Positions 1 through 64,000 of a DNA stretch of 64,000 nucleotides are shown in pieces (positions within the stretch are counted from its first letter, which is position 1; each line of letters opens with the position of its first letter). Made by a program: the position numbers and the translations under genes. Under the pieces are notes generated by a model. The model was not told the DNA's origin and did not search any database. It saw only the letters and a program-made list of their open reading frames with translations. Origin of the DNA: Anaerolineae bacterium (GTDB lineage Bacteria; Chloroflexota; Anaerolineae; Anaerolineales; Anaerolineaceae); assembly GCA_013178295.1 (NCBI GenBank), contig JABLWW010000001.1:186001-250000 (forward strand). Reading direction: 5' to 3'.

Positions 1-2844
1 TGCTTTGACTGTGCTCAAGATTTTGTCTGGGGCTTCCCCTGCCGCGCGTACTTTGACGGGCTGTGTTGATGAAACCGGTTCTGTTGTTGTTTCCTCTGGA
101 ATAGAGATTGGCGGGGGCGCAACTCTGATGGGTTGGGTTGGTATGTCAACCGCTTCTTCAATTTGTTGTTCCCAGGGGTAGGAGAAATCTTGCTGGGTAA
201 CCTCATCTTCAGAGGTGTCTTCTACGGTTTCGGTTTCCTCCAGTTGGGCAAAAATATCATCCAGAATCTGCTGTGCATCGGGAGAGCTGTCTGCCTGAGA
301 GGTAATCACAAAGGGGGCAACGTGGGAAGTATCTTCGCTTTCGGTTTCATGTTGGTGTATTGCAGCTTCTGGCTGTCCCGGGGGTTCTATTTCACCTTCC
401 TCAGTCTGTGAAAACGCTGCCGTTTCCGGGTGGAGTGGTTGAACAGCTTCAGCTTCTGTTGGGGGCATTACTGCTTCTGGCTGTCCCGGGGGTTCTATTT
501 CACCTTCCTCAGTCTGTGAAAACGCTGCCGTTTCCGGGTGGAGTGGTTGAACAGCTTCAGCTTCTGTTGGGGGTGTCATTGCTTCGGGCTGTTGCAGGGG
601 TTCTGTAACCTTGTCTTGTTCTTGATCAAGGGATTTTTCGCGTGATTTCGCGGCTGCGGACTTTTGCTGTTGGGGCGATGTTTCAAACAATTCTGATTTG
701 ACAGATTCGATTACTTGGGCGATAAAGTCAACGTCGCTGGTTGCCTGCGGAATGGATTGCTGGTTGAGCTGTTCTCGTACGTTTATCAGAATACTGTCAA
801 TATCGGGTTCCGGAAAAGCGTCTACCGAGTCCTCCTGAGGGGGAGATATCTCCGATGTAGCCATTTCCTCCTGAGGGGGAGATATTTCTGATGTAGCTAC
901 TTCCTCCTGAGGGGGAGATATCTCCGAGGTAGCCACTTCTTCTTGAGAAAGAGACGTTTCTGGTGTGGTCAATTCTTCTTGAAGGATGCTTTGCGCTTCT
1001 TCCTCTGTGATGGTGGCAATGTCGCTGACATTGCTGCTTTGTCTTTCCAACTGAGCTAGAACGGAGCTGAGAATGGCATTGCTTTCGGTGTCCTCGGGTT
1101 CACTTTTTGTGATGGTTCGATCAACCTGTTTCTCTAAAGCAAACGGCGTGGTGATATTTGTTTCTTGGGGTCCCTTGTTAAAAAGTGAAACGAGTTCTTC
1201 TTCCAACGAGAGTTCTTCATCCTCAAAGTTGACATTACCAGCGCTGCTTTCCAGTTGGTTCAGCACACTTTGCAGAATTTCTCTGGCTTGGGGGAGTTCG
1301 TGGCTCCCAGCGGCAATTTGTTCTGGTATCCACTCGCTGACGGTTGTGTTGCAGTTCGCATCGGAAAGTCCGGATTCCTCTGGTGGAGCGGGTTGAACAG
1401 CCGTTTCATCGTCTGCAAGTTCCCATAGCCGTTCAGCTTCTGTGGGTAATTGAGTCAACGCTGATATGGGCAGTGCACGGGCAAAACTTAGCGTTTGGTT
1501 GCGCATCCGGCTAAGGGGTGTGGCGATATCGAATATCAGACACAGGATAAAAACTTCGTTGAGCGCTGTGGCGTAGAGCATACGTTCCGTATTACCACTG
1601 TCCATACGGACGAAACGCACCAAATCGCTCTGGTAATCTTTGTCCCAGTTCTGCTCAATGATTTTGACAATATCTTGAGAGACCTGCTGATGAATTTCTC
1701 CGGCTAGGGCAACAATTTCGCCGTCTCTGATGATAAGCGCGCCATGAGCGCTGGTCTCTGAGAGCAGCTGTTTTAACTTCTCGATGATTGGGTTGATTAA
1801 TTTCAGGCGTTCGAGGGTTTGGCGGTGTTTTTGGGCTTTTTCTGATGCCAGACGAGCGTGTCTTGCGGCGAGCTCCGAATGTTCGCTTGCCAGCCGCGAA
1901 TATTCAGCCGCCAGCGCAGCATATTTATCTGCCAGCTCTTTGTGTTTCTTAGATAGTTCCTCGTCGGTAACAAATAAGCCATCCATGACATGGGATGATG
2001 CAGGCGTAGAGATATCTTCCTGTCCCACCAGGGAAGTCTCTGTCTCTGTGGTTTGTTGCTCCTGTTGTGCTATTTCCTCGAGAATGGTCTGTTCTGAAGC
2101 GGGTTGGCTTTCAGTTTCGACTTCCCCAGGTTCTTGGATGGTGGGCGCGCTGATTTCCATTTGGATAGAGGCTTGCCTGCGGCTGGAGTCGCTATCAACT
2201 GTTTCGGTTTCCTCCTCTGCCTGCATGGTTCTCAGCTGTGCGAGCAGTTTGTCTATTTCAGCCTGACCGGCAGGCATGTCCTGACTGCCTTCCAGAAGGC
2301 TTAGCTCTTTTTCGAGTTGCTCAACCTCAGTAGTTTGATTGACGGCAGAGGGGATGGGCGAGGATACTGGCGACGACTGTTCTACACTCAGAATATCGGC
2401 GATAATCTCTTGGGGTTGTTCAGGAGGCTCGGCTGGTGTAGCAGGCGCTTCTTCCTCTTGCGCTTCTATGAGCGGTGTAACAGGAGCACTCAGCAGACTC
2501 TCGATCATTTCAATCAGGTCTGGCGGATAGAACGGGCGGCTAAGGTAGGCATGGGGGCTGAGATCCTCCAGAGCTGGGTCTTTAGCACTGTTTTGTGCCT
2601 GGATGATCACTAACCTTAGGGATGGGTTTTCATCTAACAGGTTTTGTGCCAAAGGAACGAAAGGCTTATCTGGCAGAGCAGGATCAAGAATAGCAAGATC
2701 AAACTTGATCTTATTTGCTGTTTCCATCACTTCTTGACCGGTTTTGACAAGTGAAATCGCATATTCGCCGCTTTCCTCAATGTTGAGGCGTAGCAGTTCG
2801 CCAAATTCGGTTTGTGGGGTAGCAATCAGGATATTAGCTGCCAT
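1..2844 (-). CDS. Degenerate receiver / coiled-coil / roadblock-like scaffold protein, partial (runs off left edge)
   Basis: One frame stays open from an ATG at 2844 to the window edge (at least 948 codons). Residues 1-120 resemble a response-regulator receiver. The acceptor-like Asp54 is kept, but the acidic pair after the first strand is gone and the KP lysine is replaced (LSRPF). A run of almost perfect heptads (residues about 295-345; units such as YAALAAE, YSRLASE, HSELAAR) predicts a coiled coil. Residues about 355-465 look like a roadblock/profilin-type fold (inference). The rest is acidic, Pro/Glu/Thr-rich and low complexity, with a 12-residue repeat, a 36-residue repeat and scattered ILxxVxxQL helices. 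There is no HTH or catalytic motif, so a scaffolding or signalling role is a guess. The -10 TACACT lies 6 nt before the ATG, which suggests a leaderless mRNA. Confidence 0.75.
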   Translation of the reverse strand, partial: MAANILIATPQTEFGELLRLNIEESGEYAISLVKTGQEVMETANKIKFDLAILDPALPDKPFVPLAQNLLDENPSLRLVIIQAQNSAKDPALEDLSPHAYLSRPFYPPDLIEMIESLLSAPVTPLIEAQEEEAPATPAEPPEQPQEIIADILSVEQSSPVSSPIPSAVNQTTEVEQLEKELSLLEGSQDMPAGQAEIDKLLAQLRTMQAEEETETVDSDSSRRQASIQMEISAPTIQEPGEVETESQPASEQTILEEIAQQEQQTTETETSLVGQEDISTPASSHVMDGLFVTDEELSKKHKELADKYAALAAEYSRLASEHSELAARHARLASEKAQKHRQTLERLKLINPIIEKLKQLLSETSAHGALIIRDGEIVALAGEIHQQVSQDIVKIIEQNWDKDYQSDLVRFVRMDSGNTERMLYATALNEVFILCLIFDIATPLSRMRNQTLSFARALPISALTQLPTEAERLWELADDETAVQPAPPEESGLSDANCNTTVSEWIPEQIAAGSHELPQAREILQSVLNQLESSAGNVNFEDEELSLEEELVSLFNKGPQETNITTPFALEKQVDRTITKSEPEDTESNAILSSVLAQLERQSSNVSDIATITEEEAQSILQEELTTPETSLSQEEVATSEISPPQEEVATSEISPPQEEMATSEISPPQEDSVDAFPEPDIDSILINVREQLNQQSIPQATSDVDFIAQVIESVKSELFETSPQQQKSAAAKSREKSLDQEQDKVTEPLQQPEAMTPPTEAEAVQPLHPETAAFSQTEEGEIEPPGQPEAVMPPTEAEAVQPLHPETAAFSQTEEGEIEPPGQPEAAIHQHETESEDTSHVAPFVITSQADSSPDAQQILDDIFAQLEETETVEDTSEDEVTQQDFSYPWEQQIEEAVDIPTQPIRVAPPPISIPEETTTEPVSSTQPVKVRAAGEAPDKILSTVKA
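365..573. repeat. Tandem 108-bp in-frame duplication, 101 bp identical per copy
   Basis: Bases 365-465 and 473-573 are identical at a period of 108 bp, giving two copies of a 36-residue Pro/Glu-rich segment of the left-edge protein. Perfect identity indicates a recent duplication or ongoing homogenisation. Confidence 0.9.
831..974. repeat. 36-bp tandem repeat, three good copies and one decayed
   Basis: Copies at 831-866, 867-902 and 903-938 differ by a few bases. A fourth (939-974) is diverged. Each encodes a 12-residue unit of the type TSEISPPQEEVA in the left-edge protein. There is no spacer between copies. Confidence 0.9.
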
Positions 2845-2850
2845 AATTTA

Positions 2851-2879
2851 AGTGTATCATGCGGAATATCTGAAAACAA
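2851..2879 (-). promoter_or_regulatory. Promoter of the scaffold-like gene, probably leaderless
   Basis: On the minus strand TTGTTT (2874-2879) is followed by a 17-bp spacer and TACACT (2851-2856). The ATG follows after only 6 nt, so the expected start of transcription coincides with the start codon. No ribosome binding site can fit. Confidence 0.5.
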
Positions 2880-2960
2880 GTATCTTGATGACCCTTCGCA
2901 AGTGTTTTCTATTATGAGATAATCGGTGCATCTTGCTCTTGTATGGTATAAGGAGAGTCA

Positions 2961-4241
2961 GTGACATTTCAGAAAATCTGTGTTCTTGGACTTGGTTATA
3001 TTGGCTTGCCTACTTCCAGCACATTCGCTGCACATGGTCTCTTTGTTGTTGGCGTTGATTGCAATGATGAGGTAGTAAACGGTTTGCAAAACGGTCGTTT
3101 ACATATCTCAGAGCCTGGTATGGATACAGCGTTGCAAGATTCTCTCCAATCTGGGCGTTTGATTATTCGTAGCCAGCCGGAAACTGCCGATGCATTTATC
3201 ATTGCTGTTCCGACTCCATTCTATGAAGATAAAAAAGCCGATCTTCGGGCAGTCATTTCGGCTTCTGAGTCTATTGTGCCTTATCTGCAAAAGGGCAATT
3301 TGGTGATTTTAGAGTCTACCTCACCACCGCGTACAACGGTGGATGTGGTTGCTCCCATATTGGAACGTTCGGGGCTAAAGGCTGGACGGGATTTTTATCT
3401 TGCTTACAGCCCGGAACGTGTTCTTCCAGGGCAGATTCTGCGTGAGCTGGTTGAGAATGCCCGTGTGATTGGGGGTGTTGACCGTGCTTCAGCAGAGAAA
3501 GGGCGTGAATTGTATGCTGTGTTTGTGCGCGGCGAAATTGTGCTCACAGATGCTACCACCGCTGAAATGGTGAAGCTGATGGAGAATACTTACCGGGATA
3601 TTAATATTGCCATTGCAAATGAGTTCTCGCGCCTGGCAGACCGTTTTGATGTGGACATCTGGGAGGCGATTGAGATTGCCAATCTTCACCCACGGGTTAA
3701 GATATTGCAGCCTGGGCCTGGTGTTGGCGGACATTGTATTGGTGTTGACCCATGGTTTTTGGTCGAAGCAGCCCCGGATATTACCCCTTTAATCCGCACC
3801 TCCCGAGAGGTAAATGATGCTCAGCCCGCTTTTGTTGTGGATCAGCTTGCCCGTTTTATGCCACAGGGGTTAGCTGGTTGCCGTCTGGCTGTGCTTGGGT
3901 TGACATATAAAGCCAATGTCAATGATTTCCGCGAAAGCCCGGCGCTTAAGATTGTGCGTATTTTGCAATCCAAAGGGGTAGAAGTTGCAGGCTATGATCC
4001 GTATTTGCCGGAGACGGGTCTGGCAGGAATTGCTACCTATAAATCACTCCCTGATGCGGTCAGGGGCGCAGATGGAATTGTCCTTCTGGTGGGACATACG
4101 GAATTCCGCAAACTTTCACCTTTTGATGTGGCTGGATGGATGCGCGGGCGCTTTGTGATGGATATTGCCCATATTCTTGACCGGGGTGCGTGGCAGGCGG
4201 CGGGTTTGAGCGTGCGTGTGTTAAGTGGTGGAGGCAGATGA
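2961..4241 (+). CDS. wecC: UDP-N-acetyl-D-mannosamine dehydrogenase
   Basis: Oxidises UDP-ManNAc to UDP-ManNAcA with NAD+, a cytoplasmic step in surface polysaccharide synthesis. The 426-residue product has the N-terminal dinucleotide motif GLGYIGLP (10-17), the catalytic Lys205 region (EMVKLMENT) and the nucleophilic Cys259 in GGHCIGVDPWF. The length is normal for the UDP-glucose/UDP-ManNAc dehydrogenase family. GTG start preceded by AGGAG (2951-2955). wecB follows directly, which favours WecC over UDP-glucose dehydrogenase. Confidence 0.9.
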   Translation: MTFQKICVLGLGYIGLPTSSTFAAHGLFVVGVDCNDEVVNGLQNGRLHISEPGMDTALQDSLQSGRLIIRSQPETADAFIIAVPTPFYEDKKADLRAVISASESIVPYLQKGNLVILESTSPPRTTVDVVAPILERSGLKAGRDFYLAYSPERVLPGQILRELVENARVIGGVDRASAEKGRELYAVFVRGEIVLTDATTAEMVKLMENTYRDINIAIANEFSRLADRFDVDIWEAIEIANLHPRVKILQPGPGVGGHCIGVDPWFLVEAAPDITPLIRTSREVNDAQPAFVVDQLARFMPQGLAGCRLAVLGLTYKANVNDFRESPALKIVRILQSKGVEVAGYDPYLPETGLAGIATYKSLPDAVRGADGIVLLVGHTEFRKLSPFDVAGWMRGRFVMDIAHILDRGAWQAAGLSVRVLSGGGR

Positions 4242-4245
4242 CATT

Positions 4246-5385
4246 GTGTTGAAAGTACTGGCAATTCTGGGAACCCGCCCGGAGGCAGTTAAGATGGCGC
4301 CGGTGATCAGGCAGATGATGACAGTGCCTGAGATAGATGTTAAGGTGTGTCTTACGGCGCAGCATCGTGAGATGCTGGATCAGGTGCTTGAGTTGTTTGC
4401 CATTCGTGCCGATGTTGACCTTAACCTGATGCGTCCCAATCAGAGCCTTGCCAGTCTGACGGCGGATATTTTCAATGGTCTTGACCCAGTTCTTGAAAAG
4501 CTGTTGCCGGACTGGGTGCTGATACAAGGGGATACGACTACTGTCATGGTGGCAGCTTTGCTGGCGTATTACCGTCAAATTCGTGTTGGGCATGTTGAAG
4601 CCGGGCTGCGCACTGGTAACAAGTGGCAGCCTTTTCCGGAGGAGACCAACCGAAAAGTTGTCGGGATTGTCGCGGATTTGCATTTTGCGCCCACTGTTGA
4701 GAGCCGGGAAAACTTGCTGCGTGAAGGTGTGCCTGACTGGCGTATCGTAGTTACTGGCAACACGGTTGTGGATGCGCTGCAAGATGTTGTCAGCCGCCCG
4801 GAGACAGAGGAGTTTGGTGCATGGATTGAACAGTTGGGGATTACTGCGCATTCTCGTCTGGTTTTGGTAACTGCGCATCGCCGTGAGAATTTTGGTCGGC
4901 CTTTGGAAAATATTTGCACGGCGCTTCGCCTTCTAGCGGAAAAGTACGGCGACCGGATTGTTATTGTTTACCCCGTGCATCTCAACCCGAATGTGCAGGA
5001 ACCTGTTTATCGTTTATTGAGTGGGATTGGCAATATTCGCTTGATACCACCACAGGATTATTTGAGAATGGTGGGTTTGTTGAAGCGTGCATATATTATA
5101 CTGACCGATTCGGGCGGTATTCAGGAAGAGGCTACCGCATTGAGGAAGCCTACATTGGTCTTGCGCAACGTTACGGAGCGCCCGGAAGGCGTCTCAGCTG
5201 GTATATTAAAATTAACTGGCTGCAATGTCGAGAATATTCTGGAAGAGGCAAGCCGTCTTTTGGATGATGTAGATGCTTATCAGAAGATGGCAAACGCCAA
5301 AAATCCATTTGGTGATGGGCACGCCGCTGAGAGAATTGTTCAGGCATTGCTGGCTTTTGAAGATCTTTCCAGTAAGGGAGTATAG
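4246..5385 (+). CDS. wecB: UDP-N-acetylglucosamine 2-epimerase (non-hydrolysing)
   Basis: Interconverts UDP-GlcNAc and UDP-ManNAc and so supplies the substrate for the preceding dehydrogenase. The family N-terminus is clear (LAILGTRPEAVKMAPV), with GHVEAGLRT and SDSGGIQEEA near the expected active-site positions. About 380 residues, normal length. The frame is open from 4225, but the family starts about seven residues later; GTG 4246 (or TTG 4249) after GTGGAGG is preferred and puts the start just after the wecC stop. Co-transcribed with wecC. Confidence 0.88.
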   Translation: MLKVLAILGTRPEAVKMAPVIRQMMTVPEIDVKVCLTAQHREMLDQVLELFAIRADVDLNLMRPNQSLASLTADIFNGLDPVLEKLLPDWVLIQGDTTTVMVAALLAYYRQIRVGHVEAGLRTGNKWQPFPEETNRKVVGIVADLHFAPTVESRENLLREGVPDWRIVVTGNTVVDALQDVVSRPETEEFGAWIEQLGITAHSRLVLVTAHRRENFGRPLENICTALRLLAEKYGDRIVIVYPVHLNPNVQEPVYRLLSGIGNIRLIPPQDYLRMVGLLKRAYIILTDSGGIQEEATALRKPTLVLRNVTERPEGVSAGILKLTGCNVENILEEASRLLDDVDAYQKMANAKNPFGDGHAAERIVQALLAFEDLSSKGV

Positions 5386-5391
5386 AGCGCT

Positions 5392-6432
5392 TTGTCCAAA
5401 GTGCAGGCAAAAGCTGTTACCAGGATATGTGTGCTGCCCAAACTTTCGGGGGTGGGCGGTCCGGCATCATTCTATGCGCGTCTATGTGCCGAGCTGGGTG
5501 TTCGCGGAATAGAGGTAGTGGATGATCCGCTTGGGTTGCAGTGTGAAGCTGTGCTGGTGATAGGTGGCACGCAAAGGCTGTTTGACCTCTGGCAAGCGCG
5601 TCGCCGGGGAGTGCGTATTGTGCAGCGGCTGAATGGGATGAACTGGGTGCACCGCCGCCGCTTTACCGGTGTGCGTCACTTTTTTCGTTCGGAGGTGAAC
5701 AACCGCGTCTTGGCGTTTATTCGCCGTTATTTGGCGCACTGCATTGTGTATCAAAGCCAGTTTACTAGAAGCTGGTGGCGCACAGTATACCGGAATGTCA
5801 AAGCTAACGAGCGCGTGGTCTATAATGGGGTGGACTTGAAAGAATATGCCCCTTGTGATCGTCAGGCGCTGCCACAAGATTTTATCCGTTTGCTGATTGT
5901 GGAAGGGCGAATGGGCGGGGGGCATGAATATGGTCTGAATATAGGGTATCAGCTTTCGCAATTCCTGAGCCGTCATGCTGACAAAAAAGTCGAGATGGTG
6001 GTTGTTGGCGATGTACCTGCCCATGAGCGTGAGCGCTGGAAGAGCGAAGGGAATGTGCAAATTCGCTGGAGTGGAATTATCCCGCGTCATGACGTGCCAG
6101 CTCTGTATCGCTCTTCGCACCTTCTTTACACGGCAGAACTGAATGCCGCCTGTCCAAATTCTGTTATCGAGGCATTGGCTTGCGGCTTACCGGTGGTGGG
6201 TTTTGCAACGGGCGCGATCCCCGAACTGATTGGTGAATACGCTGGCAGGTATGTGCCTTACGGGGGCAACCACTGGGTGTTGGATCCTCCGGATGTGATT
6301 TCGCTGGCAGGAGCGGCTTATGAGGTGCTGTGCAATCGTGAGGTGTTTAGCCGCGCCGCCCGCCAAAGAGCTGAAGAGGCTTTTGATGTTCACAAGATGG
6401 TGGATTTGTATCTGGATGCTTTGATGGGTTAG
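5392..6432 (+). CDS. Glycosyltransferase family 4-like protein
   Basis: A 346-residue GT-B glycosyltransferase. The N-terminal half contains a donor/acceptor loop GVGGPASFYARL (near residue 20). The C-terminal half has the GT4 donor-binding region (CPNSVIEALACGLPVVGF). TTG start with AAGGGAG (5374-5380) upstream, 6 bp after wecB. Third gene of the wecCB unit, so it probably transfers ManNAcA or a neighbouring sugar to a glycan; the exact substrate is not visible. The stop overlaps the convergent gene by 4 bp. Confidence 0.8.
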   Translation: MSKVQAKAVTRICVLPKLSGVGGPASFYARLCAELGVRGIEVVDDPLGLQCEAVLVIGGTQRLFDLWQARRRGVRIVQRLNGMNWVHRRRFTGVRHFFRSEVNNRVLAFIRRYLAHCIVYQSQFTRSWWRTVYRNVKANERVVYNGVDLKEYAPCDRQALPQDFIRLLIVEGRMGGGHEYGLNIGYQLSQFLSRHADKKVEMVVVGDVPAHERERWKSEGNVQIRWSGIIPRHDVPALYRSSHLLYTAELNAACPNSVIEALACGLPVVGFATGAIPELIGEYAGRYVPYGGNHWVLDPPDVISLAGAAYEVLCNREVFSRAARQRAEEAFDVHKMVDLYLDALMG

Positions 6433-6941
6433 ACATCCCTGAGGAGAACTTTCTCGATACCGCGGTTAATTTCCCATGGGTAGATAATATAAGCATCTGT
6501 GATTGCCGCGTAGTAATCTGGTTTTGTGCCGCCGAAAAGGTTGCGGTAGGGGTTAAAATGCAGAACGGCTGTAAGAGGAGTCGCGCCAGCGCTGGAGATG
6601 CGGTTCTTGACAGCGGTGATTGTTCGTCCAGACCCCCAGACGTCATCCACAATCAGCACCCGTTTTCCGTTTAGGAGTCTATCCTCTGGGAACTGGAGAA
6701 ACTTAGGCCAGACAAGCCAGCGGGTTTTCTCTTTTTGTTGTTGCTCGAGTTCCATTTCAGCTGGGAAGTCAACAGAGGCAGTAAAAATCGTGGTCAGCCC
6801 GATTGCTTCTGCGATTAAGCCGCCTGGAATGATGCCGCCGGTTGTAATCATCACCATTGCATGAAATTCTCTTTCAAATTGGGGTATCAGGTGGTTGATT
6901 AATTGATCGACATCATCCCATGTCAGGACTTCTTTTCGCAT
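6429..6941 (-). CDS. Type I phosphoribosyltransferase
   Basis: 170 residues with a clear PRPP-binding motif VLIVDDVWGSGRT (near residue 100) and a hood-like N-terminus. This places it in the purine/pyrimidine phosphoribosyltransferase fold, closest in form to hypoxanthine/xanthine-guanine types. The substrate cannot be fixed: the C-terminal base-recognition segment (AYIIYPWE) suggests a purine PRTase. The start is supported by GAGG 8 nt upstream. It lies downstream of a long palindrome and ends tail-to-tail with the glycosyltransferase. Confidence 0.75.
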   Translation of the reverse strand: MRKEVLTWDDVDQLINHLIPQFEREFHAMVMITTGGIIPGGLIAEAIGLTTIFTASVDFPAEMELEQQQKEKTRWLVWPKFLQFPEDRLLNGKRVLIVDDVWGSGRTITAVKNRISSAGATPLTAVLHFNPYRNLFGGTKPDYYAAITDAYIIYPWEINRGIEKVLLRDV

Positions 6942-6973
6942 TTTACTAACCTCAATTCGTTATGGGTGTTTTC

Positions 6974-7027
6974 AAAATCAAGATAACACAAGGGTGTGAC
7001 GTCACACCTTTGTGTTATTTTGATTTT
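6974..7027. repeat. 54-bp palindrome with 27-bp arms and no spacer
   Basis: Arms 6974-7000 and 7001-7027 match at 25 of 27 positions, centred on GTGTGAC/GTCACAC. The two mismatches would be G-U pairs in the plus-strand RNA. A-rich on the left and T-rich on the right, it sits between the end of the PHP gene and the start of the phosphoribosyltransferase gene. It could be a terminator or a binding site. Confidence 0.9.
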
Positions 7028-7066
7028 TTATATTATAGCAGACTATATAACCAGCGGAACGTGCGT

Positions 7067-7828
7067 TTACCAGTGGCTACCCGGCGTATTGGGCATCCAG
7101 CGCCAAACAAAACCTTCGCCGGGGTTTGGATTCCACAACAGCCATCCAAAAGGACGTAAAAACAACTCTGTCATGACATGGTCAAGATAGTATTTGACGG
7201 TTTTTTGAAATGCTACCTGCACGTGGTGGGTGGTGTGGTTTTCTAATGCCTGACGCAGTTCCCGCGCAGTTTTTCCTTTGAAAAGGGTCATCCCTCGTCC
7301 GATGGTGCTGAGCAGGTGAGAGTCGCTTGACCCCACCAGCGACAACCCCAGTTCGACGCCCAATTTTTTTGACTTTTCATTTGTGGACGGATAAATGATA
7401 CCAGCATTGAAGGCTTCAATTCCAACAAGAATTTCACTCACCCCGGGTGTCTGCAAGGCGTTGCGCAGGGATGGCTCACTGATGCTGTTGACACCAATTG
7501 CCATGGGGTGCGCGGCGATACAAACCCCTCCCTGCTCACCGACCCTTAATACGGTTTCAGCAAGCGGCCGCCGCGTTGGGATGGGTTTGTCGATAAACAG
7601 AGCAACCAGATGACCCTCGCTGGTGGTGATTTCGCAGCCGGGTATGACTTCAATGCCGTACTTCCCCGCCATATCCTGGGCTTCGTGGACACCGGCAACG
7701 CTGTTATGATCGGTGATGGCGATCACATCCAGATGGCGGTGAAAGGCGGCTTGCTCCAGGACGGCTGAAATGGTGTTGCAGCTGTCTAAACTGTAGGCGG
7801 TGTGTATGTGAAGGTCTGCTTTTCCCAT
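7067..7828 (-). CDS. PHP-domain metal-dependent phosphoesterase
   Basis: 253 residues. The PHP signature HxH is at the N-terminus (ADLHIHTAYS), followed by AITDHNS, the metal ligand in GCEIT, AAHPMA and GSSDSHLL, so the full metal-binding set is present. The family hydrolyses phosphoesters such as 3',5'-nucleotide phosphates or histidinol phosphate. The substrate is unknown here, and length and lack of his genes argue against HisK. The Trp-rich C-terminus (LLWNPNPGEGFVWRW) is unusual. The ribosome binding site is weak. Confidence 0.78.
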   Translation of the reverse strand: MGKADLHIHTAYSLDSCNTISAVLEQAAFHRHLDVIAITDHNSVAGVHEAQDMAGKYGIEVIPGCEITTSEGHLVALFIDKPIPTRRPLAETVLRVGEQGGVCIAAHPMAIGVNSISEPSLRNALQTPGVSEILVGIEAFNAGIIYPSTNEKSKKLGVELGLSLVGSSDSHLLSTIGRGMTLFKGKTARELRQALENHTTHHVQVAFQKTVKYYLDHVMTELFLRPFGWLLWNPNPGEGFVWRWMPNTPGSHW

Positions 7829-7940
7829 AATATCTCTAATCAGTCTCTCGGATAGGTTTGATATAATTTCTCACATTGTGTATTATGATGTGCTTTGTTT
7901 AACTTGCCTTGAACAGAACTTTAAGGTTTTGTTTGGGGTA

Positions 7941-7980
7941 AATGTTAATAATTAATAGCAAGTTAATGAATTTTAACATT
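7941..7980. promoter_or_regulatory. 8-bp inverted repeat upstream of the phosphatase-fold gene
   Basis: AATGTTAA (7941-7948) and TTAACATT (7973-7980) are perfect inverted copies separated by 24 bp in a very AT-rich stretch just before the 7991 start. It is a candidate operator; no regulator can be named. Confidence 0.35.
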
Positions 7981-7990
7981 CTGTCTGGTT

Positions 7991-9301
7991 GTGGAAATTA
8001 GAATGAATAGAGAAGACGATTTATTATCTGTGATCCATGCTCATCGTGTTGCCGGGCTGGAGCTTGGCGGTCAGGTTGTTTTTCCTGACTACAATGGATA
8101 CTCTGTGCTGAATTTGCCAGCCAGCATCTGCCGCTGGCTGGGGAAACCTCCGCTAAGAGAGCAGCCTGCCCTGGCTTCTCCGTATTTGGAGGCGCTACAA
8201 GGTGCGTATGAGCATGTCTTTCTTGTCGTTGTGGATGGTTTGGGATACGACCTGTTGCAAAGGTTTCGGCAAGCTCGGGCATGGGGGCTGATCGGCGCTG
8301 CTGAGAAGGAACGCATGTTTTCGCGGGCTTTAATCTTTCCGCTCACCAGCATTGTGCCAAGCACGACGGCAAATGCTTTGACCACACTGTGGACGGGGGC
8401 TTCACCAGCGGAACATGGCATTATTGGGTATGAATTGTGGCTTAAAGAGTACGGCATTGTAACCAATATGATTAACTTTTCCCCGGCTTCCTTCAGCACG
8501 TATGATGGTGGATTACAGCGCGGCGGTTTTTCTGCTGATACGTTTTTGAGCGTTCCAACACTGGGCGCATATCTTTGCAAACAGGATATTCAAGTGAATG
8601 CGTTTCAACACATTTCAATCGCGTATTCAACTTTATCGAAAATGTGTATGCCGAATGTGAATATGACAGCGTACCGCACGCTGGGCGATTTATGGGCGAT
8701 CTTGAACCAGTGGATGCTGGTTTCAAAAAACTCTCCCACATACAACTATGTGTACTGGGGTGAATTGGACACTTTAATACATCTTTATGGGCCTGATGAT
8801 GAGCGTATTCTGGTGGAGCTTTCAAATTTTTTTGCGTATTTATCTCACCTGATTGGCAAACTGGAAGAGAACTCCTTTGGTAGGACGTTGCTGTTACTGA
8901 CCGCTGACCATGGGGCGGTTGAGACGTTACCCAACCCCCAATTTGACTTAAAGAATTACCCGCTTCTTTCTTCCTGTCTGACGATTCTTCCCACTGGTGA
9001 ATCTAGACTGCCTTTTCTCTATGTAAAACCGGGTTGTGAGGACAGGTTGATTTCCTATGTGCAGGAGACATGGGGAAAGCAATTTGATTTTGTCAGGGCA
9101 GAGCAGGTGGTCGCTTCAGGGCTTTTAGGTGAGGGGATAACTCACCCAAACCTGCTAGACCGGCTGGGAGACTGGTTGTTGTTCCCGCGAGAAAATGCTT
9201 ACTGGTGGTGGTGGCCGCACAAGGAGAATAAGTTGCGCGGGCGGCATGGCGGGCTGCATCCATCAGAGATGGTTGTGCCTTTGGTTGCCTGGAGTTTCTA
9301 A
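7991..9301 (+). CDS. Alkaline phosphatase-fold phosphodiesterase/pyrophosphatase
   Basis: 436 residues of the type I phosphodiesterase/nucleotide pyrophosphatase branch of the alkaline phosphatase superfamily. Visible metal and nucleophile motifs are VVVDGLGYD, the Thr nucleophile region SIVPSTTANALTT, WGELDTLIHLYG and LTADHGAV. No signal peptide or membrane segment is apparent, so it is probably cytoplasmic. GTG 7991 or ATG 8003 could be the start; neither has a strong ribosome binding site. Natural substrate unknown. A strong two-way terminator follows. Confidence 0.78.
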   Translation: MEIRMNREDDLLSVIHAHRVAGLELGGQVVFPDYNGYSVLNLPASICRWLGKPPLREQPALASPYLEALQGAYEHVFLVVVDGLGYDLLQRFRQARAWGLIGAAEKERMFSRALIFPLTSIVPSTTANALTTLWTGASPAEHGIIGYELWLKEYGIVTNMINFSPASFSTYDGGLQRGGFSADTFLSVPTLGAYLCKQDIQVNAFQHISIAYSTLSKMCMPNVNMTAYRTLGDLWAILNQWMLVSKNSPTYNYVYWGELDTLIHLYGPDDERILVELSNFFAYLSHLIGKLEENSFGRTLLLLTADHGAVETLPNPQFDLKNYPLLSSCLTILPTGESRLPFLYVKPGCEDRLISYVQETWGKQFDFVRAEQVVASGLLGEGITHPNLLDRLGDWLLFPRENAYWWWWPHKENKLRGRHGGLHPSEMVVPLVAWSF

Positions 9302-9309
9302 ATGGATGA

Positions 9310-9370
9310 TCAGTCGAGGACAGGCAAGCTTTGTTCCTGTGCTCGACTGAAATATTTTCTTCTTTTTTAT
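9310..9370. terminator. Hairpin terminator between convergent genes
   Basis: TCAGTCGAG (9310-9318) pairs with CTCGACTGA (9342-9350). One mismatch is followed by ACAGG/CCTGT and an 11-nt loop. A T-rich run (9351-9370) follows on the plus strand. It serves the gene ending at 9301 and possibly the opposing one ending at 9381. Confidence 0.85.
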
Positions 9371-9380
9371 AGCAAGGGCG

Positions 9381-10790
9381 CTATGCCTGGGCACCCATGA
9401 CGGCATTGCTGGCTTTCCATGAGCGGTAAAGTAGCCACATTGCGCCAATACCAACGATGGTGGTGGCTAAACCAATCAGCCAGCCTAGAATGGGTATGGC
9501 GCGCAGGATGACATAGATCAGAATGCCGACACCAAGTGCCCACACTTTCTGTGGGGTTGCGTTTGGCGCGATTTTGTTCATGATCCATTCACCGGCGATG
9601 AAAGCCGCAATCAGCTTACTGCCATAGCTGATGAGCAGGGTAAAGGCGGTAAGAGCAAAAGTTAATCCAGACAACCCTAGCCCCAGCACCGATGAACTCA
9701 ACCCGCCCAAAGAGATGACACTCAGTAAGACGCCGATTAGGATGATAATGAGCACTGCGAGAAGCGCAATAGCGTATCCTAGCAGGATAGTCACAAGTCC
9801 ATAACCGGCAGCGGGTAACGGTTTTGCTTTTGCCTGGTCGGCTGATCTTTGCAGGATGGTGGGGATAAGCCATAGGACAAGTGCTCCGATGATAAGCAGA
9901 GTCACGAGATCCCGTAATACCTGAAGCAGTTTTTTGGCGATTGCGCCTGCCATGAAGCCGTAGGAAGAAGAGGAACTTTGTTTGTCTTGCTCATCTGGAA
10001 CAGGGGTGGCAAAGACAACGCCTCCTTGTGGTTTAGATTGGATGGATGCGTCCTGTTCTATTTGGCTGGTGTAGCTTAACTGACCGCCGATTTGTGCTTC
10101 GCGCGAGATATTCAGCCCTGTCTTGATAGGAGGATGGGCACCTGGCGGTGGAAAGAAACCCGGGATAGAAATTTTTGGGCCGCTTTCCCGCGGCACACCC
10201 ACTTCAAATTTGGCATTTTTGCCAATTTTGCCACTTACGGCGATAGCTTCTGCAGATATGACGGCATCCTGTGCCACCTCGCCTCCCAGCACCACCTGGT
10301 AAGCGCCTGCATATATCCCGCGATTGATCAGCGTTCCAGGTTGTATTTCAACACTATAGGCAGCATAGTAGATATTTCGTCCGATGCTTGCTTTCTCCTG
10401 GGTAGTAACATTTGCGCTGGCGCCTATCAGGCTTCCAGTTACCTGCCCATTCAACATGACGGTGTTGCCCATGACGATCATGTTGCCGTTGATAAGGGCG
10501 CCCTCTTTGATCAAAACCTGGTTGGCGCTGAAAATGGCATCGCCATTAATTTTCCCGTCCACTGTGATTGTGTTACCGCTGGCAACCAATAGACCGTTGA
10601 CTATGCCGCTCACCGATACTGTTTCGGCGCTTAGAAACACATCGTCGTTGATCTCTTCTCCGGCAGCAATTACGCCGTCATCATCAAAAATGGCGGCCTG
10701 GGCAGGTTGCGCACTGCCAAGAAGCAAAAGCGTTATCAAAACAGCGACAATGATCCATGATAGGTGGGCATTGCTTAGTTTTTTTCTCAT
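9381..10790 (-). CDS. Exported bactofilin-like beta-solenoid protein with C-terminal membrane domain
   Basis: Start at ATG 10790 (MRKKLSN), which has AGGAGA upstream; the frame extends further but the earlier part looks non-coding. It has a signal peptide ending near AQPAQA, then about 170 residues of short repeats (for example VSGIVNGLLVASG, VDGKINGDAIF, LNGQVTGSLIG) like the right-handed solenoid of polymer-forming bactofilins. A linker and several hydrophobic segments follow, rich in Gly/Leu/Ile. Unlike cytosolic bactofilins the solenoid should face outside. Role unknown; envelope organisation is an inference. Confidence 0.72.
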   Translation of the reverse strand: MRKKLSNAHLSWIIVAVLITLLLLGSAQPAQAAIFDDDGVIAAGEEINDDVFLSAETVSVSGIVNGLLVASGNTITVDGKINGDAIFSANQVLIKEGALINGNMIVMGNTVMLNGQVTGSLIGASANVTTQEKASIGRNIYYAAYSVEIQPGTLINRGIYAGAYQVVLGGEVAQDAVISAEAIAVSGKIGKNAKFEVGVPRESGPKISIPGFFPPPGAHPPIKTGLNISREAQIGGQLSYTSQIEQDASIQSKPQGGVVFATPVPDEQDKQSSSSSYGFMAGAIAKKLLQVLRDLVTLLIIGALVLWLIPTILQRSADQAKAKPLPAAGYGLVTILLGYAIALLAVLIIILIGVLLSVISLGGLSSSVLGLGLSGLTFALTAFTLLISYGSKLIAAFIAGEWIMNKIAPNATPQKVWALGVGILIYVILRAIPILGWLIGLATTIVGIGAMWLLYRSWKASNAVMGAQA

Positions 10791-10905
10791 GATAGTGTTC
10801 TCTCCTTTCTTTGAAAAACTGGATGGGGTTGTGCATGTTACTGCCATCCTGTTTTTAATACGCATTTTCCCCCACACTATACGCGTGATTTTTTGCTCGA
10901 AATGC

Positions 10906-11181
10906 TTACTCTTTTTGTTGCAGGAATACAGATGTGGCAATGACCACAATCAATACTAAAATGATGCCCCCGATGACAATGCCTCTGGTTTGTTCTCGGT
11001 TTGTCAGGAATTCCTCCGGCAGGGCAGTAGGGGTCAAGGTCTCGCTTGGGGGAGTGGGCGTGGTTTGGGCATGGTGTCTATTTTCCGTAGCTGGGTTGTA
11101 AGACGAAAGAATCGTCATCATTAGAAGGACAACGAGGATCAATAAAACAGGTTTTGGGAGATTGGTCAATTTTCTCATCAT
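10906..11181 (-). CDS. Small membrane protein with Thr/Pro-rich linker
   Basis: 91 residues. There is an N-terminal hydrophobic segment (about 12-27), a short Thr/Pro-rich stretch (TTPTPPSETLTPTALP) and a second hydrophobic segment (about 68-87) ending in LQQKE. The topology is a two-pass protein with a small external loop, or a cleaved signal plus a C-terminal anchor. It lies 18 bp after the solute-binding protein gene and before the bactofilin-like gene on the same strand. No family recognised. Confidence 0.55.
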   Translation of the reverse strand: MMRKLTNLPKPVLLILVVLLMMTILSSYNPATENRHHAQTTPTPPSETLTPTALPEEFLTNREQTRGIVIGGIILVLIVVIATSVFLQQKE

Positions 11182-11199
11182 AACGATATCTGCCTTGTT

Positions 11200-12498
11200 T
11201 TATTGAACAGCAGGGGGCTGCAGTTTATCCGCAGCATTTTTGGCTGCCTGTTCCGGGTTGTATTGCAGTCTGATAACGCTCAGAGTTGCTTCCTGCAGCA
11301 CAGGGCTTATGCTGCTCATAATATCCTGTGTGGGATAGATTGTTGCTGAACGCGCAAGGGTCTCTAAAATGTCAATGGTATTTGTGCCCATCTCTGACTG
11401 CACCGAAGAGGGTCTCACTGGCACGTACCCCCGACTGGATGTCCATGAGGATAAGAAACCTGGTTCGACGAGAAACTCAGCCAGACGTATGCTGGTTTGA
11501 CGGCGCTCAGGGAGTGGGTCTGTAACTGCCCAAAGCCATCCAGTTGTCAGGGCGAAAGGTTGTTCGCCCAGGGAAGGTAGGAGGAAAACATTGCTGTCTG
11601 GCTGCTGGTTTGCCATGTAGAAGGTGTTCCAGGTTACCAGCCGGTCAAAGCGCTGCTCTGTGTATGCCTGCCAGGTCTGCTGATAATCTTCGTATTGTGC
11701 AAGAGAAAGTGGAAAGATGCCCTGCTGTGCGCCGTTTGCGTACAGGGTGAGAACGTTGCTTAAGATTTCCGGCTCTAGTGCGGGCTGTCCTGTTTCGTTG
11801 GTCAGCGACCCGCCAGCCGAAAGATAAAGCTGCAATGTGAGCAGCGCCTGTGGGTCTGCTGCTGGAAAAAGCAACGGCTGATTTTGATTGAGCAGTGAGT
11901 TCCAGTCGTTTGAGGGCTGAATAGGTTTATTGGAGCGCACAGCGATCAATAAAGCGTCTGCGCCAAAGGGCAGGCCAAAAGAGACATTTTGAATCTGCGC
12001 AAGTTGTCTGGCGTAGTCGTACCAGTCGCTGTCTTGCAGCGCGGTGGTTGACCCATCCAGGGGAAACAGCAGTCCTTTGAGGGCAGCCGTTTCCATATCC
12101 TGACGTTGCAGTGCAACCAGCGAGGGCATTGCTGCTGGTGCCACTGCACTGGCAGCAATCAGAGATTCCATTATCCCGCCAGCGCCGGTAGCAGCTTTGA
12201 TACGCACGTTGATCTGAGTACCAGGTATATGTTGGCTGAAAGTCGAAAGGTGATCGGCGAATAATTGAGCGGTTAAAGCATCATCATCCGGGTATATTGA
12301 GGGTGGTACCCAGATTGTCAGCGCTTGTGTGGATGGTGTTGCGTCTGCCGCCTCTTCAGGGGTGCGAGATGGCGGTGTGCTTTGTACGGTCTCTGCAGTA
12401 GGAATGGGCTGGGTTTCTATCTGAGTGACTGGCAACCAGCTCTGACAGCTTGACAGTGTCAGACACATGAATATCCCAAGCACACTTTTTTTCACCAT
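11200..12498 (-). CDS. ABC transporter solute-binding lipoprotein
   Basis: 432 residues with an N-terminal signal and lipobox (LSSC, Cys18), followed by a Pro/Thr-rich linker and an extracellular solute-binding domain of the family 1 (sugar-type) kind, such as LTIWVPPSIYPDDDALTAQL and the C-terminal SSRGYVPVRPSS. It should be lipid-anchored outside the membrane. No permease or ATPase gene is adjacent, so either a distant partner exists or it has a sensory role. Ligand unknown. Confidence 0.75.
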   Translation of the reverse strand: MVKKSVLGIFMCLTLSSCQSWLPVTQIETQPIPTAETVQSTPPSRTPEEAADATPSTQALTIWVPPSIYPDDDALTAQLFADHLSTFSQHIPGTQINVRIKAATGAGGIMESLIAASAVAPAAMPSLVALQRQDMETAALKGLLFPLDGSTTALQDSDWYDYARQLAQIQNVSFGLPFGADALLIAVRSNKPIQPSNDWNSLLNQNQPLLFPAADPQALLTLQLYLSAGGSLTNETGQPALEPEILSNVLTLYANGAQQGIFPLSLAQYEDYQQTWQAYTEQRFDRLVTWNTFYMANQQPDSNVFLLPSLGEQPFALTTGWLWAVTDPLPERRQTSIRLAEFLVEPGFLSSWTSSRGYVPVRPSSVQSEMGTNTIDILETLARSATIYPTQDIMSSISPVLQEATLSVIRLQYNPEQAAKNAADKLQPPAVQ

Positions 12499-12500
12499 GG

Positions 12501-13499
12501 CTACAGTTCAATTGCCTGACTCAAAAACTCCACAAGCAGCTTAACCGTGTTGACCACATCATTATAGTTGACCATTTCGGACGGGGAATGGATGTAGCGG
12601 CATGGGATGGAAACGCAGCCGGATGGCACCCCGGCGCGGCTGATTTGAATGGCACGTGCATCGGTTGATCCCTCCTCAAGAACCTCAAGCTGGTAGGGAA
12701 TATTGGCGCTTTCTGCGCGGTTGATCAGGCATTGAACTAGTCGGGGATCCGAAAGCATACCGCTGTCACGGATTTTGATGGCGGGGCCTTTGCCGAGCGA
12801 TACTGCCATCTTGATAGCTTTCGGCGTGTCGCCTGTGCGGGTAACGTCAATGGAAAGCCCCAGTTCCGGGTCTGTTCCGTAGGCTGCAGGACCTGCGCCG
12901 CGTGTGCCCACCTCTTCCTGCGCGCTGAAGACAAAGTAAAGCTCGTGAGGGCTTTTCTTAAGTTCACAGATGGTTTGAATCAGGACAGCCACACCAATGC
13001 GGTCGTCCATTGCTTTTGCCACCAAATTTTCGCCCAGTTCTTGAAAGTAACGGTCAAAAACGGCCAGAGAGCCTATCCTGACTGGGCAAGCTTCCTTAGA
13101 ACTTGCTCCAACATCAATAAACAGATGCTCAAAGGTGGGCAGTGTCCCTGCCTGCCGTGAGGTTTTTTCGATGCCGATGACCCCGGGGGTGCCGTCCAGG
13201 AAAAGCACGCGTCCGCCAAGACAGGTAAGAGGCGAGACTCCTCCAATGGGGGCGAAGCGGACAAAGCCATTTTCGTCTATGTGGGTGGTAATGAGACCGA
13301 TTTCATCCATGTGTGCGGCAAGCATGACCCTTAAGCCACCGTTTCCCTTTTTTCCTTTGCGTGCAATCAGGTTGCCAAGAGCGTCAATCTGGATTTCGTC
13401 TACATGGGGTTTTATCTGGTTGTGCACCAGGTCGCGCACTGCTTTTTCATAACCTGAGGGGGCTATGCTCTCGACCAGTTGTTTGATGAGTGTTTTCAT
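12501..13499 (-). CDS. M42 family aminopeptidase (glutamyl aminopeptidase / cellulase M type), copy 1
   Basis: 332 residues with all M42 metal and catalytic motifs: AAHMDEIGL, KAMDDRIGVA, the EE pair in AQEEVGTRGA, SIDVTRTGDT and the C-terminal YIHSPSEM. Cytosolic di-metal peptidases of this family form TET-like dodecamers that trim peptides. The last of three M42 genes in a row on this strand. It starts 2 bp upstream of the solute-binding protein gene, so peptide uptake or use may be linked (inference). Confidence 0.88.
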   Translation of the reverse strand: MKTLIKQLVESIAPSGYEKAVRDLVHNQIKPHVDEIQIDALGNLIARKGKKGNGGLRVMLAAHMDEIGLITTHIDENGFVRFAPIGGVSPLTCLGGRVLFLDGTPGVIGIEKTSRQAGTLPTFEHLFIDVGASSKEACPVRIGSLAVFDRYFQELGENLVAKAMDDRIGVAVLIQTICELKKSPHELYFVFSAQEEVGTRGAGPAAYGTDPELGLSIDVTRTGDTPKAIKMAVSLGKGPAIKIRDSGMLSDPRLVQCLINRAESANIPYQLEVLEEGSTDARAIQISRAGVPSGCVSIPCRYIHSPSEMVNYNDVVNTVKLLVEFLSQAIEL

Positions 13500-13526
13500 G
13501 GGGTTCTCCTGAGATACGTAAGGGGG

Positions 13527-14621
13527 TTATCGTTCCTGCTGCAAAATTACAGGGTCTATCTCTGCCAGGGCGTGGTGGAGCAGCTGAAAGGTGTTTTGCC
13601 AGTCTGCAAGGCGGCAAACTGATATGGGCGTGTGGGGGTAACGTATGGGCACCGAGACAGCCACAGTTGGGATTCCGGCGCGCTTGCGGTGAATACTTCC
13701 GGCATCCGTGGCGCCTTTTCCGGGTTGACGGTACTGGTAGGGTATCTGGTGTTTCTCTGCAGTCTCCGCCAGGTATCTGATGAGGCGGGGGTCGTATAGT
13801 GTGGCTTCATCCGCAATATAAATCGCAGGTCCAGCATCAAGACGGGTATTGTAGCGAACATTTTCACTGCCATCCCATGTGGGCAAATCCCAGGCTGGTG
13901 TTGCATCAATAACGATTGCCAGATGAGGGGCGAGTGCATAGGCGGCTGTGTGGGCGCCGCGTAGATGAATTTCCTCCTGCACGGTAAAGGCTGCTTGCAG
14001 CGCAATGTGCTTAGGGGCGTGTTTTATCAGCTCAATCAGGATGGCGACACCCAGCCGGTCATCCAGTGCTTTGCCGCATAGACTCGGACCGACTTGCTGA
14101 AAAGGGGTTGCGAATGCTGCACGGTTGCCCACTTTGACACGGTCTTTTTCAAACCCAACATCAATACGCAAATTTTCGAGCGGGATTGCTCTTTTGAGGT
14201 CTTCTTCCTGTAAGAGATGGATGGGGCGTGTCCCAATGATGCCCGGGACGCGTTCATCGCCTATCCAGACCGGTTTGCCAACCAGGTGTCTGGCGTCGAT
14301 ACCCCCGACAGTTGCAAAGCGGTAGATGCCTTCCTCTTCCTTATCCATTATCATCAACCCAACCTCATCCATGTGGGCTGCCAGCATGACCCGTAGTTTT
14401 GGGTTGTCTAAATTACCAGCTTGGGCGAGCACATTTCCTAGCGCATCAACTGTAACCTGTGAAGCGTGAGGTTTGATTTCCTCCAGAACGATTTTTCGTA
14501 CTGCACCTTCGTCGCCGGACACGGCAAGCGCATTGGACAGCTTTTCAAGAAGTTCGATGGGCGGGTGCGAGGGAAGGGTAGATTCGGCTGCTGATATTGT
14601 TGTTTTATCCATTGGTAACAT
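13527..14621 (-). CDS. M42 family aminopeptidase, copy 2
   Basis: 364 residues counted from ATG 14621 (an ATG at 14612 is equally possible); the frame reaches 14696 but would then overlap the upstream gene heavily. The M42 motifs are complete: AAHMDEVGL, KALDDRLGVA, VQEEIHLRGA, VIDATPAWD and RYPHTPIS. The metal-ligand set is intact, so it should be active. The sequence differs enough from copies 1 and 3 to suggest old duplication. It overlaps the end of copy 3 by up to 17 bp, implying translational coupling. Confidence 0.86.
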   Translation of the reverse strand: MLPMDKTTISAAESTLPSHPPIELLEKLSNALAVSGDEGAVRKIVLEEIKPHASQVTVDALGNVLAQAGNLDNPKLRVMLAAHMDEVGLMIMDKEEEGIYRFATVGGIDARHLVGKPVWIGDERVPGIIGTRPIHLLQEEDLKRAIPLENLRIDVGFEKDRVKVGNRAAFATPFQQVGPSLCGKALDDRLGVAILIELIKHAPKHIALQAAFTVQEEIHLRGAHTAAYALAPHLAIVIDATPAWDLPTWDGSENVRYNTRLDAGPAIYIADEATLYDPRLIRYLAETAEKHQIPYQYRQPGKGATDAGSIHRKRAGIPTVAVSVPIRYPHTPISVCRLADWQNTFQLLHHALAEIDPVILQQER

Positions 14622-15675
14622 CCCAAGAAAGAGTATCGAGAAAGTTTGTTTCCAGCCGTGCAATAAATTCAGCCAGCAGCCGTCCGGCGCGGTCAATATC
14701 CTTTAACGCCACTGCCTCTACCGGTGTGTGCATATAGCGTAGCGGGATGCTGATGACCATTGTCGGAATGCCTTCGGCTGTTATTTGCAGCCCCATGGCA
14801 TCGGTGCCAGATTGTGCCGGCATGGCGTCCAGTTGGAAGGGGATTTCCAGCCGCTCAGCTAACTCTCGGATGGCTTTGTGAATTGCGGGGTGGATGTTTG
14901 GCCCATGCCCAAGGGCTATCCCTTTGCCGAACGGGAAGCCCTTGTAATCGCTGACTCCTGGACCTTTGGCGAAGGTTACGTCCACAGCGATGGCAATATG
15001 CGGTCTGATTTCAAAGGGCGAGGTGAGCGCTCCACCCAGTGTCTCTTCTTCCTGACTGGTGGCTACTGCCCAGACATCCCACTTGTGGGTAATGTGTTGC
15101 AATTCTTGCAGGCAGACGGTGAGTGCAGCAACTGAGGCGCGGTTATCCAGGCTGTGTCCGCAGATAACGTTTCCCGCCAGTTCCATAGGGGGCTGCGCAA
15201 AGGATATTGGGCTGCCCGGGCGCACCAGAGAGAGCACCTCTTGCGGCTGTAACCCGGTGTCGATCAACAGTTGATCCATGGGGACAGGGTCATGGTTGCT
15301 CAAGGTAGGCGGGAGGAGGAAACTCGCAGGTTGTATAACAATGCCTGGCAGGTCTCTTTGACCGTGAACGGTTACTGGTTGACCTGGTAGAATGCGCGGG
15401 TCAACCCCTCCAATCTCGGTGAAGTGGATGAAGCCGTTTTCGATGGTGGTAGCCATCAGACCGATGGCATCCATGTGGGCGGCAAGGAGAATGCGGGGAC
15501 GAGGCTCGTTGGCACAGCCGCGGCGCAGGGCGTGCAGGCTGCCCAATCGGCTGACGGAAATCTCGTCAACGAGCGGTTTCCAGGTAGCAGCGATTCTCTC
15601 GCTAACCGGCTTTTCATAGGCTGACAAGCCGGGCAGGGAGAGGATTTCTTTCAGAAAGGCGGTAATTTCTTTCAT
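14605..15675 (-). CDS. M42 family aminopeptidase, copy 3
   Basis: 356 residues and first in the three-gene M42 run. Motifs: AAHMDAIGL, HSLDNRASVA, SQEEETLGGA, AVDVTFAKGP and RYMHTPVEA. Two positions differ from its neighbours: the usual DE after the metal His is DA, and the DD pair is DN. The first Asp of that pair (the bridging ligand) is kept, so activity is likely but specificity may differ. Different subunits could assemble together or cover different peptide ends. Confidence 0.84.
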   Translation of the reverse strand: MKEITAFLKEILSLPGLSAYEKPVSERIAATWKPLVDEISVSRLGSLHALRRGCANEPRPRILLAAHMDAIGLMATTIENGFIHFTEIGGVDPRILPGQPVTVHGQRDLPGIVIQPASFLLPPTLSNHDPVPMDQLLIDTGLQPQEVLSLVRPGSPISFAQPPMELAGNVICGHSLDNRASVAALTVCLQELQHITHKWDVWAVATSQEEETLGGALTSPFEIRPHIAIAVDVTFAKGPGVSDYKGFPFGKGIALGHGPNIHPAIHKAIRELAERLEIPFQLDAMPAQSGTDAMGLQITAEGIPTMVISIPLRYMHTPVEAVALKDIDRAGRLLAEFIARLETNFLDTLSWDVTNG

Positions 15676-15701
15676 CGGTATATGGTGTCCATGTTTCTGA
15701 A

Positions 15702-16148
15702 TTAGGTTGGTGTGGGCGATGGGGTATCTGTGGGGATGGGAGTCTCGGTTGAAGTGCCGCTTGGTGTGGGTGATGGCGTATCGGTTGGTGTATAGGAAGG
15801 GATGGGCGTATCAGAGGGTGTGAAGGTGGCTGTGAATGTAAATGTGTTAGTGGGTGTGGGGGTGATGGTTCTGGTAGGGGTCATAAATGGTGTGGGCGAA
15901 ATGGAAGGCGTGCGGGTGATCGTTTCGGAGGCGGTTGCAGTGGGAGGGAAGGTCTGGTAGGGGGTAATGGTATTGGTAGACGGCAGGGGCGTCATGCTGG
16001 CAGTGGGAGTGACTGTCAACCGCGACTGCATGCGCAGGTTGATCAGGCGCAACGAGAGAAAACCCAGACAATAACAGGGCAAAGTGAGCAGGATGATGAT
16101 AGCAAGCGCTTTGCGTATCTGCGTTTTCTGCCCGACAGTAAAAGTCAT
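15702..16148 (-). CDS. Membrane-anchored Thr/Pro-rich protein
   Basis: 148 residues: a short basic N-terminus, one hydrophobic segment (about 15-35), then about 105 residues made almost only of Thr, Pro, Ser and Ile in TPTPT-type repeats. The tail should lie outside the cell and could be a glycosylated stalk. Such tails are common on exported proteins of Anaerolineae (family knowledge). It ends just upstream of the M42 run on the same strand. No catalytic domain. Confidence 0.6.
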   Translation of the reverse strand: MTFTVGQKTQIRKALAIIILLTLPCYCLGFLSLRLINLRMQSRLTVTPTASMTPLPSTNTITPYQTFPPTATASETITRTPSISPTPFMTPTRTITPTPTNTFTFTATFTPSDTPIPSYTPTDTPSPTPSGTSTETPIPTDTPSPTPT

Positions 16149-16255
16149 CAGAGCTCCTCCTTATATGATAAACATCATAGCATCAGGCGAATGGAAAGGC
16201 AAGGTTTTCTGTATCCCCTATGAGGTTTAACCTGCTTTGTGCGGGGTTGCAGGGG

Positions 16256-17242
16256 TCATCTATGTTGAAGCTGCGAGGTTTCTGCCAGGGTGGTTTTTGC
16301 CTGACGGACAGCCATGTACAGGTTTTCGGCGCGAATATCCGTAATGGTATAGCAAGGGGCTTTGAGATGTTCTGCAAGCGTTTGTGCCAACCCCTGGTCA
16401 AAAGCTGGTTGCTCCATATTGATGACAACACTATGCACCTGTTCTGCGGCAATCAGTTCGGCAAACTGATAACTTTCCTCCAGCGGCGGGTTATCACCAA
16501 TGGCAACATTACCAGCGCCGTCGGTCAGGACAATGAGCAGGGGGCGCACATCTGGATGGAGAATTTTTTCCTGTCGCAGCACGTCATAAGCCAGGCTGAG
16601 ACCGGCGGAGAGAGGGGTTTTCCCGCCGACGGGGATATCTGCCAGCGATCGTTGGGCTAGCGCAATCGAATTAGTGGGTGGGAGCACCAGGACGGCGCGG
16701 TCTTTTTGAAAGACAATCAGCCCTACACGATCGCGGCGCTGATAAGCGTCGGTGAGCAGGGATAAGATGGCGCCTTTTGTAGCCGCCATGCGTTCTGCAA
16801 CAGCCATAGACCAGGAGGCATCCACCAGGAAGAGCACCAGGTTGGCGGAGCGGCGCACGCGGACTTTGCGCATGTAATCTTTCGGTTGGATAGCAAAGGC
16901 AACTTTTTTGCGCTGCTCGGCGCGATCTTTTTGGAAAGGCGCTGCGGCGCGCAGGGTGGCATCAAATGCCAGATCAAATGGGTTTTCGTTTGCTGGGCGG
17001 GACTGGATATACCGTCCGCGTTTATTTTGCGTGTAGGTGTATGAGCGGCGTCCCGAAGTCTGCCGCATCATTTGATCCAGGGGGGTGTCCAGACGGCGTG
17101 GAGCAAAAGTTTCTCCGACTTGTACCCTTTTACCCCCTTCCCACCACTGTGTTTCCTCTTTTTTGTCAAATACATTTTGGGGTGAAGCCTCGTTTTGCAG
17201 TTCCTGTTGTGAACCCTGATCGCTGGCTTCACCGTCCATCAT
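16256..17242 (-). CDS. VWA-domain protein, magnesium-chelatase D / cobaltochelatase-type partner
   Basis: 328 residues. An acidic/Gln-rich N-terminus leads to a von Willebrand A domain with a complete MIDAS: DASWS (141-145), GGKTPLS and LTDGAGN. This matches the C-terminal half of ChlD/BchD; the N-terminal AAA+ part of full BchD is missing. It overlaps the AAA+ gene by 4 bp, so the two are translated together and should form an ATPase/VWA complex. The start codon is in the ATGA-type overlap. Confidence 0.8.
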   Translation of the reverse strand: MMDGEASDQGSQQELQNEASPQNVFDKKEETQWWEGGKRVQVGETFAPRRLDTPLDQMMRQTSGRRSYTYTQNKRGRYIQSRPANENPFDLAFDATLRAAAPFQKDRAEQRKKVAFAIQPKDYMRKVRVRRSANLVLFLVDASWSMAVAERMAATKGAILSLLTDAYQRRDRVGLIVFQKDRAVLVLPPTNSIALAQRSLADIPVGGKTPLSAGLSLAYDVLRQEKILHPDVRPLLIVLTDGAGNVAIGDNPPLEESYQFAELIAAEQVHSVVINMEQPAFDQGLAQTLAEHLKAPCYTITDIRAENLYMAVRQAKTTLAETSQLQHR

Positions 17243-18333
17243 TTTTTTTTATCGGATTCCTCTTCTCCCCCTTCTTCGGCAACGGTTTCGCTTTCTGAAC
17301 CGCTTTGTCCCTGTAACTGCTCAATGCGCTCCTGTAACTGCTCGGAGGTGATTTCGCTTTGCTGGAATGGACCGCGCCGTAGTCGGTGTGGGAGAGCTAG
17401 CTCGGCAGCCAGAGCGATGTCATGCCCGTTGATGAGAGTGCGTCCCTCAAAAGCTGCCTGGGCGCGGGCGGCTTTAAGAATGACCAGGTCGGCGCGATGC
17501 CCTTCAACGTTTAGGGATGCGGTTAGAGAGGCAATCGAAAGCAAATCTCGCTGGGTGTATTGCACCCGATCCACCAGTTTTCGCGCCCGTTCAATTTGTT
17601 GAGAAAGTTCGATTTCTTTGGGAAGCCAGTTCTGGCGGAAGCGCTCTGCATCCGATTCGTACTGCAAGCGGCGTTCCATAATCAACACGCGTTCGCGGGC
17701 GTCGTTGATGCCGTGAATTTCAACGGAGAGAGCAAAACGGTCAAGCAGTTGTGGACGCAAGTCTCCCTCTTCGGGGTTCATTGTGCCCACCAGAATAAAA
17801 CGCGCTGGGTGAGAAAAGGAAATACCCTCCCGCTCGACGATGTTCACTCCCATGGCAGCCGAATCAAGTAATACATCTACCACATGATCGTCAAGCAGGT
17901 TGACCTCGTCAATGTATAACAGACCGCGATTGGCAGCAGCCAGTATACCTGCTTCAAAATGCCGCTCGCCTTTTTGGATAGCTTTTTCAATATCCAGCGT
18001 CCCAACAACACGGTCTTCTGTTGCCGATACAGGTAAGTCAATAAAAGGGGTTACCCGCTCGCTGATTGGAAGATTTTCACCTTTTGCGGCGCGCTCCACA
18101 CATTCTGTACACCAGTTGGAAGGCTGATCGGGGTCGCATCCGAAACGGCACTGGCTGACAACTTTGACATTGGGCAGAAGGGCAGCCAGCCCGCGTGCCG
18201 CTGTGGATTTTGCAGTGCCGCGTTCGCCGCGGATGAGAACACCGCCAATGCGGGTATCCACCGCGTTTAGTATCAGGGCGCGCTTCATGCGTTCCTGACC
18301 AACAATAGCAGTAAAAGGGTAAATCACGGGCAT
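17239..18333 (-). CDS. Magnesium-chelatase I-type AAA+ ATPase
   Basis: 364 residues with Walker A GERGTAKST (36-44), Walker B LLYIDEVNLLDD and the BchI/ChlI-type arrangement. A Cys-rich insert (CRFGCDPDQPSNWCTEC) follows the first helix, as in some BchI relatives. It works as an AAA+ ring with the VWA protein encoded next. No large chelatase subunit (BchH/CobN) and no pigment gene is in the window, so metal insertion (Mg or Co) is only one option; a MoxR-like remodelling role is another. Confidence 0.82.
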   Translation of the reverse strand: MPVIYPFTAIVGQERMKRALILNAVDTRIGGVLIRGERGTAKSTAARGLAALLPNVKVVSQCRFGCDPDQPSNWCTECVERAAKGENLPISERVTPFIDLPVSATEDRVVGTLDIEKAIQKGERHFEAGILAAANRGLLYIDEVNLLDDHVVDVLLDSAAMGVNIVEREGISFSHPARFILVGTMNPEEGDLRPQLLDRFALSVEIHGINDARERVLIMERRLQYESDAERFRQNWLPKEIELSQQIERARKLVDRVQYTQRDLLSIASLTASLNVEGHRADLVILKAARAQAAFEGRTLINGHDIALAAELALPHRLRRGPFQQSEITSEQLQERIEQLQGQSGSESETVAEEGGEEESDKKK

Positions 18334-18537
18334 AATTGTTTAATGGTCGTCCTTTGCGTTTTACTATGGCTTTGACTTGTCCGAGAGATAAGTTTACCAT
18401 AAAAAGGGTTCTTGTGATTGGGGATAACATGGTGTGCTTGGAACCGCAAGGTCGTTTTGTCTTTGAGCGCTATGACATATATCCTTATTCTGATAACCAA
18501 CTTTCACAGTAAGTATTTGTTCTACATGGATGTGCGA

Positions 18538-18543
18538 TATAAT
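18538..18543 (+). promoter_or_regulatory. -10 box upstream of the B12-binding subunit gene
   Basis: TATAAT at 18538-18543, with TTGTTC 15 bp upstream (short spacer). It is placed about 36 bp before the ATG at 18580, leaving room for the visible GGAG site. The surrounding 18334-18579 stretch separates two divergent operons and shows nothing else convincing. Confidence 0.45.
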
Positions 18544-18579
18544 GTTTTACAGAAACGATTCTCAAAGACGGAGTTATAC

Positions 18580-18990
18580 ATGCCAGAAAAGAAGATACGC
18601 GTTTTAATTGCCAAGCCAGGCTTGGATGGACATGACCGCGGCGCCAAGGTGGTGGCGCGTGCCCTGCGCGATGCTGGTATGGAGGTGATTTATACCGGTC
18701 TGCGTCAGACACCGGAAATGATTGCCGAGGCTGCGCTTCAAGAAGACGTTGATGCTGTCGGTCTTTCTATCCTTTCGGGTGCGCACATGGCGTTGGTGCC
18801 GCGTGTGATTGAGCTTCTTAAAGCGAATGGACAGGAAAATGTGATGGTCTTTGTAGGGGGCATCATTCCGGAAACGGATGTTCCCCCGCTGATCGAGGCT
18901 GGGGTTAAAGCTGTTTATGGGCCTGGCACACCCACAAGCCGGTGCGTAGAGGATATTCAAAAGGCGGTCCTCGGGGAAGTGGTCGCATAA
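18580..18990 (+). CDS. Methylmalonyl-CoA mutase small subunit / B12-binding domain protein
   Basis: 136 residues, a stand-alone cobalamin-binding domain. The DxHxxG motif is present as DGHDRG in [12 protein letters not shown]-type context, followed by GLSILSGAH and the GGIIP loop. It matches the C-terminal part of acyl-CoA mutases (methylmalonyl- or isobutyryl-/ethylmalonyl-type). Start ATG 18580 is chosen because of GGAG upstream and family alignment. meaB follows within 20 bp. The catalytic large subunit is not in the window. Confidence 0.85.
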
Positions 18991-19008
18991 CCTCAGGTTA
19001 TATATCCA

Positions 19009-20049
19009 ATGCATCTGGCTGAGGCGGTTTTGTCGGGCAATCGCCTGGCGTTGGCGCGTTTGTTGACCCAGGTGGAGAATGGAACACCGGAAGGGGTCGC
19101 TGCTCTGGATTTTCTTTTTCCCTTTACCGGCAAAGCGCATTTAATTGGGATTACGGGTGCGCCGGGTACAGGCAAGTCTTCGCTGGTCAATCAGCTGGCG
19201 CGGGCGTTTCGCCACTTAAAAAATGGCGCTTCAGAGCGACGCGTGGCAGTGGTGGCGGTAGACCCTTCCAGTCCTTTTACTGGCGGGGCGTTGCTGGGTG
19301 ATCGGGTGCGAATGCGAGACCTGGCGGGTGATGCTGGGGTTTTTATCCGCTCGATGGCTTCGCGCGGCGCGCTTGGAGGATTGGCGCGTGCCACTGCCTC
19401 GGTTGTACAGGTGCTGGACGCCGCTGGTTATGACGTGATCATGGTTGAGACGGTTGGCGTGGGACAATCTGAGGTGGACATTGCGCGTCTTGCGTATACG
19501 ACCCTGGTGGTCGAAGCGCCAGGTCTGGGAGACGATATTCAGGCAAGCAAGGCGGGCATTTTGGAGATCGCTGATATTCTGGTGGTTAATAAAGCTGACC
19601 AGGCAGGAGCGGACAATACGGAGCGCTCCCTGCGGGCGATGCTTGAAATGGCGTATCCCAGTAAAGGTTATCGTGGGCATCATGGCGTCCGTTCAGGAGA
19701 AGAGGCGGCGGCTGATATGTCACAAATGCCCGCATGGGTTCCCCCCGTGATGCGGACGGTGGCTCTGGATGCCAGCGGCATTGAAGAGCTTGCGCAGGCA
19801 ATCCTGCAGCATGGTGAATATCTGCGGGCAACCGGTGAATGGCAGCGGCGCGAGTATGTCCGTCTTAAGAATGAGCTGGATGACCTTTTGCGGGCGGCGC
19901 TGATGGCGCGCTGGCAGTCTGGTGTGCGTGATGATGATTATCGTTCTGTTCTGGAACAGCTTTGTGCGCGGCAGATTTCGCCGTATCAGGCTGTTGCGCG
20001 GTTGCTGGAGTTTGGAATTCAGGCGGGTGGTGCGAATGATAAACTTTGA
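19009..20049 (+). CDS. meaB: MeaB/ArgK-type GTPase, chaperone of B12-dependent mutases
   Basis: 346 residues of the G3E P-loop family. Walker A GAPGTGKSS (50-58), the switch region ETVGVGQSEVDIA and the base-binding NKAD are visible. These proteins gate cofactor loading and protect or reactivate methylmalonyl-CoA mutase using GTP. Its position directly after the B12-binding subunit gene supports that role. Length normal. Confidence 0.9.
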   Translation: MHLAEAVLSGNRLALARLLTQVENGTPEGVAALDFLFPFTGKAHLIGITGAPGTGKSSLVNQLARAFRHLKNGASERRVAVVAVDPSSPFTGGALLGDRVRMRDLAGDAGVFIRSMASRGALGGLARATASVVQVLDAAGYDVIMVETVGVGQSEVDIARLAYTTLVVEAPGLGDDIQASKAGILEIADILVVNKADQAGADNTERSLRAMLEMAYPSKGYRGHHGVRSGEEAAADMSQMPAWVPPVMRTVALDASGIEELAQAILQHGEYLRATGEWQRREYVRLKNELDDLLRAALMARWQSGVRDDDYRSVLEQLCARQISPYQAVARLLEFGIQAGGANDKL

Positions 20050-20130
20050 AAGAGCATTTTTACCAACTTTATGGCAACCGGTGTAAAATATAAGGGTTAT
20101 ACCCCAATTAATTTCAGGAGCTAAACAGTA

Positions 20131-21450
20131 ATGGAACGTGTATTCATCGGCGATTTGCGCCAACACATTGGAGCGAAGGTTAAAATCAAAGGTTGGCTGC
20201 AGACCCTGCGCGATCAAAAGAAAATGCAGTTTTTAATCGTCCGTGATCATACAGGGCTGGTGCAGGTAGCTTTTGAAAAACAGACGGACACAGCCATGGC
20301 AGAGAAGATTTCGGGACTGGGCGCAGAGTCGGCGGTGGTGATCACTGGTCTGGTAGTGGACAATCCAATTGTTAAGCTGGGCGGGCTTGAACTTCAGCTG
20401 CATACACTGGAAGTAGAAAGCAATGCTGCTGCTCCGCTTCCGCTCGATCCGTTCGCAGAGACCCTGCCGTCTTTGGATTACCGCCTGGATTGGCGTTTCC
20501 TGGACCTGCGCAGACCTCAGGCTCAAGCCATCTTTCGTGTGCAGACGACTGCGGTGATGGCGATGCGCGAATATTGGCTGCAGAATGGTTTTATAGAGAT
20601 GCATTCGCCCAAATTGATGGGCAGCGCCAGCGAGAGCGGGGCAGAGGTTTTTGCAGTAGATTATTTTGAGCGCAAGGCGTATCTGGCTCAGTCGCCGCAA
20701 TTCTACAAACAAATGGCGATGGCAGCGGGTTTTGAACGTGTCTTTGAGATTGGGCCCGCATTCCGTGCAGACCCTTCTTTCACTTCCCGCCACATGACCG
20801 AGTTCACCAGCGTGGATATGGAGATGTCCTGGATTGATTCGCATGAAGATGTAATGGCTTTTCAGGAGCGCTGGTTACAGTATGTGTATCAAAGGGTCAA
20901 AGACAAACATGATGCAGAAATCCGTGAGCATTTTGGGTTTGATCTGCTTGTTCCTGCGGTACCCTTCCCGCGCATACCGATGGCTGAGGCGCGCGAAATT
21001 GTGGAGAAGATGGGCTATCGAATCCCGCCAGAGAAGAAGGGGGATATTGACCCTGAAGGTGAACGGCTGATTGGGAAATATGTCAAAGAGAAATATGGAC
21101 ACGATTTTGTTTTCCTGACGGATTGGTCAATCAATGTGCGTCCGTTTTATCACATGCGTCATCCGGAAAATAACAATATCACGCGCAGCTTTGACCTGAT
21201 TGCCAGTGGGTTGGAGATCACAACCGGTGCACAGCGTGAACATCGCTATGATGTACTGGTGAAACAGGCGCAGGAAAAGGGTCTTTCGCTAGATTCGATA
21301 CAGTTCTATCTGGATTTCTTCCGCTATGGGTGCCCTTCGCATGGCGGGTTAGGTTTGGGGCTTTCGCGCTTGATGATGGTAATGCTCAATCTTAGTAATG
21401 TGCGTGAGGCGGTGTATTTGTTCCGTGGGCCCACCCGCCTAACGCCCTAG
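20131..21450 (+). CDS. aspS: Aspartyl-tRNA synthetase, short archaeal-type (possibly non-discriminating)
   Basis: 439 residues, class II synthetase. The OB-fold anticodon-binding domain occupies about 1-105 (KIKGWLQTLRDQKKMQFLIV). Motif 2 lies near FEIGPAFRADPSFTSRHMTEF and motif 3 near GLGLGLSRLMM. The protein lacks the GAD insertion of bacterial AspRS (about 590 residues), so it belongs to the archaeal-like type. Such enzymes often also charge tRNA-Asn, with GatCAB finishing Asn-tRNA; whether that applies here is inference. RBS CAGGAG 20116-20121. Confidence 0.9.
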   Translation: MERVFIGDLRQHIGAKVKIKGWLQTLRDQKKMQFLIVRDHTGLVQVAFEKQTDTAMAEKISGLGAESAVVITGLVVDNPIVKLGGLELQLHTLEVESNAAAPLPLDPFAETLPSLDYRLDWRFLDLRRPQAQAIFRVQTTAVMAMREYWLQNGFIEMHSPKLMGSASESGAEVFAVDYFERKAYLAQSPQFYKQMAMAAGFERVFEIGPAFRADPSFTSRHMTEFTSVDMEMSWIDSHEDVMAFQERWLQYVYQRVKDKHDAEIREHFGFDLLVPAVPFPRIPMAEAREIVEKMGYRIPPEKKGDIDPEGERLIGKYVKEKYGHDFVFLTDWSINVRPFYHMRHPENNNITRSFDLIASGLEITTGAQREHRYDVLVKQAQEKGLSLDSIQFYLDFFRYGCPSHGGLGLGLSRLMMVMLNLSNVREAVYLFRGPTRLTP

Positions 21451-21462
21451 GAGATTGACGGC

Positions 21463-22005
21463 ATGCTGACAGGTCAACGGGTTCGGTTACGCCCCATAGA
21501 GCGCGCAGACTTGCCCAAGTATGTGGTCTGGTTGAACGATCCAGAGGTCATTCGTGGATTAAGCATGTATATACCATTATCCCAATCTCAAGAAGAAAAA
21601 TGGCTTGAGGGGATTGAGCAGGGCCCGCCAGCCGAGAGACCGCTGGCGATTGAAATCCGCGCCCCTGAGGGTTGGCTGCATGTGGGGGGGATTGGCTTTC
21701 ACAGCGTCAACTGGCGTGACCGTAATGCTGAAGTTGGTCTCTTTATTGGCGAGAAGCACTTTTGGAATCAGGGGTATGGCTCAGACGCGTTACGTTTGAT
21801 GTTACGCTATGGCTTTGATGGGTTGAATCTGCACCGCATCTATTTGCAGGTCTATGAGAATAACCTGCGTGCCGTCCATTCTTATGAGAAAGTGGGCTTC
21901 GTTCACGAGGGCCGTCAGCGTGAGGCAAGGTTTTTCAGGGGGAAGTATCTTGACGTATTGTGGATGAGCATTTTAAGGTCGGAATGGGCGGATGTAGAAG
22001 TGTAA
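21463..22005 (+). CDS. GNAT N-acetyltransferase, RimJ/RimL-like
   Basis: 180 residues of the GNAT fold. It starts with VRLRPIERADLPKYVVWLND. Acetyl-CoA-binding features follow (EVGLFIGEKHFWNQGYGSDA) and the typical C-terminal NLRAVHSYEKVGF. RimJ/RimL-type members acetylate protein N-termini or small amines; the substrate is unknown. It starts 12 bp after aspS and is followed by prs with 14 bp, so it sits in the same operon. Confidence 0.82.
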   Translation: MLTGQRVRLRPIERADLPKYVVWLNDPEVIRGLSMYIPLSQSQEEKWLEGIEQGPPAERPLAIEIRAPEGWLHVGGIGFHSVNWRDRNAEVGLFIGEKHFWNQGYGSDALRLMLRYGFDGLNLHRIYLQVYENNLRAVHSYEKVGFVHEGRQREARFFRGKYLDVLWMSILRSEWADVEV

Positions 22006-22019
22006 CAAAGGAGTGATAG

Positions 22020-23018
22020 ATGCCTGTACCGGTAACATTTCCACGCCATGAACGGATGGGGTATGGGGATATCAAACTGTATGGGGGCACTGCCAGCACC
22101 GAATTGACAGCCAAAGTGGCAGAGTATTTGGGTATCTCCTGTTGCGAGCACGATGTGATTCGTTTTCCAAATGACAACTTGTTTGTCAAATTGCATAGCA
22201 GCGTGCGGGGACAGGACTGCTATGTTATTCAGACGACATCTGCCCCTGTGCATCAGAACTTAATGGAGTTGTTGATCACGCTTCAGACTTTGCGTCTTGA
22301 TTCTGCCTCGCGGGTAACGGCGGTTGTGCCCTATATGGCGTACGCTAAGTCGGACAAGAAAGACCAGCCGCGTGTCCCAATTACTGCACGTCTGGTGGCA
22401 GATATGATCGAAGTGGCTGGTGCGGATCGGTATATTACTTTTGATTTACACGCCGGTCAGATACAGGGCTTCTTTTCGATTCCGGGAGATGTGCTCACGA
22501 CCTTTTCAATTTTGATCAAGTATATCAAATCTATTCTTAACCGCATGAACAACCCGGTGGTCGTTACCGCCGATCTTGGTTTTGCCAAAAAAGCGCGCAA
22601 TTTTGCTGTGGAGATTGATGCCCCTCTTGCCTTTATTGAAAAGCGACGGGTGGCGAATGATGCACGCGCGGTAGCGCTCACCATTATTGGGGATGTCCAG
22701 AATCGGGATGCCATTATTGTGGATGATGAAGTAGACACTGGCGGGTCTATGGAGCAGGCGGTCAAACTGGTGCATGAATCGGGGGCACGCAGGATTTTTG
22801 TGATCTTTGTTCATCCGGTTTTATCTGCCAATGCCGCTGAGCGACTGGGCGCTCTGCCTGTTACGGAATTCGTTACTACAGATACCATCCCGATACCTGC
22901 AGAAAAGGCAGTACACTTTGGCAATCGGCTGACAGTTTTGAGCATTGCTCCAATGCTGGGAGAGGTGATTCGGCGCGCCAATGAGGGGCGCAGCGTTGGA
23001 GAGATGTTCAATGAGTGA
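22020..23018 (+). CDS. prs: Ribose-phosphate pyrophosphokinase (PRPP synthetase)
   Basis: 332 residues. Makes PRPP from ribose 5-phosphate and ATP for nucleotide, His and Trp synthesis. Visible motifs: the ATP/ribose region YMAYAKSDKKDQPR, the metal/PRPP region TFDLHAGQIQGFF and the PRPP loop IIVDDEVDTGGSM. The N-terminal about 20 residues are slightly unlike the usual form but length is normal. RBS AAAGGAG ends 6 nt before the ATG. The stop lies 8 bp before the mutM start. Confidence 0.88.
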   Translation: MPVPVTFPRHERMGYGDIKLYGGTASTELTAKVAEYLGISCCEHDVIRFPNDNLFVKLHSSVRGQDCYVIQTTSAPVHQNLMELLITLQTLRLDSASRVTAVVPYMAYAKSDKKDQPRVPITARLVADMIEVAGADRYITFDLHAGQIQGFFSIPGDVLTTFSILIKYIKSILNRMNNPVVVTADLGFAKKARNFAVEIDAPLAFIEKRRVANDARAVALTIIGDVQNRDAIIVDDEVDTGGSMEQAVKLVHESGARRIFVIFVHPVLSANAAERLGALPVTEFVTTDTIPIPAEKAVHFGNRLTVLSIAPMLGEVIRRANEGRSVGEMFNE

Positions 23019-23026
23019 GTGATGCC

Positions 23027-23842
23027 GTGCCTGAGTTGCCAGAGGTTGAGACGATTGTGCGTTTGCTGCGCGGCGAGAACGGCGGCACGCCTTCGCTGCT
23101 TGGGCGATCTATTCGAAAGGTTTCGTTATTCTGGCAACGTACTCTCCAAACTCCTTCATCTCCCGATGCGCTGGAGGCGCTTGCTGGTCAAAGGGTTGAG
23201 CAGATTTATCGCAGGGGAAAATTTGTTGTTTTTCATCTGACTGGTGCGAGTCTGTTGTTTCACCTGCGGATGAGCGGGGATTTGCGAGTCGAGGACGCAT
23301 CTACCGGGCTGCAGCAACACGATAGGCTGGCAATATGGTTTGAAAGCAGTCTGCGCCTTGTGTTTAATGACCCAAGAAAATTTGGGCGTGTTTGGGTGGT
23401 GCAAGACCCTCAGGTGGTGTTGGAAAAGCTTGGGCCAGAGCCTTTGGGTGAGATGAGTCCGCATCAGTTTTATCAGCGTCTGCACCAGCGCCGCAGACAG
23501 TTGAAGCCTCTTTTGATGGATCAATCGTTTCTGGCAGGGTTGGGCAATATTTATACCGACGAAGCTCTCTTTCGTGCCAGATTGCATCCTCTGCGCCTTT
23601 CGGATACACTTACCGAGGTTGAGGCGGCTCTTCTCTTAAAAGCCATTCGGGCTGTTCTTGAAGAGGGTATTCGCAGGAATGGTGCCAGTATTGACTGGGT
23701 CTATCGTGGAGGAGAGTTTCAAAATACTTTTTGCGTGTATCAGCGCACAGGGCAACCGTGTCGGGTTTGCGGTGAGCCAATTCAGCGGATTGTCGTTGGG
23801 CAAAGGGGGACGCATTTTTGTGTCTCCTGCCAAAAGGCGTGA
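23027..23842 (+). CDS. mutM: Formamidopyrimidine-DNA glycosylase
   Basis: 271 residues. It removes oxidised purines (8-oxoG, FapyG) and nicks the AP site. GTG 23027 is chosen because the mature N-terminus must be the catalytic proline: Pro2-Glu3 of PELPEVE follows that codon directly. The helix-two-turn-helix region and the C-terminal zinc finger C-x2-C-x16-C-x2-C (PCRVCG...CVSCQ) are complete. Residues RRGKFVVF contain the conserved Lys. It follows prs with an 8-bp gap. Confidence 0.92.
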   Translation: MPELPEVETIVRLLRGENGGTPSLLGRSIRKVSLFWQRTLQTPSSPDALEALAGQRVEQIYRRGKFVVFHLTGASLLFHLRMSGDLRVEDASTGLQQHDRLAIWFESSLRLVFNDPRKFGRVWVVQDPQVVLEKLGPEPLGEMSPHQFYQRLHQRRRQLKPLLMDQSFLAGLGNIYTDEALFRARLHPLRLSDTLTEVEAALLLKAIRAVLEEGIRRNGASIDWVYRGGEFQNTFCVYQRTGQPCRVCGEPIQRIVVGQRGTHFCVSCQKA

Positions 23843-23857
23843 GCAAGGAGGGATGCC

Positions 23858-24478
23858 ATGCAGACAACCTTTGTTCTGTTTCTCGGTGTTGCTGTTCTTG
23901 TGATTGCAGTTGTGGTGATCGCGTTCCTGATTACTAAGCGTTCGCAGGGTTCCAACGATCAGACTTTGCAGGAGCGTTTGTCGAAGGACGATCAGAGGGA
24001 GCGTGTTCTCTGTGTTTGGCGCTCGCCTTCCGATGGCAAGCTTGTCATTGAGATGGGAACCAAGACGCTTAGGTCGTCTCTTTCCATGAGCCGCCGCGAG
24101 CGCGAACGTCTTGGTGAGGTGATTGCGGAGCTCACGAAATGGCTTGGTCAGGGGGAAGCTTCTCCCACTGATGATGGATTGGTAGGGGCGCTGGAAGCGG
24201 ATGTGCCCGTGAAACAAATTGCTACATCTTCTTCTGCCTTACCTGCGGGCAGTCCAATGTCAATCGTGGCGCAGATCAACGAAATTCTGCAGGAAATGCT
24301 GGTAGGTACAGAATTTGCCGGGCAAAAAATCAGCCTGGTTGAAGACCCCAGACATGGGGTGGTGGTTTGGATAGGAACAAAGCGGTATGATGGGGTAGAT
24401 AGTGTGGATGTACCCGCCGTGCGGGCGCTTATTCAGGATGCCGCTTCAGCGTGGGAACGGCGTCATGCAAAACGATGA
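23858..24478 (+). CDS. Single-pass membrane protein of unknown function
   Basis: 206 residues: an N-terminal transmembrane helix (about 4-26), a basic segment, a compact domain with strands (ERVLCVWRSPSDGKLVIEMG), a linker with Asp/Ser, and a C-terminal domain ending in alpha-helix (VPAVRALIQDAASAWERR). The second part could be a small alpha/beta fold. No catalytic motif. It has a GGAGG ribosome binding site and sits 15 bp after mutM in the same operon. Confidence 0.6.
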   Translation: MQTTFVLFLGVAVLVIAVVVIAFLITKRSQGSNDQTLQERLSKDDQRERVLCVWRSPSDGKLVIEMGTKTLRSSLSMSRRERERLGEVIAELTKWLGQGEASPTDDGLVGALEADVPVKQIATSSSALPAGSPMSIVAQINEILQEMLVGTEFAGQKISLVEDPRHGVVVWIGTKRYDGVDSVDVPAVRALIQDAASAWERRHAKR

Positions 24479-24503
24479 TCTGGGGAGAGAAGACGGTGAA
24501 TAT

Positions 24504-24758
24504 TTATACCCCTTCAACGCTTTCAATTTCAGGAAAAAATTGCTTTAGTGTGCCTTCGATCCATCCATGAAGCGTGGAGGGCGAGAGGGGGCAACCTAAA
24601 CATGCGCCGCCTAATCGCACTTTCACGATTTTGCCGTCGTAAGATACAAGACTAACACTTCCTCCGTGATAGTGGCTGATATACGCATCCAATTGTTCAA
24701 TAAGTCCCCGCAGCTGTTCTTCTTTTGAGAAAGAGAATGATTGCGTCTGCTCGCTCAT
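24504..24758 (-). CDS. NifU-like C-terminal domain protein
   Basis: 84 residues with the NifU C-terminal domain form: the LxGxCxGCP-like segment RLGGACLGCPLSPSTL keeps both cysteines. Such proteins carry or pass on an Fe-S cluster. Compared with NifU/Nfu it has no IscU-like or ferredoxin-like part. It overlaps the cNMP-binding gene by 4 bp (ATGA), so the two are produced together. Function in cluster transfer is a family-based inference. Confidence 0.85.
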   Translation of the reverse strand: MSEQTQSFSFSKEEQLRGLIEQLDAYISHYHGGSVSLVSYDGKIVKVRLGGACLGCPLSPSTLHGWIEGTLKQFFPEIESVEGV

Positions 24759-25261
24759 GTTGTTACTCCGCTGTGTTCCCTGTCAATACCCATTCTTTCG
24801 ATCAAGATATTGAAAACCTGGTCATGCGTGCTGCTCAACCGCTCTGCGATTAAGCCCGAAAACCGACTCAAAAGTATAACACCGGTTGCCGGGTTATTTT
24901 GACATATTTTTTGCAATTCTTGATAACTCATACAACATGTTTCGCAGTCACTCTCAGCTCTTGCGGCAGATGTGTAGTGACTCCTGCCCAAGGCAGCCGA
25001 CCAGCCAAAGAGGCTTCCGGGAGATAAATGGGCGACCCTTAACTCAGGTCCATCATAGGGTTTGTAGATGATTTCCACAAACCCATTGACGAGAATATAA
25101 AAATATTCTGCAGTTTGACCCTGCTCAAAGATTACGCTTCTTTGAGGGTAGTTACGGAAATGGATGAACGGTTCAATCTCCACAAGCTGGTTATTGCTGA
25201 GATCCTTAAACACAGAGAGTTCTCGATATTCCTGCTTGAACATTGAGAACATATTAGCCAA
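24755..25261 (-). CDS. Cyclic-nucleotide-binding domain protein without HTH
   Basis: 168 residues. The Crp-type cNMP-binding jelly roll covers about 10-135 (SVIFEQGQTAEYFYILVNGFVEI, split by a glycine loop; LSPGSLFGWSAAL). The usual phosphate-cassette motif has degenerated: it lacks the GE/RS pattern. After the long helix the protein stops, so no DNA-binding domain is present. A clustered CETCC motif (about 105-110) is unusual. Coupled by a 4-bp overlap to the NifU-like gene, it may sense redox or an Fe-S-linked signal (inference). Confidence 0.75.
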   Translation of the reverse strand: MANMFSMFKQEYRELSVFKDLSNNQLVEIEPFIHFRNYPQRSVIFEQGQTAEYFYILVNGFVEIIYKPYDGPELRVAHLSPGSLFGWSAALGRSHYTSAARAESDCETCCMSYQELQKICQNNPATGVILLSRFSGLIAERLSSTHDQVFNILIERMGIDREHSGVTT

Positions 25262-25360
25262 AGATGGTGAGGCTTTGTAGTGGCAAATATCCTGAAACAG
25301 GGGACAATCATCATTCCAAATATATTAAAAAAATCCGTTGATAGTGGTAAGATACAATGC

Positions 25361-27304
25361 GTGAGTAACTTGACTGAGAAGCGTTTTTTTCTCCCAGCTT
25401 ATTTCCCCAAAATTTTATCCATAGCGGTGCTCTTTGCTTTCCTGTTATACGGACTGATTATCCTTCAGCGCGCCTGGTTGTGTGATGATTCTTATATCAC
25501 TTTTCGAACAGCGGATAATTTTGTCAATGGCTACCGCTTGACCTGGAACACGGATGAAAGGGTGCAGGCTTACACCCACCCGCTGTGGCTGTTCACTATT
25601 ATCCCATTCTATTTCTTAACCCGAGAGGTGTACCTGACTGTGTTGCTGCTCTCGTTGGTGATTTCACTGGCAGCGCTTTCTATTTTCATCTTCAAGGTTG
25701 CCAAAACTAGACAGGCTGCTTTGCTTGGCGTGTTAATTTTGGCGCTTTCCAACGCATATGTGGACTATTCCACGTCCGGGCTAGAGAACCCCCTTTCTCA
25801 TCTTATCCTGATCCTCTTTCTTTGGATGTATTTTAACCGCCCATTGGATGTTAAAACCCTGCTGTTGTTGTCATTCATTGCTTCGCTGGGGTTGTTGAAT
25901 CGCATGGATCTGGCTTTGATCTATGCGCCAGTATTGGTGTTTTCGTTTTGGCGGGTATCTCAAAATAACGGCTTTTTGCGCAGCATAGCTGCACTGATTT
26001 TGGGGCAGCTCCCTTTCATTTTGTGGGAACTGTTCTCGATTTTCTATTATGGTTTTCTGTTTCCCAATACGGCATATTCCAAGATCACGACTGCCATATC
26101 AGCTACAGAACTGTTTGTACGTGGTCTGTATTATGCTTTGAATTCGCTTCAGCATGACCCGCTGACATTGGTGGTTGTTTTGACGGTGGTTGTGTTGACA
26201 TTGAAGTGGAGGGTTAAGAGCGCCATCCCGGTGGCGTTGGGTATTCTGCTTTATATTTTGTATGTGGTCAAGATTGGCGGGGATTTTATGAGCGGGCGTT
26301 TTTTTGCTGCTCCCCTGTTATGTGCTGTGGTTGTTCTTGCACAGTTCGATTTTGACCGCTTACGTTTGAAGCAAACTTTGCTTTTGTATGTGACGGTTAT
26401 TCTTTTGGGTTTGGCGGCTTCGATTCCAACTTTTCTACTTATTACCCCCTATGCCGGTTCGTATCGTGATGCCCGCGATATCGCCGATGAACGCCGCGCT
26501 TTTTATTCCTCGACTGGGTTATTGCGTAACCGGCGTTTTAATACCGGTATTGATAATCACTGGGCAGAGGAGGGAAAGCGGATGCGCGTTGAAAACCCAT
26601 ACGGGGTGATTGGGTTGACCAATATTGGCTTTTTTGGGTACTATGCAGGTCCGCATGTGCATATCATTGATTATTATGGGCTTTCTGACCCGCTGATTGC
26701 ACGTATTCCGCCAAAGAGTCTGGGGGGCTACTGGCGTGCAGGACACCTAGAACGGATCATCCCGCAGGGGTATGTTTTTACAGTTGAATCCGGTGGGGAG
26801 AAGAACTGGATTGCTGATGAGCATCTGGCGGAGTACTATGACAAACTGGCGTATATCACGCGCGGTGATCTGTTTGATCCCCAGCGGTTCATCGAAATAT
26901 GGAAAATGAATACAGGACAATATGATCACCTGATTGATTTTTATCTTTACCGCTACCCACGCATTGTTGAGACTGAAGAGCAAGAGCTGGGTGAGAAACC
27001 GATACAATTCACAGAGCATGGAATACGGGTTCATTTTGCTGACCTGATACATCCCTCTCACTTTGAGGTGCGTTTGTCGGGGAATGCCCGCTATGAAATT
27101 GTGTATCAGCGCGGTATAGAGGTGATTGCAAAAGACTACCTGAATGTGCTTGGGGAAAGAACTGCTCTGACAGCGTGTCAGGTTACTGTTGCGGAAAAAG
27201 CCAAGCGCAGTGGTTTTGACCGCTTGATTATCGTGCCGGTTGAACAGAGGGAAACTGAATTTTGGCTGCAAGGGTTGCGGTTTTTTGCGTATGGGTTAGA
27301 ATAA
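25361..27304 (+). CDS. GT-C membrane glycosyltransferase-like protein
   Basis: About 647 residues from GTG 25361 (the frame is open from 25280, but the first 27 codons look non-coding; a -10-like TAAGAT lies 7 nt before this start). Many hydrophobic segments run to about residue 385. The first external loop carries Asp-Asp (LCDDSYITFRTADNF), the GT-C catalytic pattern, followed by the HPLW loop. The C-terminal about 260 residues are soluble. It probably uses a lipid-linked sugar outside the membrane. Acceptor unknown. Confidence 0.68.
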   Translation: MSNLTEKRFFLPAYFPKILSIAVLFAFLLYGLIILQRAWLCDDSYITFRTADNFVNGYRLTWNTDERVQAYTHPLWLFTIIPFYFLTREVYLTVLLLSLVISLAALSIFIFKVAKTRQAALLGVLILALSNAYVDYSTSGLENPLSHLILILFLWMYFNRPLDVKTLLLLSFIASLGLLNRMDLALIYAPVLVFSFWRVSQNNGFLRSIAALILGQLPFILWELFSIFYYGFLFPNTAYSKITTAISATELFVRGLYYALNSLQHDPLTLVVVLTVVVLTLKWRVKSAIPVALGILLYILYVVKIGGDFMSGRFFAAPLLCAVVVLAQFDFDRLRLKQTLLLYVTVILLGLAASIPTFLLITPYAGSYRDARDIADERRAFYSSTGLLRNRRFNTGIDNHWAEEGKRMRVENPYGVIGLTNIGFFGYYAGPHVHIIDYYGLSDPLIARIPPKSLGGYWRAGHLERIIPQGYVFTVESGGEKNWIADEHLAEYYDKLAYITRGDLFDPQRFIEIWKMNTGQYDHLIDFYLYRYPRIVETEEQELGEKPIQFTEHGIRVHFADLIHPSHFEVRLSGNARYEIVYQRGIEVIAKDYLNVLGERTALTACQVTVAEKAKRSGFDRLIIVPVEQRETEFWLQGLRFFAYGLE

Positions 27305-27331
27305 GGTGGTTTAGAATACATCACGGAGATA

Positions 27332-27721
27332 ATGATTATGGAAATGCTGATTGAGTTTCCAGGGGGACAACGGGTGGATGCCCATTTTGGGCAATTTACA
27401 GTGCAGACGGATCAGGAGGGCGCAGCGCCCACCCCGTTTCAGGTCTTTCTGGCTTCTATTGGCACTTGTGCGGGGATTTATGTGCTTGGTTTCTGCCGTC
27501 AACGCGGCTTGTCTGTGGAGGGTATCCGTCTCCTCCAGCGGGTGCATTTTAACCCAATGACCAGGCTGGTAGAAACCGTTGACCTGGAGATTCAGGTGCC
27601 GCCGGATTTCCCAGAAAAGTATTATGACTCTCTGGTGCGCTCAGCAGAGCTTTGCCTGGTTAAGAAACACCTGGAGACTCCGCCGCAGTTTAACACGTAT
27701 ACGCGGGTGGTATCAGCATGA
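27332..27721 (+). CDS. OsmC-like protein
   Basis: 129 residues. Both redox cysteines of the OsmC/Ohr fold are present: one in SIGTCAGIYV, one in SAELCLVKKHL. These proteins reduce organic peroxides using lipoyl or thiol partners. The length is short for Ohr, so this is the OsmC-like subgroup. RBS CGGAG before ATG 27332 (27338 also possible). It ends 32 bp before tpiA. Confidence 0.82.
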   Translation: MIMEMLIEFPGGQRVDAHFGQFTVQTDQEGAAPTPFQVFLASIGTCAGIYVLGFCRQRGLSVEGIRLLQRVHFNPMTRLVETVDLEIQVPPDFPEKYYDSLVRSAELCLVKKHLETPPQFNTYTRVVSA

Positions 27722-27752
27722 TGTTCAAATTAGCTTGTGTATAGAGGTCAAA

Positions 27753-28511
27753 ATGCGTAAACCATTTGTAGCTGGTAATTGGAAGATGAACAAGACAGCC
27801 GAAGAGGCAACTGCGCTGGTGAAAGAGATGCTGCCGGAGTTGCAGAGCGTCGCCGCTGTCGAACGGGTGCTTTGCCCGCCTTTTACGTCGTTGATGATCG
27901 TCTCGGCGTTGTTGACGGGCACTGGTTTGGGCACTGGCGCGCAGAATATGCACTGGGAAGCGCAGGGTGCTTTCACCGGCGAGGTTTCGCCGCGCATGGT
28001 TAAAGAATTCTGCCAGTATGTAATTCTGGGACATTCTGAGCGTCGCACATACTTTGCGGAAACAGATGCACTGATTAACAAAAAGATCAAAGCCGCGCTG
28101 GAAGTTGCCCTGACCCCCATTTTTTGTATCGGGGAGACGCTTGAGGAAAATCAAGCCAGCCGCACCGCCGAAGTGGTGATCCGGCAGGTTAAAGAAGGAT
28201 TGGCGGGTTTAACACAGGAACAGGCAAAGGGAATCGTGATCGCGTATGAGCCTGTGTGGGCGATTGGCACAGGGTTGGCAGCCAGCGGAACAGGCGCCAA
28301 CGCTGTTGTAAAGGACTATATTCGCAGCACGCTGGAGGAGATGTTTGGCAGACAAGTAGCGGATGCGGTGCGTGTGCTCTATGGCGGCTCAGTAACCGCT
28401 GCTAATGCCTCTGAATTCTTTGAGCAGCCTGAGATTGATGGCGCCCTGGTGGGTGGCGCCAGCTTGAAGCCTGCTGAGTTTGTCAATATTGTAAAAGCCG
28501 CTGTTCGGTAA
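27753..28511 (+). CDS. tpiA: Triosephosphate isomerase
   Basis: 252 residues, glycolysis/gluconeogenesis. Visible catalytic elements: Lys in AGNWKMN (about 11), His in ILGHSERR (about 95), Glu in AYEPVWAIGTG (about 167) and the phosphate loop VLYGGSV. ATG 27753 is chosen by family alignment (MRKPFVAGNWKMN); the frame extends upstream but is not part of the protein. RBS GAGG. Downstream is the ferredoxin gene. Confidence 0.95.
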   Translation: MRKPFVAGNWKMNKTAEEATALVKEMLPELQSVAAVERVLCPPFTSLMIVSALLTGTGLGTGAQNMHWEAQGAFTGEVSPRMVKEFCQYVILGHSERRTYFAETDALINKKIKAALEVALTPIFCIGETLEENQASRTAEVVIRQVKEGLAGLTQEQAKGIVIAYEPVWAIGTGLAASGTGANAVVKDYIRSTLEEMFGRQVADAVRVLYGGSVTAANASEFFEQPEIDGALVGGASLKPAEFVNIVKAAVR

Positions 28512-28538
28512 GTGTTCACAAGCACTGTGTGGTGTTTG

Positions 28539-28547
28539 TGGTATAAT
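28539..28547 (+). promoter_or_regulatory. Extended -10 promoter of the ferredoxin gene
   Basis: TGGTATAAT at 28539-28547 (TGn plus TATAAT), about 32 bp before the ferredoxin ATG, with AGGAG in between. A -35 box at the standard distance is not clear, as expected for an extended -10 promoter. Confidence 0.5.
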
Positions 28548-28579
28548 TTTCCTGTCCAAATTCATTTAGGAGAATAGTC

Positions 28580-28771
28580 ATGAAGGTCATAGTCGATCCC
28601 GAAAAATGCCTGGGTTGTGGTGTTTGTGAGGCAGATTGTCCCGATGTTTTTCAGCTTGGCGATGATGCGATTGCTAAGGTCTTGCTTGACCCCGTTCCTG
28701 ATAAATACCGGGATGATGTGATGCAGGCAGTTGAGGATTGCCCGGAAGAGGCGATTTCCGTCCAAGACTGA
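28580..28771 (+). CDS. Small [4Fe-4S] ferredoxin
   Basis: 63 residues. Cysteines at 10, 13 and 16 (KCLGCGVC) plus the distal Cys in EDCPEE form the ligands for one 4Fe-4S cluster. An extra Cys at 20 (ADCPD) resembles the disulfide Cys of monocluster ferredoxins. An acidic protein and an electron carrier for low-potential reactions. Own promoter and terminator, so probably a single-gene transcript. RBS TAGGAG. Confidence 0.92.
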   Translation: MKVIVDPEKCLGCGVCEADCPDVFQLGDDAIAKVLLDPVPDKYRDDVMQAVEDCPEEAISVQD

Positions 28772-28792
28772 TGCTCTCAATAACGGCAGGCT

Positions 28793-28824
28793 ATCCCTGG
28801 TAAGAAATTGCCAGGGATTTTTTG
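28793..28824 (+). terminator. Rho-independent terminator after ferredoxin
   Basis: ATCCCTGG (28793-28800) pairs perfectly with CCAGGGAT (28811-28818) across a 10-nt loop. A T-rich tail (TTTTTGTTGTCTTTTTT) follows. Confidence 0.92.
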
Positions 28825-28914
28825 TTGTCTTTTTTGATTTTTTTGCTACACTAAACAGGTAAGCGTGTTGAGACGGTTCATAGATACCAAAGGGCGTTAT
28901 AGGAGGTGAGCAAA

Positions 28915-29568
28915 ATGATAGAGGGCTTATACCAGCAAATGAAACAATCGGTATTGGACGGGGATTACGAGTTGGCTGAGACCCTGGCAAAGAAGGCTTT
29001 AGAGTTGGGCATTGACCCTCTGGAAGCGATCAACAATGGCTATATGCCTGGCGTCAATGAGGTTGGGCAACTGTTCAGTTGTGGCGAGATGTTTTTGCCG
29101 GAATTGGTACAGGCGGGCGAAGCGATGAAAATAGCCATTGCGATTTTTGAGCCTGAGATGGCACGGCGCGGGTCGCAGCGCGAGAGTCTGGGTAAGGTTG
29201 TGCTTGGCACGGTAGAAGGAGATATCCACGAGATTGGCAAGACTCTGGTAGGCACGATGCTCACTGCTAACGGGTTTGAGGTGTTTGATTTGGGGGTAGA
29301 TGTGTCGGTAAGCCGGTTGATCGAGAAAGCACTAGAGGTCAATGCCGATTTGATAGGGGCGAGTGCTCTGCTGACAACAACCATGATCAAACAGAAATCT
29401 CTGGTTGACGAGTTGAAGGCAGAGGGACTTGATAAAAGATTCAAGGTGATGGTGGGCGGTGCACCGGTTACGCAGGAGTGGGCGCAGCGTATTGGTGCAC
29501 ACGGATACAGCGAGGATGCAATTGGGGCGGTGGCAGTTGCCAAACGGCTGGTTGGCAAAGCCGGATAA
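28915..29568 (+). CDS. Methyltransferase cognate corrinoid protein
   Basis: 217 residues, an MtxC-type two-domain carrier. The N-terminal helical cap (1-85) is followed by a cobalamin-binding Rossmann domain with the DxHxxG motif as GDIHEIGKTLV. The cobalt carried here takes a methyl group from a B-type methyltransferase. ATG 28915 is chosen: AGGAGG (28901-28906) sits 8 nt upstream, while a GTG at 28906 would overlap the SD. First gene of a three-gene unit with a permease and an MttB-family protein. Confidence 0.9.
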   Translation: MIEGLYQQMKQSVLDGDYELAETLAKKALELGIDPLEAINNGYMPGVNEVGQLFSCGEMFLPELVQAGEAMKIAIAIFEPEMARRGSQRESLGKVVLGTVEGDIHEIGKTLVGTMLTANGFEVFDLGVDVSVSRLIEKALEVNADLIGASALLTTTMIKQKSLVDELKAEGLDKRFKVMVGGAPVTQEWAQRIGAHGYSEDAIGAVAVAKRLVGKAG

Positions 29569-29607
29569 AGTATGTGGTAAGATTTTGGATTTTCAAGGAG
29601 GAGAGAA

Positions 29608-30930
29608 ATGGGCGCACAGTTGAAAAAAGCCGAACTTAAGCTGGTGACTGTTTTCTTTATGATTTTTGTGCTTTGTTCCTCTGGACCATACGGACTGGAG
29701 GATATGGTATCGTCCTCTGGACCGGGGATGACGCTGCTGCTCTTGCTTTTGCTACCGTTCGTTTGGAGTATCCCAATGGGTCTGGTTTGTTCTGAACTGG
29801 GGTCGGCTATTCCTGAGGAGGCAGGGCATTACAAATGGGTGCAGCGTGGTTTGGGGGAGTTTTGGGGGTTTCAGGCAGGATGGTGGTGGACTCTCTCCGT
29901 TGTGGTAGATACGGCAGTGTATGCTGTTTTGGCGGTGGATTATGCCAATGCCTGGCTGAATCTGGCGCCTTTGGGACGATGGCTGCTGGCAGCCGCCATT
30001 ATTGCCATATTTACATACATTAACATTCGCGGCATTGAAGCTGTGGGCATATCCGATACGGTATTTTCGTTGATTGTGTTGCTGCCTTTTGTTCCGCTGG
30101 TGGTTTTAGGTATCATTCACTGGCAGGGAAACCCGTTTGTTCCCTTTATCCCTGAAGGGCAGACAGTATTCGAGAGTCTTGGGCTGGGATTTGCCATTGC
30201 GCTATGGTTGTATTCAGGATACGAGTCGATGTCAACAATGGCAGGTGAGATACGCAATCCCCAAAAGCTTATCCCGCGAGGTATCCTGCTGGCGATGCCC
30301 TTCATCATTGCGGTCTATTTTATCCCTACCGTTGTGGGTTTAGGGAGTGTGGGTGAATGGGAGAGTTGGTCGTCGAGTGAGGGTATTTCGTTTGTTGAAT
30401 TGGGGTCGAGATTGGGCGGCCCGGTGCTTGGCATTCTTATTTTGATCGGTGCGCTCACCTCGAACCTGGCATTGTTCAACAGCTATCTTGCGAGCGGTAC
30501 GCGCGCTCCGTATGTTATGGCGGAGGATAATCTCTTTCCAAAGCTGTGGAGCAAGTTGCACCCTAAATTCGGCACCCCTTATATCTCCATTTTGATTATG
30601 GCAGGTATTCAGGCTTTGCTGGTGACCGGCAGTTTTGATCAGTTGATTTTGATTGACGTGTTTCTGCTGATGTTTTCTTATATTTTGATTTTTATTGCAG
30701 CGATTGCACTGCGCATTAAGGAACCAGGTTTGGAACGCCCATTTCGCGTTCCAATGGGCACTGCAGGATTGGCTGCTATCAGTGTCCCGCCAATTATTTG
30801 TGCTGTGATCGCACTGTTTACCAATGGGGTGGAGTATATGATCGCTGGGGCACTTGGCGCTGTGAGTGGTCCCATTGCATATATACTTTTCAAACGCCTG
30901 TACGGCGGCTTGTCGGGGAGCAAAGGGTGA
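29608..30930 (+). CDS. APC superfamily amino acid/amine permease
   Basis: 440 residues with about 12 hydrophobic segments of the APC type. The first segment contains the SGPYGLEDMV substrate-contact loop, a variant of the usual SGI/AGS helix-break motif. Between the corrinoid protein and the methyltransferase, it is likely to import the methylated amine or amino acid used by them (inference from position). RBS AAGGAGG. Confidence 0.8.
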   Translation: MGAQLKKAELKLVTVFFMIFVLCSSGPYGLEDMVSSSGPGMTLLLLLLLPFVWSIPMGLVCSELGSAIPEEAGHYKWVQRGLGEFWGFQAGWWWTLSVVVDTAVYAVLAVDYANAWLNLAPLGRWLLAAAIIAIFTYINIRGIEAVGISDTVFSLIVLLPFVPLVVLGIIHWQGNPFVPFIPEGQTVFESLGLGFAIALWLYSGYESMSTMAGEIRNPQKLIPRGILLAMPFIIAVYFIPTVVGLGSVGEWESWSSSEGISFVELGSRLGGPVLGILILIGALTSNLALFNSYLASGTRAPYVMAEDNLFPKLWSKLHPKFGTPYISILIMAGIQALLVTGSFDQLILIDVFLLMFSYILIFIAAIALRIKEPGLERPFRVPMGTAGLAAISVPPIICAVIALFTNGVEYMIAGALGAVSGPIAYILFKRLYGGLSGSKG

Positions 30931-30973
30931 AAAAAGCGATGGTTACGGTTGAATGTGAGAAGGTGATACAGTT

Positions 30974-32416
30974 ATGAAGCTAACGGCGGAAATATTATCG
31001 CGTGATGAACAGCAGAGGATACATGACCACAGCCTGCGAGTTTTGTGGGAGGCGGGTGTTCAATTTCACAGTCTGAAGGCATTGAAGCTGCTGGCAGAAG
31101 CAGGCGCCACGGTGGATTGGGAAACAAAGATAGCCAGAATACCAGAGAAATTGGTGATTCAAACATTGGAGACCGCACCCAAAAGCTTTGTCTTGGGTGC
31201 AAGAAACTCGAGTTATGACTACCCGATGCCTTCTCCACATACGCGCTATACAATGGATGGCACCAGCGCTTTTGCAACCGATTTTGAAACAGGCGAGCGC
31301 CGCTATGGCACCTTGAAGGACCTTGAACGGGGGGTGCGCGTGTTTATGGCGGCTGATATGGGGGTGATGTGCTGGCCGCCATGCTGTGCCTCGGATGCCC
31401 CGGATGGCTCGCGTCCCTTGCACGAGTTTTTGACAATGTTGCGTTTCTGCTCCAAGCATGGCAATCATGAATTGCATCATCCGAATCAGGTGCCCTATTT
31501 TGTTGCGGCGCTCAAAGCCATCTGTGGAGATGATGATGCTGTGCGCCAGAGGAAAATCGCCTCGGTTGTATATTGCCCGGTGGCGCCTCTCATGCATGAT
31601 GCGGAGATGTGTGATGCCTATCTGGATTTGGGGGCGTATGACGTACCGATCTTGATACTTCCCATGCCAGCTACGGGGACGACCGGCCCAGCCAGTCTGT
31701 TTTCGAATATTGTGCAGGGTAATGCAGAGGCGTTGTCTTCGATTGTGCTTTATCAGCTGGCGCGGCCCGGCAGACCGCTGATTTACGGTAGCGCTTCGGG
31801 GTCTCTGGATTTTGCCAGCGGAGGGTTTCTCACAGGTGTGCCAGAGATGGTGTTGCAAACGGCTGCTATGGCAGTGATGGGGCGTTTTTACGGTTTGCCT
31901 AACACGGCTACGGGTTGTGTCTCGGATGCAAAGGCAACGGGCATTCAGGCTGTAATAGAGAAAGTAATTACCACACTTCCAGCGGTGCTGGTGAGTGCTG
32001 ATCTGGTCAGCGGGATTGGCGAGATTGAAACCAGCCAGAATCTGATATTAGAGCAGGTGTTGATTGACAATGAAATTGCGCATTTCTGTGAGCGTTTGCA
32101 TCAAGGTGTGGATACTTCGCCGCAGAAAGACCTTATTGAGGACATTATCCATGTGGGGCCTGGCGGCAATTTCCTCAAGGCGCGCAGTACCCGTGTGATG
32201 GCGCGCAGTGATGAGTTTTATATTCCCCAATTGGCTGTTCGGCAGTCGTATGAAAACTGGCTGGCGCTGGGCAGTCCCGATATGCGCGATCGAGCTCGAG
32301 AGAAAGTGCGCGAGATACTTAATTCTCCACTGGTCGATCCGTTGCCTGAAGTGGTAAGCCGCGAGATTGATGAAATTCTTCGAGAGGCTGACAAAGAGCT
32401 CAGCGCAGAGGAATGA
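30974..32416 (+). CDS. MttB-family methyltransferase, non-pyrrolysine
   Basis: 480 residues, full family length. The frame contains no internal UAG, so it is the non-pyrrolysine branch of the trimethylamine methyltransferase superfamily. Known members there demethylate glycine betaine, proline betaine or carnitine and pass the methyl to a corrinoid protein. With the corrinoid protein and permease upstream it forms a substrate-entry module. The actual substrate, and the A-protein that takes the methyl group on, are not visible in the window. Confidence 0.82.
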   Translation: MKLTAEILSRDEQQRIHDHSLRVLWEAGVQFHSLKALKLLAEAGATVDWETKIARIPEKLVIQTLETAPKSFVLGARNSSYDYPMPSPHTRYTMDGTSAFATDFETGERRYGTLKDLERGVRVFMAADMGVMCWPPCCASDAPDGSRPLHEFLTMLRFCSKHGNHELHHPNQVPYFVAALKAICGDDDAVRQRKIASVVYCPVAPLMHDAEMCDAYLDLGAYDVPILILPMPATGTTGPASLFSNIVQGNAEALSSIVLYQLARPGRPLIYGSASGSLDFASGGFLTGVPEMVLQTAAMAVMGRFYGLPNTATGCVSDAKATGIQAVIEKVITTLPAVLVSADLVSGIGEIETSQNLILEQVLIDNEIAHFCERLHQGVDTSPQKDLIEDIIHVGPGGNFLKARSTRVMARSDEFYIPQLAVRQSYENWLALGSPDMRDRAREKVREILNSPLVDPLPEVVSREIDEILREADKELSAEE

Positions 32417-32480
32417 AATCAAATTAATTTTTAATATTTGTTTAACTCAATTCCGATAAACAGGGTTTAACATCATCCTG

Positions 32481-32507
32481 ATTTGATGTTTCTTTCGAAC
32501 ATCAAAT
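32481..32507. repeat. Inverted repeat upstream of clpB
   Basis: ATTTGATGTT (32481-32490) and AACATCAAAT (32498-32507) are perfect inverted copies with a 7-nt loop. It lies between the methyltransferase stop and the clpB ribosome binding site. It may end the upstream transcript or be a heat-shock operator. It is not the CIRCE sequence, and no T-run follows. Confidence 0.75.
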
Positions 32508-32537
32508 GAATCGTGCGTTTACCGGAAGGAGATTGGT

Positions 32538-35135
32538 ATGAACCTGGATAAGTTGACCCAAAAAGCTCAGGAAGCGATATTTGAGGCGCAGCGTCTGACG
32601 CAGGAATATAATCATCAGAGTATTGAGCCTGCGCATATCTTGCTGGCATTGATCAATCAGCAAGAGGGGGTTGTGCCTGCTATCGTTACACGCGTCTCTG
32701 GAAGCGTTCTGGCACTACGCGATGATCTTGAGAAAGACTTGCAAAATCGTCCAAAAGTTTATGGTGCCAATGTCCAGATAGGTCTCTCGCGCCCAGCGGT
32801 GGATGTGTTGGCGGCTGCCGAGCGCTACGCAAAGGGGATGCAGGATGAGTATGTTTCTACTGAGCATATCTTGCTGGGCTTGACGGAGAGTGTGGAAGGC
32901 AGACGCCTGGAGCAATATGGGCTGACCAAAGATGCCATTCTGAAAGCTCTGGTTTCGGTGCGCGGAGCACAGCGTGTTACCTCACAGAATCCCGAAAGCA
33001 CCTACCAGGCGTTGGAAAAATATGGTCGTGATCTGACTGCCATGGCGCGGCAGGGCAAGCTTGACCCAGTGATTGGGAGAGATGAGGAGATACGCAGGGT
33101 CATTCAGATTCTGTCCCGCCGTACCAAAAACAACCCCGCGCTGATTGGCGACCCAGGTGTTGGAAAAACGGCGATTGTGGAGGGGCTGGCGCAGCGCATT
33201 GTCAATGGGGATGTAATGGAAGGCTTAAAACGCAAGCGTCTGATCCAGCTGGATATGGGGGCGCTGATTGCTGGCGCCAAGTACCGCGGCGAATTTGAGG
33301 AGCGTCTCAAAGCGGTGCTGAAAGAGATCAGCGAAAATTCCGGTGAGATTATCCTGTTTGTGGATGAGATGCATACTGTGGTTGGCGCCGGTGCCGCCGA
33401 AGGAGCTATGGATGCCAGCAACATGCTCAAACCGATGCTGGCGCGTGGCGAGCTGCATCTGATTGGCGCTACCACAGTGGATGAATATCGCAAGCATATT
33501 GAAAAGGATGCTGCTCTGGAACGCCGTTTTCAGCCGGTGCTTGTTGAGGAACCTTCGGTGGAAGAGACCATCAGCATCCTGCGCGGCTTGAAGCAGCGTT
33601 ATGAAGTGCACCATGGTGTGCGCATTACCGACCCGGCGGTGATTGCGGCGGCAACACTTTCCAACCGCTATGTTACCGATCGGCATCTGCCTGATAAAGC
33701 CATTGATTTGATAGACGAAGCGGCTGCCCGTCTGCGCACGGAGATTGATTCCAAGCCCCAGGCTTTGGATGAGGTGGATAGACAAATTATGCAGCTCGAA
33801 ATCGAACGCCAGGCATTGCAGAAGGAAAAAGACAAAGCCTCGCGTGAGCGGCTGCAAAAGTTGGAGGAAGACCTGAAAGAACTGCGCCAGCGTTCGTTGG
33901 AATTGCATAACCGCTGGCAAAAAGAGAAGCAGATCATCGCTGAGATTCGCGGCATCAAGGAGAAAATGGATCAGTTGCAAGTTGAAATGGAGCGCGCTGA
34001 ACGGCAGGCGGACTTGGAGCAGGCGGCGCGTATCAAATACGGCGAACTGCCTCAATTGAGCAAGAACCTGGCAGAGGCAGAGGCAAAGCTCAGCCAGATT
34101 CAGGCGGAGGGCGCGCTGCTAAAGGAAGAAGTGGATGCAGAAGAGATTGCGCAAGTTGTCTCGCGTTGGATGAACATCCCAGTCTCACGTTTGATGGAGA
34201 GCGAAATGCAGAAATTGATCCACATGGAAGAGCGGCTGCATGAGCGCGTGGTTGGGCAGGACGATGCTATCCGCGCGGTCTCCAATGCGGTGCGGCGCTC
34301 GCGCGCTGGTTTGCAAGACCCTACTCGCCCGATGGGTTCTTTTATCTTTCTCGGACCAACCGGCGTTGGTAAAACTGAACTGGCGCGGGCGCTGGCGGAA
34401 TTTTTGTTTGACGATGAGCGTGCCATGATACGGATTGACATGAGCGAGTATCAGGAGAAGCACACTGTGTCGCGGCTGATTGGTGCGCCGCCGGGTTATG
34501 TTGGCTATGATGAGGGCGGTCAACTGACCGAAGCTGTGCGCCGCAGACCGTATAGTGTGATCCTTTTTGATGAAATTGAGAAGGCGCATGCAGAGGTTTT
34601 CAATGTGCTGTTGCAGTTGCTGGATGATGGGCGTTTGACAGATGGACATGGACGCACGGTTGATTTCCGCAATACGCTGGTGATTATGACCAGCAATCTG
34701 GGCAGCGAAATGTGGATGAATGGTCACGGCGTGGTCAGCCGTGAGGCTATTCAGCGGGTTTTACAGGCGCACTTCCGCCCCGAGTTCCTCAACCGCATAG
34801 ATGATATTGTGGTATTCCATCCGCTGACGCGTGAACACCTGCACCAGATTGTGGATATCCAGCTGCGTCAGGTGATGCGCCGTGTTGAGGAAAAAGGGTA
34901 TCATCTCGAGGTTTCGCCAGAAGCGCGCGATTACCTGGCAGAGGCTGGGTATGACCCGGATTATGGCGCACGACCACTCAAACGCGCTATTCAAAAGGAA
35001 TTGCAAGACCCTCTGGCGCTGCGGTTGCTATCGGGCGACTTTCGGATAGGCGAGACGATCCGTGTGGAAAAGGGGACAGATGGCTTGTTGTTCACGCCTA
35101 TTGTGGAGGCGGCAACGGCTGAGGTTGAGGCGTAA
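32538..35135 (+). CDS. clpB: ATP-dependent disaggregase ClpB
   Basis: 865 residues, normal length. Clp N-domain (1-145), NBD1 with Walker A GDPGVGKT (204-211) and Walker [15 protein letters not shown], a coiled-coil M-domain (about 410-525, [18 protein letters not shown]), and NBD2 with Walker A GPTGVGKT (606-613). The M-domain identifies ClpB rather than ClpA/ClpC. It rescues aggregated proteins together with DnaK. RBS AAGGAG 32526-32531. The upstream inverted repeat may control it. Confidence 0.95.
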
Positions 35136-35150
35136 CGGGCAAAAGGATGT

Positions 35151-36026
35151 TTAAAGCCTTACCCCATCAAACAAGTCTTTGATGATCACACCCGGTTGGG
35201 GTTCGGGGTAGCCTTGCATAAATGTTTCGTGACTGGCAAACAGGCGGCGGATACTTAACCAGAAGATTCCGCCGCCAATTTTTGCTCCACCCTGGCTTAC
35301 ATGACATGCCGCAGCTTGATCCCTTTCTCTGGCAACAATGCGGTAATCAATGACTGCATGTACTGGCAGGTTGACAGCTGCGACAGCGGCAAGATCAATA
35401 TCGCCATTTTTACCAAACTTGCTGGGGTCTTTTCCAAGCAGACGCATAATGCGCACCATTGGGCGCAAAAATGTGCGTGGAATAATCGAGTAATACAGTT
35501 TCTGCGCCTGGTGGGGCGGCAGGTCTTCGGGGTAATAATCTGACTTTGCCGCAGCGTGAAACGCAGAAACGGTTGCCTGATGAATGGCAATGTGATCGGG
35601 GTGCATGTACCCGCCGAGTGGGTCAAAGGTGATCACTACGTGTGGTCTTAATAGACGGATGTAGTGGGCGACCTCTGCCACCACCTTTTCCCGCGGGGCG
35701 GCTGCCAGGGCGCGAGGATGATGATTATCTGGCGAGCCAGGCATGCCTGAGTCGCGATAGTCTAAAAAGTAAACCGCAGATAACCCCAGTATCCTTGCAG
35801 CACAGCGCAGTTCATGTTGACGCCGTTCGGCAACGGTGGCGAATCCTTCCATGTACTTAGGGTCAACATCGCCCACATCACCGCGAGTAGCACAAACCAG
35901 ATATACGTTGATGCCTTTGCGGGCATAATAAGCCAGCGTTCCGCCGATGCCGAACGTTTCGTCATCCGGGTGTGCCAGAACGGCAAGCAGAGTTGGTCTT
36001 GAGGTTGCAAAATCGTCGTTGGTCAT
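35151..36026 (-). CDS. PIG-L family deacetylase
   Basis: 291 residues. LmbE/PIG-L zinc motifs are present: AHPDDE near the N-terminus and the distal His in HPDHIAIH. The family removes acetyl groups from GlcNAc-type sugars or related small molecules (mycothiol or bacillithiol precursors). ATG 36026 is chosen since the frame upstream lies inside the MoeB-rhodanese gene. It is only 1 bp behind that gene, so it is co-transcribed; the substrate cannot be told from sequence. Confidence 0.82.
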   Translation of the reverse strand: MTNDDFATSRPTLLAVLAHPDDETFGIGGTLAYYARKGINVYLVCATRGDVGDVDPKYMEGFATVAERRQHELRCAARILGLSAVYFLDYRDSGMPGSPDNHHPRALAAAPREKVVAEVAHYIRLLRPHVVITFDPLGGYMHPDHIAIHQATVSAFHAAAKSDYYPEDLPPHQAQKLYYSIIPRTFLRPMVRIMRLLGKDPSKFGKNGDIDLAAVAAVNLPVHAVIDYRIVARERDQAAACHVSQGGAKIGGGIFWLSIRRLFASHETFMQGYPEPQPGVIIKDLFDGVRL

Positions 36027-36027
36027 T

Positions 36028-37179
36028 TTAGTATTGATACATACCTGGATCGACTTCTTGCGCCCAGGCGTTGATGCCTCCGCGCAAATGCCATACGTTG
36101 GAGAACCCTGCCTTTTGGAGCATGTCCAGTGCCTGGGCAGAGCGAATGCCGGTGCGGCAGAAGAGAACGATTTGCTCATTGGGGTCAAGGCTGGGGATGT
36201 GGCGGGCAAAGCGCATGATGGGGATATTCTCTGCGTTGGGCAAAGAGGAAATTTGCTGTTCTACCGGTTCACGCACATCAATCAGACGAATGGGTTCGCC
36301 CTTACGCAGTTTCTCTGCTAGCTGGCGGGGTTCAATGGTACGCTGTGTGATTGGTGCGATAGGTTGGTCGTGAGCAGGAGTGCCGCAAAACTGTTCGTAG
36401 TCAATCAGCTGGGTGATTTCAGGATGATCTCCGCAAACTTTGCAGGCTGGATTCTTTTGCAGGTGCACAATCTGGAAACTCATCTCCAGTGCATCATAAA
36501 GTAGCAGTTTACCTGTCAGCGAAGAACCAATCCCCATAATCAGCTTGAGGGTTTCTGTTGCCTGGATTGTCCCAATGGTGCCGGGTAATACCCCAAAAAC
36601 GCCACCTTCTGCACAGGTGGGCACACTGTTGGGGGGAGGCGGTTCGGCAAACAGGCAACGGTAGCACGGACCACCTTGCACGTTGAACACGCTGACCTGC
36701 CCTTCAAAACGGAAAATGGAACCGTAAACATACGGCTTGTTGGTCAGCACGCACAGGTCATTGATGAGATAGCGCGTTGGGAAGTTATCTGTACCGTCAA
36801 CCAGTATGTCGTAGTCTTTGGCAATTTGTGGGGCATTTTCTGAGTTGAATACTTCATGGTAGGTGTCAACCTGAATGTAGGGATTAATGCCCAGCATCCT
36901 TTGTTGTGCGGATGTGACCTTAAGCTCTCCAATGCGGCTGGTGTCATGGATGATCTGACGCTGCAAATTGGAAGAATCGACCACATCGTAATCTACAATG
37001 CCGATGTGCCCCACACCTGCTGCAGCGAGGTAAAGTGATATAGGAGAACCAAGCCCGCCAGTGCCAATAATGAGCACGGATGCTGCTTTGAGCTTGCGCT
37101 GCCCTTCCATTCCCACTTCGGGAATAATGACATGACGGGTGTAACGGTATACTTCTTCTTGGGATAGCTCAGGCAACAT
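36028..37179 (-). CDS. MoeB/ThiF-type adenylyltransferase with C-terminal rhodanese
   Basis: 383 residues. The ThiF/E1-like domain (1-265) has the ATP loop GTGGLGSP, DNFPTRYLIND and two Cys pairs (CYRC and CKVC) for zinc. The rhodanese domain (about 280-383) has the catalytic Cys in FCRTGIRSA. This fusion activates a small sulfur carrier (MoaD/ThiS-like) and loads it with sulfur in one polypeptide. ATG 37179 is chosen by alignment (LSQEEVYRYTRHVIIPEVG). No carrier gene is seen nearby. Confidence 0.88.
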   Translation of the reverse strand: MLPELSQEEVYRYTRHVIIPEVGMEGQRKLKAASVLIIGTGGLGSPISLYLAAAGVGHIGIVDYDVVDSSNLQRQIIHDTSRIGELKVTSAQQRMLGINPYIQVDTYHEVFNSENAPQIAKDYDILVDGTDNFPTRYLINDLCVLTNKPYVYGSIFRFEGQVSVFNVQGGPCYRCLFAEPPPPNSVPTCAEGGVFGVLPGTIGTIQATETLKLIMGIGSSLTGKLLLYDALEMSFQIVHLQKNPACKVCGDHPEITQLIDYEQFCGTPAHDQPIAPITQRTIEPRQLAEKLRKGEPIRLIDVREPVEQQISSLPNAENIPIMRFARHIPSLDPNEQIVLFCRTGIRSAQALDMLQKAGFSNVWHLRGGINAWAQEVDPGMYQY

Positions 37180-37186
37180 GATTAGA

Positions 37187-37813
37187 TCAACCTGTTCCAA
37201 ACTGCCGGTCGCCTGCATCGCCCAGACCTGGCACGATATAGCCGATTTCATTCAGACGTTCGTCCACGGCGGCGAGGTGAATGGGGACGTCGGGGTGATG
37301 GCGGGTCAGGTTTTCAATTCCTTCTGGTGCGCCAATCAGCCCCACAAACTTGATCTTTTTCACCCCCCAGCGTTTGAGGATATCCACCGTTGCCACAGCA
37401 GACCCGCCTGTTGCCAGCATCGGGTCGAGAATCAGGCATACCGATACACGCGGCTCAATTGGCAGCTTGTTGTAATATTCAACCGGTTTGAGCGTTCGCT
37501 CGTCGCGGTACAGCCCAATGTGCCAGACTTCGGCAGAGGGCATCAGTTCCCATACGCCTTCCACCATACCCAGACCAGCACGCAGGATGGGCACCAAACC
37601 GATCTTCTCTTTTAGCTCGTAACCATTGGCAGTACCCATAGGGGTTTCAACCTGCTTGGGTATGGTGAGCAAGTCTTGAGTAGCTTCATACGTCAACAGC
37701 CCGCCCAGTTCGCGGACAAGTTCCCGGAACTTTTTGGGTTCCGTTTTGGTGCTGCGCAGCAGTGTTAGTTTGTGGGCGACAAGAGGATGTTTGGAAATAA
37801 ATACGTTTGACAT
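37187..37813 (-). CDS. upp: Uracil phosphoribosyltransferase
   Basis: 208 residues, normal length. Pyrimidine salvage: uracil plus PRPP to UMP. The PRPP loop is [11 protein letters not shown], with [10 protein letters not shown] and the uracil-binding C-terminal [12 protein letters not shown] 37813 ([12 protein letters not shown]) has GGAG upstream. A TATAAT-like -10 lies at 37843-37848 on this strand. The MoeB-rhodanese gene follows after 7 bp. Confidence 0.93.
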
Positions 37814-37892
37814 AAGTTTCTCCACTGGTTGAAGCCTGGCAGTATTATAGCCAAGTTTTTACGCTTGAACAGAGTTGGGCTTTGAGAATTGT

Positions 37893-39824
37893 TCAGGCAA
37901 AGAAGTCTTGATACTGATACGTGAGAAAAACGGTCATCCATTGCAACACAATGACCAAAAAGACACCGGAGGTTTTCCTTTTGCATAGCAAGCTTGTCTC
38001 CTGGCTGGCGAAGAAGCAGAATATGGGCACCAAGAACAGCCAGATTCTGCCCACCTCACCGCGCGTTTGACCAAACAGGTTAAGCCCTAAATAGGTTATT
38101 ATCATGGCAAGGGTAAAAGCGGAAAGATGGCTGAGGGGTGGTGCCGTGTTGACAGTTTTTTTCAGGGCTTGTTTGCGTTTCTCAAACCATTTTTTGATTT
38201 CTGTGATTAAAACTCTGCCTGCGCCCCACAGAAACAGCAGATAAACAGGGAAGCCGCTCCATGCGGCGATGTCCAGGTTGTTCACCAGTAGCGTGGATGG
38301 CAGATTCTGGGCGTTGCTTTCAAATATCTTGAGCTGGCGATGACGCTCGAAAGCCGCCTGATAACGGATGAGAATGTCGTAATTCAGTGTATACCGCAAG
38401 AGGAGATACCCCAGCAAAACGCCGAGCATCAGCCCTGTCAGCATCAGCAGGGCTTTTTTCCATCCCAGATTACCCAAGAGCATTTCTATTGCAATCCATA
38501 ATGCTGCCAGCAGCATCACCGGCAGCATGCTGAAGGTGAAGTAGAGAGCAAGATAGATGCAAAACCCGCAGATGAGGCTCAGGATGGGTGATTGCTGGTG
38601 CATGGTGTATAAAAGAAAATTGAGCAAAATCATAAATAGCAGTGGGTAAAGTGTCTGGTCGAGAAAGAGCGGGATCAGAATGACATTCGGGCAGGTCAGA
38701 TAGAGAATGGACGATAGCCAGGGGTTTGTATTCCCCGCAAATTGTCTGCTGAAACTATACAATGGTATCAGAGTCAGCATGGCAATCAGGGGGTAGAGGA
38801 TGGTGATAAATCTGGTCAGGGCTACAAAGCGTTGCTGGAAGCTATCCTGCGAAGCAAACAGAGCAGAACCTTTTTGGCTCAACACATAGGTGAGAAGCAC
38901 ACCGGGGGGTTTTGTCCCCAGGTAAAGCTCTTGAGAATACTTTTCCTCATAATTTTGCAGGGCGGTTAGAAGATTGGGGCGGTCAGCGGCGTGTTCGGCA
39001 TAGCTTTTATGATATGAAGTGGCGTACTTTGCACGGATGGCTTCAAATCCTTTGCCTTCAATGTAGCCGAAGCCTATTTGCAGAATGTATCCCAGCCCAA
39101 TCAGCAGCAGAAGGTTACGTTTGTACTGCTGCGGCTTTTTGAGGATGGTCATTGTCAGGAGCAGGAGCATTACCAGGAAGAGAAGAGCAATAGCGCTGCG
39201 CCATGTGTAGGGTTTGACTGTGAACTTCCAGAACCACCCCGGCAGCATATCAAAGAGCGGCAGCTGGAAGATCAGGATACACCAGTGCAGCAAGGAGAAC
39301 AGAAGAACCAGCTGCAACAAGAGGATTTGTGAAATGATGGAGATATCCAGAAATCCGCGAGTTTTGTACGTGTCTGGATATTGAAACCCAAGCCAGATCA
39401 GCAACTGCATCATTAATGCCATGACCCAGAGATGGATGGGGATGAGGTCTTTCCATACGGTTTGTAGGATTCCCAGACGGTGCGCTTCTGGGCGCAGGAT
39501 GATGAGCAATGCCAGAGCGCTTACCAGAAGGGCAGAGACTAACCAGAGGGTCAGTTGAAGCAAATGGGATGGGACAGCGATCCACCTATCAAGCGGGTGT
39601 AGCAGCGATTGGCGGTTGCGGCTGAACAGTACCCACGCGAACAGCACCAGGAGACCTGCCGCGCACAGGATGACTGGGACGGAGAGAATGATGAAAACGT
39701 CTGTTTTTGGAAGAACGGGTTTGTGGCTGGTGAGGTGTGCGATGCCAAACAGAATGGCAGTGATTCCTTCGATGATGGAGAGCATCAGTATCGTTTTACT
39801 GGCGGCTGGTTTTTTGACATGCAC
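37893..39824 (-). CDS. Large polytopic membrane protein, glycosyltransferase-like
   Basis: 643 residues with about a dozen hydrophobic segments over the whole length. A hydrophilic loop in the middle (about 255-310, AEHAADRPNLLTALQNYEEK) contains the KPPGVLLTYVLSQKG segment, similar to the KPP/HPP loop of GT-C enzymes of the PMT/ArnT kind. Start GTG 39824 has a TATAAT exactly 6 nt before it and no SD site, which suggests a leaderless mRNA. The function is not certain; GT-C membership is inferred. Confidence 0.6.
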   Translation of the reverse strand: MHVKKPAASKTILMLSIIEGITAILFGIAHLTSHKPVLPKTDVFIILSVPVILCAAGLLVLFAWVLFSRNRQSLLHPLDRWIAVPSHLLQLTLWLVSALLVSALALLIILRPEAHRLGILQTVWKDLIPIHLWVMALMMQLLIWLGFQYPDTYKTRGFLDISIISQILLLQLVLLFSLLHWCILIFQLPLFDMLPGWFWKFTVKPYTWRSAIALLFLVMLLLLTMTILKKPQQYKRNLLLLIGLGYILQIGFGYIEGKGFEAIRAKYATSYHKSYAEHAADRPNLLTALQNYEEKYSQELYLGTKPPGVLLTYVLSQKGSALFASQDSFQQRFVALTRFITILYPLIAMLTLIPLYSFSRQFAGNTNPWLSSILYLTCPNVILIPLFLDQTLYPLLFMILLNFLLYTMHQQSPILSLICGFCIYLALYFTFSMLPVMLLAALWIAIEMLLGNLGWKKALLMLTGLMLGVLLGYLLLRYTLNYDILIRYQAAFERHRQLKIFESNAQNLPSTLLVNNLDIAAWSGFPVYLLFLWGAGRVLITEIKKWFEKRKQALKKTVNTAPPLSHLSAFTLAMIITYLGLNLFGQTRGEVGRIWLFLVPIFCFFASQETSLLCKRKTSGVFLVIVLQWMTVFLTYQYQDFFA

Positions 39825-39830
39825 AGGCTA

Positions 39831-39836
39831 ATTATA
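39831..39836 (-). promoter_or_regulatory. -10 box, leaderless start of the membrane protein gene
   Basis: On the minus strand TATAAT (39836-39831) is followed by 6 nt and then the GTG at 39824. No SD site is possible at this distance. No -35 box is recognisable. Confidence 0.55.
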
Positions 39837-39857
39837 GGCTAAAAATTTCCCATCGGG

Positions 39858-39863
39858 TATAAT
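39858..39863 (+). promoter_or_regulatory. -10 box, leaderless start of ruvB
   Basis: TATAAT (39858-39863) is followed by TTGCAT and the ruvB ATG at 39870, so the expected transcription start falls on the start codon. No SD-like sequence and no clear -35 box. Confidence 0.6.
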
Positions 39864-39869
39864 TTGCAT

Positions 39870-40901
39870 ATGGCTGAAGTGCAAAAGCGTGTTCTCAACC
39901 CCGAACCACAGGCAGATGATCGTCTTGATTTGACGCTGCGCCCTTCTCGTCTGTCAGAATTTGTCGGACAGGATCAGGTGCGGCAAAATTTGTCGATTTT
40001 GATTGATGCTGCCAGACAGCGCAATGAAGCGTTGGAACATGTGCTTTTCTACGGGCCGCCAGGGCTTGGCAAAACCACACTTGCTTATGTGCTTGCTGAA
40101 GAGATGGGGGTGAATATCAAGATTACAGCAGGTCCTGCTATTGAACGGGCGGGCGATCTGGCATCCATTCTCTCAAATTTGCGCGCCAATGATATGATTT
40201 TTATTGATGAGATTCATCGGCTGGGGCGAGCGGTTGAAGAAGTGCTCTATCCGGCAATGGAAGATTTTGCCCTCGATTTTGTGATTGGAAAGGGCCCCTC
40301 GGCGCGGTCAATCCGTCTGAAGCTGCCGCGTTTTACGGTCATTGGAGCGACAACACGGCTGGCACTCATCACCGCTCCGTTGCGAGCGCGCTTTGGCGCT
40401 GTATATCGTCTGGATTATTATGATGTTTCGGCAACCAAGACGATTGTCAATCGGGCAGCGGGTTTGCTTAAGGTGCGGGCAGAAGAGGATGGGATTGTGG
40501 AAATTGCCCGGCGGGCGCGCGGAACACCGCGTGTGGCTTTGCGGTTATTACGCAGGGTGCGCGATTATGCTCAAGTGCGGGGGAATGGGGTGATTACGCG
40601 TGACATTGCCATTGATGCGCTCAACCTTATGGAAGTGGATGCTCTGGGTTTGGATGAGGTTGACAGGCGTGTTTTGCGCACAATCATTGAAAAGTATAAC
40701 GGGGGACCTGTTGGGTTGGACACGATCAGCGCCTCCATCAGTGAAGAGGCGGATACCATTATGGATGTTATTGAACCCTATCTTTTGCAGCTGGGTTTTT
40801 TAGACCGTACCCCCAGGGGGAGGATGGCGACGCGGCGGGCTTATGAATATTTGGGCTTGCCGTATAACGATATGCAGCAACCTGCGCTCTTTAACTCGTG
40901 A
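39870..40901 (+). CDS. ruvB: Holliday junction branch migration helicase subunit RuvB
   Basis: 343 residues, AAA+ motor that drives branch migration with RuvA. Walker [10 protein letters not shown] (62-70), Walker [12 protein letters not shown] and the C-terminal winged helix ([16 protein letters not shown]) are complete. ATG 39870 is 6 nt after TATAAT. The stop overlaps the queA start by 4 bp, so the two are coupled. ruvA and ruvC are not in the window. Confidence 0.95.
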
Positions 40902-41917
40902 GAACTGCCGATTTTGATTATCATTTGCCAGTTGAATACATTGCTCAGACTCCCATTGAGCCTCGCCATGCTGCACGTCTTCTGGTGATGCGCCGTAGTT
41001 GTGAAGAGCTTGAACACTCCACATTCTGGGAAATCGGCAAGTATCTGCTTCCAGGTGATGTGCTGGTGATCAATCAGACGCGTGTGATCCCTGCACGGCT
41101 GTATGCTCGCAAAGATAGCGGCGGCAGGGTGGAGTTGCTGCTCTTGCGCCGCATCAATGAGCACACTTGGGAAGCATTGGTGGGGGGCAAGCGCTTGACG
41201 GTGGGGAAGCAGTTGCGAATTGAGGACGGACCTGAAGCAAAAATTGCGGCAGTGCTGGGTGGCTCAAGGCGTTTAGTAACGTTTTGTGAGCCTATCGAGC
41301 TGTACCTGCAGCAGGCGGGTAAAACGCCTCTTCCGCCGTATATTCATACACACCTTGCGGACTCGCAGCGTTACCAGACGGTATATGCCTCCTGCCCAGG
41401 GTCTGTGGCAGCGCCGACTGCGGGTCTGCACTTTACCCCCGAGTTAATGCAGCGTTTGGAAGCGCAGGGGGTGGAGTTTGTCCGCGTTACCCTGCATGTT
41501 GGGCTGGATACTTTTGCGCCAGTGGTTGAGGAGGATGCGCAAAACCATCCGATTCACAGCGAGTGGTGCGAGGTTACACCTCAGGCAGCAGAACAGATCA
41601 ATGCAGCGCGGCGTGGTGGAAGGCGGATTATGGCGGTGGGCACAACTAGTGTGCGTACCCTTGAAACAGCGGCTCAGCACGCTACACCTGGGCAGACTGT
41701 TGCAGCGTTCTGCGGGGAAACGCGTCTGTTTATTCTGCCAGGCTATGTGTTTCGGGCGGTGGATGGGATGATCACCAATTTTCATCTCCCGCGCTCAACG
41801 TTACTGATGATGGTCAGTGCGTTTGCGGGGCGCGAGCGCATTCTGAATGCCTATCATTATGCCATGCAGGCGGGCTATCGTTTTTATAGTTTTGGAGATG
41901 CAATGCTGATCTTATGA
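40898..41917 (+). CDS. queA: tRNA queuosine synthesis: S-adenosylmethionine:tRNA ribosyltransferase-isomerase
   Basis: 339 residues. Transfers the ribosyl moiety of SAM to preQ1 in tRNA to form epoxyqueuosine. The family N-terminus [13 protein letters not shown] is present, as are [23 protein letters not shown] and [13 protein letters not shown]. Length normal. GTG start overlaps the ruvB stop (GTGA), the ruvB-queA order common in bacteria. Confidence 0.95.
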
Positions 41918-41942
41918 CCAGCTGGAAAAAGAGAGGGATAAC

Positions 41943-42665
41943 GTGGCGATCAAAGAACTAACAGATATAACAGAATGGGAGGTGCTTCGCCAGAGAATCG
42001 AAAGCTGCCGGTTATGCCCGCGTCTGGTGGTGTATCGTGAGCGAGTAGCGCGGGATAAAAAACGCGCATACCGTGACGCAGCCTACTGGGGAAAACCTGT
42101 GCCCGGTTTTGGCGACCCGTTAGCAAGACTGCTTGTAGTTGGTTTGGCGCCTGGGGCACACGGCTCTAATCGCACCGGGCGGATGTTTACTGGGGATTCT
42201 TCAGGGGATTTTCTCTACGCGGCTTTACACCGCGCCGGGTTTGCCAGTCAGCCAGTTTCTAAACATCAGAACGATGGCTTGCAATTAAGGGATGTGTTCA
42301 TAACTTCCGTAGGGAGATGTGCGCCGCCAGAGAACAAGCCCGCCTTGAATGAACTGAGAGCCTGTCGCCCATATTTGCTGGCTGAGATGGCATTACTTCA
42401 CCGTGTGCGGGGGATTGTGTTGTTGGGCAGGGTAGCATACGAGCAGATGTTGGACATTCTGCGACCGCAGTTGAGAAATGTGAAGCCGCCCTCCTTTGCG
42501 CATGGCACACTGTTCATGGCAGGGGGAGATGTGCCCTGGCTGCTGGCTTCGTATCATCCAAGCCGCCAGAATACTCAGACAGGGCGCCTGACGGCTGCCA
42601 TGTTTGATCAAATCTGGTCGCAGGCGCGTGCGCTACTCAATGGCGATGGCTCTGTTTTGAAGTAG
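41943..42665 (+). CDS. Uracil-DNA glycosylase, family 5 (UDGb-type)
   Basis: 240 residues. Removes uracil and other deaminated bases from DNA. The motif GLAPGAHGSNRTGRMFTGD and the C-terminal SYHPSRQNTQTG are those of UDGb (family 5), in which the usual active-site Asp/Asn is absent. An N-terminal CRLCPR cluster plus further Cys could bind a 4Fe-4S cluster. GTG start after AGAGGG. Fits a DNA repair operon with ruvB. Confidence 0.88.
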   Translation: MAIKELTDITEWEVLRQRIESCRLCPRLVVYRERVARDKKRAYRDAAYWGKPVPGFGDPLARLLVVGLAPGAHGSNRTGRMFTGDSSGDFLYAALHRAGFASQPVSKHQNDGLQLRDVFITSVGRCAPPENKPALNELRACRPYLLAEMALLHRVRGIVLLGRVAYEQMLDILRPQLRNVKPPSFAHGTLFMAGGDVPWLLASYHPSRQNTQTGRLTAAMFDQIWSQARALLNGDGSVLK

Positions 42666-42674
42666 AGGGTTGCT

Positions 42675-44078
42675 TTGTCTCCTCCTATCTCCGCACAATG
42701 GTTGCACAGGATGTCTTTTTGGGGAAGATTTTTTGTCTCGCTTGTTTGTGTGGTCGTCTATCTTTTGTCGCAGGTATATTTTGGCGAGTCTGTATTCTCT
42801 GTGGCTGTTATCCCTGCCATCATCACGGGCTGGCTTTTGGGCGCGTATGCGGGCGCCTTGGCGGGCTTGGTGGCTTTTGCCTTCCATGTGGTTTGGCAGT
42901 GGGTGAGCGGGGAAGGCATTGCGTGGAATTGGCTTGATGTTTTTGCTACCATCGCGTGGGTAGTGGCGGGGGTGCTTGCTGGCGGGCTGGCGAAAGCCCA
43001 TCTTGCACTACAGCGTCAACTGGAATTACAGAGACAGGCAGAGGATTCCTGGCATGAGACACACCGCGAATTGCGCGAGCTGATTGCCGAACTGGAGCGC
43101 CGCAATGAGGAAGTGATGCTTCTCAATGACTTCAGCAGCCGCTTGCAGAGCAGCCTGACGGTTGAAGAGGTGTATAAAGTGCTGCGCCAGGCGGTTTCTG
43201 AACTGCTGCCAGACTGCCCCGGGGCGTTGTTTGTGGCAAAGCCAGGCAAAGCATTTGAAATGGTGGAATATTGGGGTGGAAGTATTGTCAGCCGTGAGGA
43301 ATTTTACCCGGACGATTGTCTGGCACTGAAGCGTTGGAGAACCTATTATGTTTCTGATCCTGAGACCAGTTTGCGGTGTCAACATCTTTCTGTTCATGTG
43401 CCGACCTATGCCTGTGTGCCGTTAATTGCCCGCGAGGATATTTGCGGTTTGTTGTTTATTCAAGGCAGTGCATATCCCCTCGATCGGCACTATGAGTATC
43501 TTGTTTCCACGATCGCTGAGAAAGCGGCTTTAACCATCAAGAATCTTGAATTGACCTTGAAACTGCAAATGCAGGCGACCCGTGATGGGCTGACCGGATT
43601 GTACAACTACCGCTATCTGGTTGAGGCGCTGGAGCGCGAAATTCGCCGTGCGGAGAGACATCATTTGACGTTTGGGGTTTTGATGCTGGATTTAGACTGT
43701 TTCAAGGAAATCAATGATACATACGGGCATGCTGCTGGTGATGCAGTTTTATGTGAGTTTGGACGGTTGTTACAGTCGTGTGTGCGCAGCGAGGATATCG
43801 CTTGCCGTTACGGTGGAGATGAATTTGTTTTGGTGTTGACCGGCGCCTCGCTGGAAGCGTCGCTTACCAAGGCGGATCAGATTCTTAAGGGCTTTGAGAT
43901 GTTATCTGTCAAATTCAACCGTCACAGTATTCAACCGGGGACAGTATCAATTGGCGTGGCTGTTTATCCCGATCATGGCAGCAATGTTCAGGAGTTGCTC
44001 CTGGCTGCCGATTTGGCTTTGTATCGTGCTAAAAACATGGGACGTGGCAAAGCTATGCCTGCGCAGAAGCCGGTATGA
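42675..44078 (+). CDS. Membrane-bound GAF-GGDEF diguanylate cyclase
   Basis: 467 residues. Four hydrophobic segments (about 12-115) form a membrane sensor region, followed by a coiled coil (about 115-160), a GAF-like domain (about 165-310) and a GGDEF domain. The active site GGDEF (about 380-384) is intact, and RSED (about 371-374) sits exactly five residues before it, so the product-inhibition I-site is present. An active, feedback-inhibited c-di-GMP synthase is expected. It overlaps the next gene by 4 bp. Confidence 0.88.
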   Translation: MSPPISAQWLHRMSFWGRFFVSLVCVVVYLLSQVYFGESVFSVAVIPAIITGWLLGAYAGALAGLVAFAFHVVWQWVSGEGIAWNWLDVFATIAWVVAGVLAGGLAKAHLALQRQLELQRQAEDSWHETHRELRELIAELERRNEEVMLLNDFSSRLQSSLTVEEVYKVLRQAVSELLPDCPGALFVAKPGKAFEMVEYWGGSIVSREEFYPDDCLALKRWRTYYVSDPETSLRCQHLSVHVPTYACVPLIAREDICGLLFIQGSAYPLDRHYEYLVSTIAEKAALTIKNLELTLKLQMQATRDGLTGLYNYRYLVEALEREIRRAERHHLTFGVLMLDLDCFKEINDTYGHAAGDAVLCEFGRLLQSCVRSEDIACRYGGDEFVLVLTGASLEASLTKADQILKGFEMLSVKFNRHSIQPGTVSIGVAVYPDHGSNVQELLLAADLALYRAKNMGRGKAMPAQKPV

Positions 44079-44656
44079 GCAGTTTTTTACAACGTTTTTT
44101 CTTCTTTGCCCAGTATCTTGGTAAACCGCGCTGGGACACCGGCATCACCCCGCCGGAGCTGCAAAGGCTGGCGGCTACTTTAAGACCGGGCAGGGCGCTG
44201 GATATCGGTTGCGGTACCGGCGTCAATGTGTGTTTTCTGGCGCAGTCTGGCTGGCAGGTGACAGGTGTGGATTTTGTCCCTGTGGCGATCCGAAGAGCGC
44301 GCCAGAGACTGCGTACCGCTGGTTTGAAAGCCCAGCTCATCGTGGGGGATGTTACCCGTCTCGAAAGATTGCCGCTGGGTGCGCCGTTTGATCTTGCTGT
44401 TGATATTGGCTGTTTGCATTCACTGACAGAAGAGGGCATACGGGGATACTGTCAGGGCTTGAGACGCTGGCTGTTGCCGGGAGGAGTGTATCTCTTATAT
44501 GCCCATCAGCCTGGCAGTATACGCGCCGGGCATGGTATCTCGCGCGATGACATTGAGGCTTCTCTTGGTGACGATTTTGCGCTTGTGGAGTATACTCCTG
44601 GGTTTGAAGGAGATTGGAAATCAGCCTGGTATTATTTTATCCGCCGCCGAGTTTAG
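44075..44656 (+). CDS. Class I SAM-dependent methyltransferase
   Basis: 193 residues. The SAM-binding motif I is LDIGCGTGVN (about 47-56), motif II VDFVPVAIRRA, and the post-motif DLAVDIGCLHSL. Similar to small-molecule or thiopurine/tellurite-type methyltransferases. Substrate not predictable. It starts within the GGDEF stop (ATGA), so it is translationally coupled, and lies 27 bp before the selenoprotein gene. Confidence 0.8.
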   Translation: MSSFLQRFFFFAQYLGKPRWDTGITPPELQRLAATLRPGRALDIGCGTGVNVCFLAQSGWQVTGVDFVPVAIRRARQRLRTAGLKAQLIVGDVTRLERLPLGAPFDLAVDIGCLHSLTEEGIRGYCQGLRRWLLPGGVYLLYAHQPGSIRAGHGISRDDIEASLGDDFALVEYTPGFEGDWKSAWYYFIRRRV

Positions 44657-44683
44657 CTAAGATTGTGAAAAGGAGAAAAAACG

Positions 44684-45169
44684 ATGGCAAAGGCAATCAT
44701 GGTTGGTTTGGAGGCGCCCGATTTTGAGCTGGTGGACACGCGGGGGCAAAAGGTGCGCCTTTCTGAGTTCCGCGGCAAGAAGCTGATAGTTCTGGTTCTC
44801 AATCGAGGCTTTGCCTGACCCTTCTGCCGTCGGCACATGGCGCAGTTGCGCCGGGATTATGCAGAGTTTGTGAAACGTGACGCCGAAATACTGGCGCTTG
44901 GTCCGGATGGTCCAGCTGCCTATCAGCGTTTCTGGCAGCAGGAGGATATTCCGTACATTGGTCTTTCGGATATCGGTTCGAAGACGGCTGACCTGTACTA
45001 TCAGGAAGTTAACTTGCTGAAACTTGGGCGTATGCCAGCTGTGTTTATCGTTGACCGACAGGGTAGAATCCGTTATAGCCATTATGGTCGTTCAATGGCA
45101 GATATTCCTGAGAACCAGGAGGTGCTGCAAGAGCTGGATCGGATACGCGCAGAGGAGGGGGCGGGGTAG
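44684..45169 (+). CDS. Redoxin (peroxiredoxin-like) selenoprotein, UGA read as selenocysteine
   Basis: 161 residues if TGA 44816-44818 is decoded as Sec. The protein before the UGA starts like AhpC/TSA proteins (APDFELVDTRGQKVRLSEFRG, in two parts) and the strand LIVLVLNRGFA leads to U45-PF-C48. The part after continues in the same frame through CRRHMAQLRRDYAEF and MPAVFIVDRQGRIRYSHYG to a normal stop. U45 takes the place of the redox Cys, giving a UxxC motif. RBS AAGGAG before ATG 44684. A SECIS-like hairpin follows the UGA. A plain reading would leave two fragments and no active site. Confidence 0.85.
44816..44852 (+). promoter_or_regulatory. Selenocysteine UGA codon and candidate bacterial SECIS hairpin
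   Basis: TGA at 44816-44818 is followed by GGCGC (44839-44843), loop AGTT (44844-44847) and GCGCC (44848-44852). The apical loop starts 25 nt after the UGA, and its second base is G. Both properties fit the described bacterial SECIS pattern (short stem, small loop with a G in the first two bases, 16-37 nt from the UGA). Confidence 0.75.
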
Positions 45170-45172
45170 TTT

Positions 45173-45685
45173 TTACTTCGCTGAAAATGTTTTTGTTGGA
45201 ATTGTGATGACCTGTGCGGTATGCCGGGTAAGCGCAAAGAAGCGCAGCATATCCTCGCGGTGTATGACCAATGTGGCGGTGTTGACCATGGGATGACATT
45301 GCCAGCTTGGCTGCGTCCAGAGGTCTTGATCAATCAGCAGGTTGACACAACCGCTTGTATCGTTGGCCAGCGATAGTAAGGTTACTGACCCGGGTTCGAT
45401 ACCGAGAAGCGTAAGCAGTTGTTCCGCAGAGCCAAAGCGTATATTCTTGCCAATGCCTAAAAGTCTTGCGAGCTGGTTAAAGTCAATGCGTTTATCTTCC
45501 AGCGTTGCCAGCAGGTAGAAGCGTTCGCCTTTCTGATCGCGCAAAAAGAGATTTTTTGTCCGAGCGCCGGGCTTGTTGTTTGTGTAGATAGAGGCTTGCT
45601 CACACGTGTAAACAGCCGGGTGATCAAAGCGCTGATATTGGATGCCGTTTGCATTCAGGAATGCGAGTAACTCTTCTTCTGTCAT
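45173..45685 (-). CDS. YbaK/ProX-type aminoacyl-tRNA deacylase
   Basis: 170 residues of the Cys-tRNA(Pro)/Ala-tRNA(Pro) deacylase family. The conserved Lys lies in the ARTKNLFLRD segment, with GSVTLLSLANDTSG and the C-terminal HPMVNTATLVI. It edits mischarged tRNA-Pro as a free-standing protein (PrdX/ProXp-ala like). Convergent with the selenoprotein gene, 3 bp apart. Exact misacylated substrate uncertain. Confidence 0.85.
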   Translation of the reverse strand: MTEEELLAFLNANGIQYQRFDHPAVYTCEQASIYTNNKPGARTKNLFLRDQKGERFYLLATLEDKRIDFNQLARLLGIGKNIRFGSAEQLLTLLGIEPGSVTLLSLANDTSGCVNLLIDQDLWTQPSWQCHPMVNTATLVIHREDMLRFFALTRHTAQVITIPTKTFSAK

Positions 45686-45706
45686 CGAAGCCTGACGGAG
45701 GTCGTT

Positions 45707-46606
45707 TTACCTGTTCCACTCGATCAGGATGGACTGAGCAAGGTCATCAAGCAGTTGCAGGTTCGGCTTGAAACTTTCGGGTGGCTGGGCGTTGAGTTGT
45801 GCTTCGATATCAGCAATGTAATTGCTGAAGTTGTTGGCAAATGTCTCGTAGTCTTGACCGGGCGGCAGGTCTGTATATGTAGCCGGAAGCATAGGGTGAG
45901 AAACTGGAAGGATGACAGAGACATAGAAGCGGTTATCTTTGGTGAGCCCCTGAAAGGTGTAAAAAAGCGAGTTGTTGTTGATTGGGGCTGCTGCCTGACC
46001 ATACTGGCTCAGAAAACGAACGCCGCTGCCATTCTTAAAGTCGAAATACTTTATCTGTGCCTGCATCATTTGTGCGGCGTTCCACATGGGCAAAAAGGGG
46101 ATATCTTCTGTTAGCTGGGGCTTGTTGATAAGAATACTCTGAAGGCTGCTGATTTTGTTACCAGCGTTTGCATCCATGGAAGCATATTCGCTGACGGGGT
46201 AAATGTACAGCTGGGGTTTGTGAAAGGTGTCAGCAAGCAGGTAATTTTCCAGGACGAAATGCAATGTTTCGGGTGAGATTTCCCAGGATGGCATATCTTC
46301 TGATGGAGGTGTTGCGGGTAGCTTTTCTGCCCAGGCACTGCCAGCAAGGGATTTATCGAAGGAGAAGCTGGCACCCTCAAATGAAATATGCGTGAGGTTG
46401 TCGGGGGTCGGTGGTGGAGGTGGTGGGGGGGGCGGCTCTGTGGGAGATTCAGCCTGAGGGGGTTCTGTTGGTTTTTCGGCGGGTGGTATCACGGGTGGGG
46501 GTGTTGTGGGGGAGGGTTTTTGCAAACCAGTATCAACTTGCACACTACATGCAAGGGTTATCAAGACAATAAGAGCGGTGAGTATCCAGTACCTTGCGTG
46601 ATTCAT
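45707..46606 (-). CDS. Proline-rich lipoprotein of unknown function
   Basis: 299 residues. Signal peptide with lipobox (LACS, Cys20), then a Pro/Thr/Glu-rich linker including a nine-proline run (about 58-66), then about 230 residues of a soluble domain (SFEGASFSFDKSLAGSAW onward) with no catalytic motif seen. It should be lipid-anchored on the outer face of the membrane. No recognised family. Located between the deacylase and pyrG genes, same strand. Confidence 0.65.
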   Translation of the reverse strand: MNHARYWILTALIVLITLACSVQVDTGLQKPSPTTPPPVIPPAEKPTEPPQAESPTEPPPPPPPPPTPDNLTHISFEGASFSFDKSLAGSAWAEKLPATPPSEDMPSWEISPETLHFVLENYLLADTFHKPQLYIYPVSEYASMDANAGNKISSLQSILINKPQLTEDIPFLPMWNAAQMMQAQIKYFDFKNGSGVRFLSQYGQAAAPINNNSLFYTFQGLTKDNRFYVSVILPVSHPMLPATYTDLPPGQDYETFANNFSNYIADIEAQLNAQPPESFKPNLQLLDDLAQSILIEWNR

Positions 46607-46635
46607 GATACACCTCCAAATGATATACAGACGTT

Positions 46636-48282
<1,647 letters not shown>

Positions 48283-48361
48283 TTAAAAAGCAAAGTGGGG
48301 GGGCGTTGACATAGCGCCGATCCCCACCAATGCTAATCCGGTTTGGTTTTTTGGATAAAAA

Positions 48362-49201
48362 TCAGGCGTTGATCTTGGTTTCGAGTGTACGTGCCAATAT
48401 CTCTTCATGTTCCTGGGGGAGCGACTTAACCTTTTTGGCTTTATTTTCGGAGCGTTTTTCCTTCTTGCGTGCCATTGCCTCGCGCCATGCCAGTTCCATC
48501 ACGGTAGGATCGGGTTCAACTTCTTCTGCTTCGTCTGCTGTGTGTTCTTTTTCCCGGTGGCTCTCGGTCTGTGGATATTCCCCTTTGCGACCAGATTTTT
48601 TGCCGCGCGCACGTCTGTCTTTTTGTTCAACTACTTTGGGCGTTTCTTCTTTTTCTTCGGCCTCTGGTTCCGGGAGGATGGCTTTCATGCTAAGCTTGAT
48701 CTGCTTCTTGTGGCGGTTGACTTCCAAGATTTCCGCCTCGATTTCATCCCCTTCCTTGACGACATCGGAGGGCTGGCGAACATATCCGTGGGACATTTCG
48801 CTGATGTGCACCAGACCGGGGCGTTCAGCGCCAATCTCGACAAAAACACCAAAAGGCTCCATTCTGACGACAGTACCCTTGACAACCATACCCGCTTTGA
48901 GATCGCGCCATTCATAGCCCAGAGGTTTTTGCATGGTCAGCTCGATATGGTCTTGTTTGACCTTTTTCACCCAGACATCTACCGTTTGGCCGACCTGTAA
49001 AACATCTTCGACACGCTTTGGTGTTTCACTCTCTGCCTGAACAGGTATTTGCGAGATGTGCAAGACCGCTGGCTGGTCTATGCCGATGTCAATCAGCGCC
49101 CCTGCAATGCTTATTTTTGCCACTTTACCAGTAAAGTGCATTTTTGCTTTTATTTCGCCAGGCTTTACCTGTGCAGAACTTCCTGAAACGCCCATTTCCA
49201 T
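48362..49201 (-). CDS. Two-domain S1 RNA-binding protein
   Basis: 279 residues. Two S1 OB-folds (about 20-90 and 105-175; FGVFVEIGAERPGLVHISEMS in the second) are followed by a charged, probably disordered tail rich in Lys/Glu (KDRRARGKKSGRKGEYP). Similar to the S1-domain proteins that resemble general stress or RNase-associated factors. RBS AAGGGAG at the right distance fixes the ATG 49201. Binds RNA; its function is otherwise unknown. Confidence 0.82.
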   Translation of the reverse strand: MEMGVSGSSAQVKPGEIKAKMHFTGKVAKISIAGALIDIGIDQPAVLHISQIPVQAESETPKRVEDVLQVGQTVDVWVKKVKQDHIELTMQKPLGYEWRDLKAGMVVKGTVVRMEPFGVFVEIGAERPGLVHISEMSHGYVRQPSDVVKEGDEIEAEILEVNRHKKQIKLSMKAILPEPEAEEKEETPKVVEQKDRRARGKKSGRKGEYPQTESHREKEHTADEAEEVEPDPTVMELAWREAMARKKEKRSENKAKKVKSLPQEHEEILARTLETKINA

Positions 49202-49279
49202 AGCGGTACTCCCTTACATAATTTTTAGCAACGCTCGATTATACACCCCGTGCACGGTGGTGTCAAATAAAAATCGGCT

Positions 49280-50527
49280 TCACTTTTGGGACAATAATTC
49301 AATGGCTTTCTCAAGCTGAGGATCCCGATTGGCTTTGATGTCGTCTTCGGTAATTTCCACGACGATATCAGGCTCAAGCCCTTTTTGGTGAATCTGACGT
49401 CTGTTGGGTGTTAGCCAGCGTGCCACAGTAACTCGTATGGCGCCCTGTTCATTTGCCAGTGGTATCCAGTTTTGCACTGAACCCTTGCCAAAGCTGGTTG
49501 TCCCTACGAGGATGCCGCGCTGATAATCTTGTATTGCGCCTGCGGTAATTTCGGAAGCGGAAGCACTGCCCTCGTTGATGAGGACAACAAGCGGGATATC
49601 TGTCGCCAGCCCGCCCTTTTTAGACTTTAAGGTATTTTGCCTGCCGTCTCCAAACTCCTCATACATCACAACTTGTCCTTTGCCAATAAACTCAGAAACC
49701 ACCTCAATTGCTGTATTGAGGTAGCCGCCGCCATTATTGCGCAGGTCTAAAATCAATCCCTTGGGTTCGTTTGCCAGGAGTTTTTTCAATTCTTGATGCA
49801 GTTCGGCAGAGGTTTTCTCTCCAAAGGTGAAAATGCGAACCAGGGCGATGTTGTTTTCCAGCATTTTGCCTTCTATGCTGGGCACGGCAATTTTGCGGCG
49901 AATGATCTTCACATCAAATGGCTGGCTTTCGTTTTCGCGTTGGATGGTTAGCACCACTGCGCTTCCAGCAGGGCCAAGAACGCGCCGCAGCACCAGATTG
50001 GGGTCAATGCCAGTCATATCCTCGCCGTTGATGGCAATGATGCGATCACCGGGCTTCAAACCGGCTTCTTCTGCGGGCGAATTGGGCATGGGGCTGATGA
50101 TCGTGAGGTATTCGGCTGTCACATCCACCCAGGCACCTATGCCTTCATACTCGCCTTCCAGCGGTGTGTTGGACTGCTGATATTGCTGCGGGTCCATGTA
50201 GGAGGTGTGCGGGTCGCCAAGCGCGTCTAACATCCCTCGTATTGCGCCGCGCATCATAGCCACATCATCAACTGGCTGATCGACATACTGCTTGTGAACA
50301 ACATCCCAGCTTTCCCAGAACGGAGAAAAGAGGGTTTCCAGCTCCTGCGGGCTGGCTTGGGGCATCGCTGTTTGGGCAGCGCTGGAGGTTATTTTATTAA
50401 ACGGTAATTGCGTGGCGAGGTCGGGCAGGAAGGTGGCACCAACCACAACGCCGCCCGAGAAAGCCGCCACAATTAATATCAACATTACCAATAAAGCAAT
50501 GATATAGCGGCTTAAATCAAGTTTCAT
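49280..50527 (-). CDS. C-terminal processing protease, S41 family
   Basis: 415 residues. A signal anchor (about 8-30), an N-terminal cap, a PDZ domain (about 110-200) and the peptidase core. The Ser of the catalytic dyad lies in NEGSASASE and the Lys in TTSFGKGSVQ. Homologous to CtpA/CtpB, which trim secreted proteins outside the membrane. RBS AGGAG fixes the start ATG 50527. Confidence 0.92.
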   Translation of the reverse strand: MKLDLSRYIIALLVMLILIVAAFSGGVVVGATFLPDLATQLPFNKITSSAAQTAMPQASPQELETLFSPFWESWDVVHKQYVDQPVDDVAMMRGAIRGMLDALGDPHTSYMDPQQYQQSNTPLEGEYEGIGAWVDVTAEYLTIISPMPNSPAEEAGLKPGDRIIAINGEDMTGIDPNLVLRRVLGPAGSAVVLTIQRENESQPFDVKIIRRKIAVPSIEGKMLENNIALVRIFTFGEKTSAELHQELKKLLANEPKGLILDLRNNGGGYLNTAIEVVSEFIGKGQVVMYEEFGDGRQNTLKSKKGGLATDIPLVVLINEGSASASEITAGAIQDYQRGILVGTTSFGKGSVQNWIPLANEQGAIRVTVARWLTPNRRQIHQKGLEPDIVVEITEDDIKANRDPQLEKAIELLSQK

Positions 50528-50602
50528 TCTTGTCTCCTGTACACTGTACCGTCTGGGCAGATGATGAATTTGCTCAGGGTACGGCTGAGGAAAAATTTGG
50601 GA

Positions 50603-50869
50603 TTAATTCTGTTCATGGGGTGTGCCTTCGGCAGTGGGCTTCTGACTTTCGCGCAACCTGGCTGTTCTCTGTGAAAGTTCTTGAAGGTGCTTATCTTCCT
50701 CTGCCCAGGGGGCGCTTAGAGACTGCGCAATGGACTGTAACCAGGCGGGAGGCCGTTGTTGATTTCTTGCTCTCCATGCGGTAAGCAGACTGATGTTAAG
50801 AGCGACGAAGATCACAATGATCAGGGCAATACAGAACCATGCGGTAAGAGGCAATTCTCTGGTCATCAT
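50603..50869 (-). CDS. Small single-pass membrane protein
   Basis: 88 residues: one hydrophobic segment (about 10-30) followed by a charged, partly helical tail (ELSQRTARLRESQK). The start overlaps the stop of the upstream HAD gene (ATGA), so both are made together. The tail would face the cytoplasm if the N-terminus is out. No known family; small proteins of this kind can act as scaffolds or regulators, but nothing here proves it. Confidence 0.55.
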   Translation of the reverse strand: MMTRELPLTAWFCIALIIVIFVALNISLLTAWRARNQQRPPAWLQSIAQSLSAPWAEEDKHLQELSQRTARLRESQKPTAEGTPHEQN

Positions 50870-51513
50870 TGGAAAAGCGGATGGGGTTTTAGAGCTAACG
50901 GTAAGTCTATGAGCGATTTAATGCCCTGATGATATTCTTTAGAAGGTTCATCACTTCCCACACGAATGGTAAAGAAGCCGGATTCCCGGGCGGTGGCCAG
51001 ATTTCCAACGGTGTCGTCAATGAGGACGCACTTGGCGGCATCATCTTCGCCGCTATATTTTAGCGCGATGTGATAGGCTTCTGGCATTGGCTTGCAATAG
51101 GGCGTTATGGTGTGGATGTCAATGATGTCTTCAAAGCAATCGCTGATTTGCAAGGCTTCGAGGACACGCTTGGCATGATTGGCATCGGCATTGGTAAAAA
51201 TGAATTTGCGCTGCGGGTAGCTTTTCAGCACGCGGCGAAGTTCGGGGTCTGGTTTGAGATAATTCTGCAGTGGGATATCGTGTACAAAATCCAGGTAGAA
51301 GTTTTCATCAATGTGATACAGTGCCTTAAGACCGCGCAAGGTTGTGCCATAATTGGAGTACAGATATTGACGGGTTGCCGGTATTTCCTCCCAGCTAAAG
51401 TGCATTTTTTCGTGAAGAAACAAATCTATGCGCTGGCGGATGGCTTCCCAAAGACCTGTGGAAGAGGGGTATACAGTTTCATCCAGGTCGATGAATAGCG
51501 TTTTGTATAGCAT
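50866..51513 (-). CDS. HAD-superfamily hydrolase, pyrimidine 5'-nucleotidase-like
   Basis: 215 residues. All HAD motifs: nucleophile DLDET (motif I), FTNADANH (II), Lys in CKPMPEAY (III) and LIDDTVGNL (IV). The cap is small and helical. It resembles the Sdt1/pyrimidine 5'-nucleotidase subgroup. The frame opens earlier, but ATG 51513 gives the family N-terminus LYKTLFIDLDETVYPS and has CAGGG upstream. Coupled to the small membrane protein downstream by a 4-bp overlap. Confidence 0.82.
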   Translation of the reverse strand: MLYKTLFIDLDETVYPSSTGLWEAIRQRIDLFLHEKMHFSWEEIPATRQYLYSNYGTTLRGLKALYHIDENFYLDFVHDIPLQNYLKPDPELRRVLKSYPQRKFIFTNADANHAKRVLEALQISDCFEDIIDIHTITPYCKPMPEAYHIALKYSGEDDAAKCVLIDDTVGNLATARESGFFTIRVGSDEPSKEYHQGIKSLIDLPLALKPHPLFQ

Positions 51514-51577
51514 ACCCTGGAGTATAACCGATTTGTTTTGCGTGCTGAAGGGCTTTTTAAAAATAAGAGAATGTTGA

Positions 51578-52372
51578 TTATGAAAGGTGGTGTTGGGATT
51601 TTCCGTTTCCAGAAGGGATGACAATGGGCAGGTTTTCAGTGCTTGTCATGACTTCAAAAGGTATGCGGTATACCTCAGATAACACCTCGGGTTTGAAGAC
51701 CTCTTGCGGCGCACCTTTGCTGATGAGCTTTCCGTCGAATAGTATGGCAATTTGATCACAAAACCGCGCCAGCAGGTTAGGGTCGTGCAGGATAACTAAC
51801 GCTGCAAGCCGGTCTTCTTTGACCAAACGCTGTATTTTTTCAAGCAGGTCCATCTGATAGTAGATATCCAGATGAGCAGTTGGTTCGTCCATCAGCAAGA
51901 TGGGGGTGGATTGTGCCAGCGCGCGCGCCAGGATTAAGCGTTGCTGTTCACCGCCTGATAACTCGCCCAGCCGTCGGTGTGCCAGCTCCAGGGTGTTGGT
52001 GCGGAGCATTGCCTCGCGAGTTTTTTGGGTATCTTGTTTTGAGGTTTGTCCCAGCCAATTGATGTAAGGGGTTCTTCCCAGTAGCACCATTTCCCAGCCG
52101 GTGAATGAGGGGGGGATGTTGATGGTCTGGGGAATCACGGCAATCAGGCGCGCACGCTCATTATCGGAAAGCTGATTGATGTCCTTTTCCAGGATTTTGA
52201 CGCATCCTGTTGGTACAGGGCACAGCCCGCAAAGCGCGTAGATAAGTGTGGATTTGCCTGCGCCGTTTGGGCCTATAAGACCCACTACCTCACCGGCATG
52301 TACTTCCAGATTGACGTTTTTGAGTATCTGGCTTTTGCCTAGAGTAACCGAGAGACCTTTAACGCTGATCAT
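51578..52372 (-). CDS. btuD: ABC transporter ATPase, BtuD/FhuC type
   Basis: 264 residues from ATG 52372 (the frame can start at 52405). Walker A GPNGAGKST, signature LSGGEQQRL, Walker B LLMDEPTAHLD and the switch His are all present. It powers the type II importer encoded with the two preceding genes. The riboswitch upstream of that operon points to corrinoids as cargo; by sequence alone haem or siderophore could not be excluded. Last gene of the btuF-btuC-btuD order. Confidence 0.85.
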   Translation of the reverse strand: MISVKGLSVTLGKSQILKNVNLEVHAGEVVGLIGPNGAGKSTLIYALCGLCPVPTGCVKILEKDINQLSDNERARLIAVIPQTINIPPSFTGWEMVLLGRTPYINWLGQTSKQDTQKTREAMLRTNTLELAHRRLGELSGGEQQRLILARALAQSTPILLMDEPTAHLDIYYQMDLLEKIQRLVKEDRLAALVILHDPNLLARFCDQIAILFDGKLISKGAPQEVFKPEVLSEVYRIPFEVMTSTENLPIVIPSGNGKSQHHLS

Positions 52373-52414
52373 GCTTGCCCTTGCATCGAAAAATCTTGTG
52401 CCCATATTGTCTTT

Positions 52415-53479
52415 TTACCAATATTTCTGTTGTTTTGCTTTGCGTAAAATGACAAGAAAGAATGGCGTTCCGCATAGCGCAGTGATAATCCCTACAGGAA
52501 TTTCCTGCGGAGCGACGACTGTCCTCGCTAAGACATCTGCAATCAGTAGCAGGCTGGCGCCGTTGATGATTGCCAGAGGCAGCAGTTTGCGATAGTCACT
52601 TACCCATATCATTCGGACAGTGTGCGGGACGATGAGGCCAACAAAGCCAATGATCCCTGAGAATGCAACTGCTGCGGAAGTGGTTAGCGTAGCGGCAAGT
52701 ATGATCAGGAATCGAACCCGTTTGACCGGTAAACCGAGTGTCTGTGCCTGTTCTTCACCCAGCTGTAACACGTTTAGAAGATGCCCGCTTGCCGCAAGTG
52801 TTGCCAGTCCCAATGTGGCGAGGGGAAGCACTGCAATGACGGGCTGCCACCCGCTCATGGTTGACCCGCCCAGCAGCCACACCAGCGAGTGCCGCAGACG
52901 CTGCTGTAGATTGATGATCAGGAAGGAAGTCAGCGAGGTCGCAAATGAGCTGACAGCGACGCCTGCTAGAATAAGATTGGTGGTTTGCAACCCTTGTGTG
53001 TCACGTGCGATTTGGTAAACGATGAATACAGTTAGCAGTGCACCGACAAATGCGGCAACAGGAACGGCGAATAGCCCCACGATGGTGTAAGGCAGGGGAA
53101 AGCTCATCATGATGACTGCCCCTAAACCGGCGCCGGAGGCTACCCCGATCAGGTATGGTTCAGCCAGAGGGTTGCGGAATAGCCCCTGATATACTGCCCC
53201 GCTGCCAGCCAGGGCAGCGCCGGTCAGCCCAACCATCACGGTGCGGGGCAGCCGCAGGGTGAAGAGGATGGTGGAAAACGATTGTGGTGCAGTGTCTAAA
53301 CTGGAAGCTCCACCGATCTTAGAAATTAGCAGCTTGACAAGCGTTGCGAGCGGAATAGAAACACTTCCGAGGGTGATGCTGATAATGATACAGGCTGCCA
53401 GTATCAGCAGGCTGACAAGATACGGATGCGTTCGCATGTCCGCTGTGTTTGGGGTTCGTACGTGGCTTGGTGTGGTCAA
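52415..53479 (-). CDS. btuC: ABC transporter permease, BtuC/FecCD type
   Basis: 354 residues with about ten transmembrane helices. Family signatures include RLPRTVMVGLTGAALAGSG and the cytoplasmic loop LGLPVKRVRF that contacts the ATPase. The start overlaps the end of the solute-binding gene by 4 bp. It forms the membrane channel of the corrinoid-type importer whose expression is set by the cobalamin riboswitch. Confidence 0.87.
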   Translation of the reverse strand: MTTPSHVRTPNTADMRTHPYLVSLLILAACIIISITLGSVSIPLATLVKLLISKIGGASSLDTAPQSFSTILFTLRLPRTVMVGLTGAALAGSGAVYQGLFRNPLAEPYLIGVASGAGLGAVIMMSFPLPYTIVGLFAVPVAAFVGALLTVFIVYQIARDTQGLQTTNLILAGVAVSSFATSLTSFLIINLQQRLRHSLVWLLGGSTMSGWQPVIAVLPLATLGLATLAASGHLLNVLQLGEEQAQTLGLPVKRVRFLIILAATLTTSAAVAFSGIIGFVGLIVPHTVRMIWVSDYRKLLPLAIINGASLLLIADVLARTVVAPQEIPVGIITALCGTPFFLVILRKAKQQKYW

Positions 53480-54477
53480 AATTCGAGATCGCTGTGAATG
53501 ATTTTTGCCAGTTCAAATAGACCGGTAGACAGACGTGGCCCCGGACGGCTGACAAGGTCATCATTAAAGGGGTAAACCCGCTGTTCCTGGACAGCTTTCA
53601 TTTCTTTCCATCCAGGGCGCTGGATGACCTCTTCAACTGTCATGCCGAAGAGTGAATCGCCCAGCAAAATGATATCGGGGTTCTGCACCAGCAGTTCTTC
53701 CTGGCTGATTTGTGCCCAGTCACCTTGAAGTGAAGCGCCAATGTTTTGCCCGCCAGCCATGTTGATGAGCATATCTACAAATGTTCCTGGGCCAGATGTC
53801 CATGGTTTTGTAGGGTCGCTTCCATCCAGTTCGTAAAACACTTTGGGCTTGTAGCTCACTTTCTGAACGGCGTTTTGTGTTTTTTCCACCTGTTCTTTCA
53901 TTTGCTGCACAAGTTGTGTAGCGTTTTCCTGCTTTCCTACCAGTGTTGCCACGGTATTGATGTTGGTATATAGCTCCTCAAAGGTTTTTGGGTTAGAAAC
54001 CAGGAAAATAGTAATTCCCAGTTCCTCGATGTCTTTTACCTGTTCGGCGGAGTTGATACCGGCTGCCAGAACCAGGTCTGGCTGAAGACGGACAATCTCT
54101 TCGAGATTGTGCTTCTGGATGCCGCCAATGCTTGGCAGACTGGTTGCTTCGGGAGGATAGTTTGAAAAGTCATCTCTTCCAACAACTTGCTGAGCGGCAC
54201 TCAGGGCGAAAAGAATCTCTGTGTTGGATGGCGCCAGACTGATGACCCGCTGGGCTGGTGTTTTGAGGGTAACTTTTCGCCCCAATCCATCGATTAGGGT
54301 GATGGAGGTATCGGGTGTGGATATCTGCAGAGTGCTGGCAACAGGTGAGGGTTGTGGCAGGGCGGGGGTTGTGGTGGGGGGCTGGGCAACGATGGGGTTG
54401 CAGCCAGAAAGGAGTGTTATCAGAACCAACAAAGAGAGAGACAGCAGGAATTTTGATTTTTGATATGTCTGTTGCAT
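53476..54477 (-). CDS. btuF: ABC transporter solute-binding lipoprotein, BtuF type
   Basis: 333 residues. Signal peptide and lipobox (LLSGC), a Pro/Thr linker, then the two-lobe helical-backbone domain of the BtuF/FhuD fold, beginning PAQRVISLAPSNTEILFAL. It should bind corrinoid outside the cell. Its ATG (54477) follows directly on the eight-T tract of a riboswitch terminator; the only SD-like sequence (GGGAG, 54492-54488) is inside the 3' arm of that hairpin. First gene of the operon. Confidence 0.87.
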   Translation of the reverse strand: MQQTYQKSKFLLSLSLLVLITLLSGCNPIVAQPPTTTPALPQPSPVASTLQISTPDTSITLIDGLGRKVTLKTPAQRVISLAPSNTEILFALSAAQQVVGRDDFSNYPPEATSLPSIGGIQKHNLEEIVRLQPDLVLAAGINSAEQVKDIEELGITIFLVSNPKTFEELYTNINTVATLVGKQENATQLVQQMKEQVEKTQNAVQKVSYKPKVFYELDGSDPTKPWTSGPGTFVDMLINMAGGQNIGASLQGDWAQISQEELLVQNPDIILLGDSLFGMTVEEVIQRPGWKEMKAVQEQRVYPFNDDLVSRPGPRLSTGLFELAKIIHSDLEF

Positions 54478-54512
54478 AAAAAAAAGACTCCCTGTTTTGT
54501 AAGATCAGGGAG
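54478..54512 (-). terminator. Riboswitch-linked terminator that also holds the btuF ribosome binding site
   Basis: On the minus strand CTCCCTG (54512-54506) pairs with CAGGGAG (54494-54488) across an 11-nt loop. TC and eight T residues (54485-54478) follow, directly joined to the ATG at 54477. The 3' arm contains the GGGAG that would serve as SD site. Confidence 0.88.
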
Positions 54513-54571
54513 GCAGAGGTTCGAGAGAGGGTTCTCGAGGTTCTCGCCTCCTTGCCGCGCGGCGGTAGAGA

Positions 54572-54692
54572 ACATGCCTTTTGGGTGGGCGACCTGACTT
54601 GCCAGAATTTGACTGGCTTACAGTTGCGGGACAGTGTCGGACTTGCACCGACTTCGCCATTAAGCGCCCCATCCGGGGGGTACGCACCATTC
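54572..54692 (-). ncRNA. Cobalamin riboswitch
   Basis: The minus strand carries the conserved core: AGTCGGTGCAAGTCCGAC, then CTGTCCCGCAACTGTAA, and the B12-box-type AAGTCAGGTCGCCC (54600-54587). It is followed by a linker with GGAGGC (54551-54546) able to pair with GCCTCC (54514-54509), and by the terminator. The exact 5' and 3' ends are estimates. It controls the btuFCD-type operon. Coordinates cover the aptamer only; together with the terminator it fills most of the 54478-54815 gap. Confidence 0.93.
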
Positions 54693-54815
54693 AGGCTTAT
54701 TTGGTTTTTGTTGAGGTGATTATATGCCTGGCAGCGAAGGGCGTCAAGGTTAAACGTTTTGTCTTTGTCTAAAAGCGGACTGCGAATTTGTGCATTATAA
54801 TTACCTGCGCTTGCC

Positions 54816-56852
54816 ATGTTTCACTTCCTCGCACGTGTCAAGTTTTCCCTACGTTGGTATGTTCTTGCCCTGCTGGCGGTATGTTTGCTTGCATTTGGTC
54901 TGCTCATTCCCCGCTTGGGTTTTTACTGGGATGACTTTGAAACTATTTTGTTAATCAAACAGTACCCACTTGCGGAATTCTGGCGCTACTTTGGCGCCAA
55001 CCGCCCGTTGGCAGGGTGGACGTATGTGCTCGTTAGCCCACTGCTGGGCACGCGCCCACTGGTCTGGCATATTTTTACTCTTGCGCTTCGCTGGCTTTCT
55101 GTGTTGGGGATGTGGTGGGCTTTTGCGAGCCTGTGGCCGAGATGCCGCTTTGTTGTTGGCTGGGCTGCCATGCTTTTTGCTGTCTATCCAATTTTTGTTC
55201 AGCAACCGATTGCGGTAGCTTATCACCAGCACTGGATGGCTTATCTTCTGTACTTTTTATCGCTGGGTTTGATGATACGGGCAACGCGGCATCCGCGCCA
55301 CGGAGTGCTATTGACTATTCTTGCAGTGGTTGCACAGATTCTCAACCTGGTGATTTTTGAGTATTTTTACGGCGTTGAGCTACTGCGTCCCTTTTTATTG
55401 TGGCTGGTTTTTGAAGGGTCTACGAAAGATAGGGGGAAGAGACTGTTGCTGGCGGTCAAGCACTGGCTGCCTTATCTGGTTGTGATGGTTGCTTTTCTGG
55501 GCTGGAGGGTGTATTTTGCTGCTACTGCACCTTCTGATACTGACCGTCCTGTCCTGTTATTTGATTTGCTCAAACAACCATTTGCGACGCTGTTGTGGCT
55601 GTTGCAGATGGCGCTGCAAGACATGTTGTTCATTCTGGTGACCGGCTGGTATCGCACCTTGCAGCCGCAGATGGTTGAACTGGCGGCGAATTTCTCTGCG
55701 CTGGTGTGGTTGGTTGTGGTGGTATCAGCAATTGGGGTGATGTTCTTTCTGAACCGCTTTGAAGAGGAGGGCGGGCAGGTAGAGAGCGGGGAGGAGAAAC
55801 GCTTTATTTATCAGATGGCATGGGTGGGCTTGCTGGCTGTGTTTTTGGGGACGCTACCGGTATGGATGACCGGCAGACAATCCAGCCTTTTGGCGCAAAA
55901 TGCAGACCGCTTCTCGTTGGTTTCAATGTTTGGGGCGAGTCTGGTACTTACAGCGGTTATCTGGTGGTTGATTGCACGCAAATTTCAGCGGGCGTTGATT
56001 TTTGGCATCTTGATTGGTTTATCGGTAGGGTTGCACTTGCGTGTAGCAAATGAGTATCGCTGGTCATGGGTGGCGCAGCAACGCGTCTACTGGCAATTAT
56101 TCTGGCGGGCGCCAGCAATTGAGCCTAATACCAATATCTTGGCGGATGATTATCTATTCTCTTTTGTTGATCCCACGTTTTCTTTTAACCTGCTGTATTT
56201 GCAGCCGTCAGGTGGTAGCACGCGTTTGTCCTATTACTTCAATTTGCTTGACCGGCATTTTGAAGGCAACGAATCTGCCTGGCTGATGGGGACGCAAATT
56301 CGCGCTGAACGCAGACAGTTTAACTTCAGCGCTTCCAGCCTCGACAGTCTGATTCTTTTTTATAATCCTCCGGTGACCGGATGTTTATGGGTTCTGAGCG
56401 CCGAAGATAAAGATACGCCGTATCTTTCTTCTCTCGTTTACAAGGCTCTGCCATTGGTCAATTTGAACCGCATCCGTCCTCAGCCTGCTTCGTCGGATTA
56501 TCCCCCGCGCGAGATTTTTGGCAATGAACCGGAACATGGCTGGTGTTATTATTATCAGCGTGCTGAGCTGGCAAGACAAATGCAGGACTGGCAGCAGGTT
56601 GTTTGGCTGGCTGAGCAGGCGCGCCAGAAAGGCTATTCGCCAGGGGAGGGCGTTTCAGAAAGCCCGCATGAGTGGCTGCCTTTCATAGAGGGGTATCTTC
56701 GTCTTGGATTCTGGCAGGAGGCTGAACAGTTGACTCTGGCAGCATATCAGAGTGATGCTCAGTACAGCCAGGCACTTTGTCGACTCTGGCAGCGCGCTGG
56801 AGAGGGGGCACCTGATGTGTCCGGTATTCGGGCTGCGCTCAACTGCCCCTAG
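54816..56852 (+). CDS. GT-C type membrane glycosyltransferase-like protein
   Basis: 678 residues. At least ten hydrophobic segments up to about residue 420 and a soluble C-terminal part (about 430-678). The first external loop has the Asp-Asp pair GFYWDDFETILLIKQ (about 30-45) typical of GT-C glycosyltransferases, then the FGANRPLAGWTY loop. A TATAAT at 54796-54801, 14 nt before the ATG, may be its promoter and would give a very short leader. It is divergent from the btu operon. The sugar and acceptor are unknown. Confidence 0.68.
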   Translation: MFHFLARVKFSLRWYVLALLAVCLLAFGLLIPRLGFYWDDFETILLIKQYPLAEFWRYFGANRPLAGWTYVLVSPLLGTRPLVWHIFTLALRWLSVLGMWWAFASLWPRCRFVVGWAAMLFAVYPIFVQQPIAVAYHQHWMAYLLYFLSLGLMIRATRHPRHGVLLTILAVVAQILNLVIFEYFYGVELLRPFLLWLVFEGSTKDRGKRLLLAVKHWLPYLVVMVAFLGWRVYFAATAPSDTDRPVLLFDLLKQPFATLLWLLQMALQDMLFILVTGWYRTLQPQMVELAANFSALVWLVVVVSAIGVMFFLNRFEEEGGQVESGEEKRFIYQMAWVGLLAVFLGTLPVWMTGRQSSLLAQNADRFSLVSMFGASLVLTAVIWWLIARKFQRALIFGILIGLSVGLHLRVANEYRWSWVAQQRVYWQLFWRAPAIEPNTNILADDYLFSFVDPTFSFNLLYLQPSGGSTRLSYYFNLLDRHFEGNESAWLMGTQIRAERRQFNFSASSLDSLILFYNPPVTGCLWVLSAEDKDTPYLSSLVYKALPLVNLNRIRPQPASSDYPPREIFGNEPEHGWCYYYQRAELARQMQDWQQVVWLAEQARQKGYSPGEGVSESPHEWLPFIEGYLRLGFWQEAEQLTLAAYQSDAQYSQALCRLWQRAGEGAPDVSGIRAALNCP

Positions 56853-56860
56853 CTTTGGAG

Positions 56861-58285
56861 TTAACCCGCCCGTCGTGAGTTTTTGCGCGGTTTTGAGACT
56901 GCTGCCCCATGAAAGGGTGGTGTGAGAATAGCGCAGATGCGGCACAGCTTGGTATCCATCATTCTGCTGCGAATGCGTGGGTCAACTTCTTCCAGCTGCA
57001 TGGAGGTCGTAATCACAGTGGGCAGTTCCGCATTGTAGCGGTAGTTGAAGAGCTGGTAGAGCTTTTCGCGCGCCCATGGGGTGGCACTTTGTGTACCCAA
57101 ATCATCCAGGATAAGCAGCCGTGTTGTTCGCACCTGATCAAAAAGGTGGTCATAAGATGTGGTGCTGTTTGGGCTGAATGTGGCGCGCAGATGATCAAGA
57201 AGGTCTGGCACGACCACAAACATGGGAGATTCACCCAAACTGAGCCGATAGTTGCCGATTGCAGCAGCCAGGTGGGTTTTTCCACACCAATTTGCACCTA
57301 ACAAAACCAGCCAGCCTTTTGGGCTTTCGGCGAAGTCGCGCGCGGTGCGAAAAGCCTTTTCGAGACTGGCTTGTTCTTCTGGCGTGAGGTGTTCGGGTTC
57401 GCGCATGCTGAAATTGCCAAATGTTTGTGTGGTATGCAGGGGGAGGTGAAGGGAAGAGAGTGGTGGATGGGTTGAATCTTTCATTGGCGAGCGGTAGTCG
57501 GATGCCATGATCTTGACTGTTGTAACAAGCTCTGGATCGTTCAGGCGTGAATTGATGCGTCCTTCAATCTCCTGCGCGTTCAGGTTGGTGGTAATCACGG
57601 TGGGCAGCCGATTGGTGTAGCGGTGATTGATGACCTGAAACAGCTTCTCGCAAGCCCAAGGCGTGGCGTTTTCAGTTCCCAGATCGTCAAGGATCAACAG
57701 ATGTACATTGCGGATTTCGTTGAAACGCTCCTCAAAATTTGATTCGGTGCTGTTATAGGAGAAACGCAACCAGTCCAGAAGGTCAGGGACAGTCAGAAAG
57801 AGGGTTTGGATGCCGCGTTTGACGGCTTCATGGGCGATGGATGCTGCCAGGTGTGTCTTTCCGCACCCATAATTTCCAATGAGCAGCAGCCAGCCTTTGA
57901 GTGTTTGGGCAAAGTGTTTTGCCTGGTTGAAGGCATAGGTGAGCGAGTTGGCTTGATCATCGCCCAGCCCGATTCGTCCGCGGGGGTTGAAAGTCTCGAA
58001 GGTCATATTTTCGAATGATTCGAGATTGCTGAGGCGGTAAAGTCGTTGATATGTTGCCTGGCTGACCTGTTTTGCCTGACAAGTGCAGATGGTCAATTTA
58101 CCAAATTCGGGATGCCCTAATGGCAGGTCACGCCGTAAAAACCCCACACCGCCGCACAAGGGGCAACTGGGGTCACCCATTTTTCCCCAAACGTTGTCGG
58201 GGGATTCAATGTTCGATGAAATCGGCAAGTTCTCCTTCGATATACTTTCGGCGATTTTCTTTAGTGTCTCGTCGATTCGTTTCAT
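56861..58285 (-). CDS. Helicase loader with two tandem DnaC/IstB-type AAA+ domains
   Basis: 474 residues from ATG 58285 (AAAGGACG upstream). A short N-terminal part with a Cys-rich site (C41-x2-C44 and C67-x-C69) is followed by two AAA+ domains. Domain 1: Walker A GNYGCGKT (137-144), Walker B LLILDD (196-201). Domain 2: Walker A GANWCGKT (330-337), Walker B LLILDD (390-395). Each has the ITT and R-x2-SR elements. Normal DnaC-type loaders have one such domain (about 250 residues). In an operon with dnaB and a dnaD-like gene, it should load the replicative helicase. Its first 80 bp overlap the end of the dnaD-like gene. Confidence 0.85.
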   Translation of the reverse strand: MKRIDETLKKIAESISKENLPISSNIESPDNVWGKMGDPSCPLCGGVGFLRRDLPLGHPEFGKLTICTCQAKQVSQATYQRLYRLSNLESFENMTFETFNPRGRIGLGDDQANSLTYAFNQAKHFAQTLKGWLLLIGNYGCGKTHLAASIAHEAVKRGIQTLFLTVPDLLDWLRFSYNSTESNFEERFNEIRNVHLLILDDLGTENATPWACEKLFQVINHRYTNRLPTVITTNLNAQEIEGRINSRLNDPELVTTVKIMASDYRSPMKDSTHPPLSSLHLPLHTTQTFGNFSMREPEHLTPEEQASLEKAFRTARDFAESPKGWLVLLGANWCGKTHLAAAIGNYRLSLGESPMFVVVPDLLDHLRATFSPNSTTSYDHLFDQVRTTRLLILDDLGTQSATPWAREKLYQLFNYRYNAELPTVITTSMQLEEVDPRIRSRMMDTKLCRICAILTPPFHGAAVSKPRKNSRRAG

Positions 58286-58901
58286 AACGTCCTTTCTCCT
58301 GCCACGAACGCAGAATGGCTTCAATAAAACGCCAGTTACGGGCATTCTTCTGCACTGCGATTTTGATTGCGTCTTCTATCCACTCTGTGGGATACGTGCT
58401 CTCAGCCTCGCGAAGAATCTCTGACATCAGTGGGGTAAGGGGGCCGATATTTTCTTCGTACAGCCTATAAATGTTAGGCCTTTCATAACCAAGGGAAAGC
58501 GGTTTATGTTTGCTTTGGTCAAGCTGAATATCCCCCTGTTGAATACCGCGGACAGCAGCCCGTCCGCGGGGGGTATTTAGAAAATAGAGAGACTGCTCGT
58601 TGGAAGTATCGGTCAACTGAATTTTGAGCAGGGTGCCACGCTGGACGGCGCGTTCGAGGGCATCCTGCAAAGTAGTTTGTGCTTCTTTGCCCATGCCTTG
58701 CATAAATTGTCTATCACTGGCAAAGTCCTGAAAAGTGATATAGCGGATGTTGCCTTCCTGACGGTTGAGAAACCAAAAAGCATACAGGGTTACTTTCATC
58801 TCTGCCAGATGATCAATTTGTGGCATTAAGTCTGTGAAAAATAGGGATGGCAATGGCGTCAGGCGAACTTTGCCATCGGGAAAGCCGGAAAAGGGGGGCA
58901 T
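58206..58901 (-). CDS. DnaD-domain primosomal protein
   Basis: 231 residues. The N-terminal about 120 residues are a winged-helix-like part (MKVTLYAFWFLNRQEG). The C-terminal DnaD domain carries YEENIGPLTPLMSEILREA and the W-x-IxAIL-like NWRFIEAILRSWQEKG. In Firmicutes such proteins start primosome assembly with DnaB and DnaI. ATG 58901 is chosen: AGAGG before it, 1 bp after the dnaB stop. The frame can open at 58934. Confidence 0.85.
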   Translation of the reverse strand: MPPFSGFPDGKVRLTPLPSLFFTDLMPQIDHLAEMKVTLYAFWFLNRQEGNIRYITFQDFASDRQFMQGMGKEAQTTLQDALERAVQRGTLLKIQLTDTSNEQSLYFLNTPRGRAAVRGIQQGDIQLDQSKHKPLSLGYERPNIYRLYEENIGPLTPLMSEILREAESTYPTEWIEDAIKIAVQKNARNWRFIEAILRSWQEKGRYETNRRDTKENRRKYIEGELADFIEH

Positions 58902-58902
58902 A

Positions 58903-60273
58903 TTACCTCTGAATGGAGGTGGCGGCGTTATCAAAGCGTGCCAGCCGCTCCTGGAAGATTAATTCAATGCCAGAGTGGGTAGGGCCGTTGCGGTGCTTGG
59001 CAACAATGATTTCGGCAATGTTGCGGCGCGGGTTGTCTTTCTCCATCATGTCGGGGCGGTGGATAAAAAGCACAACATCAGAGTCTTGTTCAAGGCTGCC
59101 GGATTCGCGCAGGTCGGAGAGGACGGGTTTCTTATCGGAGCGCTGTTCAACGGCACGCGACAGCTGGGCTGCAGAAAGGACAGGCACATTCAGATCACGA
59201 GCCAGCGCCTTGAGGCTGCGTGAAATTGAGGATACCTCTTGCACACGGTTTTCGTTGCGGCGCGAGTCACCGGTCATCAGCTGCAGGTAATCAACAATGA
59301 TGAGGTCTAGATGATGTTCCATGTGTAATCGGCGACATTTGGTATGAAGCTGAAGAGGAGTGATGGCGGGTGTATCATCGAGAAAAATCATGCAGTCTTC
59401 GAGAACGCCAATGGCGTGGTTGAATAATCCCCACTCATCTTCGCTCAATTTGCCAGTGCGCAGACGCTGGGTATCGATTCCAGTTTCCTGCGCAATCAGG
59501 CGGTGTACTAGCTGTTCATTGGACATTTCCAGCGAGAAAACGGCGATGTGCTTTTTATGTCTTTGGGCTGCATTTTTGGCTACTGAGAGCAGAAATCCGG
59601 TTTTACCAGAGCCTGGACGCCCAGCAATGATGAGCAAGTCTGATTTTTGCATCCCGCCCAGCAGGCGGTCCAAATCGATTAAACCAGTTGGGACGCCATA
59701 TATCTCCTCGTTAATACGACTTAATTCTGCGACGTGGTCATATACTTCGCCGAGAACAGCTTTGATGGGCTGAAGCCCATGCTGGCTGCGCCGTTCGCTG
59801 ATCCCGAAGATGGCTTTTTCCGCCTCGCCAATGACTGTGTCAACGCTTTGTTCTTCGTCATAAGCCAGTTTTGCCATTTGGTTTGCGGCAGAGAGCATAC
59901 GGCGGCGGATGGCTTTTGCTTCAACAATGCGTCCATAGGCTTCGGCGTTAATGGAAGTGGGCGTCTGGCTGATCAGTGCTGTCAGGTACGCCTGACCGCC
60001 AATGTCCCCCAGCCGATTTTTTTGTTCCAGATCGTTCGAGACGGTCAGATAATCAATAGGAATACGGCGCTGGTTGAGAGCTTCGTAGGTTTCCCATATC
60101 CAGCGGTTGCGCACAATGTAGAAGTCATCCGCTTTAATGAATTGGGCGAGGTCATAATAGACTTCGGGGTTAATGAGCACAGAACCCAACACTGCCTCTT
60201 CCGCTTCGCGGCTATGAGGCTGTATCTGAACTTCTGTTGAGCTGTAATCATCTAACGGAGGGTAGTCGCTCAT
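58903..60273 (-). CDS. dnaB: Replicative DNA helicase DnaB
   Basis: 456 residues, normal length. An N-terminal helical domain (20-125), a linker and the RecA-like motor with Walker A GRPGSGKTG (218-226), Walker B LDLIIVDYLQLM and the C-terminal HRNGPTHSGIEL element. No intein. The start overlaps the DUF151 stop by 4 bp. First of three replication genes in a row. Confidence 0.96.
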   Translation of the reverse strand: MSDYPPLDDYSSTEVQIQPHSREAEEAVLGSVLINPEVYYDLAQFIKADDFYIVRNRWIWETYEALNQRRIPIDYLTVSNDLEQKNRLGDIGGQAYLTALISQTPTSINAEAYGRIVEAKAIRRRMLSAANQMAKLAYDEEQSVDTVIGEAEKAIFGISERRSQHGLQPIKAVLGEVYDHVAELSRINEEIYGVPTGLIDLDRLLGGMQKSDLLIIAGRPGSGKTGFLLSVAKNAAQRHKKHIAVFSLEMSNEQLVHRLIAQETGIDTQRLRTGKLSEDEWGLFNHAIGVLEDCMIFLDDTPAITPLQLHTKCRRLHMEHHLDLIIVDYLQLMTGDSRRNENRVQEVSSISRSLKALARDLNVPVLSAAQLSRAVEQRSDKKPVLSDLRESGSLEQDSDVVLFIHRPDMMEKDNPRRNIAEIIVAKHRNGPTHSGIELIFQERLARFDNAATSIQR

Positions 60274-60881
60274 TTGGTCTTATCGGGATTATCTTCGTCC
60301 GGACCCTCATTGCCCTCCTCAGAAGAGGTTCCCGGCAGATCATCTAGATTGAGGTTCTCTAAGAAATCCTCAAAAACGGAAAGACGCTCTTCACTGGTAT
60401 CCTCAATACCTTTTTCCACTTCAGGCGCGAGTGGCTCAGAAGAAGGCGGCGCTTCCTGGTCTTCGACATCGTGTTCTGGCTGGATCGAGGCGCTGTCCAT
60501 GACCTCCCGTGAAACGAGAATAGGCACATGCGCGCGCACTGCCAAGGCTAAGGCGTCTGATGGGCGTGAGTCGATATTGTAGATATTCCCCTCTAGTTCG
60601 ACAACAAGATTGCCGTAAAAGACATCATCTCTTAACGCGATCACCTCGACTTGCAGCAATCGGGCATTGAGGGCGTTTAATACGTTTTTGAGCAGGTCAT
60701 GGGTTTGTGGTCTGGCAACCTCAATTTCTTGAAGAGCAATGGTGATCGCCTCAGCTTCGTAGGGGCCTATCCATATTGGCAGATACCGTTCGCTGTTGAC
60801 TTCGCGAAGTACGACAATACGTTGCTGATTTGTCAGACTGACACGAACACTATCAATGACAACTTCAACCATTTTTGACAT
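60270..60881 (-). CDS. DUF151 / bifunctional nuclease domain protein
   Basis: 203 residues. The N-terminal part (about 1-125) is the BFN/DUF151 domain (MVEVVIDSVRVSLTN; LPIWIGPYEAEAIT; DSRPSDALALAVR). The C-terminal 80 residues are very acidic and probably disordered. The domain is linked to nuclease activity in plants; in bacteria the role is not settled. RBS GAGGG before ATG 60881. It leads the dnaB operon by a 4-bp overlap. Confidence 0.85.
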   Translation of the reverse strand: MSKMVEVVIDSVRVSLTNQQRIVVLREVNSERYLPIWIGPYEAEAITIALQEIEVARPQTHDLLKNVLNALNARLLQVEVIALRDDVFYGNLVVELEGNIYNIDSRPSDALALAVRAHVPILVSREVMDSASIQPEHDVEDQEAPPSSEPLAPEVEKGIEDTSEERLSVFEDFLENLNLDDLPGTSSEEGNEGPDEDNPDKTK

Positions 60882-61229
60882 GATGCCCTCACGTTGCTCC
60901 CTCGAAGATTACAAGTCTATTCTAACACGCAGCCAGATGGATTGCAACTTGATAGTAAAAATATTTAATTTTTTAACACAAAACGCTGCTTTGATGTATA
61001 ATCAAAGTGTCTCCCTATTTGGATGAGAGCGGTGCTTGAGGCATCCTAGACGACACCAACCGTTCGGTGATGGGGGATTAGGGAAGTCTATCGTTATTTA
61101 GAGAGAAGATACATCGTACTGGATAGCGAGTTTCTTTTATACTGTGGTATAAATACTGTTGATGCAAAACTGTAGAACATCATCCGTTTAACCATCTTTG
61201 TGTGCAATGGAGCGCTATAGAACTGGTAA
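60882..61229. other. 348-bp gap holding a promoter and a candidate structured leader
   Basis: No gene seen. It holds a sigma-70-like promoter (60973-61002) with a -10 inside an inverted repeat, followed by about 220 nt of leader to the ATG at 61230. The segment 61013-61083 can fold as a three-way junction: CCCTA/TAGGG closes two hairpins (GGATG/CATCC and CACC/GGTG). A second inverted repeat, TTTATAC-TGTG-GTATAAA, lies at 61136-61153. No known riboswitch consensus was recognised. Confidence 0.55.
60973..61007 (+). promoter_or_regulatory. Promoter with -10 box inside an inverted repeat
   Basis: TTAACA (60973-60978), an 18-bp spacer, then TATAAT (60997-61002). The -10 is embedded in CTTTGAT-GTATA-ATCAAAG (60989-61007), a perfect 7-bp inverted repeat suited to repressor binding. 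Confidence 0.6.
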
Positions 61230-61889
61230 ATGAAGGCGACGATTCTACTTGTTGAGGGCAAACGGGTTGACGGACTGACGTATTTGTCAGGGTTAACGCG
61301 TAAAGGGTTTCAGGTAGATGCTGTCTCGAATGGCAGCGCAGCATTGACGTATTTGGAGCGGTCATCGCCTGATCTTATCCTGATCAATGCGCCCTCGATG
61401 CGTACGAATGGGCGGCGGATATGCAAATCGGTGCGCGCTGCGGCGGGGGAGATACCCATTGTTTTGGTAATTGGTCCTCAAGATACCGTGCCGGAAAGCG
61501 CGGGCGCCACTGTGGTGTTGAATTTACCGTTCACTTTGCAGAAACTGCTCAATCGCATTCGCCCGTTGTTGCCTGCAGAGGATAAAAAGTTGCGCCAGGT
61601 TGGACCTTTTAAGTTGGATGTGGAACACCGGCAAGTACATTTTCGCGATCGACAGGTCAGCCTCACACCGCGGCTGATGGCTTTATTTAAGGCATTGATG
61701 GAACACCCGGGGGAAGTGCTGACCCGTGAGGATTTGTTCAAGCGTGTGTGGGAAACAGCTTATATTGGTGATACCCGCACACTGGATGTTCATATCAGCT
61801 GGCTACGCCAGGCACTGGAAGATGATCCCCGCAAACCGCAGTATATCAAAACGGTTAGAGGGGTAGGATACCGTCTGGATATTGGCTGA
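61230..61889 (+). CDS. OmpR-type transcriptional regulator with inactive receiver
   Basis: 219 residues. The receiver fold (1-115) lacks its phosphorylation residues: the acidic pair is E9-G10, the acceptor Asp is Asn53 (LILINAPS), and the Lys of KP is Leu99. The DNA-binding winged helix (about 125-219) is normal: LTPRLMALFKALMEHPGEVLTRE in two halves and TVRGVGYRLD at the end. It should act without phosphorylation. No histidine kinase gene is nearby. The leader upstream is 220 nt long. Confidence 0.87.
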   Translation: MKATILLVEGKRVDGLTYLSGLTRKGFQVDAVSNGSAALTYLERSSPDLILINAPSMRTNGRRICKSVRAAAGEIPIVLVIGPQDTVPESAGATVVLNLPFTLQKLLNRIRPLLPAEDKKLRQVGPFKLDVEHRQVHFRDRQVSLTPRLMALFKALMEHPGEVLTREDLFKRVWETAYIGDTRTLDVHISWLRQALEDDPRKPQYIKTVRGVGYRLDIG

Positions 61890-62075
61890 TTTTTTTGGGC
61901 TAGGTATACGCTAATCCTTGCGTTTCTCAGATCTTACCATCTGTGGAGGGGTGGCTTGTCTTAAAGCCATGTATAATTACTAGCATCAGTGTTGCTTACT
62001 TTTTTACAGCACAGGTGCGGGGAGCAGAGTTTAAAAAAGTTTTTGCTTTATTGCACTTTTGAAAGGATGGAAGCA
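61890..62075. other. Gap with a -10 box for the HerA-like gene
   Basis: TATAAT at 61972-61977, about 98 bp before the ATG, has no good -35 at the standard distance. Upstream of it GGCTT and AAGCC form a small inverted repeat. Nothing else is visible. Confidence 0.35.
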
Positions 62076-64000
62076 ATGGCGAGCACTCAGAGTGATAAGT
62101 TTTATCTTGGAAGACTTTTTGATCTCAAACAGGGCAATGTGCTGCCGCAGCAGGTCTTTTATGACCCGGCTGACTTGACCACTCATGCTGTGATCACGGG
62201 TATGACCGGTTCGGGAAAAACAGGGTTGGGTGTCATTTTGCTGGAAGAAGCGGCGCTAAAGGGGATACCAGCGATCATCATTGACCCGAAAGGGGATTTA
62301 ACCAATCTGGCTTTACATTTTCCAAAGCTCTCGCCTGAGGATTTTGAACCCTGGATGGACCTGGAGGCACCTGGCAACAGAGGGAAAGCGGCATCCGTTT
62401 TAGCGCAGGAGGCAGCCTCTCGCTGGCAGAGTGGCTTGGCGGATTGGGGATTGGGTGCTGAGGATATTTTGCGTCTTCAGAAGGCAGTGGAGCGCACAAT
62501 TTACACACCGGGCTCGGCTTCAGGCGTGCCGGTCAATATTCTCACGTCTTTTGATGCCCCTCGCGGATCATGGGAGGAAAATAGCGAGGCGCTGCGCGAG
62601 AAGATCGCCAGTACAATAACCGCCCTGCTTGGTCTGGTTGGTATGACGGATATTGACCCCCTGCGTTCGCGTGAGCATATCCTGTTATCTGCAATTTTGG
62701 AACATGCCTGGAGTCAGGGGCAATCATTGACGCTGGTTGACCTGATCTTGCAGGTGCAAAAGCCGCCGTTTGACCGTCTGGGCGCCTTCGCGGTGGATAG
62801 CTTCTTCCCTGAGAAAAATCGTATGGACCTGGCGATGTTGTTGAATAACTTTCTCGCCTCGCCGTCTTTTCAAGTCTGGCAGCAGGGGGCGGCACTTGAT
62901 GTGGGCAGTTTTCTTTATACAGAAGCTGGGATGCCAAGACACAGCATCTTCTATCTTGCCCATCTCAGCGAAAATGAACGTATGTTTTTTGTAACGCTTT
63001 TGTTTGCCTCGATTGAAGCCTGGACGCGTGCCCAGCGTGGTACCAGTGGTTTGCGCGCTCTGGTGTACATGGATGAGATTCTGGGGTATCTGCCGCCGAT
63101 TGCCAACCCGCCCTCACGCGCGGTGATGCTGCGTATGCTCAAGCAAGCCCGCGCGTTTGGTGTGGGGCTTGTTCTAGCTACGCAAAATCCTGTGGACGTG
63201 GATTACAAAGCGCTTTCCAATGCTGGCACATGGCTGGTTGGGCGTTTACAGACAGAACAGGATAGAGATCGTTTGTTGGACGGGCTTCTCAGCGCGAGCG
63301 GACAAAGCGACCGCTCTGAGCTTGCGCGGATGATTTCAGCCCTGCAAAAAAGAGTGTTTCTGCTACACAATGTGCACACCAAAGGCGCACAGATATTTCA
63401 TACACGTTGGACAATGAATTTTCTTGCAGGACCTATGACGCGGGCACAAATCCCCGCTCTAAATCAACTGGTCGGTGTTGAAACGCGTAAAGCTGCGCCT
63501 TTGCCTCAAGCTGAGGCAACCAGTCAGCAGGTAGCAGCCAGTGTGTCGCCAGCTGCAGCTGTTTTGCCATCTCCCACATCTGCGCAGAGCCATACGGCAC
63601 AGATCAGTAGTGCCCGTCCTGTTTTTCCTTCGGAGATTGAAGAATATTTTCTTCCCAATGATCGCGGCGTTAGCGAGGCGGCGGCTGAGCTAAACTTGAG
63701 TGCTGCCTTGCAGGCGGAGGGCGTTTGCTATCGGGCGGTGCTGTTTGCTCAGGCAGAAGTGCGGTATGTAGCCCGCCAGTATGGGCTGGATTATGCCAGA
63801 CGTATTGCTGTGGCGATAAGTGAGGCGGAGAGCAGTATGGTGCGTTGGGAGGAACATGAATTTCGTCCCTATGCGCTCAAGGAACTGCAACGCACTCCGC
63901 TTCCGCAGGCGCAGTTTTACCCGGCGCCTGCATGGCTGATGGATGTGAAGAGAGTCAAGGCTCTGCAGAGGGATTTTGAGGATTGGGTTTACCGCGAGGG
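62076..64000 (+). CDS. HerA-like / DUF87-type ATPase, partial (runs off right edge)
   Basis: At least 641 residues. Walker A GMTGSGKT (42-49) directly after the start, IIDPKGDLTN as in HerA/VirB4-type pumps, Walker B LVYMDEILGYLPP and the sensor-like LVLATQNPVD. A Pro/Ala/Ser-rich linker (about 475-510) precedes a C-terminal part. Such ATPases move DNA or protein through a ring. No nuclease (NurA) or secretion gene is in view. AAGGAT site before ATG 62076. Confidence 0.8.
   Translation, partial: MASTQSDKFYLGRLFDLKQGNVLPQQVFYDPADLTTHAVITGMTGSGKTGLGVILLEEAALKGIPAIIIDPKGDLTNLALHFPKLSPEDFEPWMDLEAPGNRGKAASVLAQEAASRWQSGLADWGLGAEDILRLQKAVERTIYTPGSASGVPVNILTSFDAPRGSWEENSEALREKIASTITALLGLVGMTDIDPLRSREHILLSAILEHAWSQGQSLTLVDLILQVQKPPFDRLGAFAVDSFFPEKNRMDLAMLLNNFLASPSFQVWQQGAALDVGSFLYTEAGMPRHSIFYLAHLSENERMFFVTLLFASIEAWTRAQRGTSGLRALVYMDEILGYLPPIANPPSRAVMLRMLKQARAFGVGLVLATQNPVDVDYKALSNAGTWLVGRLQTEQDRDRLLDGLLSASGQSDRSELARMISALQKRVFLLHNVHTKGAQIFHTRWTMNFLAGPMTRAQIPALNQLVGVETRKAAPLPQAEATSQQVAASVSPAAAVLPSPTSAQSHTAQISSARPVFPSEIEEYFLPNDRGVSEAAAELNLSAALQAEGVCYRAVLFAQAEVRYVARQYGLDYARRIAVAISEAESSMVRWEEHEFRPYALKELQRTPLPQAQFYPAPAWLMDVKRVKALQRDFEDWVYRE

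Follow-up and report, generated by a model that had tools for sequence, protein, structure and literature searches.

A receiver-roadblock protein of Anaerolineae with a degenerate IS200/IS605 transposase-like domain, encoded next to polA

The analysed window (64,000 nucleotides; window 1-64,000 corresponds to G000:C1:186001-250000, where G000 is the source genome) opens with a gene whose product combines, from the N to the C terminus, a degenerate receiver, a coiled coil of six heptads, a roadblock fold, an acidic tail and a transposase domain of the IS200/IS605 (Y1/HUH) type. We consider this architecture, which emerges from sequence comparison and structural models, to be close to certain. 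The presence of a dead transposase domain, together with the usual position of the gene just upstream of polA across the class, suggests a regulatory protein, not described before, that acts in DNA repair or replication.

The open reading frame lies on the minus strand (window 1-2844) and runs off the window edge at base 1, so that the window encodes aa 1-948. The whole frame is uninterrupted, spans C1:185455-188844 (minus strand) and encodes 1129 aa, the remainder beyond the edge being located at G000:C1:185455-186000 (L002:7455-8000). The initial annotation had correctly recognized the receiver, the coiled coil, the roadblock-like part and the acidic tail, but the tail is not the end of the protein, since the chain is closed by the Y1 transposase-like domain. 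Long open frames are also present on the plus strand, antisense to the gene (window 1784-2266 and 1073-1396); they are probably shadows of biased codon composition. The compact orthologue L067 (516 aa), modelled with 80 sequences, showed three confident domains with disorder between them (mean pLDDT 81).

Domain structure

The receiver (aa 1-122; window 2479..2844, minus strand) was identified by its match to PF00072 (E 3.2e-5 in Pfam, under the curated cut-off), by the orthologue model, in which it resembles receiver domains with Z of about 18 (best 18.8), and by residue counts within the family. Direct reading of the sequence revealed that the acidic pair is absent from the window protein (ATPQ) and that the conserved Lys is replaced by Arg (LSRPF), with the phospho-acceptor Asp54 kept. 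Among 80 orthologues, Asp54 is found in 80/80 and the Lys in 75/80, the positions of the acidic pair are occupied by T and P/S/A, and the complete phosphorylation site (acidic pair, Asp and Lys) is missing from the receivers of this family. The domain is thus rightly described as damaged, with the caveat that its Asp is strictly kept.

Six consecutive perfect L-x6 heptads, beginning at about aa 298, form the coiled coil (aa 296-345; window 1810..1959, minus strand). The heptads were already noted in the initial annotation; this region was modelled as a single 65-residue helix (model residues 2-66, pLDDT 91-97), continuous with the first helix of the roadblock part; a coiled coil is also present in the linker of the protein from the sister genome G002.

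The roadblock/LC7-fold domain (aa 346-465; window 1450..1809, minus strand) was recognized by AlphaFold2, Foldseek and structural Z scores. The model of the coiled-coil/roadblock region, obtained with AlphaFold2 from the window protein's own region and 41 homologues, reached a pLDDT of 92.5. The top Foldseek matches of the roadblock part were the MglB proteins of M. xanthus and T. thermophilus (E 2.7e-6), Z scores against MglB and Roadblock/LC7 structures were 12.6-13.6, and further structural neighbours were found in the roadblock parts of Rag proteins and of Mon1-Ccz1. The region has no Pfam match; PF03259 (Robl_LC7) was not found in the window protein, and its sole match in the genome is another gene, encoding a canonical roadblock protein and located elsewhere. 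A roadblock-like domain had been proposed from the letters of the sequence, to be abandoned if structure prediction returned no such fold; the prediction did return it, in favour of the earlier reading.

The last 140 aa of the protein (aa 990-1129; C1:185458-185877, outside the window, minus strand) match IS200/IS605 transposases, both in NF033573 (E 1.7e-13) and in the Pfam family Y1_Tnp, PF01797 (E 2.6e-12; 47.4 bits against a cut-off of 23). When the corresponding domain of the L067 model was compared by Foldseek, the top matches were ISDra2 TnpA-DNA complexes (including 2xma), and a relationship to TnpA PDB chains was detectable at the sequence level (E 1e-13 to 1e-5). In IS608 TnpA the metal ligands are H64, H66, D61 and Q131, and the nucleophile is Y127 (PMC5934647). 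Within the fused family the two HUH His positions carry Tyr (77/80) and Gln (77/80), giving Y-x-Q in about 77/80; the Q131 position is Thr in 72 of the 80 orthologues, and the Y127 position is Tyr in 62 and Phe in 18. The window protein has Y, L, T and F at the positions of H64, H66, Q131 and Y127, respectively (its HUH triplet being Y-M-L, within KPNYMLW). The HUH His pair is intact in no fused domain among those aligned, and the Y---Q nucleophile motif is missing as well, being F---T in the window protein, with the family mostly keeping the Tyr without the Gln. Taking into account the replacement of both HUH His residues and of Q131, it is very unlikely, as judged from the alignment, that this domain cuts DNA by the known chemistry.

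The domain has nevertheless a dense conserved core, with the blocks NPSGDFWAPGYL, WRLE, RPEY and R-Q-x-T-S, which indicates that it is maintained and does not represent a relic. Judged by copy number and neighbourhood, the setting is not that of a mobile element: the source genome has only one such fusion, and the neighbourhood is constant across families. In a tree of 51 rows, a branch with support of 99/100 separates all 38 fused domains from the free IS200 transposases and the RAYTs. This single clade is most simply read as the outcome of one capture, after which the domain was inherited vertically; a single capture is thus likely. Degeneration of a transposon or the chance fusion of a fragment was rejected as an explanation on account of the single clade, the conserved core and the order-wide conservation.

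It could be argued that such a domain acts purely as a module for protein dimerization or partner binding, making no contact with nucleic acids, given that the working form of TnpA is a helix-swapped dimer and that the charge of the domain is weakly positive (mildly basic, +1 to +8). We regard this as improbable, because Arg and Ser/Thr positions are conserved in the segment aligned to the LKGxSS motif of TnpA.

A free, approximately 190-aa dead transposase-like domain, lacking receiver and roadblock parts and located away from polA, is encoded in the genome G035 (L061 7618-8199, minus strand). Its HUH motif is also lost (Y-L-Q). Similar free copies occur in G340, G348, G404 and G414, all within one family of the order.

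The acidic tail and its repeats

The roadblock and transposase-like domains are separated by a Pro/Glu-rich tail (aa 466-985, of which aa 466-948 lie inside the window at 1..1449, minus strand). As claimed previously, this tail is long and acidic, its net charge being -94 over 520 aa (114 acidic versus 20 basic residues), and the matching linker of the orthologue was modelled as disordered. It contains four strict copies of the motif ILxxVxxQL, all encoded on the minus strand and detected with a regular expression and a shuffle test: ILQSVLNQL (aa 523-531; window 1252..1278), ILSSVLAQL (aa 591-599; 1048..1074), ILINVREQL (aa 685-693; 766..792) and ILDDIFAQL (aa 860-868; 241..267). About 0.003 copies would be expected; in 20,000 shuffles of the tail, 19,946 contained no copy and 54 contained one. 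The motifs reported earlier are therefore real, but the strict pattern yields four, plus looser ones, in place of the "at least five" initially counted.

The orthologue from G002 contains five copies, and since it groups with the window protein as its sister in the tree, the repeats are both real and shared. ILxxVxxQL is absent from the other 21 of the 23 family members examined, being present only in the window protein and that of G002, and was accordingly rejected as a family-wide signature. A different motif, LLxDVPxPDP, occurs as a single copy between the roadblock and transposase domains in 70/80 loci, and takes the form of a short helix in the L067 model (residues 294-305); the window protein has lost it.

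In two further parts of the tail, TRF detected ordinary tandem repetition of the DNA: 36-bp repeats with EVATSEISPPQE units (window 830..966, minus strand) and a 108-bp (36-aa) tandem duplication (365..604, minus strand), seen also in the identical 30-aa stretches at aa 758 and 794. Other lineages have expanded other linker repeats, e.g. LTQEEISAMFAQ in G022, where the orthologue linker (L040 7250-10135, minus strand) contains several near-identical copies. We take this sequence to resemble the N-terminal peptide of FliM, which binds CheY, and it might therefore bind a receiver domain. Such lineage-specific expansions indicate that the linker evolves fast and that its repeats are a lineage-specific decoration, possibly adding avidity.

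The initial annotation interpreted the protein as a multivalent scaffold, in which repeated ILxxVxxQL helices would recruit several copies of a partner, with the folded domains serving only for dimerization and localization. The excess of strict copies over expectation, their number in G002 and the expansion of other repeats elsewhere are in agreement with this proposal. However, confinement of the motif to two sister genomes means that scaffolding cannot be the core function of the family; moreover, linkers are short in the compact orthologues (437-600 aa), and the most conserved part of the protein is the transposase-like domain. As a general explanation, the scaffold is thus hard to credit.

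Distribution and genomic neighbourhood

The domain order described above recurs in most of 41 relatives and in all 80 Anaerolineales/Chloroflexota loci retained by the genome search, and the three-domain protein was found across Anaerolineales as well as in further orders of the class. A search of Chloroflexota had been proposed for both the domain order and the helix motif: the former recurs class-wide, but the latter, among the 23 family members examined, does not extend beyond the two sister genomes. The roadblock part was detected in 101 of 201 genomes of the order (E 1e-4). At E 1e-6 the roadblock profile had no match outside the class among 301 genomes across the phylum, a threshold at which diverged members could be missed. 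Orthologues vary in length from the compact forms to 1202 aa in other orders, and some members in other orders of the class consist of receiver and roadblock only. Receiver-roadblock proteins of about 256-349 aa, with no transposase domain and encoded away from polA, were noted in four loci of such orders (L189, L190, L191 and L192). In G008, a short orthologue without a detectable roadblock part is encoded beside polA (L047 5548-6540).

Downstream of the gene, on the same strand and after a gap of 104 bp, lies polA (C1:182567-185350, minus strand), followed by a gene for a 778-aa TPR protein. Of the 80 loci, 74 have polA downstream in the same orientation, usually at a distance of about 20-250 bp and with the TPR gene next; two of the six remaining loci are contig ends. 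In the order-wide relatives, which share several genomes with the 80-locus sample, polA is directly adjacent in 23 and separated by one intervening gene in 3. The adjacency recurs in other orders of the class (G166, G347, G382, G202, G314, G393 and G122), and was not seen in G002, G270, G260 and G073. Conservation of the upstream genes is limited to far fewer genomes. In two class members encoded beside polA (in G289 and G359), no transposase domain could be detected.

Some lineages have lost the gene. The UDP-sugar dehydrogenase gene that flanks the window gene in G000 adjoins polA in G007, where the orthologue itself is missing; no hidden gene remnant was found upstream of polA at the 12 loci checked in gene-lacking genomes. 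The absence of the linkage in some genomes and of the gene in G007 indicate that the gene is accessory to polymerase I. At the junction between the gene and polA, a consensus scan found no same-strand terminator-like site and a weak promoter-like sequence (minus strand, 7475-7447 of L002), the latter being a consensus match only. Further along the same strand, beyond polA and the TPR gene (L002 651-2275), we recognized by eye the genes for an ECF-type sigma factor and a probable anti-sigma factor, a pair conserved in about seven relatives.

The polA linkage is the strongest functional clue available, although gene order by itself does not prove interaction with polymerase I. It also bears on the idea that the protein is an RNA-binding post-transcriptional regulator, whose dead domain binds RNA hairpins, polA being a chance or co-regulated neighbour. 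A hairpin-reading fold might recognize hairpins of either RNA or DNA, and the acidic linker does not discriminate between the two, but strong class-wide linkage to the gene of a DNA enzyme makes such a role rather improbable.

It was also predicted that a GTPase of the MglA type would co-occur with the protein. A Ras-like GTPase (P0002) is indeed present in the source genome, and where relatives possess it, most show 69-84% identity, but it is not linked to the window gene: it is located in its own operon, with separate neighbours, together with a gene for a protein whose start resembles DUF4388/PATAN proteins. The window protein could be a small-GTPase regulator that carries a polarity or localization cue, its roadblock domain targeting an MglA/CvnD-like GTPase and its transposase-like domain serving as a nucleoid tether. 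The closest structural relative of the roadblock fold being MglB is in agreement with this, as is the fact that the GTPase was found in 97/101 genomes with a roadblock match versus 61/100 of the others (p 3e-10, a value inflated by shared ancestry, since much of the co-absence is concentrated in a few genera, g11, g16 and g18, of one family). In G008, likewise, the GTPase is missing along with the roadblock part. We treat this co-occurrence as suggestive only. Taking into account that much of the co-absence comes from those few genera and that the GTPase has an operon of its own, a GTPase partnership was rejected as the main explanation, and the presence of the canonical roadblock protein elsewhere in the genome also makes such a regulator an unlikely one.

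Proposed role and relation to known systems

The role that we tentatively favour, while rating it at somewhat below an even chance, is that of a non-cutting adaptor, which would bind folded single strands under the control of its receiver and roadblock parts and work with DNA polymerase I. The TnpA domain, which probably derives from a single capture of an IS200-type element, may still recognize folded single-stranded nucleic acid without cutting it, candidate targets being hairpins and fold-back or lagging-strand structures. The roadblock domains, and in the window protein also the coiled coil, would dimerize the protein; the pseudo-receiver and the roadblock would take input, possibly from a small GTPase; and the acidic tether and its helices would dock a partner, for which DNA polymerase I and the TPR protein encoded beside it are the likeliest candidates. 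In this way, polymerase I might be brought to, or held back at, structured single strands. PMC6006769 reports a presumed contact of IS200-family TnpA proteins with the sliding clamp, as well as binding of REP palindromes by E. coli polymerase I; we count this parallel in favour of the polymerase I adaptor. The mildly basic charge of the domain counts against it.

A broader proposal, about which we are more doubtful, is that a signalling protein with a dead transposase domain of single origin senses folded single-stranded DNA and controls polymerase I throughout the class. If true, this would constitute a regulatory arm of polymerase I not seen in model bacteria. The persistent polA linkage provides a concrete candidate partner of polymerase I in Chloroflexota, in which the regulation of DNA repair has been little studied.

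All parts of the protein are known; their combination, the catalytic loss and the polA linkage are undescribed as far as could be found. In the open-access literature we found no publication combining Y1_Tnp and Response_reg and no description of a receiver, a roadblock and a dead transposase in one protein, an absence that constitutes weak evidence of novelty.

The roadblock fold is shared with MglB and Roadblock/LC7 proteins. The window protein differs from MglB in having no Pfam Robl_LC7 match, in carrying the roadblock embedded within a multidomain chain, and in the lack of an adjacent GTPase gene. RomR, FrzS and AglZ of the M. xanthus polarity module combine a pseudo-receiver with a long flexible or coiled-coil region and are linked to a roadblock/GTPase module; they resemble the window protein in having a receiver plus a region of this kind. 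To our knowledge, no pseudo-receiver protein of that module has roadblock and transposase domains in one chain. These three proteins have been named in the literature as MglA partners.

The IS200/IS605 TnpA proteins of ISDra2 and IS608 are related to the C-terminal domain both in fold (Foldseek) and, detectably, in sequence. They differ from the fused family in that the latter has lost the HUH metal site, is linked to polA in most of its members and is inherited as a single clade; in the window protein, moreover, the domain is fused to a signalling and linker portion of about 985 aa.

The known domesticated Y1 transposases are the TnpA-REP proteins (RAYTs), likewise host-maintained, single-copy Y1 domains not borne by an IS. 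RAYTs keep the HUH and Y---NP motifs and associate with REPs (PMC6006769), whereas the family described here has neither motif. The source genome also encodes a separate, intact RAYT (L201 1459-1992; G000:C18) with DHLH and YIHYNP motifs. A survey of Y1 proteins from 2018 kept for its phylogeny 722 of 924 sequences, i.e. those with both the HUH and Y motifs (PMC6006769), so that proteins like the one studied here would have been set aside. We therefore class this protein with the domesticated Y1 transposases, and see a fair chance that it is more than that: unlike the catalytically intact RAYTs, it would represent an ancient, vertically inherited, cutting-dead Y1 domain residing within a multidomain signalling protein.
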